The translations under genes were made by a program, and so were the position numbers. Shown piece after piece: positions 1 to 42,770 of a stretch of DNA of 42,770 nt; the first letter of the stretch is position 1; each line of letters starts with the position of its first letter. The notes below the pieces were generated by a model, which saw only the letters and a list, made by a program, of their open reading frames with translations, did no database searches and was not told where the DNA came from. The DNA comes from a virus. The stretch covers positions 1 through 42,770 of IMG/VR virus record IMGVR_UViG_3300048996_000026; one strand, written 5' to 3'.

Positions 1-127
1 ACCACGGATCGGTTGCGCTCACGACCGCATCCATCGCACTCGGGCACGCGCGTCCAACACCCATTCCCCACTACGCGGTCCACGTCGGCAGGCGCGACCG
101 GGGCCGGCAAAGCGAGCAAGGCGCGCC
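1..127. repeat. Terminal direct repeat, left copy (assembly overlap)
   Basis: Bases 1-127 are identical to 42644-42770. An overlap of exactly 127 bp equals a common largest k-mer of short-read assemblers, and one gene reads in frame across the join. This is best explained as a circular contig whose overlap was not trimmed, not as true virion terminal repeats. The non-redundant genome is then about 42,643 bp. Confidence 0.93.
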
Positions 128-248
128 GGATTTCGCCGGCTGTCTGACCTCCCGCGAGCTGGAAGCCGTCATAGGGGTATTGCTCGCGCCACGCTTCGGC
201 GACGCTGGCAGCCAGAGACGTCCGCGTGATCTTCCTTGGCTCGCTCAT
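1..248 (-). CDS. Small zinc-finger-like protein, N-terminal part (cut by contig join)
   Basis: Reading leftward from ATG at 248, the frame stays open to base 1 and continues, through the duplicated 127 bp, into 42643-42556. The joined gene is 336 bp and 111 residues. Its C-terminal half has two CxxC pairs (CDGC and CRAC) about 25 residues apart, a likely zinc-binding knuckle. The start overlaps the stop of the upstream gene (245-247) as ATGA. The function is unknown. It sits in the leftward accessory operon among other small early genes. The truncation here is only an artefact of where the circle was opened. Confidence 0.75.
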   Translation of the reverse strand, partial: MSEPRKITRTSLAASVAEAWREQYPYDGFQLAGGQTAGEIRRALLALPAPVAPADVDRVVGNGCWTRVPECDGCGRERNRSV

Positions 249-910
249 CGCTCCGCTCCCTGCGCCTCTTGGCGCTCCTGTGGGGCATAGGCGTACTCGA
301 CCTTTTGCCAGTCGGGATGCGGGCCGGAGATGAGGTTTCCGTCCGGGCCGTAGTGATGCAGATCGCTCATTTCCAGCCATCGCGTCCACGCGAAGCGCCC
401 GCCCCCCAAGTCGTGCAGGTAACGGAAGGCGACCGCCTCACCCAGCGGCGCGGGCGGGGATGCGGGGGCGTTTAGGTAGTCGCGCAAGTGATGCGCTTCG
501 TCCTGCCGCGCCACATGAAAGCCCTCGCCAAACTTGCGGGAGCCAATCGGACGCACGCACCACATATCGAAACGCCCTACGTCACGGAAGCATTCCCACG
601 ACTCGGGCAGCGCATCCCCCTCCGGTGTGGCCGTGGCCTGTGCGGGGGTGGCGCGCGCCTCCGTGGGGTGGAGGGCGGGGGTGCCGGCGGCGCGTTCCTC
701 GGCATCTAGCACAACATTGACCAGTTGCTCGGCCGTGTAGAGCGCCTCCCGCACAGCGGGCGCAGGCTGTAGCAGATAGCGCGCGAGATTGAGCGCGTTG
801 CAGCGCACGCACTCGCTCATGTATTGGCGGTCGCAAGGCGCGTGGTTGAGTCGCTTGTCGATGAATTCGGCTGCGCGGCGGATGCCCTCGGGCATGGTGT
901 CAGCGGCCAT
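245..910 (-). CDS. Hypothetical accessory protein (Ea-type mosaic)
   Basis: This encodes 221 residues from ATG at 910. The N-terminal ~75 residues are helical with a cysteine pair (CVRC) near residue 35. An Ala/Pro/Thr-rich linker follows, then a C-terminal part containing WECFRD, FDMWCVRP and HHYGPDGN. This domain-linker-domain layout is typical of early-region accessory phage proteins that reshuffle at the linker. A similar linker and a LYTA(D/E)QL motif are found in the gene at 41951-42559. It overlaps the upstream gene by 11 bp and the downstream gene by 4 bp. No function can be assigned. Confidence 0.7.
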   Translation of the reverse strand: MAADTMPEGIRRAAEFIDKRLNHAPCDRQYMSECVRCNALNLARYLLQPAPAVREALYTAEQLVNVVLDAEERAAGTPALHPTEARATPAQATATPEGDALPESWECFRDVGRFDMWCVRPIGSRKFGEGFHVARQDEAHHLRDYLNAPASPPAPLGEAVAFRYLHDLGGGRFAWTRWLEMSDLHHYGPDGNLISGPHPDWQKVEYAYAPQERQEAQGAER

Positions 911-1172
911 CGGGAATGCCTCGCTCAGTGGGGCGGCGATGCGGGACCGACGTATCGACGGTAAAACCGCAGATCGTGCAATAAGGGCGCTCCGTAGCGG
1001 GCGCCTCGGCGGGCGAGGATGCGAGGGCGGCTTGCACGGCTTGCAGCGCATAGGCGCGCATCTGATCCTCGGTCCAGCAATCCCGACGCGCACCTGCGGT
1101 GCAGGCGTACGAGTCGGGAAGCGGCGGCAGGTTTGCCCGCAGCGCATCGCTCTGTCCGTTCGTGGTGTTCAT
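900..1172 (-). CDS. Hypothetical protein with CxxC motif
   Basis: This encodes 90 residues from ATG at 1172. It begins with a short polar segment, then a LPPLPDSY stretch and a helical segment (DCWTEDQMRAYALQAVQAAL), with a single CTIC near the C-terminus. The LPPLP...WT..QM.AYA pattern is common in small leftward-operon proteins of temperate phages of high-GC proteobacteria, but none that I know has a defined role. ATGA overlap with the gene upstream (1169-1426) suggests translational coupling. Confidence 0.65.
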   Translation of the reverse strand: MNTTNGQSDALRANLPPLPDSYACTAGARRDCWTEDQMRAYALQAVQAALASSPAEAPATERPYCTICGFTVDTSVPHRRPTERGIPDGR

Positions 1173-1426
1173 CGGGCGGTCTCCTGTTCGGTGCTGTCGG
1201 CCTGCATGGCAGCGCGGCGTTCCAGCGTCTCTGCGCGCTCGTCGCAGTGATTCGCGGCCGTCCGCATGCCTGTGTGCCATTCCTGGGAATGACTGCCGCG
1301 CGTAAGGCGGTCGCGCTCGACGTGATGGCGGATCAACGTGGCGATACGCCGAAGTTCGCGCGCCGCGTCCTCCGCACCATCCACCGGCTTATCGTTGTGC
1401 GCCGCGAGGGCGGGGGTCGGGGTCAT
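1169..1426 (-). CDS. Hypothetical protein
   Basis: This encodes 85 residues from ATG at 1426, overlapping the stop of the methyltransferase gene (1423-1425) by 4 bp. The sequence is helical and charged, with HxxxHxxR-like spacing (IRHHVERDRLTRGSHSQEWH) and a C-terminal amphipathic helix. I do not recognise a family. Its position between a DNA methyltransferase and Ea-type proteins places it among accessory early functions. Confidence 0.6.
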   Translation of the reverse strand: MTPTPALAAHNDKPVDGAEDAARELRRIATLIRHHVERDRLTRGSHSQEWHTGMRTAANHCDERAETLERRAAMQADSTEQETAR

Positions 1427-2115
1427 GCGGCGATCCTCAGAATTCGCGAGTGGTTGGCGTCGAACACGGCACGGGCAAAGCCTGGCGGCGTGGCGCTCCG
1501 CAGGTTGGCCCGCTCGCTCGACGGCGGCAGAAGGTGCATCCGGCTTCCGTCCACCGGATCAAGGCGTCGCCGCGTCGGCATGACGAACCCCCCCCCGGTC
1601 CAGAGGCATGTTTTCTTGGTGTAGGTGTCGCGCTCGCCGCCCGGATAGCCGGCGAAGTCGCACGGGTCGAACGTGTGGTCGGGCTTGCGCCAGTAGCTTG
1701 AAATCGTGCTGACGGGGTTCTCGATCCCGTAGGGCGCTCCCATCGCCTCGCACAGTTCCGCCGCACGGGCGAACAGTTCGATGGCGTCGGCCAGTGCATA
1801 CAGTCCCTTGCCAGAGAACCAGCGCGCACCGGAAACAGCCAAGTCAGTGCAGGGTGGGAACGCGAAGCCGAAGTGGAAGCGACGCATCGGCGGCGTCCAG
1901 CGGCGCACGTCGGCCCCAACGCGGATCATGCGGCCGTCGCGGCTCTCACCCTTCGGATGCTGCATGTCCACGCAGTAGCAGTCATACCCGGCGTCGGCCC
2001 ACGGCTGCGCCATCGTAGGCGTGACGTTGAACAGGAACAGGGCTGCAAGGTCGGTCACGTCGGATCTCGAATAAAGGGGCAGCGGCGGCTCGGTCGCCAT
2101 CCACGGGGATGACAC
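1423..2115 (-). CDS. Phage C5-cytosine DNA methyltransferase
   Basis: This is a 230-residue protein that likely transfers a methyl group from S-adenosylmethionine to cytosine C5. The catalytic motif IV cysteine is in FPPCTD (Cys89) and motif VI is IENP (residues 131-134). The VDMQHP segment (49-54) fits the acidic motif II, and a TKKTCLWTGG segment is also typical of short phage enzymes of this kind. The usual glycine-rich motif I is degenerate here (FNVTPTMAQPW, residues 29-39). It is shorter than host Dcm (~470), so the target-recognition part is minimal. The frame opens at GTG 2115; ATG 2100 is an alternative start. It probably protects phage DNA from restriction. Confidence 0.8.
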   Translation of the reverse strand: MSSPWMATEPPLPLYSRSDVTDLAALFLFNVTPTMAQPWADAGYDCYCVDMQHPKGESRDGRMIRVGADVRRWTPPMRRFHFGFAFPPCTDLAVSGARWFSGKGLYALADAIELFARAAELCEAMGAPYGIENPVSTISSYWRKPDHTFDPCDFAGYPGGERDTYTKKTCLWTGGGFVMPTRRRLDPVDGSRMHLLPPSSERANLRSATPPGFARAVFDANHSRILRIAA

Positions 2116-2133
2116 CGCCGCTGCCGGGGAAGG

Positions 2134-3060
2134 TCAGTACGTGATGGAAACGCCCGGAACCGTGCCGGCGGCGATTGCGGTCACTGCAGCCTGGGCGGCC
2201 TCATCGGTGAGCCCGGCCTTTACAAGCGCGGCCTTCGCCCTGTTGTTCACCGCGGCGCGATGCCTGCGGTTGGCCGCCCGGCGTTCTTCGTCTGCCCGCT
2301 CGCGGGCCTCGGCGTCGATCCGGGCCTGCTCCGCTGCTGCGGCCTGCGCGGCGGCCCGCGCCTCTGCCTGGCGCACGGCCTCTGCCTTGTCGAGCTCGGC
2401 CTGTTCCGCGGCACGCGCGGCGGCCTCGCGCGCTTCCTGTGCTTCCCGCTCAGCCCGGGCGATGGCCTCCTGTGCTTCGCGAGCGGCGCGCTCCTCGGCC
2501 TCGGCGCGAATGCGCGCCTCGCGCTCCGCACGCTCCGCTGCTGCCTTCTCGGCCGCGATGCGATCGGCCTCGGCCTTTGCCGCGGCAGCGATGCGTGCCT
2601 CCGCCTCGCGCACCTCGGCCTCGCGGCGCTCGAGCTCGGCCAAGCGCGCAGCCTCCTCCGCTTCCCGGCGGCGGCGCGCCTCCTCGATCGCCTCCTGTTC
2701 CTTGCGGGCCTCCTCGGCTTCCCATGCGTCGAGAGGCGCGCGAACTTCGTTCTTGAGCGCGTCCAGGTAGTCGCGTGCCTTCTTGCGGCTCGCGTCGACG
2801 ACGGACGCCTGCCGCTTCCAGTCGGCGACCAGCTCCTTGCCGGCGTCGTCGATCGCTGTCTTTGAGCGCGCCACCTTGTACGCGAGCGAGGCGATTTCCT
2901 TTCGGCCGGCCGCCGTCGATACGTCGGGGACGATGCTCGTCGTCTCAGCGCGAATCTGCAGCAGCAAATCGTCTAGTTTCGCCCCGGTGAACACGTCCAC
3001 AGCGTTGATTGCTTCGATGGGGAGCAGGGCGTTCTGAGGCTCTTTGATCTGCGCGTTCAT
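2134..3060 (-). CDS. Long coiled-coil protein paired with the YqaJ/Erf genes
   Basis: This encodes 308 residues from ATG at 3060, overlapping the YqaJ gene stop by 4 bp. The N-terminal ~110 residues are a mixed segment. Residues ~115-265 are an almost uninterrupted Ala/Glu/Arg-rich helix resembling TolA-type coiled coils, and a short C-terminal domain (HRAAVNNRAKAALVKAGLTDEAAQ...) follows. Proteins of this shape often lie next to phage recombination nucleases, where they may act as accessory or scaffold factors. That role is inferred from neighbours only. The opposite strand shows long Ala/Ser-rich open frames that are shadows of this repetitive composition. Confidence 0.8.
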   Translation of the reverse strand: MNAQIKEPQNALLPIEAINAVDVFTGAKLDDLLLQIRAETTSIVPDVSTAAGRKEIASLAYKVARSKTAIDDAGKELVADWKRQASVVDASRKKARDYLDALKNEVRAPLDAWEAEEARKEQEAIEEARRRREAEEAARLAELERREAEVREAEARIAAAAKAEADRIAAEKAAAERAEREARIRAEAEERAAREAQEAIARAEREAQEAREAAARAAEQAELDKAEAVRQAEARAAAQAAAAEQARIDAEARERADEERRAANRRHRAAVNNRAKAALVKAGLTDEAAQAAVTAIAAGTVPGVSITY

Positions 3061-3680
3061 GCGACTTTCCTTTCCGTCAGTCGGTCCACAAGGGTTTGAA
3101 CGCGCGGCTCCAGAATCGCCAGGCGTCCTTCGATTTGATCCATTTCTCCGGCCGTGATTTCGACCGGGATCGCGATGCCGCCAGCGAGGGGGTGGTAGAC
3201 CCAGAAGTCGAGGCCATCCAGTCGGCCGACCATGCAGGCGATCTTTACCTGCCACCGGTATTCGCTCGGGACGGCAAGCGACTCGTGGAAGTCGATCCAC
3301 GCCTTGTGCTCCAGGCATTTGATCTCGAGCCCACGCTTGCGCTGTGCGTGCAGTCCGTCGGGCGACCAGCCGAAGTTCGGGATGCGTCCGTGCTCAACGA
3401 AGCCGACCTGCTCGACGTGCGCGTCACGGTGAAAGGCGAAGGCATCACGCGCCTCCGGCTCCATCTCATGCCCGCGCTGCATGGATGCGCCGCTATACCC
3501 GCCGTCTGTTTTGCCGAAGACACGACCCCATGCAATGTCCTTGATGAGGTCTTTCAAGCCCTGCGTTTCGAGCCCGCCCATGATCTTCGCGCCACTGCTG
3601 GCGGACCACTTGCCAGCACGGATCGCGTGCCACTCGGGCGTCCCTTGCACGATGCCGGCGTGATAGACCGGGTCCGTCAC
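3057..3680 (-). CDS. YqaJ/lambda-exonuclease-family recombination nuclease
   Basis: This encodes 207 residues. The GTG start at 3680 is chosen because it forms a GTGA overlap with the Erf gene stop, the coupling used throughout this operon. The family degrades one strand of dsDNA ends to give ssDNA for annealing. Seen here: TPEWHAIRAGKWSASS near the N-terminus, GHEMEPEARDAF, GWSPDGL (catalytic Asp) and GLEIKCL (the ExK of the PD-(D/E)xK core). Length matches the family (~200-220). It works with the annealing protein just upstream and is transcribed from the leftward early promoter. Confidence 0.88.
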   Translation of the reverse strand: MTDPVYHAGIVQGTPEWHAIRAGKWSASSGAKIMGGLETQGLKDLIKDIAWGRVFGKTDGGYSGASMQRGHEMEPEARDAFAFHRDAHVEQVGFVEHGRIPNFGWSPDGLHAQRKRGLEIKCLEHKAWIDFHESLAVPSEYRWQVKIACMVGRLDGLDFWVYHPLAGGIAIPVEITAGEMDQIEGRLAILEPRVQTLVDRLTERKVA

Positions 3681-4465
3681 GGCGTCACCGCCTTGACCTT
3701 CGCGTTGTAGGCGTCGAGAAGCGTCCGCGGCACTCGTCCCTGGGCGTCGCCCACCTCGCGCACCATTTCGGCCTTGATGGCGCGCAGCTCGGTGACGTCC
3801 GCCGCGCCCTCGATCTTGTCGATCCATCCCTGTAGCGGCGACGGGCCCGCACTCTCGGTCGTGGATTCGGGCGCCGAGTGCCGCCCGTCATCGTCCATGC
3901 CTTTCGCAGCCATGCCCGTGGCGGCAAGCAACGTGTACCGCTGCAGGTACGTGAGGGCGCTCGCTACCTGCTGAATCGCATTCTTCTTGCCGCTCGCGTC
4001 GGGCGCTGCGGTCATCGAGACCGATTCGCTGTGGCCGAGCGCGTGGGTGATCTGGCAGGAAACGGTGATCTGTCCGGCGCTCTGCTGAACGTCCCAGCGA
4101 TGCGAGAGCCCGTGCTTGCCCATCGCCGGCACAACCGCGTCGGTTACGTCTGCCAGCTCTGCATGCGTGTAGCTGGTGACGTCGCCGTCGCGGGTCTCAA
4201 AGGCCACGAGCTTGCGCTTGAGGATTTCCATCGGCTCCGCCTTGAAGGCGGCCATTGCGGCGACGAATGCCTTGCGAGCCTCTTTGGCTTCCCACTTGAT
4301 CTGGAGGTCGAGCATCTTGTCGAGGCTGGACAGATCGCCGCCGCGCGACACCATCGTTTCAACGAGCGACAGGTAAGGATTCGCGGTCGAAACGGGGAGT
4401 GCAGACCGGACCACCGGCATGGCGTCGAGCAGCTCGCCCGACACTTCTTCTACTTGCGCGTTCAC
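3677..4465 (-). CDS. erf: Erf-family single-strand annealing protein
   Basis: This encodes 262 residues from GTG at 4465, preceded by a good Shine-Dalgarno AGGAG about 8 bases upstream. Typical Erf-superfamily features include the segment KWEAKEARKAFVAAMAAFKAE, then YTHAELADVTDAVVPAMGKHGLSHRW, and AIQQVASALTYLQRYTLLAATGMA with the characteristic YLQRYTL. The C-terminus carries an acidic variable domain. The family binds ssDNA and anneals homologous strands, allowing genome circularisation and recombination. The paired exonuclease lies directly downstream and NinB upstream, forming a recombination block. Confidence 0.9.
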   Translation of the reverse strand: MNAQVEEVSGELLDAMPVVRSALPVSTANPYLSLVETMVSRGGDLSSLDKMLDLQIKWEAKEARKAFVAAMAAFKAEPMEILKRKLVAFETRDGDVTSYTHAELADVTDAVVPAMGKHGLSHRWDVQQSAGQITVSCQITHALGHSESVSMTAAPDASGKKNAIQQVASALTYLQRYTLLAATGMAAKGMDDDGRHSAPESTTESAGPSPLQGWIDKIEGAADVTELRAIKAEMVREVGDAQGRVPRTLLDAYNAKVKAVTP

Positions 4466-4506
4466 TTGATAGCTCCTGCCGGCTCGGCCGGCGTGGTGGT
4501 GTTGGG

Positions 4507-4968
4507 TTAGGCGGTGCGCTTCCACTTCGTGTGGCGCGGATTGGTGGCTTTCTCGGGATCGGGGTCCGGGATCACGACGCCCTGGCGGGCTCCGACGCGC
4601 TGCACGAACTCCACGAAGCGCCAGAACTCGTCGCCGTCGAGCAGGTCGGCGTTGCCGTCCGCGTCGGTCGTCGTGGTTCGGATCGGGAGCTGCTGTGCGC
4701 GCCCACCCGGCAGGCGCTTTTCCCGCCATCCGAAGTGCGAGCCGCACAGGTACTCGTGGACTTCCTCGGGCTCGAAGCCGACCGCGGGCGCGAGCAGGGC
4801 ATAGGCCACGCCCCACAGGTAGCGGTTCTGCCACGGGGTGCGCTCCGGACGCGCCACGCTGACCTTGACGTTGACCGGCTTGCCCTCGGCGTACAGCTCG
4901 AGCAGCGGCAGCAGGTCCGCGATGGCTCGGGCACGATCGGTCGGCGGCAGGGTGTAGACCTGCTTCAT
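4507..4968 (-). CDS. ninB: NinB-like recombination protein
   Basis: This encodes 153 residues from ATG at 4968, overlapping the upstream small membrane gene. The motif WQNRYLWGVAY followed by EEVHEYLCGSHFGW is the hallmark of lambda NinB (Orf) relatives, RecF/O/R-substituting mediators that help load recombinases onto SSB-coated ssDNA. The C-terminus (FWRFVEFVQRVGARQGVVIPDPD) is also typical. Lambda NinB is about 146 residues, so length fits. A 41 bp gap with its own Shine-Dalgarno precedes the next gene, erf. Confidence 0.88.
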   Translation of the reverse strand: MKQVYTLPPTDRARAIADLLPLLELYAEGKPVNVKVSVARPERTPWQNRYLWGVAYALLAPAVGFEPEEVHEYLCGSHFGWREKRLPGGRAQQLPIRTTTTDADGNADLLDGDEFWRFVEFVQRVGARQGVVIPDPDPEKATNPRHTKWKRTA

Positions 4969-5147
4969 GCCATCCGGCTCCCGAACCACAGCAGCGCAGA
5001 ACCGGCCAGCAGGCACCCCGTCCACAGGGAGCGGTAGGTGCGGCGCGCACGGCGTGGCCGGGCCGCAGACCGGGTGCAGGCGTCTACCGCGTGCCATGCA
5101 GCTGCAGGCGGGACGGGGAGGCCGCTGACGTTCGTGTGCGGGTTCAT
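4965..5147 (-). CDS. Small predicted membrane protein
   Basis: This encodes 60 residues from ATG at 5147 with ATGA coupling on both sides. The N-terminal half is polar and proline/arginine-rich. One hydrophobic segment at the C-terminus (LWTGCLLAGSALLWFG) could span the membrane. No family recognised. It is the first of several small hydrophobic proteins in the leftward operon. Confidence 0.55.
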   Translation of the reverse strand: MNPHTNVSGLPVPPAAAWHAVDACTRSAARPRRARRTYRSLWTGCLLAGSALLWFGSRMA

Positions 5148-5452
5148 GCCTGCGGCTCCTTCGACAGTGCCGCAATGACCCGAGCCGGCTGCCAATGCGC
5201 GTCCGAATTCAGGCGCAGCCGCGTCTGCCGGACGCTGAGCAGGTGCGGCGCGCCAAGCTCTGCCAGCCGCTCATCACTCAGGGCGCGCACCATCGCCTTG
5301 GCCTGCTTCCGCTCGGCCTGCCGCACGACGTGTGCAGCCTTCGCCTCTGCGCCGCGCTCCATCGCCCGCTCAGCCGCGTACCGGTCAAGCTCGGCGTCGA
5401 TGTTCCCGCGCTTATGCAGCGGCACGTTCAGCAGCCCGTGGTCGAGGCTCAC
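5144..5452 (-). CDS. Hypothetical charged helical protein
   Basis: This encodes 102 residues. GTG at 5452 is taken as start because it forms a GTGA overlap with the upstream stop (5449-5451); a second GTG at 5461 is possible. The middle is a highly charged Ala/Arg/Glu helix (ELDRYAAERAMERGAEAKAAHVV...) that ends in a basic region (RQTRLRLNSDAHWQPARVI). It might bind nucleic acid, but no family is recognised. Confidence 0.55.
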   Translation of the reverse strand: MSLDHGLLNVPLHKRGNIDAELDRYAAERAMERGAEAKAAHVVRQAERKQAKAMVRALSDERLAELGAPHLLSVRQTRLRLNSDAHWQPARVIAALSKEPQA

Positions 5453-5592
5453 TGGACCCACCCGCCGCTATACGCAGCCACCGCGAACACCACGACCATG
5501 ACCACGGTCCCGGTGCATCCCCAAACGATCCGCACAACGAGCGGCTTGCCGGCCTGCGGGGTATACGGCTGTCCTACGGTCCCGGGCTTCAT
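5449..5592 (-). CDS. Small single-pass membrane protein
   Basis: This encodes 47 residues from ATG at 5592, coupled to both neighbours by 4-bp overlaps. A proline-containing N-terminus (MKPGTVGQPYTPQAGKP) precedes a strong hydrophobic segment (VVRIVWGCTGTVVMVVVFAVAAY). Function unknown. Candidates are host-takeover or superinfection-exclusion peptides, but nothing in the sequence decides this. Confidence 0.55.
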   Translation of the reverse strand: MKPGTVGQPYTPQAGKPLVVRIVWGCTGTVVMVVVFAVAAYSGGWVQ

Positions 5593-5696
5593 GGCGAGCC
5601 CCAGATGCACGAAGCGGCGTAGGCGCTGCCGATCACGGACAGGCCGAGCCAGAAGCGGAACTCGGGGTGGCGGACGATGCGGGCGAGCAAGTTCAT
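5589..5696 (-). CDS. Very small membrane protein (35 aa)
   Basis: This short frame runs from ATG at 5696 to TGA at 5589. It encodes 35 residues, starting MNLLARIVRHPEFRFW followed by a hydrophobic stretch ending CIWGSP. It fills the gap between two genes exactly and overlaps each by 4 bp in the same ATGA manner as every neighbour. That is the main argument that it is real. Function unknown. Confidence 0.55.
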   Translation of the reverse strand: MNLLARIVRHPEFRFWLGLSVIGSAYAASCIWGSP

Positions 5697-6067
5697 GCCT
5701 CACCGCCTACGCGGGCGAGGGCGGCGCGACGGCGCTGGTCGTGGTACGACAAGTCACGCGCCATCAACTCAGCCCCGAGGCGGCCTTTCTCGCGCTCGGT
5801 AAGGTTGTCGTTGAGGTAGGAGAGCAGCACGGCCACGAGCTGCGCGTCGCGCTTCTGCTGCTCGATCAACTCGGCCACAGCAGCGCGGGCTTCGTCGCCC
5901 TGCTGCATCAGGTACTCGGCGCGCTCGGCCTTGACGGCGGACTGCCAGTTCGGCTCTTTGCCGGCGGCAACCTGCTTGTCGTGGTCGCGGCGCTTCATCG
6001 TCAGTCGGTGCCGCGCGAGGTCGCGCAGTCCGTCCATCACCGCCAGCACACCACCAGCCCCGCTCAT
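5693..6067 (-). CDS. Hypothetical helical protein
   Basis: This encodes 124 residues from ATG at 6067, overlapping the upstream stop by 4 bp. It is mostly helical and charged (LARHRLTMKRRDHDKQVAAG, AERAEYLMQQGDEARAAVAELIEQQKRD), with LTEREKGRLGAELMARDLSYHDQRRR near the C-terminus. No known family. It is expressed second in the leftward early operon, so an early host-directed role is possible but unproven. Confidence 0.6.
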   Translation of the reverse strand: MSGAGGVLAVMDGLRDLARHRLTMKRRDHDKQVAAGKEPNWQSAVKAERAEYLMQQGDEARAAVAELIEQQKRDAQLVAVLLSYLNDNLTEREKGRLGAELMARDLSYHDQRRRAALARVGGEA

Positions 6068-6387
6068 GCTGCGAACCTCGCAGCTTCCGCCGCGTACCGC
6101 TTCCACTGCGCGCTGATCGCCTCCGCGTCCTCGCGGCCCGTTTCCCACCAGTGGGCGATGTAGGACTCGACGCCCTTGGTCGCGGCGTCGAACAGGTTGA
6201 TCGGCGAGCCGGCCATGAAGGCCGCCCTCATTGCCTCGTGGGCATCGTCCAGCGCCTCGCCGACGAACACTGGGTTGGCGCGCAGCTCGGCGGCCAACCA
6301 TTCCGGGCACTCGGCCGGGTCGGTTGCGTGGTTATCGGGGTGGTCGAGCTTCCAGGCGTCGTAGCCGGGAATCGAATGCAGGCCCAT
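6064..6387 (-). CDS. First gene of the leftward operon, hypothetical
   Basis: This encodes 107 residues from ATG at 6387, with GGAG 8-11 bases upstream. The sequence (MGLHSIPGYDAWKLDHPDNH..., then ECPEWLAAELRANP and FMAGSPINLFDAATKGVESYIAHWWETGRED) is not one I can assign. It is the promoter-proximal gene of the leftward early transcript, about 33 bases after the predicted transcription start, and would be among the first proteins made. Confidence 0.65.
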   Translation of the reverse strand: MGLHSIPGYDAWKLDHPDNHATDPAECPEWLAAELRANPVFVGEALDDAHEAMRAAFMAGSPINLFDAATKGVESYIAHWWETGREDAEAISAQWKRYAAEAARFAA

Positions 6388-6426
6388 GTCTGACTCCGGC
6401 CCCTGCGGTGTGCGGGGTACGGGTCT

Positions 6427-6455
6427 AGTGTCCGGAATACCGTTCACCGTGTCAA
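6427..6455 (-). promoter_or_regulatory. Leftward early promoter PL
   Basis: On the minus strand a perfect TTGACA (-35, 6455-6450) is followed after 17 bp by GACACT (-10, 6432-6427). Transcription would start near 6420, just ahead of the gene at 6387. One operator palindrome overlaps the -35 and another fills the spacer, so repressor binding would directly block RNA polymerase. Confidence 0.65.
6431..6444. promoter_or_regulatory. Operator OL1 (in PL spacer)
   Basis: This 14-bp site reads AACGGTATTCCGGA on the minus strand and matches the shared consensus AACGG-AWTW-CCGTT. It lies between the -35 and -10 of PL. The equivalent spacer site in PR (7417-7430) also ends in CCGGA. Confidence 0.7.
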
Positions 6456-6467
6456 CGGAATTCCGTT
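6454..6467. promoter_or_regulatory. Operator OL2 (perfect palindrome over PL -35)
   Basis: AACGGAATTCCGTT is a perfect 14-bp palindrome. Its last two bases form the start of the TTGACA -35 box of PL. It is the best match to the consensus of all five operators, so it probably binds most tightly. Confidence 0.8.
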
Positions 6468-6488
6468 CGCTCCAGACACGAGCCGACG

Positions 6489-6502
6489 AACGGTATTCCG
6501 TT
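6489..6502. promoter_or_regulatory. Operator OL3 (upstream)
   Basis: AACGGTATTCCGTT has perfect 5-bp arms around a 4-bp core. It lies 21 bp from OL2, upstream of PL and just downstream of the stop of the gene at 6510. It is preceded by the 13-mer AGCCGACGAACGG, which also occurs at 7381-7393 in the repressor/cro intergenic region. Confidence 0.72.
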
Positions 6503-6509
6503 GCCGGTG

Positions 6510-6875
6510 TCAGATGGTCGAGTCGAACTCTATGAGGTCTGCATCTTCGAAGGACACGCCGTCCTTAATGCACTCGATCGCCCGTCCGACGCGCTGGTAG
6601 ACCTCGCGCAGCTCGTCATCGGGCATCGAATCAAGGCTGGCATATCCGCGGCACTCCTGCCGCACGAACGCTTCGAGCCCGTAGATCCGGGTCAGCCACC
6701 GGATTTGCTCGCACAGCCAGACATGCTCGCTGGAGCAGGGCAGCTCGGGCGCGAAGTCGTCGGGCACGATGATGCGCGGCCGCGGCGCCTGGACCAGCGG
6801 CGGCGATAGCGTTTTAGCGTGCTCAGCCAGCTCCTGCGCGAACTGCTTGATCTTCGACCTGTCGTACCGAGACAC
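6510..6875 (-). CDS. Hypothetical protein in the repressor operon
   Basis: This encodes 121 residues from ATG at 6875, overlapping the 3' end of the repressor gene by 53 bp in another frame, so the two are probably co-transcribed in the lysogen. The sequence is soluble and acidic at the C-terminus (SFEDADLIEFDSTI), with EHVWLCEQIRWLTRIYGLEAFVRQECRGY in the middle. No family recognised. Its position suggests a lysogenic function such as exclusion or help for the repressor; this is inference. Confidence 0.65.
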   Translation of the reverse strand: MSRYDRSKIKQFAQELAEHAKTLSPPLVQAPRPRIIVPDDFAPELPCSSEHVWLCEQIRWLTRIYGLEAFVRQECRGYASLDSMPDDELREVYQRVGRAIECIKDGVSFEDADLIEFDSTI

Positions 6876-7368
6876 CGCGCTCCTCCATCCTCTGCCGCAT
6901 GTACTTCATGAAATCGAGGACATTTGAGGGCTTTGTGTCGCTGCCCACGTGCTCGACGCCGTCGTAGGCCATCTCAAGCATCCGCGCGTCGGAAACCAGT
7001 TCCGGGTCGAACATGGCGTTCGAAAGGAACTCGCGTAGCAAGTAGACAGCTGCCGCCATCCTTTCGAAATCCGGTCGCACCGCCTGCGAAGCGGCAGGGG
7101 GCAACTCTGTGGACAGATGAGCGGTCGAAACCTCAGACGTCGCATTAGGTGTCGCGTCCAACGTCTTAGCGCCGCGGCCTGTTTCCAGCCATTCGACCCG
7201 CACGCCAAGCTGCGCGGCTAGCCGGTGCAGCTTCGTAGTCGACTTTGATTCACCAAGCTCTAGGTCGCCCAGCGTGCCTTTCCCCATCCCGACCGACGCT
7301 GCCAGCGCCTCGATAGAGAGCTTCTTTTCTTGGCGCGCCTGGCGCACCCGCTGACCGATCGTGCTCAT
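6823..7368 (-). CDS. CI-type XRE repressor
   Basis: This encodes 181 residues from ATG at 7368; ATG at 7377 adds three residues. The N-terminal ~65 residues are a clear XRE helix-turn-helix (IGQRVRQARQEKKLSIEALAASVGMGKGTLGDLELGES, ending GVRVEWLETG). The C-terminal ~115 residues are not a recognisable S24/LexA self-cleaving peptidase, because no Ser-Lys dyad context is visible. The protein is therefore short compared with lambda CI (237), and induction may not follow RecA-stimulated cleavage. It faces the cro-like gene and is the obvious candidate to bind the five AACGG-N4-CCGTT operators. Confidence 0.82.
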   Translation of the reverse strand: MSTIGQRVRQARQEKKLSIEALAASVGMGKGTLGDLELGESKSTTKLHRLAAQLGVRVEWLETGRGAKTLDATPNATSEVSTAHLSTELPPAASQAVRPDFERMAAAVYLLREFLSNAMFDPELVSDARMLEMAYDGVEHVGSDTKPSNVLDFMKYMRQRMEERGVSVRQVEDQAVRAGAG

Positions 7369-7393
7369 GCCGGACATTGCAGCCGACGAACGG

Positions 7394-7407
7394 GACGGAA
7401 TACCGTT
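7394..7407. promoter_or_regulatory. Operator OR1 (over PR -35)
   Basis: GACGGAATACCGTT matches the operator consensus. Its final TT begins the TTGACA -35 of PR. It is separated by exactly 9 bp from the next operator, the same geometry as at PL. Confidence 0.75.
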
Positions 7408-7434
7408 GACAGAACGAACGGAATTCCGGACGAT
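7406..7434 (+). promoter_or_regulatory. Rightward early promoter PR
   Basis: TTGACA (7406-7411), 17 bp spacer, then GACGAT (7429-7434). The predicted transcript start is near 7441, virtually on the cro ATG at 7440, and no Shine-Dalgarno precedes that ATG. The same TTGACA-N17-GACRMT layout with two operators is found at PL. Confidence 0.65.
7417..7430. promoter_or_regulatory. Operator OR2 (in PR spacer)
   Basis: AACGGAATTCCGGA has one perfect arm and one arm differing in the last two bases. It lies in the -35/-10 spacer of PR, as OL1 does in PL. Confidence 0.72.
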
Positions 7435-7439
7435 GGGCC

Positions 7440-7652
7440 ATGGATACAACTTGGTCGGACCGAATTAAGGAGCTTGAGGGGCTTGGCTGGTCGCTGGCGG
7501 GCATCGCCGAGCGCATCGGACTGGCATCTCAAAGCGTCAGCGACATCAAGCAGGGTCGGTCTGCAGAGCCGCGGGGCATGGCTGCCGTGAAGCTCTACCG
7601 CCTGCATCAGGCCGGGAAGGGACCAAAGGCCACCGACGCGAGGGCGGCCTGA
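7440..7652 (+). CDS. Cro-like helix-turn-helix protein
   Basis: This encodes 70 residues from ATG at 7440. A short helix-turn-helix (LGWSLAGIAERIGLASQSVSDIKQGRS) occupies residues ~15-42, followed by a basic tail (YRLHQAGKGPKATDARAA). It is divergent from the repressor and is the first gene of the rightward transcript, the classic Cro position. It probably competes for the same operators. The absence of a ribosome binding site and the predicted transcription start at the ATG suggest a leaderless message. Confidence 0.78.
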   Translation: MDTTWSDRIKELEGLGWSLAGIAERIGLASQSVSDIKQGRSAEPRGMAAVKLYRLHQAGKGPKATDARAA

Positions 7653-7653
7653 C

Positions 7654-7833
7654 ATGGCCTCACCCCTCCCGTCGCAGCAGCTTGAGCGCGGCGTTCTGGT
7701 CGAGGGGGCAGGGCTCCACGCCCGTCCGCATGACCTGGAACACCAGCTCCCCCGCCTTGCGAGTGATCGCGTAGACCCGGCCGCTCGTGCGGACCAGCAC
7801 GACCAGCGTTCCGGGGGTGCCAATGGCCGTTGA
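7654..7833 (+). CDS. Doubtful small frame between cro and the HNH gene
   Basis: An ATG one base after the cro stop opens a 59-codon frame that ends inside the start of the HNH gene. Spacing suits an operon, but the protein (MASPLPSQQLERGVLVEGAG...) has no recognisable features. The minus strand of the same stretch reads a more protein-like tail (VRTSGRVYAITRKAGELVFQ, then CPLDQNAALKLLRREG, ending at 7660) without a convincing start. It could be the remnant of a gene interrupted by the HNH insertion. Neither reading is secure. Confidence 0.25.
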   Translation: MASPLPSQQLERGVLVEGAGLHARPHDLEHQLPRLASDRVDPAARADQHDQRSGGANGR

Positions 7834-8338
7834 GGTTCCATTGGTGGGGACGTCACAGGTCACGTTGGTAGACCCCGACGTAGCCGAGCGGGTGATCGCA
7901 TTCCAGTGGCGGCTTTTCATCCCTCCGAACTCGCACACCGGCTACGTCATTCGGCGTGGGCCGTACCGCAACGATTCGTTGCTCCACCGCTATCTCATGG
8001 CGGCACCGCGCGGCAGGTTCGTCGACCACATCAACGGCGACGGCTTGGACAACACAAGCGTGAACCTCCGCCTGTGCACTCCCGGCCAGAACACGGCTAA
8101 CCGGCGCAAGGCCAGCAACTCGCGACAGCCGTACAAGGGCGTCGCCCTGAAGAAAGACAAGCCCCGCACAAAGCCGTGGGTCGCCCATATCGGAGACGAG
8201 AGCACGTTCCTCGGCTGCTTCACCACGGCCGAAGAAGCCGCCATCGCCTATGACCGTGCGGCCGTGCGGCGATTCGGCGTTTTTGCTTGCGTGAACTTTC
8301 CTCATCACTACCCCGAGATCGCGGCGAGAGCTGCGTGA
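7823..8338 (+). CDS. HNH endonuclease with AP2 domain (homing type)
   Basis: This encodes 171 residues from ATG at 7823. Residues ~50-95 hold an HNH core (LLHRYLMAAPRGRFVDHING followed by DNTSVNLRLCTPGQNTANRR). Residues ~100-160 match an AP2 DNA-binding domain (YKGVALKK..., WVAHIGDESTFLGCFTTAEEAAIAYDRAA, FGVFACVNFP). This is the architecture of free-standing homing endonucleases in phages, which cut intron-less or gene-less sites and promote their own spread. It sits between cro and the CII-like gene and is followed by a seven-T run (8340-8346). It is probably a mobile insertion rather than a regulator. Confidence 0.88.
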   Translation: MAVEVPLVGTSQVTLVDPDVAERVIAFQWRLFIPPNSHTGYVIRRGPYRNDSLLHRYLMAAPRGRFVDHINGDGLDNTSVNLRLCTPGQNTANRRKASNSRQPYKGVALKKDKPRTKPWVAHIGDESTFLGCFTTAEEAAIAYDRAAVRRFGVFACVNFPHHYPEIAARAA

Positions 8339-8402
8339 GTTTTTTTAACCCGACGAGCTTGTCCCACGCCGTACCACGCTGAGGGGCAGAGAGGGAAAAC
8401 CT

Positions 8403-8798
8403 GTGACGACCCCGCAAATCCCGCTGTTTTACGACACCTACGAAGACGCCATCCGCGACTGCGTTATGGCGCTGGGAGGTATGAAAAGGGTGGGCTCGAT
8501 GCTCTGGCCTGCGATGCCGGCGGACGACGCCGGGCGGAAGCTGGCGCACTGCCTCGACCTGGACAAGCGCGAGAAGCTGTCGCTTGGCGAACTGTCGCTG
8601 ATCCGCAAGTCGGCGCGGCAAGCAGGCGTCCACGCGCTGGCCGCCTACGAGATGCGCGACGCCGGCTACGCCGACCCGCAGCCGCTCGCGCCGGAAGACG
8701 AGGCTGCCCAGCTCCAGCGTGAGTTCATTGCGTCCGTGAAGGCGCTGGAGTCGATCCAGCGGCAGATGGCACGCAACGGCATGCAGGTCGCGGCATGA
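8403..8798 (+). CDS. CII-like phage regulatory protein
   Basis: This encodes 131 residues from GTG at 8403. The segment DCVMALGGMKRVGSMLWPAMPADDAGRKLAHCLDLDKREKLSLGELSLIRKSARQAGVHAL resembles the CP76/CII-type helix-turn-helix regulators of temperate phages, in which a short HTH is followed by a 'KLS..EL..I...A...G.H' segment. Position after cro and before the replication genes supports a CII-like role in the lysis/lysogeny choice. The assignment rests on pattern and position. A helical C-terminus (QREFIASVKALESIQRQMA) could mediate oligomerisation. It overlaps the next gene by ATGA. Confidence 0.6.
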   Translation: MTTPQIPLFYDTYEDAIRDCVMALGGMKRVGSMLWPAMPADDAGRKLAHCLDLDKREKLSLGELSLIRKSARQAGVHALAAYEMRDAGYADPQPLAPEDEAAQLQREFIASVKALESIQRQMARNGMQVAA

Positions 8799-8947
8799 AC
8801 CGCCGAATGCTTGCTGTTGATGCCGCTGTCGGATTCCTGCTTGGCGTGACTCTGCACAGCGCAGGCGTGACATTCGAGACGTGGCAGTTCTGGGTGGTGA
8901 TGGTGGGCGCGACTCTCTGGCGCAACAGCCCGAGGGCCGTCGAATGA
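8795..8947 (+). CDS. Small membrane protein (50 aa)
   Basis: The frame runs from ATG at 8795 (ATGA overlap) to TGA at 8947. The 50 residues are strongly hydrophobic: MLAVDAAVGFLLGVTLHSAG, then TWQFWVVMVGATLW, so two short membrane segments are possible. Function unknown; it is coupled on both sides to early rightward genes. Confidence 0.55.
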   Translation: MNRRMLAVDAAVGFLLGVTLHSAGVTFETWQFWVVMVGATLWRNSPRAVE

Positions 8948-9132
8948 CCCGCGCCACCTTCACCGGCCACGATCCGGCACGGGACGACGGGCTGCGCCAG
9001 ATCCCCGTCAACGTCGCCACGCGCCCGGACCCGCAGATGCTCGACCGGTTCCGCCAGGGGGTCGCCGCGCACGTCGCGCACACGAACCTGCAGGACGCCA
9101 TCCGGGCGCTGTATCGGGAATCGGCGGCCTGA
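8944..9132 (+). CDS. Hypothetical protein (62 aa)
   Basis: The frame starts at ATG 8944 within the stop of the previous gene (ATGA) and ends at 9132. Polar sequence: MTRATFTGHDPARDDGL, then VNVATRPDPQMLDRFRQGVAAHVAHTNLQDAIRALYRESAA, with a predicted C-terminal helical pair resembling a ribbon-helix-helix or small dimerisation fold. Unassigned. It lies directly before the replication initiator. Confidence 0.55.
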   Translation: MTRATFTGHDPARDDGLRQIPVNVATRPDPQMLDRFRQGVAAHVAHTNLQDAIRALYRESAA

Positions 9133-9133
9133 C

Positions 9134-9934
9134 GTGGCAAACGCCGTCACCAGTCAATGTCGCCCACTCCAGATGCCGCCGACGCCCAAGTGCGTCCTGA
9201 TGGCGCTGGCCGACATCGCCAAGCACGACGACGGCACGGGCTGCTTTCCGTCGCTGCCTGCGCTGTGCGAGTGGACGTGCTTTTCCCGTCGCGCGGTCAT
9301 CGACGCGATCGCTTGGCTTGAGGCATCGGGGGCGATCAAGGCGGACCGTTCAAACGGGCGGCACACGACCTACCAAGTGACCCCCTCCAGCTACGTCCAA
9401 CCAGTGCAGCAGGCGCACCGGTGCAGCTCCCGCACCGGTGCAGCTAACGACACAACCGGTGCAGCTCCCGCACCGGACCCGTGCAGCTCCCGCACTACAC
9501 CCGTGCAGCAGCCGCACCCTAACCACCAAGAACCATCAAGAACCATAGAAGCAACCAAGAAGAAGCGCGCAAGCGCGCCGGCCCCCGATCAATCGGTTGC
9601 CGATCTGCTGACCGATGCCGACCCGGCCGTGGTGTCCGACTGGCTGGCACTGCGGAAGGCCAAGCGCGCTCCGGTGACAGTCACCGTCGCCCAGCACGCC
9701 ATCGCCGAAGCCGCCAAAGCCGGCATGAGCCTGACCGCCTTCCTCCGGATCTGGTGCGCCCGCGGATCGCAGGGCCTCGAAGCCGCCTGGCTCAGGCCGA
9801 ACGAGCGCGCCCAAGCCCAGCCGGGCCGCCACAGCGCCGCCGCTGACCTCCGCGGCATCGACTACGGCACGACGCGAGACGAAGACATCCCCGCCCACCT
9901 ACGCCCCCGGGACGTGAAAAATGCAGCAGCTTGA
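9134..9934 (+). CDS. Replication initiator (lambda O-like) with internal origin
   Basis: This encodes 266 residues from GTG at 9134. Residues ~15-85 form a winged helix-turn-helix typical of phage O-type initiators (MPPTPKCVLMALADIAKHDD, CFPSLPALCEWTCFSRRAVIDAIAWLEASGAI). The centre (residues ~90-130) is low-complexity because its DNA contains six iterons. The C-terminal half (VADLLTDADPAVVSDWLALRKAKRAPVT...) resembles the C-terminal domain of O/DnaT-like proteins that recruits the helicase or loader. The DnaC-like gene overlaps its 3' end, completing an O/P-type pair. Confidence 0.82.
   Translation: MANAVTSQCRPLQMPPTPKCVLMALADIAKHDDGTGCFPSLPALCEWTCFSRRAVIDAIAWLEASGAIKADRSNGRHTTYQVTPSSYVQPVQQAHRCSSRTGAANDTTGAAPAPDPCSSRTTPVQQPHPNHQEPSRTIEATKKKRASAPAPDQSVADLLTDADPAVVSDWLALRKAKRAPVTVTVAQHAIAEAAKAGMSLTAFLRIWCARGSQGLEAAWLRPNERAQAQPGRHSAAADLRGIDYGTTRDEDIPAHLRPRDVKNAAA
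9404..9517. repeat. Six iterons: replication origin inside the initiator gene
   Basis: The 15-mer GTGCAGCTCCCGCAC and near copies begin at 9404, 9421, 9438, 9459, 9481 and 9503. Three copies are identical, and the copy at 9438 is the most divergent (GTGCAGCTAACGACA). Start-to-start distances are 17, 17, 21, 22 and 22 bp, and each full copy has inverted arms GTGC/GCAC. This mirrors lambda ori, where O binds iterons within its own gene. The adjacent stretch at 9518-9570 is A-rich with tandem CAAGAACCAT and is the likely unwinding region. Confidence 0.82.
9518..9570. other. A-rich unwinding element next to the iterons
   Basis: Immediately after the last iteron the composition drops sharply in G+C. 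CAAGAACCAT occurs twice in tandem, followed by AGAAGCAACCAAGAAGAAG. This asymmetric A-rich strand resembles the lambda ori AT-rich region, where duplex opening starts. Inferred from position and composition. Confidence 0.55.
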
Positions 9935-10709
9935 CGAGAACTTCCCGTCCAACCGGACCGAACAGGCCGAGTGCGCCACGCACGGCCCGTTCGAGCAGCG
10001 CGTCCTCCAGCCATGGGCGGGCGCTCCGGCCATCCGCAGCCGGTGCCCGTCGTGCGAGGCCGACAAGGCGGCGGTGGCCGCGGAGGAATCCAAGCGCCAG
10101 GCGTCCGCGATGCGCAAGATCCACGCCGACGCGCTGCTGCGCCAGTCAGGCATCCCGGCCCGGTTCCGGGAGCGCACGCTGGACGGCTACCGCTGCGAGA
10201 ACCGCGGGCAGCGGACCGCGGTGGGCGTCTGCCGGCGCTTCGCCGAGGATTTCGAGGGCCAGTGCGAGCGCGGGAGCTCGCTGGTGCTGGTGGGCGGGGC
10301 AGGGACCGGGAAGACGCACCTTGCCTGCGCGGTCGCGAGCGCGGTCATCAGCTCGCATCAGGCGGCGGCGCGCTTCGTGACCGTGAGCGACATGCTCCGG
10401 TCGATCAAGGAAACGTACCGGCGCGACGCCACCGCGAACGAGTCGGACGTGATCCGCAGCTACGTGGACTGCGACCTGCTGGTGCTGGACGAAATCGGCG
10501 TGCAGGTCGGCAGCGAGCACGAAAAGCTGCTGCTGTTCGAAGTGCTCAACGGACGCTATCAGGCGCTCAAGCCGTCGATCCTGATTTCGAACCTTCCGCC
10601 GGACGAGCTCGAGACCTTCCTCGGGACGCGGGTCATGGATCGCTTCCGCGAGTGCGGGTTCGTCCTGCGCTTCGATTGGGAGAGTCACCGCGGGAAGGTG
10701 GCGGCATGA
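9921..10709 (+). CDS. DnaC-like helicase loader (AAA+ ATPase)
   Basis: This encodes 262 residues from ATG at 9921. Walker A is GGAGTGKT (125-132), Walker B LLVLDE (186-191), and a sensor-type SN occurs at 223-224. The N-terminus has a possible zinc site (C18, H21, C42, C45), as in other phage DnaC-type loaders. The family delivers replicative helicase DnaB to the origin opened by the initiator. It overlaps the O-like gene by 14 bp, and the next gene by 4 bp. Length matches DnaC (~245). Confidence 0.9.
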   Translation: MQQLDENFPSNRTEQAECATHGPFEQRVLQPWAGAPAIRSRCPSCEADKAAVAAEESKRQASAMRKIHADALLRQSGIPARFRERTLDGYRCENRGQRTAVGVCRRFAEDFEGQCERGSSLVLVGGAGTGKTHLACAVASAVISSHQAAARFVTVSDMLRSIKETYRRDATANESDVIRSYVDCDLLVLDEIGVQVGSEHEKLLLFEVLNGRYQALKPSILISNLPPDELETFLGTRVMDRFRECGFVLRFDWESHRGKVAA

Positions 10710-10867
10710 CCGGCGAGCGCCCCGTCGTGACCAACGAGGACGTGCTGACGTTCGTCCTGGCCGGGTGCAGTGCCCGGGAGATTGCCGACTATGCCGGCAT
10801 CCGCATCTGCGCCGCAGTCGCATGGATCGGCCACGTTCTGCACGGCTACCAGCGGAGCGCCGCGTGA
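10706..10867 (+). CDS. Small HTH-like protein (53 aa)
   Basis: The frame runs from ATG at 10706 to TGA at 10867. The segment VLTFVLAGCSAREIADYAGIRICAAVAWIGHVL looks like a single helix-turn-helix of the 'GxSxxEIA' kind. It may bind DNA, but no family name can be given. Overlapping start and stop codons link it to the loader gene and to the RMF-like gene. Confidence 0.55.
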   Translation: MTGERPVVTNEDVLTFVLAGCSAREIADYAGIRICAAVAWIGHVLHGYQRSAA

Positions 10868-11028
10868 TCCCGCGCTTCCCGACTGACGACGAAGCCCGCG
10901 AGGCCGGCAGGAACGCCCGTGAGCGCGGCCGCGGCATGGACACCTGCCCGGAGTACGGCATGGGCGAGGAAGCGTACCGGGCGCGCAAGGCGTGGCGGCT
11001 CGGGTGGGCGGAGGGCAAGCCGGCATGA
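10864..11028 (+). CDS. RMF/CrpP-like small protein
   Basis: This encodes 54 residues from GTG at 10864. The pattern DEAREAGRNARERGRG..CP......A..ARKAWRLGWAEG resembles ribosome modulation factor and related small phage/plasmid proteins: an A..G..A...G segment, a CP pair, then W..GW near the C-terminus. RMF dimerises 70S ribosomes in stationary phase. Whether this phage version touches ribosomes is unknown. The match is by motif only. Confidence 0.5.
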   Translation: MIPRFPTDDEAREAGRNARERGRGMDTCPEYGMGEEAYRARKAWRLGWAEGKPA

Positions 11029-11444
11029 AGCACTCCACCGGCCCCATGAACGCCGTGGAGCGCGCTTACGTGGATGCGTGCAAGGGCACGTTCGTCTGCG
11101 TGGCGTGCTGGCTCTGGGAGCAGTCGGGCCATGCGCCGGCGATGTTCACCGGCCTCTGCGGGCACCTCGAGTTCAACCACATGAAGTCCGGGAATGTCCG
11201 GATCGGCCACCTCTGGGGCTACTCGCTGGGGTCATGGCACCACCAAGGCCGCGTGATCGAGGGGTTCACGCACGCGCAGATGCGGAAGCAGTTCGGCCCA
11301 TCTCTGGCCGACGGCTCGGCGCTGTTCCGCGACACCTACGGCGACGCCGCTTCGATGCTGGAAGCCCAAGACGAAATCCTGCGCGGGCATGGCATCGCGC
11401 CGCCCGCGCGTCCCGACAACCGCCGATGGAGTCATGCGGCATGA
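11025..11444 (+). CDS. Ref-like HNH nuclease (recombination enhancement)
   Basis: This encodes 139 residues from ATG at 11025. Features of the Ref family (phage P1 Ref is a RecA-dependent HNH-type nuclease) include conserved cysteines early (CVAC), EFNHMKSGNVRIGH, the run WGYSLGSWHHQG and a C-terminal FRDTYGD. In Ref-like proteins the two histidines of 'WHH' lie in the metal-binding core. It sits among nin-region genes before terminase, where recombination helpers are common. Confidence 0.65.
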   Translation: MKHSTGPMNAVERAYVDACKGTFVCVACWLWEQSGHAPAMFTGLCGHLEFNHMKSGNVRIGHLWGYSLGSWHHQGRVIEGFTHAQMRKQFGPSLADGSALFRDTYGDAASMLEAQDEILRGHGIAPPARPDNRRWSHAA

Positions 11445-11620
11445 GCATCACGCAACGCGAATGGGAGCGCCAGAAGGACTTGGGCGCGCAGAAGGCGAGG
11501 GCCTACGGGCGCGAAAAGGCGCTGCGGCTCAAGCCCGACTTCGGGGCCGGGTCGGATGCCCGGCTGAGGGAACAGGCGTGGCTGTACGGCGTCGATTCGG
11601 TCGCTGGGGCGAAGCGATGA
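11441..11620 (+). CDS. Hypothetical protein (59 aa)
   Basis: The frame runs from ATG at 11441, overlapping the Ref-like stop by 4 bp, to TGA at 11620. It is very basic and charged (TQREWERQKDLGAQKARAYG, then SDARLREQAWLYGVDSV). No family recognised; possibly a nucleic-acid-binding nin-region peptide. Confidence 0.5.
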   Translation: MSITQREWERQKDLGAQKARAYGREKALRLKPDFGAGSDARLREQAWLYGVDSVAGAKR

Positions 11621-11847
11621 CGCGGGCTGCCATCCTCGCGCACCTGAAAGAGACCGGGCCGGCCAACTCGCACACGGTCGCCATCCGCAAGGCAACGGCA
11701 GCCTCCAGCGCGGCGGCGGTCGAGCGCAAGCAGGCCGGCGCCCCGCGGGTGGAGTCGGCAACCCGTCCGGATACCGGCGCGTTCATCGCGGCGAACCCGC
11801 AGCGATTCGAGGTGCTGCCGTCGTTTCTCGATCGGAGGCGCGCTTGA
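11617..11847 (+). CDS. Hypothetical protein, possible HTH
   Basis: This encodes 76 residues from ATG at 11617. The first 45 residues (AILAHLKETGPANSHTVAIRKATAASSAAAVERKQAGAPR) resemble a minimal winged-helix 'GP.......A......V...L..L...G.V' pattern. The rest is unassigned. It is coupled to the next gene by TGATG. Confidence 0.5.
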   Translation: MTRAAILAHLKETGPANSHTVAIRKATAASSAAAVERKQAGAPRVESATRPDTGAFIAANPQRFEVLPSFLDRRRA

Positions 11848-12305
11848 TGCGGATCCTCGCGGTCGACCCCGGAACCGAAGTCTCCGGCTGGTGCCTCTGG
11901 CACGACGGAATCGTGGCGTTCGGCGTCGACGCAAACCGGGACGTGCGCCGGATGGTGCTGGACAACGAGCATCGCGCCGACGTGCTGGCGCTGGAGATGG
12001 TCGCCAGCTACGGCATGGCCGTGGGCGCCGAGGTCTTCCGCACGGTGTGGTGGGCCGGGCGCTTCGCAGAGGCGTGGATCGGCGCCGGCCGAGAGGAACC
12101 GCGCGAGGTCTTCCGCAAGGACGTGAAGCTGCATTTCTGCATGAGCCAGCGCGCGAAGGATCCGAACGTGCGGCAGGCGCTTATCGACCGGCTCGGCCCG
12201 AAGGGGACGAAGAAGGATCCCGGGCCGACCTACGGGATCAGTAGCCACGTCTGGCCGGCGCTGGCGGTCGCGCTGTACGTGGCTGACATGAAGGGGACGG
12301 CATGA
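11847..12305 (+). CDS. RuvC-like Holliday junction resolvase
   Basis: This encodes 152 residues. ATG at 11847 overlaps the previous stop by one base (TGATG). The start MRILAVDPGTEVSGW is the RNase H-fold 'DPG...GW' first strand of RuvC-type nucleases. The acidic pattern continues with ALEMVASYG (second strand) and the C-terminal SHVWPALAVALYVAD (final acidic residue). Such enzymes cut four-way junctions and resolve phage DNA before packaging. Its place just ahead of terminase is the usual RusA/RuvC slot in temperate phages. Confidence 0.75.
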   Translation: MRILAVDPGTEVSGWCLWHDGIVAFGVDANRDVRRMVLDNEHRADVLALEMVASYGMAVGAEVFRTVWWAGRFAEAWIGAGREEPREVFRKDVKLHFCMSQRAKDPNVRQALIDRLGPKGTKKDPGPTYGISSHVWPALAVALYVADMKGTA

Positions 12306-12679
12306 CCAGCGACTCTCGAGCCGCGTACCGGCAGCAACACCAACCGAAGCCGATCGCCACCGTGGGGATGGACCCATCCCTTGCCGCCCGAGCAGTGTTT
12401 CGCTCGCTCAGGTCCCTGCAGCACAAGCGCGGGTGCGGGGCCTTCGTGTACGTCGACGCCGAGCGACAGGTGTACGTGGTGGCCGAGAACCGGGCGATTG
12501 CTCCGGTGTGGCTGCGCGATCACACCGACTGGCTGGTGGGCTTCTACTGCACGCGCGAGCCGGATGATGTGCGGATACCGGTCCAGCGCCCGAGCCTGGA
12601 GCGAATCACCGAGGACATCGCCGACCAGATCGCACATGCCGTTGACGCTTCGGCCGTAGGCCGCACGCTGGCCGCATGA
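12302..12679 (+). CDS. Hypothetical protein
   Basis: This encodes 125 residues from ATG at 12302 (ATGA overlap with the resolvase). The sequence has an alpha/beta look (GAFVYVDAERQVYVVAENRAIAPVWLRDHTDWLVGFYC) and a helical C-terminus (LERITEDIADQIAHAVDASA). No family recognised. Its last 45 bases contain the first copy of the three-copy CATGCCGTTGAC element, so its 3' end may double as a regulatory site. Confidence 0.6.
   Translation: MTSDSRAAYRQQHQPKPIATVGMDPSLAARAVFRSLRSLQHKRGCGAFVYVDAERQVYVVAENRAIAPVWLRDHTDWLVGFYCTREPDDVRIPVQRPSLERITEDIADQIAHAVDASAVGRTLAA
12635..12671 (+). promoter_or_regulatory. Late element copy A (upstream of packaging genes)
   Basis: CATGCCGTTGAC at 12635-12646 is followed at fixed distance by GCA (12663-12665) and TGG (12669-12671). 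The same bipartite arrangement recurs at 18885 and 32727. This copy overlaps the end of the gene at 12302 and lies about 400 bp before the small terminase, with two small genes between. Candidate late promoter or activator site. Confidence 0.5.
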
Positions 12680-12867
12680 GCCGAATTCACGACGCCCTGC
12701 GCTGGCTGGCAGCCGAGTTCTCGGCTACGCGCGATGACTTCCGTTCCGCGCACAAGGCGGGGAGCGACATGCTGCTCGACGGCATCGTGTCGCATGGCTA
12801 CGCGAGCGAGCGGGAAGGGCGGTATGCCCTGACAGACGCCGGGCTCCGGGCAATGGAGGCAGGGTGA
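12676..12867 (+). CDS. Small winged-helix-like protein
   Basis: This encodes 63 residues from ATG at 12676. It contains LDGIVSHGYASEREGRYALTDAGLRAMEAG, the common winged-helix ending 'G.....GRY.LT..G...'. It may bind DNA. It is the first gene after late element copy A, so a role at the early/late switch is conceivable but unsupported. Coupled by ATGA before and GTGA after. Confidence 0.55.
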   Translation: MSRIHDALRWLAAEFSATRDDFRSAHKAGSDMLLDGIVSHGYASEREGRYALTDAGLRAMEAG

Positions 12868-13073
12868 ACACGCCCATGTCGACCATCGTCACGGCACTAG
12901 ACGCGGGTGCGAGCCCGTACGCCGCGGCATCGGTAGTGCATCGCCAGCACCCGGGGGTGCCCGAGGCTGCGGCGAAGGAAGCCGCGGAGCTGATCCAGCG
13001 CGCCCGGCAACTGCTGCGCGTGGGCGCGCCGACATCTGGAGCGGCCGCTATCAAGGCGGGAGAGGGGCTGTAG
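12864..13073 (+). CDS. Hypothetical Ala-rich protein
   Basis: This encodes 69 residues from GTG at 12864 (GTGA overlap). It is alanine-rich and helical (MSTIVTALDAGASPYAAASVVHRQHP, then EAAELIQRARQLLRVG). The stop TAG shares its G with the GTG start of the small terminase. Function unknown. Confidence 0.5.
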   Translation: MNTPMSTIVTALDAGASPYAAASVVHRQHPGVPEAAAKEAAELIQRARQLLRVGAPTSGAAAIKAGEGL

Positions 13074-13555
13074 TGTCCTCTGCAGCGACCAGCGGCGCCG
13101 AAGGCAAGAAGATCGGCCGGCCCACGGCATTCACGCCGCTGCTGGCAGAGCGTGTGTGCCTGAAGGTGATCGAAGGCATCGGCATCGAGCGGGTGGGCAA
13201 GCTGGAGGGCTTCCCGTCTGCGGCGACCATCTATCGGTGGCTTGGGAAGGAAGGTCCAGAGTTCGAGGCGTTCCGCGAGAAGTACGCGCGCGCATGTGAG
13301 CTTCGGGCGGCGGCTCGCTTCGAGAAGCTGCGCGAGATCGGCGACAAGGTCGCTGAGGGCAAGATCGACCCGCAGGCGGCTCGGGCAGCGGCAGATATCG
13401 AGAAGTGGTGCCTCGCACGAGAGGCCCCGCGCAAGTTCGGCGATGCGGTGACGATCCGCGGCGACAAGGACAACCCGCTGCAGGTGACGGCCCGAACGAT
13501 GACGGAGGCCGAACTACTGGCTATCGCCGCCGGTGACGGTGCGATGGATGGCTGA
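13073..13555 (+). CDS. terS: Terminase small subunit
   Basis: This encodes 160 residues from GTG at 13073. The N-terminal GRPTAFTPLLAERVCLKVIEGIGIERVGKLEGFPSAATIYRWLG and FREKYARACELRAAARFEKLREIGDK segments match the 'ubiquitous' terminase small subunit family of epsilon15- and BPP-1-type podoviruses: a DNA-binding helix-turn-helix followed by an oligomerisation region. It recognises the pac/cos region and hands DNA to the large subunit, whose gene overlaps its 3' end by 8 bp. Confidence 0.88.
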   Translation: MSSAATSGAEGKKIGRPTAFTPLLAERVCLKVIEGIGIERVGKLEGFPSAATIYRWLGKEGPEFEAFREKYARACELRAAARFEKLREIGDKVAEGKIDPQAARAAADIEKWCLAREAPRKFGDAVTIRGDKDNPLQVTARTMTEAELLAIAAGDGAMDG

Positions 13556-15155
13556 CGGCGGGCGCATGGTCTCCCGCCAGGACGCCGCACGGGAGTTGCT
13601 GCGGCGCCGTCGCGCGCGGGATTCGCTCGTGGCGTTCTCTCAGGCCATCACGATTCCGGGCGCGCCGATGAGCGATGACCCGGACGAGTGGCTGTTCCAT
13701 CCGATCGAGTCCCGCATCGCCCGGCATCACCTGGTCACGATGGAGGCGATCCAGCGCTGCATCGAAGCCGACAGCGGCCGGCTGATGATCTTCGAGCCGC
13801 CCGGTTCGGCGAAGTCCACCTATGCGTCGGTCGTGGCGCCGGCATGGGCGATGGGCCGGACGCGGGGATGCAGGGTCATCCTGACCAGCTACGCCGCTAC
13901 ACCTGCCGAGCGCCAGTCGCGCCGTTGCCGCGCGATCGTCGGCAGCACGGAATACGTAGGCATCTGGCCGGAGCCCGTCATGATCCGCGCCGGCAGCTCA
14001 TCCGTGAGCGAGTGGGAGGCGACCAACGACTCCGGGATGCTGGCGGCGGGCATCTTGGGCGCGGTGACGTCGGCTCGTGCTGACCTGCTGATCATCGATG
14101 ACCCGGTGGCCGGCCGCGAGGAAGCGGATTCGGAGACGATGCGGCGCAAGGTGCGCCAGGCGTACGACGACGACCTCATGACCCGGCTCAAGCCGCGGGC
14201 GAGCGTCATCATCATCCAGACCCGCTGGCACCTCGATGACCTCTCCGGGTCGCTTCTTCCCGAGGACTACGACGGGCGAAGCGGGCCGGTGCTGTGCCGC
14301 GACGGGCAGACATGGGAGGTCCTGAACATCCCGGCGAAGTGCGAGCAGCCCGACGATCCAGTGGGGCGGCAGGTCGGAGAATACCTGTGGCCGGAGTGGT
14401 TCGACGCCCGGCATTGGCAGAACTACGAGAGCAATCCGCGCACGTGGGCGAGCCTGTATCAGCAGCGTCCGCGGCCCGACACCGGTGGCCAGTTCGAGCG
14501 CGACTGGTTCAAGTGGTACAAGCCGAAGGACCTGCCGGCGAACCTCCGGATCTACGGAGCCAGCGACCTTGCGGTGACGAAGAAGGCCATCGATACCAAC
14601 CCGGATTTCAGCGAGCACGGCGTCTGGGGAATCGACGAAACCGGCGACCTGTGGGCGCTGGATTGGTGGAGCGGGCAGACGGCACCGGACGAGACGATCG
14701 ACGCGTTCCTCGCTCTGGCGAGGCAATGGAAGCCCGCGCAGTGGTTCGATGAAGGCGGAGTTATCCGGCGAGCGCTGGAGCCGCTGATGAATCGGATGAT
14801 GCGCGAGCAGGACACGTTCGTGCACGTCGAGTACCTGCCGAGCAGCGCTGACAAGGTCGCGCGTGTGGCGAGCTTCCGGGGCCGGGCAAGCGCCAGAACG
14901 ATCCACCTTCCACGCCACAAGCCATGGGCGGCGCGGCTGATTGACCAACTCTGCAGCTTCCCGTTTGGCCGCTTCGATGACGCGGTCGACGTGTGCGGAA
15001 ACATCGGCCGCGGCCTCGACGACATCCAGAACGCAGCCAAGCCGTCCAAGGCGGCCCGAAAGCCCGACCCCAAGCCCTTCACCGAAGCATGGATGGACCG
15101 TGCCGACCAGCGCGACCAGGCCGAGCGTGACCAGCGAGAGAGGTACTACCTGTGA
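13548..15155 (+). CDS. terL: Terminase large subunit
   Basis: This encodes 535 residues from ATG at 13548; ATG at 13566 is an alternative. The ATPase half has Walker A PPGSAKST (~82-89) and Walker B DLLIIDDP (~177-184) with a downstream IIQTRWH motif. The RNase H-like nuclease half begins around YGASDLAVTKK with further acidic residues at DEGGVIRR and RFDDAVDVCG. It packages phage DNA into the procapsid through the portal and cuts it. Length is normal, and the motif set agrees with the small subunit beside it. Confidence 0.93.
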   Translation: MADGGRMVSRQDAARELLRRRRARDSLVAFSQAITIPGAPMSDDPDEWLFHPIESRIARHHLVTMEAIQRCIEADSGRLMIFEPPGSAKSTYASVVAPAWAMGRTRGCRVILTSYAATPAERQSRRCRAIVGSTEYVGIWPEPVMIRAGSSSVSEWEATNDSGMLAAGILGAVTSARADLLIIDDPVAGREEADSETMRRKVRQAYDDDLMTRLKPRASVIIIQTRWHLDDLSGSLLPEDYDGRSGPVLCRDGQTWEVLNIPAKCEQPDDPVGRQVGEYLWPEWFDARHWQNYESNPRTWASLYQQRPRPDTGGQFERDWFKWYKPKDLPANLRIYGASDLAVTKKAIDTNPDFSEHGVWGIDETGDLWALDWWSGQTAPDETIDAFLALARQWKPAQWFDEGGVIRRALEPLMNRMMREQDTFVHVEYLPSSADKVARVASFRGRASARTIHLPRHKPWAARLIDQLCSFPFGRFDDAVDVCGNIGRGLDDIQNAAKPSKAARKPDPKPFTEAWMDRADQRDQAERDQRERYYL

Positions 15156-17374
15156 CCCAGAATACCGACGCGCTGGACGCGGGCATCGCACTCGCTGCCG
15201 ACCCGGACCCCATCGAGGCCCAGCGCAAGGCGCGCGACGCCGCGGATGTGAAGCGTTGGTTCGAGAAGATCGAGCAGGCGCGCAAGTTCGACGAGGAGGC
15301 CCGCAAGCAGTACGTGCGGGACCGCCGCTATGCGCGCGGCGACTCCGGCTTCGAGGTCGATGCCAACATCCTCGGCACGTTCATCGATATCAGCGAATCG
15401 TTCCTCTACGCCCGCCAGCCAGAGCTGGAAGTGCTGCCGGCCCGGGCCATGCAGCCGCCGGGCATGGACGCGCTGCGCGATGCGGCGGAGCTGGTGGTGG
15501 GCGATGCGCCGGACATCCGCGAGTCGGGCCTCATGGCGGCGCAGCAGGCCGTGGCGATGGGCACGCCGCCCGAGATGGCGGTGCAGCTTGGCGCGCAGCA
15601 GGAGGAAGCGACCCGCCGCGAGTTGGTCCGCGCCGAGATCGACCGCATGCGCAAGGCCTATCAGCGCCGCAACCGTGAGACGAAGGCCTATGCCGACACG
15701 CTGGATCTCGTCGCATCGCGCATGTGGGCCGATGCCGACCTGAAAGCACGAGGCCGCCGCTTCGTGCGGTCGGCGCTCACGGTCGGACTCGGGATCATCA
15801 AGGCCTCGTGGCAGGAACGCACCGGGCAGGACCCGCAGACGCTCAAGGCGATCAACGACCTGCAGGACAACATCAAGCGCATCCGGGCGCAGGAAGCCTC
15901 ACTGGAGGACGAGAGCCCGGGGCTGCTGGCGAAGATCAAGGCCGGGGTCCAAGGGCTGCTGGGCGACAGCGAGGAGGCGAAGGTCGCCGAGCTGGAGCGG
16001 CAGGTGGCTGCGCTGCAGGGGCAGGTGGAGCGTGTCGTGGCCCGGGGCTACGTGGCCGACGTCGTGGCGCCGGAAGACTTCGTGGTCCCGCCGGGCTGCA
16101 TCCTCACCGACCACTGCGACGCCCCGTGGAATGCCCAGCGCATCCCGATGCTGGCGTCCGATGCGCAGGCCGAGTTCGGGCTGACGCGGGAGCAGATCCA
16201 GCAGGCGACGAAGTTCAGCGCCCGCAAGCCGGTGATGATCAAGCGCGACTCCGCGATGGTCGACGAGGTGCAGGGCTCGGAGGCCGACGCCTACACGACC
16301 GGGCAAGGCACAGAAACCGGCGACTGGGTCATGGTCTGGGAGATCTGGGACCGCGAGGCCAGCCACGTGCTGACGGGCATCGAGGGCATGAAGTGCTGGG
16401 CGAAGGCGCCGTGGCAGCCCAAGCCGACCACCCGGTTCTACCCGTTCTTCCTGTACGCCCCGTGCGAGGTCGACGGCCAGCGCCATCCGCAGTCGCTGGT
16501 CACGCGCTCGGCCAAGCTGGTCGACGAATACAACCGCATCGGCTCGGCGGAGGCGGAGCATCGGCGTCGCGTGCGTCCGAAGCTGATGTTCAACGCCGGC
16601 GCAATGGACAACGAGAACGCCGAAAAGCTCGAGCGCGGCACCACCAACGAGATGGTGGGGGTCAAGACGACCACCCCGAAAGCCGACCTGCGCGGGCTGC
16701 TGGTGCCGGTGACCTACGCGGCGCTCGACCCGGGCCTCTATGACCGCTCGCGCATCGTCAACGAGCTTGAGCGCATCTGGGGTATTCAGGAGGCGCTGTC
16801 CGGCAGCATCGACGTCGCCAAGACCGCGACGGAGGCCGAGATCCAGCAGGGCGGGTTCCAGGCGCGCATCGGTGGCCGCCGTGACCTGCTGGAAGCCGCA
16901 TTGGGTGATCTTGCGCGCTACACGGCCGAGATCGCCCGCGCGTACCTCGACGAAGACGACGTGCGCACCATGGCCGGACCGGATGCGTTCTGGCCGGCGT
17001 ATGAGGGCCCGGATGACCTGCGGCGCGCGCTGGACGTGGATATCCGCGCCGGCAGCTCCGGCAAGCCGAACACCACGGCTGAGCGCAACGCATGGACCGC
17101 GCTGCTTCCACTGCTGCAGCAGGGCATCGGGCAGATCGCGCAGCTTCGTGGGTCGAGCCCGGAAGACGTGGCCGACTGCTACGAGCGCCTGATGCGCACG
17201 ACGGCCGAGTTCACCGGAGGCCGCATCGACATCGACGCCCTGATTCCGCCGCCGGGCTCCGCGCAGCCTGCGCCGCCCGGACTGCCGGGTGCGCCCCCTT
17301 CGCCTGCGGGACCGGCTCTACCGCCTGACCCGATGGCTGCCCCGACCCCTGACCCCCTGCAATCCGCTGCCTGA
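15152..17374 (+). CDS. Portal protein
   Basis: This encodes 740 residues from GTG at 15152, overlapping the terminase stop by 4 bp. Large portals of this size occur in P22-, epsilon15- and BPP-1-like podoviruses. Visible features: an N-terminal charged helix (RKFDEEARKQYVRDRRYARG), 'LGTFIDISESFLYARQPELEVLPAR', a long coiled stem segment (~250-305) and a C-terminal Pro/Ala-rich tail (PPPGSAQPAPPGLPGAPP). The dodecameric ring forms the DNA entry vertex and binds terminase and the adaptor encoded at 20868. Confidence 0.88.
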   Translation: MTQNTDALDAGIALAADPDPIEAQRKARDAADVKRWFEKIEQARKFDEEARKQYVRDRRYARGDSGFEVDANILGTFIDISESFLYARQPELEVLPARAMQPPGMDALRDAAELVVGDAPDIRESGLMAAQQAVAMGTPPEMAVQLGAQQEEATRRELVRAEIDRMRKAYQRRNRETKAYADTLDLVASRMWADADLKARGRRFVRSALTVGLGIIKASWQERTGQDPQTLKAINDLQDNIKRIRAQEASLEDESPGLLAKIKAGVQGLLGDSEEAKVAELERQVAALQGQVERVVARGYVADVVAPEDFVVPPGCILTDHCDAPWNAQRIPMLASDAQAEFGLTREQIQQATKFSARKPVMIKRDSAMVDEVQGSEADAYTTGQGTETGDWVMVWEIWDREASHVLTGIEGMKCWAKAPWQPKPTTRFYPFFLYAPCEVDGQRHPQSLVTRSAKLVDEYNRIGSAEAEHRRRVRPKLMFNAGAMDNENAEKLERGTTNEMVGVKTTTPKADLRGLLVPVTYAALDPGLYDRSRIVNELERIWGIQEALSGSIDVAKTATEAEIQQGGFQARIGGRRDLLEAALGDLARYTAEIARAYLDEDDVRTMAGPDAFWPAYEGPDDLRRALDVDIRAGSSGKPNTTAERNAWTALLPLLQQGIGQIAQLRGSSPEDVADCYERLMRTTAEFTGGRIDIDALIPPPGSAQPAPPGLPGAPPSPAGPALPPDPMAAPTPDPLQSAA

Positions 17375-17385
17375 GGAATTCGGCT

Positions 17386-17766
17386 ATGAACGACCATACC
17401 ATCGAAGAAGAAATCCAAGCGAAGGGACTCACCGCGCCACGCGTGACGCCGGCCGACGTTGAGGCGGCGATCGCAAGTGAGCACTACTTCACCGCCGGAG
17501 AGGGCATAGATGGCGCCTTCAACGAAATGAGCTCCAACCATCGCGCATCCAGCGGTGGCGATACACCGCTCGCCCTCGATCTGCTGACCTTCTGCGTGCT
17601 GGTACTGCGTAACGGTTTCACCGTGACGGGTGAGAGCGCGTGCGCAAGCCCCAAGAACTTCGACGCCGAGTTGGGCCGAAAGATCGCCCGCCAGAGCGCC
17701 GTCGCCAAAATCTGGCCGCTGCTGGGCTTCCGCCTTCGCGACAGCCTCGCCAACGCCAAGCAGTAA
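17386..17766 (+). CDS. Gp49-family phage protein
   Basis: This encodes 126 residues from ATG at 17386. The run LTFCVLVLRNGFTVTGESACASPKNFDAELGRKIARQSAVAKIWPLLGFRLRD is the signature of the Phage_gp49/66 family. That family is frequent near head genes or early regions of temperate phages, but its biochemical role is not established. Here it sits between portal and scaffold, an uncommon place. Eleven bases separate it from the portal stop. Confidence 0.82.
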   Translation: MNDHTIEEEIQAKGLTAPRVTPADVEAAIASEHYFTAGEGIDGAFNEMSSNHRASSGGDTPLALDLLTFCVLVLRNGFTVTGESACASPKNFDAELGRKIARQSAVAKIWPLLGFRLRDSLANAKQ

Positions 17767-17775
17767 GGACTCCCC

Positions 17776-18882
17776 ATGTTCATCACGATCAACGACCCCG
17801 ATCCCGCAACCCCGGCCGAAGCTGACCCGGCCCCCGTCGACGCAGCCGCCGAGGCCCTTGCCGCGCTGGAGGAAGGCATTGCCGCTGCAGACGAAGGCGG
17901 ACCCGTCCCGCAGGCACCGGTGGAAGGCGAGGAGGCCGCGCCCGAAGGCGAGCCGGAAGCGGCGCCTGCGGCCAGCCCCGAAGCCGCGCCGGAGGCTGCA
18001 CCGGAAGCGAAGCCCGACGACACCGAAGCCGAGATCAACGCACTGGGCCTGAAGGAGAAGTCGGCCGAGCGGTTCCGGGCGATGGCGGGCGAGATCAAGG
18101 AACTGGCCCCGATCCGTGACGAGCTCGCGCGCATCGGGATCAAGGACGCATCGGGCGTCTCGCAACTGGTCGCGCAGGCCGACGCCGGTATCCGGATGGT
18201 GGAGATGGTCCGCGAGACCGGCTCCACGGCCGAACAGTACGGCGAGGTCATGGACTACATGGCCCTGCAGAATCAGGCCATCAGCACGGGGGACCCGGCG
18301 CTGGCGAAGAAGGCGCTGGAGCGTCTGCGCCCGGCGCTCGAAGGCCTCGCGAAGATCGCCGGCGAGGAGGTCCCGGGCTATGACCCGCTGGCCGGGCATC
18401 CGGACCTGCAGGCCGACGTGGAATCGGGCGACCTGTCCGCCAAGCGCGCGAAGGAACTGGCGGCGCAGCGCGACCGAGAAGCCACCATGAGCACGATCCG
18501 CCAGTCGCAGCGCCAGGCCACGGACGCCGAGGAGCGCCGCGCGCATGAGCAGCAGCAGGCGTTCGCTTCCGGGCAGCAGAGCCTCAACGCACTGGAGGCG
18601 CGACTGTCCGCAGATCCGCACTTCGCGACCAAGCGCCCGCAGTTGGTGGAGGCCGTGCGCCAGATCGTCGCGCAGCACCCGCCGAGCCAGTGGGCGAGCG
18701 AGGCTGCGATTGCCTACGCCGCCATCAACGTGGCGCCGCCCATGCAGCCCGTTGCCCAGCAGCCAAGCAGGCCAATGCCCGGACCTGTCCGCGGCGGTAG
18801 CCACCGCATGGCGCTGACCCCGGAAACCGACGACCCGCTCAAGGCGCTGGAGATCGGGATCGAGCTCGCGAACGGGCAGTAG
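17776..18882 (+). CDS. Scaffolding protein
   Basis: This encodes 368 residues from ATG at 17776. The first ~90 residues are Pro/Glu/Ala-rich and disordered. The rest is helical with ALNALGLKEKSAERFRAM-like and long charged helices (LSAKRAKELAAQRDREATMS..., QQQAFASGQQSLNALEARLS). Composition, length and position between portal and major capsid fit an assembly scaffold. No protease domain is visible. Scaffolds of this type guide capsid assembly and leave before or during DNA packaging. Confidence 0.78.
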   Translation: MFITINDPDPATPAEADPAPVDAAAEALAALEEGIAAADEGGPVPQAPVEGEEAAPEGEPEAAPAASPEAAPEAAPEAKPDDTEAEINALGLKEKSAERFRAMAGEIKELAPIRDELARIGIKDASGVSQLVAQADAGIRMVEMVRETGSTAEQYGEVMDYMALQNQAISTGDPALAKKALERLRPALEGLAKIAGEEVPGYDPLAGHPDLQADVESGDLSAKRAKELAAQRDREATMSTIRQSQRQATDAEERRAHEQQQAFASGQQSLNALEARLSADPHFATKRPQLVEAVRQIVAQHPPSQWASEAAIAYAAINVAPPMQPVAQQPSRPMPGPVRGGSHRMALTPETDDPLKALEIGIELANGQ

Positions 18883-18884
18883 GA

Positions 18885-18921
18885 CATGCCGTTGACGGTG
18901 CCCGCAAAGCCTGCAATCTGG
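18885..18921 (+). promoter_or_regulatory. Late element copy B (upstream of major capsid gene)
   Basis: CATGCCGTTGAC (18885-18896), then GCA (18913-18915) and TGG (18919-18921), at exactly the same spacing as the copies at 12635 and 32727. It lies in the only sizeable intergenic gap of the head module, about 120 bp before the capsid ATG. It overlaps the stem-loop at 18897-18934. Confidence 0.55.
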
Positions 18922-18934
18922 GCATGCGGGCACC
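18897..18934 (+). other. Stem-loop before the capsid gene
   Basis: GGTGCCCGC (18897-18905) pairs perfectly with GCGGGCACC (18926-18934), giving a 9-bp stem with a 20-base loop. No T-run follows, so it is not a standard terminator. It could be an mRNA processing or stability element that raises capsid expression. A 23-codon frame (18886-18957) runs through it; its coding status is doubtful. Confidence 0.5.
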
Positions 18935-19043
18935 GGTCCGCACCACGCAAGCAGTAAGCCGGAGTCGCGTCCGGTAGCGCAGTAAGAGGCGTCGCGCCCC
19001 TCGACGTGGATGGAAGTCACCCCATCACTTCGAGGCTATCGCC

Positions 19044-20087
19044 ATGCCCTTCAATACCGCACAGCTCGCCAGCGGTGCCAACGTCTCGCTGGAGACGTAC
19101 CGCCGCACCGATCCCATCGACCAGATCTCGCAGGAACGCCCGTTCCTCAACTGGCTGATGCGCAACAAGGAAGCCACCGTCTTCGGCAACGGCTACGTCA
19201 ACGAGCCGGTGTACGTCGCCCACGATTCCAACTACCAGAACTACTTCGGCGCCGACCAGGTCACGTACAACGAGCGCGATCCGGTCCGCCAGGCGAAGTT
19301 CGGCTACTACAACTTCCACGACGGTTTCTGGTTCGATGAGGACCGACTGGCCGCGAACGGCATCATCCTGACCGACGACCGAGAGGCCGTGGCGACGGGC
19401 GCCGAGAAGATCCAGCTCGTTAACCTGCTGCAGACCAGCTATCGCGCGCTGAAGGAAGGGGTCAACGACAACTTCAACCTCGAGGCGCTGCAGAACGGCG
19501 CGGCGAGCACGAAGGCGATGCCGGGCCTTGCCCACCTCGTCAGCACCACGCCGAACGTCGGCACGGTGGGCAACATCAACGCGGCCACGGCGCCGTACTG
19601 GCAGAACAACGCCAACCTCGCGATCGCGGAAGCGAACCTGATCGCGGAGATGGAGGAGACCTGGCGTGCAGTGACCCGCTACGGCGGCATGCGTCCGGAC
19701 TTCATCGTCGTCGGCGCGGCGTTCCTCGATGCCTACCGCAAGGTGGCCGGCGACACCATCAACCGCCAGATCGTGGTCAACGGTCGCGGTGGCGCGTCGC
19801 TCGATGCGTCGGTCTCGGGCCTGTACTTCAAGGGCGTCGAGCTGATCCACGACCCGAGCTTCGAAGACCTCGACGTGCTCAACCCGGGCGAGACCTACCC
19901 GTGGACCAAGCGTGCGTACTTCCTCAACAGCCGCACGCTGAAGCTGCGCCCGATGCAGGGCCACTGGATGGTCAACCGCCGCCCGGAGCGTCTGCCGGAC
20001 CGTTATGTCCACTACTTCGGCCTGACCTCGAAGTACGGCATGTCCATCAACAAGCGCAACGCGAACGCCGTCCTTTCGGTCGCGTAA
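19044..20087 (+). CDS. Major capsid protein
   Basis: This encodes 347 residues from ATG at 19044. Length and the phrases YRRTDPIDQISQERPFLNWL, FHDGFWFDEDRLAANGI and HYFGLTSKYGMSINKRNANA agree with the HK97-fold capsid proteins of the BPP-1/epsilon15 group (~330-335 residues). It has no N-terminal delta/protease-cleaved domain, consistent with the separate scaffold gene. A long leader (18883-19043) with a stem-loop and late element precedes it, suggesting strong or separate expression. Confidence 0.85.
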   Translation: MPFNTAQLASGANVSLETYRRTDPIDQISQERPFLNWLMRNKEATVFGNGYVNEPVYVAHDSNYQNYFGADQVTYNERDPVRQAKFGYYNFHDGFWFDEDRLAANGIILTDDREAVATGAEKIQLVNLLQTSYRALKEGVNDNFNLEALQNGAASTKAMPGLAHLVSTTPNVGTVGNINAATAPYWQNNANLAIAEANLIAEMEETWRAVTRYGGMRPDFIVVGAAFLDAYRKVAGDTINRQIVVNGRGGASLDASVSGLYFKGVELIHDPSFEDLDVLNPGETYPWTKRAYFLNSRTLKLRPMQGHWMVNRRPERLPDRYVHYFGLTSKYGMSINKRNANAVLSVA

Positions 20088-20096
20088 GGAGCCGCC

Positions 20097-20345
20097 ATGA
20101 ATGCACTGACTGTTACCGAAGTCCCCGTCGCGCTCAGCGATACGCCGTTTTCCCCCGGGTTCAATGCCGTGCTCTACACCCCGGCGATTGCGACTCTGCA
20201 GGGCTCCGACACGCTGGCCGGCGCCTACACCACCGTCGTAGGCCCGACCGTTGCCGACGCCATGACGCAGGTCAATTCGCTTCCGAAGTTCGTGAAGCTC
20301 GCTGCAGCTGGCACCGCCTACCTGCTGTCCGGCGCCGGCGGCTAA
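20097..20345 (+). CDS. Small head protein, possible decoration protein
   Basis: This encodes 82 residues from ATG at 20097 with AAGGAG just upstream. Low in charge and rich in Ala/Thr/Val (VALSDTPFSPGFNAVLYTP, LQGSDTLAGAYTTVVGP). It directly follows the capsid gene, where epsilon15 and related phages encode a small cement protein. Sequence family not recognised; the role is inferred from position and size. Confidence 0.55.
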   Translation: MNALTVTEVPVALSDTPFSPGFNAVLYTPAIATLQGSDTLAGAYTTVVGPTVADAMTQVNSLPKFVKLAAAGTAYLLSGAGG

Positions 20346-20356
20346 GGAGACCGACC

Positions 20357-20818
20357 ATGACCGATACCAAGAAGACCACGACCGTCGAAGTCACCGGCAA
20401 GGTGAAGGACGACGCCCCGGAGGCTCCCGAGCGCGTGCGCGTGACGGCGGGCTCCGACCAACCCGACACCAGCGACACCGTCGAGGTGAAGCTGGTGCGC
20501 CTGGTCATCCAGCGCGATCTGGAGCGGGTGACGGACACCGTGCCCGAGCACGAAGTCGATCTGGTGCGCGCGGCCCACGGCGACGACCGCGTCGAGATCG
20601 ACGAGGACTTCGACGCTGGCACCGCCACGCTCCCGGCGGATGCGGACAGCGAGTACCAGCGCCTCGTGCGCAAGTACAACCGCCGCAACCAGGGCGTGGT
20701 GGCCCGCGTCTACCGCGACGCGCAGGAAGTCGCCTCGGCGCTGGGCATCAAGCGCACGCGCAACGTCCGCAACGCGCCCACGCAGGCATCCGTGAAGGTC
20801 CGCAAGCCGGCGAAGTAA
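20357..20818 (+). CDS. Hypothetical head-region protein
   Basis: This encodes 153 residues from ATG at 20357, with AAGGAG at 20344-20349. The acidic N-terminus (TDTKKTTTVEVTGKVKDDAPE) is followed by a Val/Arg-rich centre (VEVKLVRLVIQRDLERVTDTV) and a basic C-terminus (IKRTRNVRNAPTQASVKVRK). Likely a virion or head-completion protein by location, but no family is recognised. It ends just before a terminator-like hairpin. Confidence 0.55.
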   Translation: MTDTKKTTTVEVTGKVKDDAPEAPERVRVTAGSDQPDTSDTVEVKLVRLVIQRDLERVTDTVPEHEVDLVRAAHGDDRVEIDEDFDAGTATLPADADSEYQRLVRKYNRRNQGVVARVYRDAQEVASALGIKRTRNVRNAPTQASVKVRKPAK

Positions 20819-20824
20819 GCCACG

Positions 20825-20855
20825 GCGGGCCGGGGCAACTCGGCCCGCTCTCTTT
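20825..20855 (+). terminator. Hairpin between head and tail genes
   Basis: GCGGGCCG (20825-20832) pairs perfectly with CGGCCCGC (20841-20848) across an 8-base loop, followed by TCTCTTT. It resembles an intrinsic terminator with a weak U-tract and would partly attenuate transcription between head and tail genes. Because downstream genes have no separate promoter that I can see, read-through must occur. Confidence 0.6.
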
Positions 20856-20867
20856 CCGGGGAGCGTC

Positions 20868-21581
20868 ATGTCTGCGTCCTACAACTGCACGTTGCACACG
20901 GAGGGAGCGACCCTCAAGCAGCAGCGCGACGACCTCATGCGCCGGCTCGGCTATGGCGCGCAGGTGAACAATCCGCCGCCCGGCATGGCCGACCTGCTCA
21001 ACAGCTTTCTGCGCGAGGCGCAGGAGCTCATCTACCAGCGCTACACCGCCACCCGCACCGAGCGTACGTACTCGTGGCCGCTGGTGCCCGGGCAGCGCTT
21101 CTACGCGATCGCGGATGGCGTCGATGGAGCCACGACGGAGCTCGATCCATCCGGCCTGACGTGGGTCGGGATCGCCGAAGACACGTGGCGCCCGCTGGCC
21201 GCGGGGATTCCGCCCGAGCTCTACTCGCACGACGTGACGGGCCGCCCGGAGCGGTATGCGGTCGGCGACTGCATCGAAGTGTGGCCGGCGCCGGCGGAGG
21301 CCACGGGGCAGCTCGTGGTGCGCGGCCGCTTCGGCTTGCTGCCGTACGTGGCCGACACCGACACCGCCACCGCAGACTCGCGCGCGGTGTTCCTGCTCGC
21401 GCTCGCGAACGCGAAGGCGCACTACCGGCAGCCGGACGCGGGCAACTACACTCAGCAGCTCGAGGTGTACATCGACAACCTCGTGGCCGGGAGCCACCAG
21501 ACGCGGCGCTATGTCCCGGGCCACGACCGGCGCGCGGACGGCGTCTACACCGCGCCCCGGCCTTCGGTCCCGTTCGCATGA
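20868..21581 (+). CDS. Head-tail adaptor protein
   Basis: This encodes 237 residues from ATG at 20868. Pattern LMRRLGY......PPPGMADLLNSFLREAQELIYQRYTATRTERTYSWPLVPGQRFYAI, followed by RPERYAVGDCIEVWPAPAEATGQLVVRGRFGL and a C-terminal helix (LANAKAHYRQPDAGNYTQQLEVYIDNL), matches phage adaptor proteins comparable to P22 gp4. Such a ring sits under the portal and receives the tail. Its stop overlaps the start of the next tail gene by ATGA. Confidence 0.72.
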   Translation: MSASYNCTLHTEGATLKQQRDDLMRRLGYGAQVNNPPPGMADLLNSFLREAQELIYQRYTATRTERTYSWPLVPGQRFYAIADGVDGATTELDPSGLTWVGIAEDTWRPLAAGIPPELYSHDVTGRPERYAVGDCIEVWPAPAEATGQLVVRGRFGLLPYVADTDTATADSRAVFLLALANAKAHYRQPDAGNYTQQLEVYIDNLVAGSHQTRRYVPGHDRRADGVYTAPRPSVPFA

Positions 21582-23599
21582 GGACCGTCAACCTCACCTC
21601 CGCAAAGGGCGGCATCAATCGCCTTCGGGTGAAGGGCGGCGTCTCGACCGAGGTGCTGTTCGACCTGCACAACGGCTATGTGACGGCCGCACGGACCTGC
21701 AAGAGCCGGCCGGGCTCGGTGGTGGATACGACGCTGCCGCCCGGGACGAAGGGCCTATGCGCGTTCAACGGGGGGCTGGTCGTCTTCGCGACGGCGCCGG
21801 TGGAAATCGCAGACCCGCGCTACTCGTGCGAGGTCATCTTCCATCCGACCGACCAGGCGCTCGGCCTCAAGGAGATCCATTTCGCCAGCCCGTTCCTTGG
21901 CTACCTCTACGTGGTGGCCGAATTCGAGGACGGCAGCGTCTTCCACTACTGGATGCAGCGTGGCGAGGCGTGGAAGCCGGACACGGTGTATCGGGAGGGC
22001 GCGATCGTGGAGCCGACGCAGCGCAACGGCGTCGCGTACCGCGCCCGTCGCATCGGCCCGCCGAACCCGCTGTGGGCGCCGGACGTGGAGCGCGAGATTG
22101 GCGACCGCGTCGAGCCGACGAGCGCGAACGGCTACTACTACGAGGCCATCAACCTGCTGGCCCCGGACACCGAGGATCCCGTCGATACCGGCGGGGACAC
22201 GCCGCCGGGCGAAGCGGGCTCGCTGGCCGTGTCCGGCGCCCTTCCTGACGGCTACGTCGGCGTGCCGTACTACAACGCGAGCCTGTTCGAGGACGCCTTC
22301 AAGGTCGCGGGTGGCCTGTTCATGCCCGCCGTGACGGGCGACCTGCCGCCGGGCCTGACCTTCGACAAGGGCGACAACAACCGCCGGGTCAACGTCTACG
22401 GCATCCCGCTCGTGGCGGGCACGCACGCGGTCACGGTGAACGCGGCGGCCGACACCACGGTCACGCACGCGCAGAGCCTCACGATCCACCCGCGTCCGAG
22501 CTTCGGGACGCTGGACTTCACCCGTCGCTCGCCCTCGCGCTTCGTGGCGATGGTCGACGCGCATACCGCCCGCTTCGACTCGGCGGGCGGCATCCTCGGG
22601 CTGGTCGGACTCACGTCGGGCAAGGCCTACGCCGAGGTCACGGTCGCCGGCTCGGCCGTCCTCGGCATCCACGCGGCGAACGTCGACAACCCGACGATCA
22701 GCGACACCGGCAATCCCGCGGGCACCTACGGGATCAGCGTCGGCCCCGGCACCTACGGCATCGCGCTCGACGGCGGCAAGGTGTGGATCAGCAATGCGGC
22801 CGGCGTGTTCCCGGGCGATCCTGCCGCGGGCACCGGCGCGCTGGCGACGCTCGGGCTGACCTACGGCGACGCCTACCGCCTCGCGATCAACGGGGCCTCC
22901 GGCGCGGTGGCCGTGGCGAACTTCGGCAACAGCGCATGGGCGCACACGCCGCCCGCGGGCTTCGCTGGCTGGGCGCTGCCGGTTGCGGCCGTCCCGGCGA
23001 TCTGGAGCAGCGAAGGCGCGCACATCGCCGAGATCGACTCGCCTGCCGTCGGTGCCCGGGAGTGGCCGAACGCGACCGAAGCCGGCGTACTGGACGCGAT
23101 GCGCACGACGGTCCCGACCGGAACGTATGCCGGCCTGCGCGCGACGCTGGGCAAGTCGGCCGGCAAGTGGCAATTCGAGTTGACGGCCACGGGCAACGTG
23201 CCTGAAATCCTGATGGGCCTCGCGAAGGCGGGCTACGACTTCACCACCGGTCAAGGCATCGGTCTCGACGGCTCGGCGGACTCGATCAGCGTGGCCCATG
23301 CCGTGCGGGACCCGGCAACCGGCGTCATCGGCACGGAGGTGCATACCTCGCTCGCAGGCGCGCATACGTCGAGCCGCTCGATCATCGTCAATGGCGCCGT
23401 CTACACCTTCGCCTGCGACTTCGACGCGGGCACGGTCGACATCTGCCGCAACGGCACCCTGCTGCAAGCGGTCACCGGAATCCCCGCGGGCGAATGGTTC
23501 CCGGCTTTGGGCGCTGCTTGGTGGCCGCGCGCGGCGTTGCGGGCCGTCGACCTGGCGCACCCGGTTCCCGGCTTCGCTGACTGGACGGAGACGCCGTAA
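21578..23599 (+). CDS. Tail structural protein with Ig-like and SPRY-like domains
   Basis: This encodes 673 residues. ATG at 21578 overlaps the adaptor stop; the same frame is open further upstream but opposes coding there. The N-terminal ~130 residues (SAKGGINRLRVKGG, DLHNGYVTAARTCKSRPGS, HFASPFLGYLYVVAEFEDGS) look like the start of a podovirus tail-hub/nozzle protein. Two 'W...v..GdrVEPT..NGyyYeA' modules follow. Then a putative Ig domain (LPDGYVGVPY..., ~220-310) and two SPRY-like beta-sandwiches (~315-480 and ~500-670; AYAEVTVAGSAVLGI..GTYGIALDGGKVW). The added domains may bind host surfaces. Confidence 0.68.
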   Translation: MRTVNLTSAKGGINRLRVKGGVSTEVLFDLHNGYVTAARTCKSRPGSVVDTTLPPGTKGLCAFNGGLVVFATAPVEIADPRYSCEVIFHPTDQALGLKEIHFASPFLGYLYVVAEFEDGSVFHYWMQRGEAWKPDTVYREGAIVEPTQRNGVAYRARRIGPPNPLWAPDVEREIGDRVEPTSANGYYYEAINLLAPDTEDPVDTGGDTPPGEAGSLAVSGALPDGYVGVPYYNASLFEDAFKVAGGLFMPAVTGDLPPGLTFDKGDNNRRVNVYGIPLVAGTHAVTVNAAADTTVTHAQSLTIHPRPSFGTLDFTRRSPSRFVAMVDAHTARFDSAGGILGLVGLTSGKAYAEVTVAGSAVLGIHAANVDNPTISDTGNPAGTYGISVGPGTYGIALDGGKVWISNAAGVFPGDPAAGTGALATLGLTYGDAYRLAINGASGAVAVANFGNSAWAHTPPAGFAGWALPVAAVPAIWSSEGAHIAEIDSPAVGAREWPNATEAGVLDAMRTTVPTGTYAGLRATLGKSAGKWQFELTATGNVPEILMGLAKAGYDFTTGQGIGLDGSADSISVAHAVRDPATGVIGTEVHTSLAGAHTSSRSIIVNGAVYTFACDFDAGTVDICRNGTLLQAVTGIPAGEWFPALGAAWWPRAALRAVDLAHPVPGFADWTETP

Positions 23600-23790
23600 T
23601 GGGCGTGCGCAGCGGAAAGGTCGAGCCCAAGTGGATCGCCGAGCGCGGGGCGATCGTCTATGAGGACGTGAACCTCGGCAGCCCTGAGGCGCCGGTCGTG
23701 CCGTCGACGCCTGTCACGGACCCGCCGCCCGAGATCGTGGATCGCTACGGCCCGCCGTGGCGCCAGGTCATGAATCAGGAGCTGCAATGA
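23599..23790 (+). CDS. Small tail-protein fragment-like gene (63 aa)
   Basis: The frame runs from ATG at 23599 (TAATG with the previous stop) to TGA at 23790 (overlaps next ATG). Its core SGKVEPKWIAERGAIVYEDV repeats a motif found twice in the next protein (SGAAEPAWPPVNGQQVIDHE and SGATEPAWPNEPGANVVDG). It therefore looks like a detached module of the same tail protein rather than an independent gene family. Confidence 0.6.
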   Translation: MGVRSGKVEPKWIAERGAIVYEDVNLGSPEAPVVPSTPVTDPPPEIVDRYGPPWRQVMNQELQ

Positions 23791-25121
23791 TTCCTGTCTG
23801 GCAGGCGGGCACGCTGTACATGCCGGGCGATATCGTGCGTCCGGCAAGCACCGTGTCGCCTGAATCGGTCGCGCTGGAGAACGGCGACTTCGAGGCCGGC
23901 GACACCGGCTTCGTGAAGGGTGCCGGATGGTCGATCGACCAGGTGGGGCCGGCGTACAGCGGCGCGTGGTCGGCGCGCATGGTCGGCAATGCGGCGGGGT
24001 CCCTGCTCGAGAGCGTCGCATCCGCGCCTGTCACGCCCGGGCAGCCGGTGAGTGCGAGCGTCATGGTGGCGCAGGGCGCGGCAGATCGCGGGGACGCGGG
24101 CGGACGTGTGCGGCTGCGGTGGTTCGATGCGGCCGGAACGCTGCTCCGCGAGGATGACGGCAACAACATCGACAGCAGCAGCGGCGGAGGCTTCAAGCGC
24201 TCCGCCGTGACCGCCTCGGCGCCGGCGAACGCATCGCGCGTCACGCTCGGCGTCTGGGGGTGGAACAAGACCGGCGACCCCGCAGCATTCGATGGCTTGA
24301 GCTGGAGCGTTGTCGCGCCGCCTTCCGTGGTTGGCCTCGTCTTCAAGGCTGTGCAGCCGAAGGCGGGTAAGAGTGGCGCGGCAGAGCCGGCGTGGCCGCC
24401 AGTGAACGGCCAGCAGGTCATTGACCACGAGGTTATCTGGGAAGCGGTCACGACTTCTCGCATCGTGTGGCAGGCGCATCCGATCCTGCTCTCGGGCGCC
24501 ACCGAGCCGGCGTGGCCGAACGAGCCCGGCGCCAACGTCGTCGACGGCACGATTAGCTGGGAGGCGATCAGCCGCCGCGTCGAAGACCCGAAGTGCCCGA
24601 ATTCCAAGATCGTGGCGATCATGGCGAGCAAGGTGTTCGCCGCAGACCGCGACATCATCCGGTTCTCGGCCACCGCCAACCCGCGGGACTGGAGCTCGGC
24701 CGACGACGCCGGGTATCTGCCGAGCGGGCTGCAGCAGGCCAACGCCAATGACATGGCGGTGCTGGCGCCGTATCGCTCGAACCTCGCCGCCTTCAACGCG
24801 TCGAGCTTCCAGATGTGGCAGGTGGACCCGGACCCCGCCGCGATGGCGCTGCTCGACCAGATGGAGGGCATCGGCTCGGTCTGGCAACACGCCGCGCAAC
24901 CAGTGGGGGATGAGCTGTTCTTCCTCGCCGCGCTCGGCGTCCGAACGGTCGGCATCGCGGCCGGATCCACGAACCTGGCCGCCGGCGATGTGGGCATGCC
25001 GATCGACCCGCTGGTTCAGGCGGCCATTGCCGCAGCCGTGGCGGCGGGCATCAAACCGCGTGCAACGTACTACCCGAGCGCGGGGCAGTACTGGCTTGCG
25101 ATCAACCGGGAAGCGCCCTGA
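23787..25121 (+). CDS. Tail protein, propeller-like central part
   Basis: This encodes 444 residues from ATG at 23787. Residues ~30-190 resemble a carbohydrate-binding-type jelly roll (NGDFEAGDTGFVKGAGWSID..., ending FDGLSWSVVAPP). Two 'SG..EPAWP...G..V.D....WEA' modules follow. The remaining ~180 residues (KVFAADRDIIRFSATANPRDW, LAAFNASSFQMWQVDPDP, YYPSAGQYWLAI) look like a nozzle beta-propeller. It ends abruptly at GQYWLAINREAP, where related proteins would continue; the likely continuation is in the next gene. Confidence 0.66.
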   Translation: MIPVWQAGTLYMPGDIVRPASTVSPESVALENGDFEAGDTGFVKGAGWSIDQVGPAYSGAWSARMVGNAAGSLLESVASAPVTPGQPVSASVMVAQGAADRGDAGGRVRLRWFDAAGTLLREDDGNNIDSSSGGGFKRSAVTASAPANASRVTLGVWGWNKTGDPAAFDGLSWSVVAPPSVVGLVFKAVQPKAGKSGAAEPAWPPVNGQQVIDHEVIWEAVTTSRIVWQAHPILLSGATEPAWPNEPGANVVDGTISWEAISRRVEDPKCPNSKIVAIMASKVFAADRDIIRFSATANPRDWSSADDAGYLPSGLQQANANDMAVLAPYRSNLAAFNASSFQMWQVDPDPAAMALLDQMEGIGSVWQHAAQPVGDELFFLAALGVRTVGIAAGSTNLAAGDVGMPIDPLVQAAIAAAVAAGIKPRATYYPSAGQYWLAINREAP

Positions 25122-26026
25122 TGCCGTGGGTCAACGTGTTCGACGTGGGCGCCTGCCGCGTCGAGGTCTACGAGAGTGGTCCGGTGCTGATCCCCGAGGG
25201 CGACTACGCAGCGCGGGGCATCACCGTTTCGACAGCCGGGGGCGTCGTGAGCCTGACCTGCGCAAGCGAGGTCATTTCCTTATGGGAGGTCCGCGTGGTG
25301 CCGTCGTTCGCAACGGCTGACCTTCCGGTGAGGCTTGGCGCGTTCGCAGGCCCGGTCTATCGCGCCGCGCTCTGGCTCGATGGCGGAATCCTGGACTTCG
25401 CGAACCTCACTCCAGCCGGCGACGCCTACACCCCCGACCCGGCGCAGCTCTCCCCGCCGTGGAATGCGGCCGGGATTCGGACCGCCTCCGAGGCCGGCAC
25501 CGGCACGGTGAGCTTCGTGGTGGAGATCGAGCAGGCCGAACCCGTCCGCGTCGCGCAGATCTTCGTCTATTCGATGACCCAGACCGGCAACGTCGGTGCG
25601 TGGAGCCGTTACACGCTCCCGTATGCCGTTGATGCCTTTGCCCAGCTCGGGAACGATCTACTCATCCGCAGCGGCGATTCCGTGTATCGCGTCGCCGAGT
25701 CGGCAGTCGATGACGCCGGCGTCGGATTCGACGGGACGGTGCAATGGAACTGGCTCGACATGGGCCAGCCGGGAGTGACCAAGATGCTCGAAGGCTTCGA
25801 CGTGGTGAGCGAGGGCGTGCCGAGCGTGAGCATCGGTTACGACCAGCGCGACCGTGCGGCCTTCACCGAGCCGTATGCGGTGGCCGCCGACACGTTGCCG
25901 GGCGGGATCATTCCGCTGCCGGTGAGCGGCCCGTCGTTTTCAATGCGGGTCGACTTCGCCCCGGGCGAGCCATGGGAGCTGTCGGCGGCCACGCTGTACA
26001 TGCACGACAACCGGGCGGGGGCGTGA
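25121..26026 (+). CDS. Tail protein, continuation of the propeller
   Basis: This encodes 301 residues. ATG at 25121 shares a base with the previous stop (TGATG). The first ~140 residues (VFDVGACRVEVYESGPVLIPE...) are a domain I do not recognise. From residue ~145 the sequence (VAQIFVYSMTQTGNVGAWSRYTLPYAVDAFAQLGNDLLIRSGDSVYRV) reads like the natural continuation of the preceding propeller. The two products probably associate to form one tail-nozzle structure. Confidence 0.66.
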   Translation: MPWVNVFDVGACRVEVYESGPVLIPEGDYAARGITVSTAGGVVSLTCASEVISLWEVRVVPSFATADLPVRLGAFAGPVYRAALWLDGGILDFANLTPAGDAYTPDPAQLSPPWNAAGIRTASEAGTGTVSFVVEIEQAEPVRVAQIFVYSMTQTGNVGAWSRYTLPYAVDAFAQLGNDLLIRSGDSVYRVAESAVDDAGVGFDGTVQWNWLDMGQPGVTKMLEGFDVVSEGVPSVSIGYDQRDRAAFTEPYAVAADTLPGGIIPLPVSGPSFSMRVDFAPGEPWELSAATLYMHDNRAGA

Positions 26027-26532
26027 TGGCCGACGGCGACCGGGAGCCACAGGAAACGCGCCTGGCGCGGCCGATGCTGCAGGACTTCGCCTACCTCGCG
26101 GCCCGGCTTCCGGAGAGCGAGCAGGCGCAGTGGTGTGCGGCCACCGGTGCGGCCGAGTTCGACGCCGACGCCTGCGCGCGCGACTTCGCGAAGGCGGGGC
26201 CTCTGCAATGGGTGTTGCTGGGTCCGGACAACCTGCCGCTGTATGCCTGCGGCGGAAACGAGGTGGCGCCCGGCGTGCTGCAGACGTGGGCGCTCGGCAG
26301 TGAGGCCGGGTGGAAAGTCCATGGCCGCGCCATCACCCGGACCACGCGACGACTCATCGACGCGATGCTCGAGGAAGGCTATCGCCGTGTGCAGACCGTC
26401 GCGCATGCGGATCGACGGGACGCGCACGTCTGGTACATGCGCGGGCTCGGGATGAAACACGAGGGCGTGCTTCGAAAGGCGAATGCAGACGGGTCGGATG
26501 CCGCGATGTTCGCGCGCGTGAAGGAGGACTGA
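26026..26532 (+). CDS. GNAT-fold protein in the virion operon
   Basis: This encodes 168 residues from ATG at 26026 (TGATG with the previous stop). The C-terminal half TTRRLIDAMLEEGYRRVQTVAHADRRDAHVWYMRGLGMKHEGVLRKAN matches the later strands and helices of GNAT acetyltransferases, with the 'A....W...LGM..EG.LR' ending. The acetyl-CoA pyrophosphate loop is not clear, so activity is uncertain. Similar GNAT-like proteins occur beside ejection proteins in several podoviruses and may modify a host or virion protein early in infection. Confidence 0.7.
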   Translation: MADGDREPQETRLARPMLQDFAYLAARLPESEQAQWCAATGAAEFDADACARDFAKAGPLQWVLLGPDNLPLYACGGNEVAPGVLQTWALGSEAGWKVHGRAITRTTRRLIDAMLEEGYRRVQTVAHADRRDAHVWYMRGLGMKHEGVLRKANADGSDAAMFARVKED

Positions 26533-26535
26533 GGC

Positions 26536-27150
26536 ATGTGCGGAGGCGGCGGCAACAAAGCGGGCGACGAAGCCAACCGGCTCGAGCGTGAGCGACAGGC
26601 GCGCATCGCCTCGACGATCGCATCGGTCAATCAGGTGTTCGACAACCCGGGCCGGCAGGGCGAAATCGCCGACTACGGCAACGCCATGCGCCAGTTCTAC
26701 AGCGAGGACCTGAATCGCCAGAAAGCGGAGACGGACCGGGAACTGCGCTTCGCGCTCGCGCGGGGTGGCCTCGTGGGCGGAAGCGCGCAGGTGGACCAGC
26801 AGCGCCGGTTCGGCGAGCAGTACGCCCGCGGGTTGCTGGATGTGGAGCGCCGCTCTGCAGGTGCCATGGCCGACCTCACCGCGGCGGATCAGGACGCCCG
26901 AGCCCGCTTCATTGGCTTGGCGAATCAAGGCCTTGACGCGACCACCGGCGCCAGCCAAGCGGCCTCCGCCATGCGCGCGACCATCGACAGCTCCCGGGCC
27001 GGTGCGATGCAGCAGGGCGTGGGCGATGCGTTCGGGACGTTCAAGAAGTTCTACGAGGATTCAAAGTCCGCAGCGGTGCGGCGCCGCGCTGATTACAACT
27101 CGATCGGCCTGTACCAGACGCCGGGGTTCAACTATGGGGGGCAGGGCTGA
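26536..27150 (+). CDS. Ejection (internal virion) protein 1
   Basis: This encodes 204 residues from ATG at 26536. It starts MCGGGGNKAG, then is alanine/arginine-rich and helical (ERERQARIASTIASVNQVFDN, LNRQKAETDRELRFALARGGLVGGSAQVDQQRRFGEQ), ending QTPGFNYGGQG. The MC-glycine start and helical body are typical of the internal proteins of N4/T7/epsilon15-type podoviruses that form a channel across the host envelope. The next gene has the same type of start. Confidence 0.68.
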   Translation: MCGGGGNKAGDEANRLERERQARIASTIASVNQVFDNPGRQGEIADYGNAMRQFYSEDLNRQKAETDRELRFALARGGLVGGSAQVDQQRRFGEQYARGLLDVERRSAGAMADLTAADQDARARFIGLANQGLDATTGASQAASAMRATIDSSRAGAMQQGVGDAFGTFKKFYEDSKSAAVRRRADYNSIGLYQTPGFNYGGQG

Positions 27151-27815
27151 TGTGCACGGGCTTTGAAATCGCGGCGTTGGCAACGACGCTGGCTGGCACC
27201 GGCGCGGGCATCTACACCCAGCAGCGCACGTTGAACCGGCAGGACCAGCAGGCGGCCAGCGCCATCCAGACGCAGGGCCGGGTGCAGCGGCAGGTGGATT
27301 CGCGCGTCGACGATGAGGTGCGCCGGCTGGAAGGCTCCACCGCGGCGGACGAACGCGCCCAAGCGCTCGAAGGCTATATGAACACCCTGAGCCGCAACCG
27401 TCGGTCGCTGGAGGGCGGACTTGCGCCGACGATCGGATCCGACACCTACCGCGCATCGAGTGCGCAGGCCGCTGGCGACGTGAACACCTATGCGCAGCGC
27501 GCCGCCGACCTGATGAGCCGGATCGACGCGCCCGCCATGCAGCGCCAGGGCGAGGCCTTCGGCTATGGCCGACTGGCTACCGACATCGGCACGCTCGCGC
27601 GCAACGCGCAGGGCGAATCGTTCCTCGACGAGATGAGGATGCGGGCAATCCGCAAGAACCCGTTGATCGACGCGGCGGCCGGCGCGATGACGGCGTATGG
27701 CGGGAGCATGGCGGGCCGGGCCAGCGGAGCCGGATACACGGGGCGCGCCGGCGTGCAGCCCTACATGAGCGGAACGGGCGGCGCGTGGGCCAACGCCTAC
27801 GGAGCGGGGGGCTGA
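27150..27815 (+). CDS. Ejection (internal virion) protein 2
   Basis: This encodes 221 residues from ATG at 27150. The start MCTGFEIAALATTLAGTGAG is a hydrophobic helix, then an Ala/Arg/Gln-rich region follows (TQQRTLNRQDQQAASAIQTQ), with a glycine-rich C-terminus. It could anchor to or cross the host inner membrane during DNA delivery. The MC start, size and neighbours suggest it is a relative of the preceding protein. Confidence 0.66.
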   Translation: MCTGFEIAALATTLAGTGAGIYTQQRTLNRQDQQAASAIQTQGRVQRQVDSRVDDEVRRLEGSTAADERAQALEGYMNTLSRNRRSLEGGLAPTIGSDTYRASSAQAAGDVNTYAQRAADLMSRIDAPAMQRQGEAFGYGRLATDIGTLARNAQGESFLDEMRMRAIRKNPLIDAAAGAMTAYGGSMAGRASGAGYTGRAGVQPYMSGTGGAWANAYGAGG

Positions 27816-27816
27816 T

Positions 27817-29418
27817 ATGGCCGGGAACTCGATGTTCTCGCTCGGCGCCAGCATTGCCGACCTGATCGGTGGCGGCCCCGGCCGGCGCGCGGAGGACGAA
27901 TACGTCCCCCAGATCAACAAGAACGCGGTCGCCGCGGGCAACTGGCAGGAGGCGGTCAAGAAGCGCGCCATGAACACCGCGCGCGCATCGATTACGCCCG
28001 AGCTCATGCAGCAGCTCGGCTACGCGGCCACGGAAGCGCAGGCCATCGCGCCGCTGCTGCTGGCCAACGAGACTGTGAACCTCGGCAACCTCGGGAAGCA
28101 CCAGCTCCCGGGCTTCGGAGAAGCGGCCGGCATCCAGCGCGAATCGCTGCTGGGGGACGTGGTCGACGTGCCGCGGGCCAATCGGGCGGTCGCCTTCATG
28201 GAGGGCAGGGAATACCAGCCCGTGCGGATTCAGGACGGTCACGCGCTGCCGGATGGCGGCTCGCTGGCCGACGTGGCGGCGCAGGCCATGATGCTCCCGG
28301 GCAAGGCCGCGAGCCTCGCCAAGCTCGAATCCGACGACGCAGGAAACCTGTATCAGATCGGCCCGGACGGCCGTGGCCGCGCCGTGCAATTCGGTGGCGA
28401 GACGATGCCCGCTGGCCCGGTCACGGGCGGGGGCGCCGCGGTGCTGGAGGACGCCATCTCGTCGGTCATCGGTCCGCTGGGTGGCCGCATCACGTCAACC
28501 ACGGGCGGCCGGCACAACCCCGGCAGCAAGCACTACAGCGGCGGCGCAATCGACGTGGGCATGGCGCGCGAGTCGCCGCAGCAGCAGGCGCAGATTCTCG
28601 CGGCCCTGCAGGCGATCCCCGGCATCCGTGTCCGGGACGAGCGCACGCGCCCGCCGGGACAGGCGGTCTGGAGCGGTCCGCATCTGCACGTGGAGCGCAT
28701 CGGCGACATTCCCGCGCAGGTTGCGCAGGCGGGCGGGGCGCCGCGGTTCACCAACAAGGGGCGCAGCAGCTCGGGCGGCGCGAGCTACAGCCCGCTCTCG
28801 GCTGGCGAAGTGACGGCACTGGGGCTGCCCACTGGCACGGTGGCGCAGCGCAACGAGAAGACAGGGCAGGTGAGCATCCTCAGCAAGCCCGACGCCCGCA
28901 CGGGCGCCGGTGGCGGCCAAGACCCGCTGCCCGCTGGTGAGGCTGGAAAGGTTCGCACCCGCCACCGTGAGCTGCGCGAGACGTTGGACACCTTCAAGGC
29001 GTTCGACCAGGCGCTCACGGATATTCCGAACGGTCCCGGCATCGCATTCGACGGCGCGGCAAAGGGCCGGCTGGGCACGGCTTACAACAACGCCCGCGCG
29101 CAGCTTCGCGTGCTCTACAACACCGGCGTCCTACAGCCGGGCGAACTGCCCATGCTTGAGAACGCCCTGCGTGATCCGACGAGCACGGCCGCGCTCGTGG
29201 ATCCACGCACGCGCTCGCAGCTCCGTTCGCAGCTGGACGAGCTGTACCACCTGACCGAGAAGGCGTTTGACTCGCTGGTAACGAGCTACCCGCAGATGTA
29301 CGACGCGGAGCGGTATGAATCGGAAAAGGGAGCCGCGCTTGGGAGGCCTGCTCTAGGCCAAGAAGCGATGGCGCCTCGCCGCCTGAAGTTCAACCCGGCC
29401 ACCGGGAGGGTCGAGTAA
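27817..29418 (+). CDS. Ejection protein with M15-type peptidase domain
   Basis: This encodes 533 residues from ATG at 27817. Residues ~220-300 contain GGRHNPGSKHYSGGAIDVG and, further on, GPHLHVE. This matches the zinc-binding H-x6-D...H-x-H pattern of M15/D-Ala-D-Ala-carboxypeptidase-like enzymes. That activity would open peptidoglycan cross-links during DNA entry. The flanks are helical virion sequence (ITPELMQQLGYAATEAQAIAPLLL before; LRETLDTFKAFDQALTDIP and LRSQLDELYHLTEKAFDSL after). Ejection proteins carrying a wall enzyme are well known, usually as lysozyme/transglycosylase; a peptidase is less common. Confidence 0.78.
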   Translation: MAGNSMFSLGASIADLIGGGPGRRAEDEYVPQINKNAVAAGNWQEAVKKRAMNTARASITPELMQQLGYAATEAQAIAPLLLANETVNLGNLGKHQLPGFGEAAGIQRESLLGDVVDVPRANRAVAFMEGREYQPVRIQDGHALPDGGSLADVAAQAMMLPGKAASLAKLESDDAGNLYQIGPDGRGRAVQFGGETMPAGPVTGGGAAVLEDAISSVIGPLGGRITSTTGGRHNPGSKHYSGGAIDVGMARESPQQQAQILAALQAIPGIRVRDERTRPPGQAVWSGPHLHVERIGDIPAQVAQAGGAPRFTNKGRSSSGGASYSPLSAGEVTALGLPTGTVAQRNEKTGQVSILSKPDARTGAGGGQDPLPAGEAGKVRTRHRELRETLDTFKAFDQALTDIPNGPGIAFDGAAKGRLGTAYNNARAQLRVLYNTGVLQPGELPMLENALRDPTSTAALVDPRTRSQLRSQLDELYHLTEKAFDSLVTSYPQMYDAERYESEKGAALGRPALGQEAMAPRRLKFNPATGRVE

Positions 29419-31397
29419 TGCCCATCGAAGTCGAGTTGCCTGATGGCAGCGTGGTCGAGTTCCCGGATGGCACCGACGGCACCACGATGGAGCGTGCGCT
29501 GGCACGGCACAGGTCCGGCGCTCCGACCAAGCCAGCAGCGCCGCCACAGCGCGACGGCGGCGAAATGTCGCTATCCGACTTGATCACGGGCCGGAAGCCG
29601 CAGCCATGGGACTACAACCCGACCGGCATCAAGGCCGCGGACGGCGTGACGCGCCAGGTTGGCGCGACTGCCGACGCCTTGCAGCACCGCCTCGTCGACC
29701 TTCCGCTCGGTATCGCGCAGCTAGTCGGTAATACGGTCAACTCCGGCATCCAGAAGGTCGCAGGCGACACGGAGTGGGCGCAGGGCGTCGACGCCCGCAA
29801 CACCGCGCAGAACGCGCAGGTTGCGCAGCGGGAGGCCGACTATCAGGAGCGCACCGGCACGACTGCGGGCTCGTACCTGGGCAGCGTCGTGGGGCAGGTG
29901 CTGCCGTGGATTACAGGCGTGGGCGCGCTGCGATCCGCGGGTGCGCTGCCGAAGCTCGATCGGCTGGGCGACGTTGCCGGCGTGGGGGCCAAGGCGCGGA
30001 ACATCGGTGCGAAGACGGGCCTGCTGGCGGCGGAAGGAGCGGCCAGTGGCGCCGCTCAGCCAGTGGGCGATGGCTCACCCTACTGGGAACAGAAGGGAAG
30101 CGATGTTGCCCTTGGTGGAGTAGCCGCGCCGCTCATGGTTGCAGGCGGCGCCGCGGCAACGAAGTCGCTTGGGGCTGTGGCGGATGGTGCGCGCCTGCTT
30201 ACTGCGTCCGGCCGCGATGCGCTCGCCGATAGGCGCCTTGCCGGCATGCTCGACTACGAACCCAACATTCTCAACACGCTGCGGAACGCTCCGCAGTACG
30301 TGGCCGGCGAGCAGCCGACGCTCGCGCAGGTGGTGGCAACCCCGAAGGCCGTGCAGGTCGAGCGCTCGCTGCGCAACAACCCCCAGGCCGGGCCGGCATT
30401 CGCTGAGCAGGACGCCTTGAACAATGCCGCGCGGGTGGAAGCTCTGCAGCGGATCGCTGGCGACGATGCCGCGATGGAGGCGGCGAAGGCGGCCCGGAGT
30501 GCCGGCGCGGCGAGCTTCCGCAGCGCGCACCTGCCGGACGAGGGCGGGGCGCTGGTGGACCACACGAGCATCGTGCCGCTGCTGACGCGCCTGACCGATG
30601 GGGCGGACCCTGCGGTATCGAAAGCCGCCCAGCGCACGTTGCGCTTGCTGAACAAGCACGCCAAGGCGAACGGCGGTAAAGTTCCGGCCACGGTCCTTGA
30701 CGACATCCAGCAGAATGTCGGCGAGACGCTGCGGCAGATGAGCGCCAACGGGCCGGTCACTCCCAAGCAGGTAGCGCGCTTTGGCCCGGTCAAGACCCAA
30801 ATTGTTGATGCGCTCGACGGAGCAGTACCGGGCTATCGCGATTATCTGGCCGCGTATGCACGTGATTCGGCGCCTATCAACGATATGGCAGCGGCACGGC
30901 GACTTATGGAAAACAGCGCTCTTGCTGGCCGCGACGGGAGCGGTGGTCAGGTACTTTCAATCCCTCAACTGAGGCAGACGCTCCGCCTCGACGACAAGGC
31001 CGACTTCCCGATGACGGACACGGCCCGGGGCGAGATCGAGAACATCCTGCAGAGCCTCCAGCGCCGCTCAATCTCCGACAACAAGGTGGCCGCCAGCGGG
31101 CCGGGAACGGCTGCGGAGGCGGGCGCGGCACTGCTGGATTCGCCCGTTGCACGAGTGCTGGGCGGCACCGGGGCCGGCATTCTCGGCACGACGTTCGGCG
31201 GTCCGCTTGCGGGTATCGCCGCTGCGCTCACCGCGGAGGGTGCAGGTGCGGCACGTCGCGACATCACCCGCCGGGTCGGCGAGAAGGCGGCTACGTCAAC
31301 AAAGGCCGCGGCCGCGCTTGAAGCGGGCCTGCGTGCCCGCCAGCGTGCGCTACAGGGCGGCGTGCCGAAGTACCTGCTTCCTTGGGATGGGCGCTAG
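29418..31397 (+). CDS. Large ejection/internal virion protein
   Basis: This encodes 659 residues from ATG at 29418, overlapping the preceding stop by one base (TAATG). It opens with MPIEVELPDGSVVEFPDGTD, a short N-terminal domain common to phage internal proteins. Two hydrophobic/glycine-rich stretches follow (GSYLGSVVGQVLPWITGVGALRSAG; VALGGVAAPLMVAGGAAATKSLGAVADGA), then long helices and a third Gly/Ala-rich stretch (AGILGTTFGGPLAGIAAALTAEGAGA). It is likely to enter the host membrane. Its TAG stop lies within a CTAG shared with the stop of the opposing lipoprotein gene. Confidence 0.7.
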   Translation: MPIEVELPDGSVVEFPDGTDGTTMERALARHRSGAPTKPAAPPQRDGGEMSLSDLITGRKPQPWDYNPTGIKAADGVTRQVGATADALQHRLVDLPLGIAQLVGNTVNSGIQKVAGDTEWAQGVDARNTAQNAQVAQREADYQERTGTTAGSYLGSVVGQVLPWITGVGALRSAGALPKLDRLGDVAGVGAKARNIGAKTGLLAAEGAASGAAQPVGDGSPYWEQKGSDVALGGVAAPLMVAGGAAATKSLGAVADGARLLTASGRDALADRRLAGMLDYEPNILNTLRNAPQYVAGEQPTLAQVVATPKAVQVERSLRNNPQAGPAFAEQDALNNAARVEALQRIAGDDAAMEAAKAARSAGAASFRSAHLPDEGGALVDHTSIVPLLTRLTDGADPAVSKAAQRTLRLLNKHAKANGGKVPATVLDDIQQNVGETLRQMSANGPVTPKQVARFGPVKTQIVDALDGAVPGYRDYLAAYARDSAPINDMAAARRLMENSALAGRDGSGGQVLSIPQLRQTLRLDDKADFPMTDTARGEIENILQSLQRRSISDNKVAASGPGTAAEAGAALLDSPVARVLGGTGAGILGTTFGGPLAGIAAALTAEGAGAARRDITRRVGEKAATSTKAAAALEAGLRARQRALQGGVPKYLLPWDGR

Positions 31398-31696
31398 CCG
31401 GGGCACGCATACGCGTTGCCAGATACGGACGTTGACCCGTAGGGCGTCGCGAACGGCCCCCAGACCACCGTGTTGGCGCCGAGCGCTGCGGCCTGTGCAA
31501 ACGCCTGCTGCCGGGCCTTCGCAAGCGCGGACTCCGCCATGACGCCGTAGAGGCTGGAAACCCCGTGCACATCGCCGAGGAAGCGACACTGGGTCACCAT
31601 ATCGGCGGTGGCTACACGCGTACCCGAAGGGATGTGTGCAGTCGAAGTCGTGGCGCACCCGGCAGCCAGGGCAACACCAACAATCAGGAATCGCAT
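31394..31696 (-). CDS. Small lipoprotein (DUF4156-like), moron
   Basis: This encodes 100 residues from ATG at 31696 with GGAG about 8 bases upstream. The signal MRFLIVGVALAAGC ends in a lipobox (LAAGC, Cys14), so it is probably an outer-membrane lipoprotein. The mature part (VATADMVTQCRFLGDVHGVSS..., KARQQAFAQAAALGANTVVWG) resembles DUF4156/RcsF-related lipoproteins. It is the only leftward gene in the late region and its stop overlaps that of the ejection gene. This is the pattern of a lysogenic-conversion gene, perhaps altering the host surface or excluding other phages. Confidence 0.75.
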   Translation of the reverse strand: MRFLIVGVALAAGCATTSTAHIPSGTRVATADMVTQCRFLGDVHGVSSLYGVMAESALAKARQQAFAQAAALGANTVVWGPFATPYGSTSVSGNAYACPG

Positions 31697-31773
31697 CACG
31701 GCTCCAGAGGCTCGACGGGGCATGGGGCGATGGTAGCGCAGGGGCAGGCGGGGAAGTGGGCCTGAACTTTTGC

Positions 31774-31802
31774 TTGACGGGCAGCCGTGAAACCCATAAA
31801 TT
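31774..31802 (+). promoter_or_regulatory. Toxin-antitoxin promoter
   Basis: TTGACG (31774-31779), 17-bp spacer, TAAATT (31797-31802). It is followed by the toxin ATG at 31833. The inverted repeat at 31786-31807 covers the -10, so the antitoxin can autoregulate. A-T content is locally higher than in neighbouring late genes. Confidence 0.65.
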
Positions 31803-31807
31803 TCACG
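31786..31807. promoter_or_regulatory. Operator palindrome over TA promoter
   Basis: CGTGAAA (31786-31792) and TTTCACG (31801-31807) are perfect inverted arms with an 8-bp centre. They overlap the promoter -10. Likely binding site for the HTH antitoxin encoded at 32223. Confidence 0.6.
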
Positions 31808-31812
31808 TGTCC

Positions 31813-31829
31813 CCCATAAGTGGTATGGG
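31813..31829. promoter_or_regulatory. Second inverted repeat before the toxin gene
   Basis: CCCATA (31813-31818) and TATGGG (31824-31829) flank a 5-bp centre, ending 3 bp before the toxin ATG. In RNA it could also hide the ribosome binding region. Half sites CCCATAA occur in both palindromes. Confidence 0.5.
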
Positions 31830-31832
31830 TAA

Positions 31833-32180
31833 ATGTCCTCCGTCATACAGCTCCACCCGGATCCCCCTCGATGTCGCTACGGATGGACGCGGCAGGAAGC
31901 CCAGCAGCATTTTGCTGACTTGGTCGTATCGGACGAGCGTATCCATGCCGTGCAGCACTGCTACCAGCGCATGGAAGAACGCGACATCAACTGGCGCCAG
32001 GTGTTGACGGTGCTGCGGCACGGTTCCTTAGTCCACGGGCCGGCGCTACATGACCTGATATGGCGGTCGAAGTTTCGAGGGCACGCCGCGGGGCAGGAGA
32101 TTTCTGTAGTTATCGACATCGAGAAGGATCAGATGGGGCATTTGATCGCGGTCATTACTGTGATTGACCACGACGTGTAA
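31833..32180 (+). CDS. DUF4258-type toxin
   Basis: This encodes 115 residues from ATG at 31833. The core HAVQHCYQRMEERDINWRQVLTVLRHGSLVHGPALHDLIWRSKFRGHAAGQEISVVIDIEKDQMGHLIAVITV matches DUF4258 proteins: 'H...RM..R.I....V..vL..G', a central beta strand region and a 'vvTV' final strand. This family has an MqsR/RelE-like small-RNase look and commonly pairs with an MqsA-type HTH antitoxin, as here. It would cleave mRNA if released. The pair stands alone with its own promoter and terminator inside the late region. Confidence 0.75.
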   Translation: MSSVIQLHPDPPRCRYGWTRQEAQQHFADLVVSDERIHAVQHCYQRMEERDINWRQVLTVLRHGSLVHGPALHDLIWRSKFRGHAAGQEISVVIDIEKDQMGHLIAVITVIDHDV

Positions 32181-32222
32181 CACCAGCAAGTGCAACACAA
32201 AATCCTGACAGGAGAGATTCAT

Positions 32223-32669
32223 ATGTACCGCTACCTTGGTTGCGGGCTGGACAATGTCTGGCTTCGTAATGGGTACGAGCTGAGCCGGACCGAATCCGGC
32301 AAAGAGATCGTTGTAATCAGCAACAAGGATGGCTTGCATAAGGCAATAGCGAAGGGGCTTTGCGATATTGCAAGGCCGCTATCGGGCAAGGAGTTCAAGT
32401 TCTTGCGCAAAGAGCTCGACATGTCCCAGCGGCAGGTTGCAGAGATGGTGGCCGTTGAGGAGCAGACGGTTTCGCTGTGGGAGCGAGACCAGCACGCGAT
32501 CAACAGAGCAGCGGAGCGCCTTCTGCGTACGCTGATGAAGGAAACCCTGAGCGGCAATGCGGAGGTCCGCGCATTGCTGGAGCGATTTGCAGAGATCGAC
32601 CGCGAAGCTCGCGAGGCTGAGCGAGATTTGCAGTTCGAAGCGATGCCGGATTGGCAGTTGGCTGCCTAA
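32223..32669 (+). CDS. MqsA-type HTH antitoxin
   Basis: This encodes 148 residues from ATG at 32223, with AGGAG about 8 bases upstream. The N-terminal domain (YRYLGCGLDNVWLRNGYELSRTESGKEIVVIS..GLHKAIAKGL) lacks the CxxC zinc pairs of E. coli MqsA. The C-terminal XRE helix-turn-helix (LSGKEFKFLRKELDMSQRQVAEMVAVEEQTVSLWERDQHAI) is strong. It would neutralise the upstream toxin and bind the two palindromes at 31786-31829. A 42 bp gap separates the two genes. The toxin-first order is the MqsRA/HigBA order. Confidence 0.82.
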   Translation: MYRYLGCGLDNVWLRNGYELSRTESGKEIVVISNKDGLHKAIAKGLCDIARPLSGKEFKFLRKELDMSQRQVAEMVAVEEQTVSLWERDQHAINRAAERLLRTLMKETLSGNAEVRALLERFAEIDREAREAERDLQFEAMPDWQLAA

Positions 32670-32690
32670 GCAAACCGGTCACGACCATTA

Positions 32691-32717
32691 AAGCCCCGCC
32701 AAGCGCGGGGCTTTTTC
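32691..32717 (+). terminator. Intrinsic terminator after the TA pair
   Basis: AAGCCCCGC (32691-32699), 5-base loop, GCGGGGCTT (32705-32713), then the T-run continues to 32716. A textbook rho-independent terminator. It closes the toxin-antitoxin unit and would also limit late read-through from the ejection genes, making a new start for the lysis cassette necessary. Confidence 0.9.
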
Positions 32718-32726
32718 ATTGCCGCG

Positions 32727-32763
32727 CATGCCGTTGACCCGTTCCTGAGCCCCTGCAGCATGG
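32727..32763 (+). promoter_or_regulatory. Late element copy C (upstream of lysis cassette)
   Basis: CATGCCGTTGAC (32727-32738), then GCA (32755-32757) and TGG (32761-32763) at the same spacing as copies A and B. It lies directly after the terminator and before the lysis genes, just where a promoter is required. It also shares CCTGCA at the same offset with copy B. Confidence 0.58.
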
Positions 32764-32791
32764 GACCGAGCCTCACCGCCCGGCAGCCCTG

Positions 32792-32887
32792 ATGCAGACA
32801 CTATCCCTCCAGCAGCGCTTGAAAGACGCCGGGTTTGACCGGCGACGCGCGCTCCCGCCGAAGATGTCCGCGCGGGGCATGCGCTGA
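32792..32887 (+). CDS. Possible 31-residue leader peptide of the lysis cassette
   Basis: ATG at 32792 opens a 31-codon frame (MQTLSLQQRLKDAGFDRRR...) whose stop shares one base with the holin-position ATG (TGATG at 32885-32889). The tight coupling suggests a translated leader that controls access to the next start. No strong Shine-Dalgarno precedes it and no homologue is recognised, so it may be chance. Confidence 0.35.
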   Translation: MQTLSLQQRLKDAGFDRRRALPPKMSARGMR

Positions 32888-33462
32888 TGGACCCACAGAC
32901 GATTGTCGAAATCGCCGTGGGGGTGGCGACCTTTCTGACCTACGTCGTCGGTGCGATCGGCGCAGTCGCCGGAGCAATCGGCACGGTCTGGGTGTTCTTT
33001 CGCAAGCGCATCCGCAAATGGTGGGAGCCGTACCGGGCTGGCCTCCAAGGCGCGGCCGCGGTGCCCAGGCTGCAGGGTGCAATCGAGACCCTCGAGAAGG
33101 CCATGCACCTGATGACCATGCACATGCGGGCTCAGGGCGACACAGACATCGAGCGCGGCCAGTTCGAGACGGACGAAACAGGCGCGCTGACCTACGTCAA
33201 TCTGACCTATGCCCGGTGGCTGGGGGTCGGCAAGGCCGAGCTTCTTGGCTGGGGCTGGGTGAACTACATCCTTCCCGACGACCGCATCCGGGTCCGCGGC
33301 GAATGGGATGCCTGCCGGGCTGAGCATCGGGTCTTCAACATCCGGTTCCGGATGCTCGACTCGGGCGGTGACTCGATCCCGGTCGACGTACTGGCTACAC
33401 CAATTCCCGAGTCTCCGCCCGCGAAACGCTGGCTGGGCGTCATCCGGAGGGTGGTCGATTGA
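32887..33462 (+). CDS. Membrane-anchored PAS-domain protein in the holin position
   Basis: This encodes 191 residues from ATG at 32887. Residues ~5-38 are hydrophobic and glycine/alanine-rich (VEIAVGVATFLTYVVGAIGA...), enough for one long or two short membrane spans. A basic turn (RKRIRKWWEPYR) and a helical linker follow. Residues ~91-191 read as a PAS domain (GALTYVNLTYARWLGVGKAE..., WGWVNYILPDDR, FRMLDSGGDSIPVDVLATPI). The gene overlaps the endolysin start by 4 bp, the place of a holin. A holin whose cytoplasmic PAS domain senses a signal is possible; it could instead be a separate sensor. Confidence 0.7.
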   Translation: MDPQTIVEIAVGVATFLTYVVGAIGAVAGAIGTVWVFFRKRIRKWWEPYRAGLQGAAAVPRLQGAIETLEKAMHLMTMHMRAQGDTDIERGQFETDETGALTYVNLTYARWLGVGKAELLGWGWVNYILPDDRIRVRGEWDACRAEHRVFNIRFRMLDSGGDSIPVDVLATPIPESPPAKRWLGVIRRVVD

Positions 33463-34016
33463 ACGCGCAGACCAAAACAAAGAAGGCTCCGGTCGCCGGA
33501 CTGGCGGCGGGCTTGGGCGCGCTCGTGCTCGCCTCGGTTGGCCTGATGGAGTTCGTGGAGAAGTGGGAATCCAGCGGTAAGCGTGTGCTGACGGCCTACG
33601 CCGACAAGCTGGCCGGCGGGATCCCCACCGTGTGCAACGGGCTCACGCGCCACGTGACCTCGACGCCGATCATCGTGGGCCAGCGCTGGACAACGGAGAA
33701 GTGCGTGGCCGAGGAACGCGCCGCGATGATCCACAAGGTTCAGGTGCCGCTGCTGCGGTGCTTCAACCACATCCCCCCGCAGGGCGTGTTCGACACGGCA
33801 AGCGAACACGGATGGAACTTCGGGGTCGGCAAGACATGCGGCAGCGTCGCGATGCAGCACTGGAACCGGCGTGACTACGTGGCCGGATGCAAGCGCGTTG
33901 CGCACGACTACGCCGGGAGACCGGTCTGGGCGTACTCGGACGGAAAGTTCTACAGCGGCCTGCACAACCGCCGGCTCGACTCGATCACATCGCTCTGCAT
34001 GAAGGGCCTCCAATGA
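33459..34016 (+). CDS. SAR endolysin, GH24 lysozyme
   Basis: This encodes 185 residues starting at TTG 33459 (TTGA overlap), supported by GGAGG upstream within the preceding gene. Residues ~11-33 form a Gly/Ala-rich weakly hydrophobic segment typical of a signal-arrest-release anchor. The GH24 triad is Glu37 (KWESSG), Asp49 (AYADKLAGG) and Thr57 (IPTVCNG), with a Glu-Asp spacing three residues longer than in T4 lysozyme. Six cysteines (59, 82, 101, 127, 144, 180) may control activity by disulfide exchange after release. It cleaves peptidoglycan glycan strands. Confidence 0.88.
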   Translation: MNAQTKTKKAPVAGLAAGLGALVLASVGLMEFVEKWESSGKRVLTAYADKLAGGIPTVCNGLTRHVTSTPIIVGQRWTTEKCVAEERAAMIHKVQVPLLRCFNHIPPQGVFDTASEHGWNFGVGKTCGSVAMQHWNRRDYVAGCKRVAHDYAGRPVWAYSDGKFYSGLHNRRLDSITSLCMKGLQ

Positions 34017-34438
34017 TCCGCGAGCGCATCGTCCAGGCGATTGACCCGTTCCGGTCCTACGCCGAGCTCGCCAAGTGGCTGGGCATCCTCATCATTGCGG
34101 CCGCTCTGGTCGTGGGCGGATGCCGCCACGGCGAGAAGGAGCAGGCGCAGGACGACGCCGAGACCATCCGGAAGGCACAGGACGAAGCCGCGGGCCACAA
34201 GGCGCAGGTCGCGATCCTCGCGCAGCGCCTGGCCGAGATCGACAGCGAGACGGCCGAGGCTGCCCGACTGGCAGAGGAGCGCAAGCGGGAGGCCGACGAG
34301 GCTGCCAAGCGTGCGGTGCTGCAGGCGCAGGCGCTCAAGAAGGAGCTGGCCGAGATCGACGCGGACATCGCGAAGGCCAAGCGCGACCCGGACTGCCGGC
34401 GAATGATGGAGGCCCGCTCATGCGCGCTGCTCAAGTAG
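34013..34438 (+). CDS. Rz: Rz-like inner-membrane spanin
   Basis: This encodes 141 residues from ATG at 34013, overlapping the endolysin stop by 4 bp. A membrane segment (WLGILIIAAALVVGG, ~20-36) is followed by a long charged coiled coil (ETIRKAQDEAAGHKAQVAILAQRLAEID... to EIDADIAKAKRDPDCRRMM). This is the layout of an i-spanin, which spans the periplasm and fuses inner and outer membranes with its lipoprotein partner encoded directly downstream. Confidence 0.82.
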   Translation: MIRERIVQAIDPFRSYAELAKWLGILIIAAALVVGGCRHGEKEQAQDDAETIRKAQDEAAGHKAQVAILAQRLAEIDSETAEAARLAEERKREADEAAKRAVLQAQALKKELAEIDADIAKAKRDPDCRRMMEARSCALLK

Positions 34439-34683
34439 TCCGCGCCCTCGTCATCTGCGGCCTGCTGGCCGGCTGCCAGACCCGCGGCCCCGTGGTGCCC
34501 AAGATCGTGCGCGTCACGGTCGAGAAGATCGTCCCGGTCCCCGAGGCCCTGACGGAGCCGTGCGACGAGGTGCCGACACGCGAGCAGACCCTCGGCGAGG
34601 CGGTGCGGGTGGCGAATGCCCGGCTGGCGAGCCTGAAGGCGTGCAACGGGAAGCTGGCCGAGATTCGGGGGCTGGGGAAGTGA
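34420..34683 (+). CDS. Rz1: Rz1-like outer-membrane spanin lipoprotein
   Basis: This encodes 87 residues from ATG at 34420, overlapping the Rz 3' end by 19 bp in another frame. The signal (VVRALVICGLLAGC) ends in a lipobox with Cys19. The mature chain is proline-containing (RGPVVPKIVRV, VPVPEALTEPCDEVPT) as in o-spanins, then helical. Partly overlapping Rz/Rz1 gene pairs are common. Confidence 0.8.
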   Translation: MRAAQVVRALVICGLLAGCQTRGPVVPKIVRVTVEKIVPVPEALTEPCDEVPTREQTLGEAVRVANARLASLKACNGKLAEIRGLGK

Positions 34684-34847
34684 AGCGCCCGCGCTTCGTC
34701 GTCTACCTCGCGGCCGATGGCTACCGCTGGCGCCTGAAGGCAGCCAACAACCGCACGATCGCGGACTCGGGCGAGGCGTACACGCGCAAGCGGGATGCGG
34801 TGCGCGCCGTGGAGGCTGTGCGTCAGGCGACCGCGGCGGGCGCATGA
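34680..34847 (+). CDS. DUF1508 (YegP-type) single-domain protein
   Basis: This encodes 55 residues from GTG at 34680, overlapping the Rz1 stop. The sequence FVVYLAADGYRWRLKAANNR followed by IADSGEAYTRKRDAVRAVEAV is the DUF1508/YegP repeat (F..Y......WRWRL.A.NG..ia.SGE.Y.sk..a...I..v). Bacterial members often have two repeats; this has one. Function not established. It follows the lysis cassette directly, which is unusual company for the family. Confidence 0.78.
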   Translation: MKRPRFVVYLAADGYRWRLKAANNRTIADSGEAYTRKRDAVRAVEAVRQATAAGA

Positions 34848-35077
34848 AAGTCGTCCAGCTCCGCGGTGAGCCGAGCCTGATGGACCTCCCCGGGTGCTTG
34901 CGGCATCTGGCGGACCAGATCGAGGCTGGCAAGGCGGAGCCTCTGGAAACGCTGGTGATCGTGAAGCGCCACGAAAGCGGCCGGCTCGGCTGCGAGTGCT
35001 TCGGCGTGAATCCGACGCGCGATGAAGTGGTCGGGATCCTGACCCGGGCAATCATCCGAATCGACCGGAGCGAGTAG
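34844..35077 (+). CDS. Hypothetical protein (77 aa)
   Basis: The frame begins at ATG 34844 (ATGA overlap) and ends at 35077. It contains LRGEPSLMDLPGCLRHLADQIEAGKAEPLETLVIVKRHESGRLGCECFGVNPTRDEVVGILTRAI. This beta-alpha pattern is seen in small phage proteins of unknown role. It links the lysis block to the tail-fibre block with only two bases before the next start. Confidence 0.6.
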   Translation: MKVVQLRGEPSLMDLPGCLRHLADQIEAGKAEPLETLVIVKRHESGRLGCECFGVNPTRDEVVGILTRAIIRIDRSE

Positions 35078-35079
35078 CT

Positions 35080-35841
35080 GTGAAGGTCCGCGTCCCCATC
35101 GTCGGCACGCCGGGCAAGACCGCGCAGCTGGACGCGGATGCGACGGTTGGCGCGATCTTCGGCGCAAACCTCGTGTGGCCCGACGGGACGCTCGTCACGC
35201 CGCAGCAGATCGCCGCGATGGTGGCCGAGTTGAACGGCGCGGGCGCCGCAGGCGAGCTCGCCAGCACGATCTGGCGCCTGGTGCGCGAGGTTCCCGAGAA
35301 TGTAGAGGCTGTCGCGTCGCTCGAGTCGGCGGGCATTGTGCGTCGATCTTCGGATGGAGCGTGGACGGCTGCGGCGCTCTCAAGCAACGACCTCCCCGAC
35401 CTCCCCGACGCAGGCGGCGGCACCCTCCAGAAGTTCGCCCGCGACGCCTACGGTCGGGTGGCGGGCACGTCGGTTGTCGTCGCCAGCGACATCCGCGACG
35501 CCTCTCGCCTGCAACTGATAGCCACCAGTTCGATCTCCGCGCTGCGCATGGTCGTGGCCGAGAACGGCGCCGGGCGATACCCCAGCACGGCCGCGTCGGC
35601 CGATGCCGCGCGCGTGGTGGGTCTGGCGGTAACGGCGGCGGCAGCCGGCGACAGTTTCGACGTGGTGACAAAGGGCGAATGGACCGATTCCGCATGGGCG
35701 TGGGCGCCCGGCATCGTGTTCTGCGGTGACGGCGGTGCGCTGACGCAGGCGCCCGCGAGCGGATGGATTCTCGAAGTCGGCCGCGCGATGAGCGCGACGC
35801 GACTGGTGATCGACGTAAAAACCCCCTTCTTGAGGAGCTGA
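35080..35841 (+). CDS. Tail fibre-like protein
   Basis: This encodes 253 residues from GTG at 35080. The N-terminus (MKVRVPIVGTPGKTAQLDADATVGAIFGANLVWPDGTLVTPQQIA) resembles the attachment segment of podovirus fibres. The body is rich in Ala/Ser/Asp/Val with short beta-prone repeats (TQAPASGWILEVGRAM at the end), a fibre-like composition. It is too short for a full receptor-binding spike and probably combines with the following gene products. Confidence 0.55.
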   Translation: MKVRVPIVGTPGKTAQLDADATVGAIFGANLVWPDGTLVTPQQIAAMVAELNGAGAAGELASTIWRLVREVPENVEAVASLESAGIVRRSSDGAWTAAALSSNDLPDLPDAGGGTLQKFARDAYGRVAGTSVVVASDIRDASRLQLIATSSISALRMVVAENGAGRYPSTAASADAARVVGLAVTAAAAGDSFDVVTKGEWTDSAWAWAPGIVFCGDGGALTQAPASGWILEVGRAMSATRLVIDVKTPFLRS

Positions 35842-35842
35842 C

Positions 35843-36352
35843 ATGGCAAAGAAGTATCTGGAAATCGGCACCGACAACCTGCCGACCGAAGTTGAAGGAT
35901 TGGTCACCAGTGCCGGCGCGGGAGATGCGGGGAAAATCCCGGCGCTCGACGGATCGGGGCGGCTGGACACGACGGTAATGCCGGCCGGCATCGGCCAGAA
36001 CGTCAGCCTGATTGTCGCGTCCGAGGCGCTGGCCACTGGCGACTGGGTCAACCTCTGGAATGACGCGGGCGTAGCCAAGGCTCGCAAGGCCGACAACAGC
36101 AACGCGCGGCGCGTGCATGGCTTCGTTCGCGAAGCGGTAGCTCTGTCGGCGACGGCGACGGTGTACGGCCCAGGCGAACTCAACGACCAGCACACGGGCC
36201 TGACGCCAGGCACGGAGTACCTGCTGGGTACGGCGGGCGCCGAGACGACGGCCGCGCCGACTGGCGTCGGCTCCATCGTGCAGGGCGTCGGCGTCGCGGA
36301 GTCCGCCACGGCGATCCGCTTCATCCCCGGCCTGCCGCTGAAGCGCGCGTAA
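35843..36352 (+). CDS. Virion decoration or fibre protein
   Basis: This encodes 169 residues from ATG at 35843. LVTSAGAGDAGKIPALDGSGRLDTTVMPAGIG followed by ASEALATGDWVNLWNDAGVAKARKADNSNARRVHGFVREAV and YGPGELNDQHTGLTPGTEYLLG is a recurrent module of phage head-fibre and minor tail proteins. The second half is a beta-domain like those in capsid decoration proteins. The precise location in the virion is uncertain. Confidence 0.65.
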   Translation: MAKKYLEIGTDNLPTEVEGLVTSAGAGDAGKIPALDGSGRLDTTVMPAGIGQNVSLIVASEALATGDWVNLWNDAGVAKARKADNSNARRVHGFVREAVALSATATVYGPGELNDQHTGLTPGTEYLLGTAGAETTAAPTGVGSIVQGVGVAESATAIRFIPGLPLKRA

Positions 36353-36717
36353 TGGCCGAGCGACGCCCCCTTGTCATCGTTGGGAGCGAAGCGGTGGAAC
36401 TCCCGGTGGGCGACACCCTGCCGGGGGGCGGTAGTGGCGGTGGAGGCATTTCATGGCTGACCATCGCGGCTTCCGGCACCTGCGCCGTAAACACGCATGA
36501 GCGGGTGACCGGTGCCTACACCCGCACGCTGCCGGCCATCGCCGCCAACGACTTCTTCGTGATCCACGCACAGGGCGGCTCCGTGGTCATCAGCACGCCG
36601 CACACGGTCAAGTACGGGACAACCACGGTCTGCGCGCCGGGCGACACGCTCACCCTCGCGCAGGGTGAGACGGTCTATCTGCTGGCGAATTCAAGTTCTG
36701 AGCTGGGGATTGCTTGA
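36352..36717 (+). CDS. Hypothetical virion protein (121 aa)
   Basis: The frame starts at ATG 36352 (TAATG with the previous stop) and ends at 36717. The glycine-rich N-terminal linker (LPGGGSGGGG) is followed by a compact beta-rich domain (TIAASGTCAVNTHERVTGAYTRTLPAIAANDFFVIHAQGGSVVIST...). The linker-plus-beta-domain pattern is typical of phage tip or fibre-associated proteins. Ends right at the ATG of the next gene. Confidence 0.55.
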   Translation: MAERRPLVIVGSEAVELPVGDTLPGGGSGGGGISWLTIAASGTCAVNTHERVTGAYTRTLPAIAANDFFVIHAQGGSVVISTPHTVKYGTTTVCAPGDTLTLAQGETVYLLANSSSELGIA

Positions 36718-37179
36718 ATGGCGAACAAGAATCTAAGCGCGGTGATCATGTCGCCGACAGATAAGCCGCCCACCAGCATCAACGGCCGGTCCAATACGAC
36801 TACGACCTCGATCTCCACTGCGGATGCGCAGGTCCTTGGCGCGCCCGTCGCGTCGGGCGCTATGACGGCCAACACCTACAAGTCGGTGCTCACCCTGAGC
36901 GCGCCCGGCGTCCTGAAACTAGCGGCGGTCTGGACGACAGATTCGACCTCTCGCGCGATCGGCATTCAGATCATCATCGACGGGGTGACCGCGATCGATC
37001 TGACCGGGGCGGCGGTCGCGCAGGCCAGTCGCGGGCTGTGTCCGGTTGGCATTCTGGGCCTTATCCAGGGCATCGCCGCTCTGGACCGCATCCCCTTCAA
37101 TACGCTCACCGTGCAGATCAAGTCGTCCGTCACCGAGACCGACAAGCTGCAATCTCTCATCCTCTACGACTTGGTGTAG
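36718..37179 (+). CDS. Hypothetical virion protein (153 aa)
   Basis: This encodes 153 residues from ATG at 36718. Ser/Thr-rich N-terminus (SPTDKPPTSINGRSNTTTTS) and a beta-rich body (SVLTLSAPGVLKLAAVWTTD, IGIQIIIDGVTAIDLTGAAV, LTVQIKSSVTETDKLQSLILYDLV) resemble a jelly-roll fibre-tip domain. No family name can be assigned. Three bases separate it from the next gene. Confidence 0.55.
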   Translation: MANKNLSAVIMSPTDKPPTSINGRSNTTTTSISTADAQVLGAPVASGAMTANTYKSVLTLSAPGVLKLAAVWTTDSTSRAIGIQIIIDGVTAIDLTGAAVAQASRGLCPVGILGLIQGIAALDRIPFNTLTVQIKSSVTETDKLQSLILYDLV

Positions 37180-37182
37180 CCA

Positions 37183-37545
37183 ATGGCCGAGCATTACCAA
37201 GACATCATTGGTCGGGGCGGAAACGTCGTCGGGCAGCGCCTCGTGTCGGACGCCGCGCTCACCACGTCAGGCATCCGCAAGCACCTCCTCCTCAAGCGCA
37301 TGACGCCGGCCGAGGCGCATGCGTGGTATCGCGCCTTCCAGCGTGCGGCTAACACCAACACGCCCGTCGTCGCCGACCGCAACGCCCTGTTCGCGTGGCT
37401 ACGGTGGGCGGAGATGGACGGCGAGGTGGACATGAGCAGCGAGGACATACAGGGCCTCAAGTCCGTGTGGGTTGCGATGGGCATGACGCAGGCGCGGGCC
37501 GACGCGATCCTTGTGCCATACGAAGCCGGAACGGACCCGGCCTGA
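37183..37545 (+). CDS. Last gene of the late operon, hypothetical
   Basis: This encodes 120 residues from ATG at 37183. The sequence is soluble and helical (GIRKHLLLKRMTPAEAHAWYRAFQRAANT, NALFAWLRWAEMDGEVDMSS, IQGLKSVWVAMGMTQARADAIL). It differs in character from the beta-rich fibre proteins before it, so it may be a chaperone or an unrelated accessory protein. No recognised family. Confidence 0.6.
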   Translation: MAEHYQDIIGRGGNVVGQRLVSDAALTTSGIRKHLLLKRMTPAEAHAWYRAFQRAANTNTPVVADRNALFAWLRWAEMDGEVDMSSEDIQGLKSVWVAMGMTQARADAILVPYEAGTDPA

Positions 37546-37926
37546 CACGCGGCAGCGGCAAAGTCCTACAGACCGCGCCCGGCACCCACGCCACTCTGAC
37601 CCTGCCCCGGACGGGCGGCCTCACTCAACGGGACTGGACCCCTTGCGAGTACGCCGCGGTTCCACCGTCCGGGGTGCTGTAGAATTCACAGGTCGCCCCT
37701 GAGTTAGCCGCAGGTGGTAGTGGGTAAGGATTGGGGTAGCCCGGTCGCCCACATGGCACGTTCGGCCGTGCGGCTCCGCGATATGTGCGCACATAGACGC
37801 GGGGCACCCATCCCCTCCGTCTCGCTTCGGGCGAGCGGATGCGCCCTACGGGGCGGCTTGTTCTGCTCTCCCTGCCATGCGTAGGGCGAGTAACGAGGGC
37901 GTCCTACGGGTCGCCCTCAGCCTTTT
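37546..37926. other. Non-coding segment, probable attP region
   Basis: About 380 bp without a convincing gene lie between the end of the late operon and the 3' end of the integrase gene, the expected place of the phage attachment site. It holds a UUCG-type hairpin (CTCGC TTCGG GCGAG at 37821-37835), the 9-mer CGCCCTACG twice in opposite orientation (37842-37850 and 37879-37887) as possible arm sites, and a terminator at its right end. No tRNA-like segment was found, so the core site cannot be named. Confidence 0.5.
37895..37926 (+). terminator. Terminator at the end of the late operon
   Basis: GAGGGCG (37895-37901) pairs with CGCCCTC (37912-37918) over a 10-base loop, followed by AGCC and TTTT. 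The T-run ends just before the integrase stop codon. It stops rightward transcription before it enters the integrase gene; the hairpin may also act in the other direction. Confidence 0.7.
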
Positions 37927-38883
37927 CTAGAGGCGGTCGGCGAGGTCGTCGGCGCTGGTCTCGTAGTAGATCATCAGCGAGCGCGGGTCGCGGTGGCCGA
38001 TGACGCGCGCCAGCTCCAGCACGTCGAACTTCTTGGACAGCCGCCACACCGCTTCGGCCCGGCTGTCGTGGAAGTGCAGGTTCGGGATCTTCGCGGTGTC
38101 GCGCATTCGGCGGAACATCACGTCGCGGGTGCCCGGCTCCAGATCGAACACCTGCCGCTCGCGAGGCAAGGCGGCCAGTATCTCGCGGGCGCGTGGTGAC
38201 AGCGGCACCTCGCGGGCGTCTCCGTTCTTCGTGATGGGCAGGCGCACGAACTTCGCCTCCACGTCCTGCCAGCGCAGGCCGACGATTTCCCCCGCCCGCA
38301 TTGCCGTCTCCAGCGCGAACAGGAAGGCGAGGCACGTCCGCTGCATGGCGGTTTCGTGTTCGGTGTCAGTCACGCCAGCGGCGATCATCAGCCGGTCGAT
38401 TTCGTCCTGAGTGACCCGGCGCTTCCGGCTGGTGGGCGAGCGCGGCGGCTTCACGTCCTCCAGCGGGTTCGCGCGGAGCCAGTGCCACTCCTTCCACGCC
38501 AGCCGCAGGACGGAGCGCAGCAGGTTCATTTCCCGCGCCACGGTGGACGGGGCGACCTCTGCCAGCCGTCTATCCCGCCAGCTTGCAAGGTCCGGTGTCC
38601 GCAGGTCCGCCAGACGCTTGCCGGCGACCGCATCGCGGCCCATCGCATCGAGCCGCAGCGTTTCCCACCTCGCACCGCGCTTGGACGGACTCACGTCGCG
38701 CGCGTAGCGGCGCAGGGCGTCGCCGAGGGTATGATCGGCCAGTCGCGTACCGGTCAGTTCGGCCTCGCGCTGGAGCGCCCATGCGGAGGCTTCCTGCTTG
38801 GTGCGGAACGTTTCGGAGTCGCGTTCAGTCCCGCGCCGGACTTGGGCACGCCAGCCCTTGCCGTGCCGATAGATGCTCGCCAT
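37927..38883 (-). CDS. int: Tyrosine integrase
   Basis: This encodes 318 residues. ATG at 38883 (MASIYRHGKGWRAQVRRG) is chosen because it begins the typical N-terminal arm-binding fold; the open frame extends further. The catalytic domain shows AMRAGEIVGLRW (first Arg), LPITKNGDAREVPL (Lys), LHFHDSRAEAVWRLS (an 'H-x-x-R' variant reading HDSR), VIGHRDPRSLMIYYE (GH and the Tyr nucleophile). It carries out site-specific integration and, with the excisionase, excision. It lies last in the leftward operon, facing the late operon. Confidence 0.92.
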   Translation of the reverse strand: MASIYRHGKGWRAQVRRGTERDSETFRTKQEASAWALQREAELTGTRLADHTLGDALRRYARDVSPSKRGARWETLRLDAMGRDAVAGKRLADLRTPDLASWRDRRLAEVAPSTVAREMNLLRSVLRLAWKEWHWLRANPLEDVKPPRSPTSRKRRVTQDEIDRLMIAAGVTDTEHETAMQRTCLAFLFALETAMRAGEIVGLRWQDVEAKFVRLPITKNGDAREVPLSPRAREILAALPRERQVFDLEPGTRDVMFRRMRDTAKIPNLHFHDSRAEAVWRLSKKFDVLELARVIGHRDPRSLMIYYETSADDLADRL

Positions 38884-39103
38884 GTGCAATCCGTGGGGCG
38901 CACGGACTCGGCACCCGATAATTGCTGGCACTATCCGGCAATGAAGCACCTCACGCAACCCGTTGATCGGGCGGGGTTTTCAGGTTATCCGTGCCCTGCC
39001 GTGAGCTACCGGCAATGGCCCCGCAGGGCCTATTTCCGGCACCAAACCCTCGCGCCCCGCTTAGCTTTCCACGTATCGTGGGGCGCTGGCGGGGCGCGGT
39101 CTT
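38884..39103. other. Int-xis intergenic region with inverted repeats
   Basis: About 220 bp contain no gene. GCGCCCCGC and GCGGGGCGC form 9-bp inverted arms around 39052-39098, and GGCCC-CGCA-GGGCC forms a short hairpin near 39017-39030. CCGGCAATG occurs twice, near 38934 and 39009. The gap interrupts an otherwise overlapping operon, so it may hold a separate integrase promoter or excisionase sites. I cannot identify clear -35/-10 boxes. Confidence 0.4.
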
Positions 39104-39346
39104 TCAGGCCGCCCGGTTCTGCCGGGCGCGCTCCTTCTCCCACCACTCGTTCAGTTCGCGCCGGCTCCACGTCAGGCGCTTTCCCAGCTTCGCCGGTTTC
39201 GGGAATCCTGGGCGGCTCGCGAACTGGCGGAACGTGCCCTCGGGGATGCCAAGGATCACCGCCGCAGCCTCGACGCCAAGCTTGCGCTCGCCGTCTGCCA
39301 AGGCCGCCAGCTTCGCCAGCAGTTCGTCCATCGTCGGCTCGCTCAC
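39104..39346 (-). CDS. Excisionase-like (AlpA/MerR-type) protein
   Basis: This encodes 80 residues; GTG at 39346 overlaps the upstream stop as GTGA. The motif KLGVEAAAVILGIPEGTFRQFASRPGFPKPAKLGKRLTWSRRELNEWWEKE is the short winged helix of AlpA/excisionase proteins ('F P k P . k l G . R . . W . . . E l . . W'). It would bend attachment-site DNA and direct the integrase towards excision. It lies directly upstream of int in the same direction. Confidence 0.75.
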   Translation of the reverse strand: MSEPTMDELLAKLAALADGERKLGVEAAAVILGIPEGTFRQFASRPGFPKPAKLGKRLTWSRRELNEWWEKERARQNRAA

Positions 39347-39594
39347 GGCAGCACCTCCACCGGTTGCACGCGCCACGCGGCGCTACCCAGCGGCTTCCAG
39401 CCTGCGCCGAGGATGCTTCGCGTGTGCGGCCCGTCCCGGTAGTCCATATGCCGCTCCCACAGGTAGGCGTTCATGGCCCGGTACGCGCCGCGCTTCGTCA
39501 GGTGCAGGCTGCGGGTCACCATGCCTTCCTCGTAGACGCAGCTCGAAAACTGGAAGGCGTAGACCTCCTGCTTGGACAGGGCGAGGTCAGTCAT
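39343..39594 (-). CDS. Hypothetical protein (83 aa)
   Basis: The frame runs from ATG at 39594, overlapping the Dam stop by 4 bp, to TGA at 39343. The sequence (ALSKQEVYAFQFSSCVYEEGMVTRSLHLTKRGAYRAMNAYLWERHMDYRDG...) is alpha/beta-like and not recognised. Sandwiched between the methylase and the excisionase-like gene; translationally coupled to both. Confidence 0.6.
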   Translation of the reverse strand: MTDLALSKQEVYAFQFSSCVYEEGMVTRSLHLTKRGAYRAMNAYLWERHMDYRDGPHTRSILGAGWKPLGSAAWRVQPVEVLP

Positions 39595-40436
39595 GCGATG
39601 AGCCTTTGCTGCGGCGTGGCCGCGTTGGCGGCAGGGTTTAACCACAGGCACTCGATACGGTCTCGCGCGCCGTCCGCGTGGGCGTGGCGGTCGATTCGGA
39701 CCCATCCGGAATACAGCCGATCGTAGAGGGGTGACGGATATCCGGACAGGACCACCATCCCGGCGACTCCGCGCAGCATTTCCGCCAGTCGCTCGTGATC
39801 AGCGTCATCCATTTCGTGACGGTAATCGCCACCCTTATCGCGCGTCGCCGCAACATACGGTGGGTCGACATAGAACAGGGTTTCCGCGCCGTCGTGGCGG
39901 GGGATCAATGCGAGTGCATCCCGGTTCTCGATAACGACGCCCTGCAAGCGCGCAACAGTGCGGGCCAGCGCATCCGGGTAATTCGCCCAGTCGTGCGCAG
40001 GCGTCGATCCCGACCGGTTTGAGTTGGCCCGGAATCCGGTGCGGGCGATGCCGCCCCGCGCTCCCGCCTTGGGCGCGCGCATCAGCGTGACTGCTGCGCT
40101 GCCAAACCCCATGAAGGCCCGCACGATCGTCCGGCGGGCCTGCTCGAGCGGATCGTTCGACGGATACCACGCGGCCAGAAACTCCTCGCGTGAAAAAGGC
40201 GTCAGGCGCAGCACCTCGACCAAGCGCGAGCCATCCTCTCTCGCCACACGAAACAGATTGACGATCTCGCCGTCGAGGTCGTTATAGACCTCGGCATAGC
40301 TGCGGGGCTTACGCAGCAGCACGGATCCGCCGCCGCCGAACGGTTCGACGTAGACCCGGTGCGGTGGCAGGTGCTCAAGTATCCACGGCGCCAGTTTCCA
40401 CTTTCCGCCGTGGTATCGGACCAAGGGCCTAGCCAT
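39591..40436 (-). CDS. Dam-type N6-adenine DNA methyltransferase
   Basis: This encodes 281 residues. ATG at 40436 shares one base with the Lar-like stop; GTG at 40439 is also possible. The N-terminal VRYHGGKWKLAPWILEHLPPHRVYVEPFGGGGSVLL holds the 'GGK' and SAM-binding FxGxG motif; the catalytic motif is DPPY near residues 191-194. This class D12 (Dam-like) enzyme methylates adenine, often GATC, to protect phage DNA. With the C5 methylase in the same operon it gives the phage two base modifications. Confidence 0.9.
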   Translation of the reverse strand: MARPLVRYHGGKWKLAPWILEHLPPHRVYVEPFGGGGSVLLRKPRSYAEVYNDLDGEIVNLFRVAREDGSRLVEVLRLTPFSREEFLAAWYPSNDPLEQARRTIVRAFMGFGSAAVTLMRAPKAGARGGIARTGFRANSNRSGSTPAHDWANYPDALARTVARLQGVVIENRDALALIPRHDGAETLFYVDPPYVAATRDKGGDYRHEMDDADHERLAEMLRGVAGMVVLSGYPSPLYDRLYSGWVRIDRHAHADGARDRIECLWLNPAANAATPQQRLIA

Positions 40437-40972
40437 CACTCCTCCCCCACGGTGCCGCCCAGCAGGTCACGTAGTTCGTCCTGTCTGCGCTTGTGCGCCG
40501 GGTCAAGGGTCCATACCTCGGCGGCTATGAGTTCGTCCATCGCGGCATTGATCCGATCCGGTTGGATCGTGCTGCCGCTGTACGTGCCGCCCGTGATCTT
40601 GCGGTAGGTGGTGAGCGGGTTTCGCTCGATCCAGGCGTTCCACCGCGCCGCATCCTCCCGCAGCCTCCCGTTCTCCGCCTCCAGTTCGGCAATGCGCTTG
40701 GCATCCTGCCGATGGGTCGCAATCCACTCGTCGCGGTTCTCGTTGCAGCGAGCCAACGACGCCTCCAGTGCGGCAATGCTGGCCTTGTCCTGCTCGGCTC
40801 GGGCGCGCAGGGCGGTCTCCTCCGGACGTTTGTTCCATTCGTCGGTAGCCTCCGCCTCATCCGCGCACGAAGGTCCGGATGCATCGCAGTCATCGCACTG
40901 GACCCACGGCATCATCCCGCCAAGGATTCCGATGCCACCGCAGAACGGGCAGGGCTTAATGGTCTCGCTCAT
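40436..40972 (-). CDS. Lar-like restriction alleviation protein with coiled coil
   Basis: This encodes 178 residues from ATG at 40972. The N-terminal ~50 residues (IKPCPFCGG..., WVQCDDCDASGPSC, EATDEWNKR) match the Lar zinc-ribbon family, whose Rac prophage member reduces type I restriction and boosts the host methylase. A coiled coil (~55-125) and a short C-terminal domain with LTTYRKITGGTYSG follow. This fusion is longer than Lar itself (~60). Position upstream of the Dam gene supports an antirestriction role. Confidence 0.72.
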   Translation of the reverse strand: MSETIKPCPFCGGIGILGGMMPWVQCDDCDASGPSCADEAEATDEWNKRPEETALRARAEQDKASIAALEASLARCNENRDEWIATHRQDAKRIAELEAENGRLREDAARWNAWIERNPLTTYRKITGGTYSGSTIQPDRINAAMDELIAAEVWTLDPAHKRRQDELRDLLGGTVGEE

Positions 40973-41163
40973 CGCTCGTCTCCTTGTGCGGCCTGCGGGG
41001 CAACAGCTCGCGGCAGCTCGGGCGGGCCACAGTCGCACTCGTCGCACGGACACACGTACACGTCGGCGGCTCGGCGCTTTTCGGCATCGCCACCTTCATC
41101 CAAGCCAGTCGCGTATGCGATGGCGCACAGGATCGCAACAAGCCACCACGAGGGCCGCTTCAT
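40969..41163 (-). CDS. Small cysteine-rich membrane protein
   Basis: This encodes 64 residues from ATG at 41163 with overlaps on both sides. A hydrophobic N-terminal segment (WWLVAILCAIAYATG) could be a signal or membrane anchor. A cysteine cluster follows (VCPCDECDCGPPELP), possibly metal-binding. Unknown function. Confidence 0.55.
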   Translation of the reverse strand: MKRPSWWLVAILCAIAYATGLDEGGDAEKRRAADVYVCPCDECDCGPPELPRAVAPQAAQGDER

Positions 41164-41954
41164 TCCGCACCTCCGTCTTCCTGCGGGGCATTGCGAGCGG
41201 CTCGCCAATGCAGCGATGCGGCGGCGTCCAGCAAGCGCATCCGGTCGCCTTCGCGCCAGCCGTCCGCCAGTGCGGCCGTCTCCAGCGAGCGCGCCATGTC
41301 CCGATCCCCCTCGCTCGCCTGCATCCCCTTGTGGGTGAATAGCGAAGCGTTCGCGCGCATGTCGTCAACGATGGTTTGGAGGCGTGTGGCGTGCCAGCTA
41401 CACGCGGCCTTCCAGCCATCCAGAACGTCGGGCTTGTCGGCGTCCCTGCTCATCATGTCCACGAACCGCTGCAACCCGCCCGCCGCAGCCAGCCAATGAG
41501 CCCTCTCGCCGCGTTCCGTGCCCGTGTCGTGAGGCGGGCTGGCGATGCCGGTTTCTTCGTAGACCAATTGCAGTGCGTCGTTAAAGCCGTCCGCATAGTT
41601 CAGCGGCCATGCTTCGGGATTGGCGATCTTTGCCGGCATCCGCCCACGCCAGTTATCACTCGCCTGTGCGGCCGTGTCGTGAGGCGGGGTGGCTTGCGGT
41701 TGGGCGGCGAGGCATTGCAGCACCCGCAGTACGTCATGGAGGGTTTTCACATCCTCCGCGTAGACCTTGCACCCGCAACCCTGTCCGCGCTCACGAATGA
41801 GCGCATTCACCGCCGCCTTGAACTTGTCAAAGAGGCTGGGTTGTGGGGCGGGTGGGTTGCCGCGCATCGTCCCGCAACGCGAACACACTTCCAGGCACTC
41901 GCCGAGCCGCTTTTTCACTTCCCATGCGTGTCCGAAATCCGCGCAATCGCTCAT
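41160..41954 (-). CDS. Mosaic accessory protein
   Basis: This encodes 264 residues from ATG at 41954. The N-terminus has a CSRCG zinc-knuckle (GECLEVCSRCGTMRGN). Two copies of the linker phrase PPHDT separate the protein into three modules; the DNA below repeats GTGTCGTGAGGCGGG at about 41526 and 41681. The middle module includes PLNYADGFNDALQLV, the last DGWKAACSWHATRLQTIVDD. It looks assembled by recombination at linkers. No function can be given. Confidence 0.65.
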   Translation of the reverse strand: MSDCADFGHAWEVKKRLGECLEVCSRCGTMRGNPPAPQPSLFDKFKAAVNALIRERGQGCGCKVYAEDVKTLHDVLRVLQCLAAQPQATPPHDTAAQASDNWRGRMPAKIANPEAWPLNYADGFNDALQLVYEETGIASPPHDTGTERGERAHWLAAAGGLQRFVDMMSRDADKPDVLDGWKAACSWHATRLQTIVDDMRANASLFTHKGMQASEGDRDMARSLETAALADGWREGDRMRLLDAAASLHWRAARNAPQEDGGAE

Positions 41955-42559
41955 GATTTATCCCCCACCGGCTCGCGCGCTTCGGCGGGCGGGGTGGCGT
42001 GCGACTGCCCCAGCTTGAATGCGGCGCGTAGCTGGTCGGCGGTGTAGAGGCCGATGCCGTGATTCTCGCTGGCAGTCGCGGCGATGCGTTCATCGAAGCC
42101 GACCACCGCCACGGCACCGCCTTCCCGGCGATTCCTGTCGATGCGATCCAGCGCGTACCGTCCGATCCATGCCACCGCCTCGGGAAACGTCAGGTCCACC
42201 GCCGCCCGCTCCACAGCGGGCGCAGGCGCAGCGGGCGCAGGCGCAGCGGTGAACGTCGGGCGCGGACCAATCGGCGGCTTCCACAACTGACCGCCGTGGT
42301 AGGTGTAGCCAAGCGCCGCAAGCGTGCGGATAGCCGCATCCCCACCATCCACAGCGGGCGCGTCCTCGGGTGGGGTGACTGCGAGTAGCGCGGCCTCAAC
42401 GTCGCAGAACTGCATCCATCGGCCCGAATCGGATCGCTCGCAGCCGCGCGTAACGAAGTCGGGGCCGTCCTTGATATGGACAATGGGGAACGAGTATCGC
42501 TGCACGGAAGCCAGCGCACGCAGCGCCGTCATCGCCCCGGTGTTGTTAGGTGTGGTCAT
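41951..42559 (-). CDS. Mosaic accessory protein (Ea-type)
   Basis: This encodes 202 residues from ATG at 42559. An N-terminal domain (ALASVQRYSFPIVHIKDGPD..., VEAALLAVTPP) is joined to a C-terminal domain (FPEAVAWIGRYALDRIDRNR, GLYTADQLRAAFKLGQ) by an Ala/Pro linker. That linker is encoded by tandem CAGCGGGCGCAGG units at about 42214-42250. The same unit occurs near 750 in the gene at 245-910. Function unknown; the mosaic build is like its neighbours. Confidence 0.65.
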   Translation of the reverse strand: MTTPNNTGAMTALRALASVQRYSFPIVHIKDGPDFVTRGCERSDSGRWMQFCDVEAALLAVTPPEDAPAVDGGDAAIRTLAALGYTYHGGQLWKPPIGPRPTFTAAPAPAAPAPAVERAAVDLTFPEAVAWIGRYALDRIDRNRREGGAVAVVGFDERIAATASENHGIGLYTADQLRAAFKLGQSHATPPAEAREPVGDKS

Positions 42560-42770
42560 GGCGCGGCTCCCATCAGCTTGGCCGCCTTGGTGATGCACGC
42601 GCGGCATAGATCGACCGTCTTGCTATCCGGGTCGCCAAGGCGCACCACGGATCGGTTGCGCTCACGACCGCATCCATCGCACTCGGGCACGCGCGTCCAA
42701 CACCCATTCCCCACTACGCGGTCCACGTCGGCAGGCGCGACCGGGGCCGGCAAAGCGAGCAAGGCGCGCC
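42556..42770 (-). CDS. Small zinc-finger-like protein, C-terminal part (cut by contig join)
   Basis: This is the 3' portion of the gene that starts at 248. The frame enters at 42770 (equal to base 127) and ends at 42556. It carries CDGCGRERN and VDLCRACITKAAKLMG, two CxxC pairs. The stop overlaps the ATG of the next gene by 4 bp. With the join restored the whole protein is 111 residues. Confidence 0.75.
   Translation of the reverse strand, partial: RALLALPAPVAPADVDRVVGNGCWTRVPECDGCGRERNRSVVRLGDPDSKTVDLCRACITKAAKLMGAAP
42644..42770. repeat. Terminal direct repeat, right copy (assembly overlap)
   Basis: This is identical to bases 1-127. Removing one copy closes the circle. Both copies fall inside the coding sequence of the small CxxC protein. 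Confidence 0.93.

Follow-up and report, generated by a model that had tools for sequence, protein, structure and literature searches.

The window, by which we mean the whole 42,770-nt stretch of viral DNA that was analysed, carries a plus-strand lysis cassette in which a gene for a predicted membrane-anchored protein with a PAS domain (TM-PAS) directly precedes an endolysin gene and genes for two spanin-like proteins. The features of the locus are as follows.

32690..32714, plus strand: terminator-like hairpin (-18.4 kcal/mol, z -3.9; the consensus scan did not flag it)
32887..33462, plus strand: TM-PAS gene, ATG start, 191 aa; a single N-terminal anchor and a predicted cytoplasmic C-terminal PAS domain
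32902..33000, plus strand: hydrophobic anchor by hydropathy, residues ~6-38 (33 residues)
33001..33033, plus strand: basic juxtamembrane stretch RKRIRKWWEPY, which predicts N-out/C-in by the positive-inside rule
33034..33150, plus strand: helical linker, 26 residues shorter than in the homologues
33163..33450, plus strand: PAS domain, residues 93-188, with 54-62% identity to the three homologues
33446..33450, plus strand: endolysin Shine-Dalgarno sequence GGAGG, within the last PAS codons and conserved in 4/4 cassettes
33459..34016, plus strand: GH24 SAR endolysin, TTG start (PF00959, phrog_7)
34013..34438, plus strand: Rz-like inner-membrane spanin subunit (phrog_35104, 1.8e-11; phrog_214 Rz-like, 0.042; hydropathy)
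34420..34683, plus strand: Rz1-like outer-membrane spanin lipoprotein (LysC; PF23793)

The ORF at 32887-33462 scores as coding and shows coding-like codon use in the coding-potential scan. The initial annotation had described its product as a membrane segment followed by a basic turn, a linker and a C-terminal PAS domain, and each element was recovered: hydropathy places the anchor within the first ~38 residues (MDPQTIVEIAVGVATFLTYVVGAIGAVAGAIGTVWVFF), the basic stop RKRIRK follows it directly, and residues 102-186 match Pfam PAS_3 (E 8e-10, 39.3 bits vs a curated cut-off of 25.6). The anchor is long, rich in Gly/Ala and contains a GxxxG motif (GAVAG). Taken together, hydropathy and the positive-inside rule predict a single N-terminal TM segment in the N-out/C-in orientation. 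Nothing follows the last PAS strand, so the protein has no output domain except its own anchor. Its position just before a SAR endolysin gene, also claimed at the outset, holds as well: the endolysin starts with the tail MNAQTKTKK (three Lys) and continues with a weakly hydrophobic, Gly/Ala-rich segment, and this combination on a GH24 lysozyme indicates the SAR type. The endolysin TTG start sits inside the TM-PAS stop, with a 4-nt overlap.

Upstream of the cassette, between it and a virion-type gene, lies a toxin-antitoxin-like pair in which a DUF4258 protein is followed by an HTH_3 protein (31833-32669, plus strand); the hairpin at 32690-32714 stands between this pair and the lysis genes. A small lipoprotein-like gene on the minus strand (31394-31846) has a sub-threshold DUF4156 match (26.5 vs 28.9 bits) and is a possible moron. 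A tyrosine integrase encoded on the minus strand of the window (37927-38958; PF00589, 65 bits) makes it probable that the phage is temperate.

The PAS assignment does not depend on one profile. NCBIfam sensory_box TIGR00229 scores 33.9 vs a cut-off of 22.9, and the homologues score 41-53 bits against the PAS profile. Structure prediction had been proposed as a check for the PAS fold, and it agrees: from 15 sequences, AlphaFold2 modelled residues 82-191 with a mean pLDDT of 89.7 and the canonical PAS order of strands and helices; a model of the full-length protein is poor (pLDDT 55). In a Foldseek comparison with the PDB, 601 matches were obtained at E<=1e-3, and the top ones listed are PAS, LOV or PAS-B structures with a TM-score of ~0.8. 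Escherichia coli Aer ranks first (9e-8), with a slight margin over many other PAS domains. Two profile libraries, the structure model and three homologues rule out a chance or false PAS call.

The homologues were reached through the endolysin. We collected 80 IMG/VR loci with endolysin homologues and screened them for a PAS domain, which was present in a single record (L133), directly upstream of the endolysin gene; this ruled out that PAS domains are common in related SAR-endolysin cassettes. Two more members (L198 and L200) were recovered using an alignment of the window and L133 PAS parts. The four proteins share the same layout of anchor, basic stop, linker and PAS domain, and in 4/4 cases the very next gene, which the TM-PAS gene overlaps, encodes a GH24 SAR endolysin and is followed by an Rz-like gene. 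Finding these three relatives rules out an orphan or a sequencing oddity. All members come from metagenome or viral-contig records. The capsid proteins differ, with phrog_9953 in the window vs phrog_334 in L198 and a closely similar 370-aa protein in L133 and L200; L133, L198 and L200 share the same head genes and form one lineage, which with the window makes two independent lineages. Although the L198 endolysin shares only ~33-34% identity with its counterparts in the window and L200, the L198 PAS part retains 62-74% identity to the other three; the TM-PAS gene is thus kept at its site even as the endolysin beside it diverges or is exchanged. Endolysin identity for L133 is 50%.

Other searches returned little. 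The phages closest by capsid were ruled out as carriers, with a PAS domain in 0/52 records. INPHARED holds no relative of the window protein or of the L200 protein, even at E 10, and direct searches of phages, viral contigs and genomes gave no protein with the TM-PAS architecture. Matches in plasmids were generic PAS domains only, a genome scan with exact 8-residue patterns, which is insensitive, yielded only cyanobacterial multi-PAS proteins, and a scan with alignment A7 recovered L133 only.

The gene could instead be a moron, a shortened host sensor that merely sits in the lysis operon and acts on host signalling or superinfection. The PAS part does resemble bacterial PAS domains (25-29% identity to cyanobacterial sensor proteins), and mobile-looking gene pairs lie just upstream. 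We nevertheless regard such a cargo gene as very improbable: the position, the overlap with the endolysin start and the embedded Shine-Dalgarno sequence are the same in four phages of two lineages, the protein has no output domain, and no host homologue of the same architecture was found in the insensitive genome scan.

Among the four copies, identity is 54-74% in the PAS part vs 20-59% in the rest of the protein, and the pairwise dN/dS of the PAS part (~0.1-0.3, with synonymous sites near saturation) is below that of the rest. The PAS part is under purifying selection, and the higher identity and low dN/dS show that no other part of the protein is as constrained; for the conserved C-terminal IRR motif there is a second cause, since it also overlaps the endolysin ribosome-binding site. 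The anchor and linker vary. The anchor is 33 residues long in the window copy vs ~21 in the three homologues, in which GxxxG is not conserved, and the 26 extra linker residues of the homologues, the LKADVKGIRYYVxPNGGGSLMDSVK region, are absent from the window copy. The cytoplasmic part is slightly acidic throughout the family (net -2 to -5).

The residues of the PAS domain suggest no particular ligand. The LOV motif NCRFLQ is absent, the candidate His residues are not common to all four copies, and no cofactor-binding signature is conserved across the four. Assignment as a heme or flavin photoreceptor domain was therefore dropped, the required residues not being conserved, and for lack of such a signature sensing of oxygen, redox or light is a guess. 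All four copies have a Cys at the end of helix F, as do the closest cyanobacterial relatives. The domain might time lysis through a ligand, impose a concentration threshold by homodimerising, or make contact with the tail of the endolysin.

Next, we considered how the endolysin might be released. The initial annotation had noted no other obvious holin in the cassette. A crude scan of coding potential and hydropathy likewise gave no other convincing holin-like ORF in the 42.8-kb window, a record that is possibly incomplete, and a scan of the same kind gave no candidate near the lysis genes of the 63.8-kb record G132. The only other credible small membrane protein noticed in G132, the product of a 98-aa ORF (L206:1439-1735, plus strand), has at least two hydrophobic segments; its gene is on the opposite strand from the lysis cassette and well away from it. 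In the sister phages that are closest by capsid (MCP 55-57% identical), the cassettes (L096, L098, L099) encode an endolysin with no obvious SAR segment, a 1-TM coiled protein (phrog_33341), a 2-TM holin-like protein, Rz and Rz1. The L098 endolysin is a GH108 family enzyme and that of L096 has no Pfam match; the 2-TM holin-like protein is DUF7940/phrog_1356 and is absent from the window. A SAR endolysin together with TM-PAS, and no 2-TM holin, fits a protein that would only need to free or activate the SAR endolysin.

A precedent for such a protein is the Mu releasin gp25, a 99-aa, single-TM, N-out/C-in protein in a phage that lyses its host without a holin; the dependence of the Mu endolysin on gp25 is conferred by Lys6 and Lys7 of its short cytoplasmic tail (PMC9239132). 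TM-PAS is similar in having a single N-terminal TM segment, a predicted N-out/C-in topology and a cytoplasmic C-terminal domain, and its surroundings are similar in the SAR endolysin with a basic N-terminal tail, the spanins and the lack of a detected holin. We compared endolysin tails. The four PAS-linked endolysins have 3, 4, 4 and 4 Lys/Arg, whereas 68/78 of the homologues with no PAS partner have <=2 (mode 2); tails with >2 thus occur in 4/4 vs 10/78 (p ~6e-4 if independent, which the four members are not fully). Start codons for these counts were chosen by script, and one outlier clearly has a wrong start. SAR endolysins of holin-encoding phages can also carry 2 to 3 basic tail residues (PMC9239132), so the tail alone is no proof.

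From these data we propose that TM-PAS may be a lysis-cassette protein with a single N-out/C-in anchor, acting in the manner of Mu releasin, with a cytoplasmic PAS domain that controls timing; we judge this reading about as probable as all of its alternatives together. The SAR endolysin would sit in the inner membrane, held there by its basic N-terminal tail, until TM-PAS promotes its escape to the periplasm, where it would fold and cut peptidoglycan, after which Rz and Rz1 would breach the outer membrane. The time of release would be set by the PAS domain, which might dimerise or bind a host-cell ligand. With a single predicted N-out/C-in anchor and a directly linked SAR endolysin whose N-terminal tail is strongly basic, TM-PAS resembles Mu releasin at least as closely as it does a holin. 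The differences are also plain. TM-PAS has no sequence similarity to releasin (DUF2730 gave no Pfam match at E<=1, and the N-terminal part had none at E<=5), Mu gene 25 lies downstream of its endolysin gene while the TM-PAS gene lies upstream, and gp25 lacks a PAS domain and has a tail that is anionic, where TM-PAS has a PAS domain in an only slightly acidic cytoplasmic part. Against the proposal it also counts that three of the four members belong to a single lineage and that all of the evidence is drawn from sequence.

The main rival is a pinholin with a PAS tail, whose anchor oligomerises into small holes so that depolarisation frees the SAR endolysin, the PAS domain setting the oligomerisation threshold or sensing the state of the cell. 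Like the pinholins of the S21 type and N4 gp63 (PMC12642591), TM-PAS is encoded upstream of a SAR endolysin, and in most of the 80 related SAR-endolysin cassettes its position is taken by a short holin-like ORF with 1-2 TM segments. The long, Gly/Ala-rich window anchor with its GxxxG motif and the lack of another holin candidate in the window or near the G132 lysis genes point the same way. But GxxxG is not kept in the homologues, the ~150-aa cytoplasmic domain sets the protein apart from known pinholins, those of SAR-endolysin cassettes being short and having no comparable folded cytoplasmic domain or family match to TM-PAS, and no holin family in Pfam, PHROGs or NCBIfam matches the protein. 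We consider a pinholin possible but rather unlikely. The initial reading of a PAS-linked holin stands in part: the PAS domain, the anchor, the SAR endolysin and the absence of another holin candidate hold up, and the same layout recurs in further phages; the holin function and any sensing by the PAS domain are putative.

One further link concerns the linker. In L133, L198 and L200 it carries a PNGGGSLMDSVKRTE-type motif, which is absent from the window copy, and a similar motif (HPNAGGSLRDAVNRIE) is found in a TM protein of Thermobifida phage P1312, the product of gene 040 (L212:3704-4147), which matches phrog_9869 (4e-24) and phrog_15431 'holin' (1e-10). A profile comparison of the TM-PAS family with this protein aligned 33 columns at 79% probability. 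Like the TM-PAS homologues, the P1312 protein has a TM segment, an aromatic segment and a PNxGGSL-D-V-R-E linker motif, and its gene lies directly upstream of an endolysin gene with a 4-nt overlap; unlike them, it has no PAS domain and is paired with an amidase. The resemblance of the homologues' linker to phrog_9869 and, via gene 040, to phrog_15431 counts in favor of a pinholin. This weak link leaves room for a pinholin, or for the addition of a PAS domain to a membrane module of general use in lysis cassettes. The annotation of gene 040 as 'sensory protein kinase CreC' is probably wrong, since its product has the look of a TM protein whose linker contains PNAGGS.

TM-PAS could instead be an antiholin-like or lysis-inhibition protein that restrains the SAR endolysin until its PAS domain detects some change in the host. 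Regulation is the usual role of PAS domains, and the single-TM, N-out/C-in protein LysF1b and other membrane regulators in lysis cassettes alter lysis timing (PMC13056207, PMC12642591). LysF1b, characterised in the F1 mycobacteriophages Girr and NormanBulbieJr, shares with TM-PAS a single N-terminal TM segment in the N-out/C-in orientation, basic residues after it and a place in the lysis cassette; it differs in its highly charged helical tail, the lack of a PAS domain, a non-SAR partner endolysin and a mycobacterial host (PMC13056207). By sequence, TM-PAS belongs to neither the releasin nor the LysF1b family. A purely restraining role seems improbable to us, for TM-PAS would then have no other membrane protein beside it than the SAR endolysin and the spanins, and with no other holin found, release would be left to spontaneous escape.

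If TM-PAS acts as releasin does, it would add a sensory domain, hitherto unreported in that place, to the known kind of single-TM lysis-control protein, and it hints at holin-independent, releasin-type control of SAR endolysins outside Mu-like phages by an unrelated protein. In the open-access literature we found no report that pairs a holin with a PAS fold, or a PAS domain with an endolysin and spanins; broader searches gave incidental mentions only. A host-cell signal may, on this model, help to decide the time of burst. More specifically, TM-PAS might be a post-translational lysis switch in which the PAS domain reads a host metabolite, redox or energy state and gates SAR endolysin release via its own anchor, a proposal that we put forward tentatively and think somewhat more doubtful than sound. 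If it is true, cell physiology would directly set the lysis time. It has long been asked how phages adjust lysis time to the state of the host. The inputs known to act on lysis timing are membrane potential, through holins and SAR endolysins, and superinfection, through T4 T/RI; a sensory domain in a membrane protein of the lysis cassette would be a direct cytoplasmic input.

Two known systems come close in one respect each. VqmA of vibriophage VP882 senses via a PAS domain. It is a quorum-sensing receptor that starts the lytic program through transcription (PMC8284805). TM-PAS likewise pairs a phage PAS-type domain with lysis, but VqmA is a transcription factor and TM-PAS a membrane protein of the lysis cassette. 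The T4 holin T is N-in/C-out with an extracytoplasmic domain, and T/RI respond to superinfection (PMC8385771, PMC9671378); there, as proposed for TM-PAS, the action of a lysis protein is set by a signal, although T/RI have no PAS domain.

Finally, three PAS proteins of uncultured Caudovirales in BFVD (A0A6J5QVN9, A0A6J5NY05 and A0A6J5KZZ3) are of similar size (169-205 aa) and could be further members of the family.
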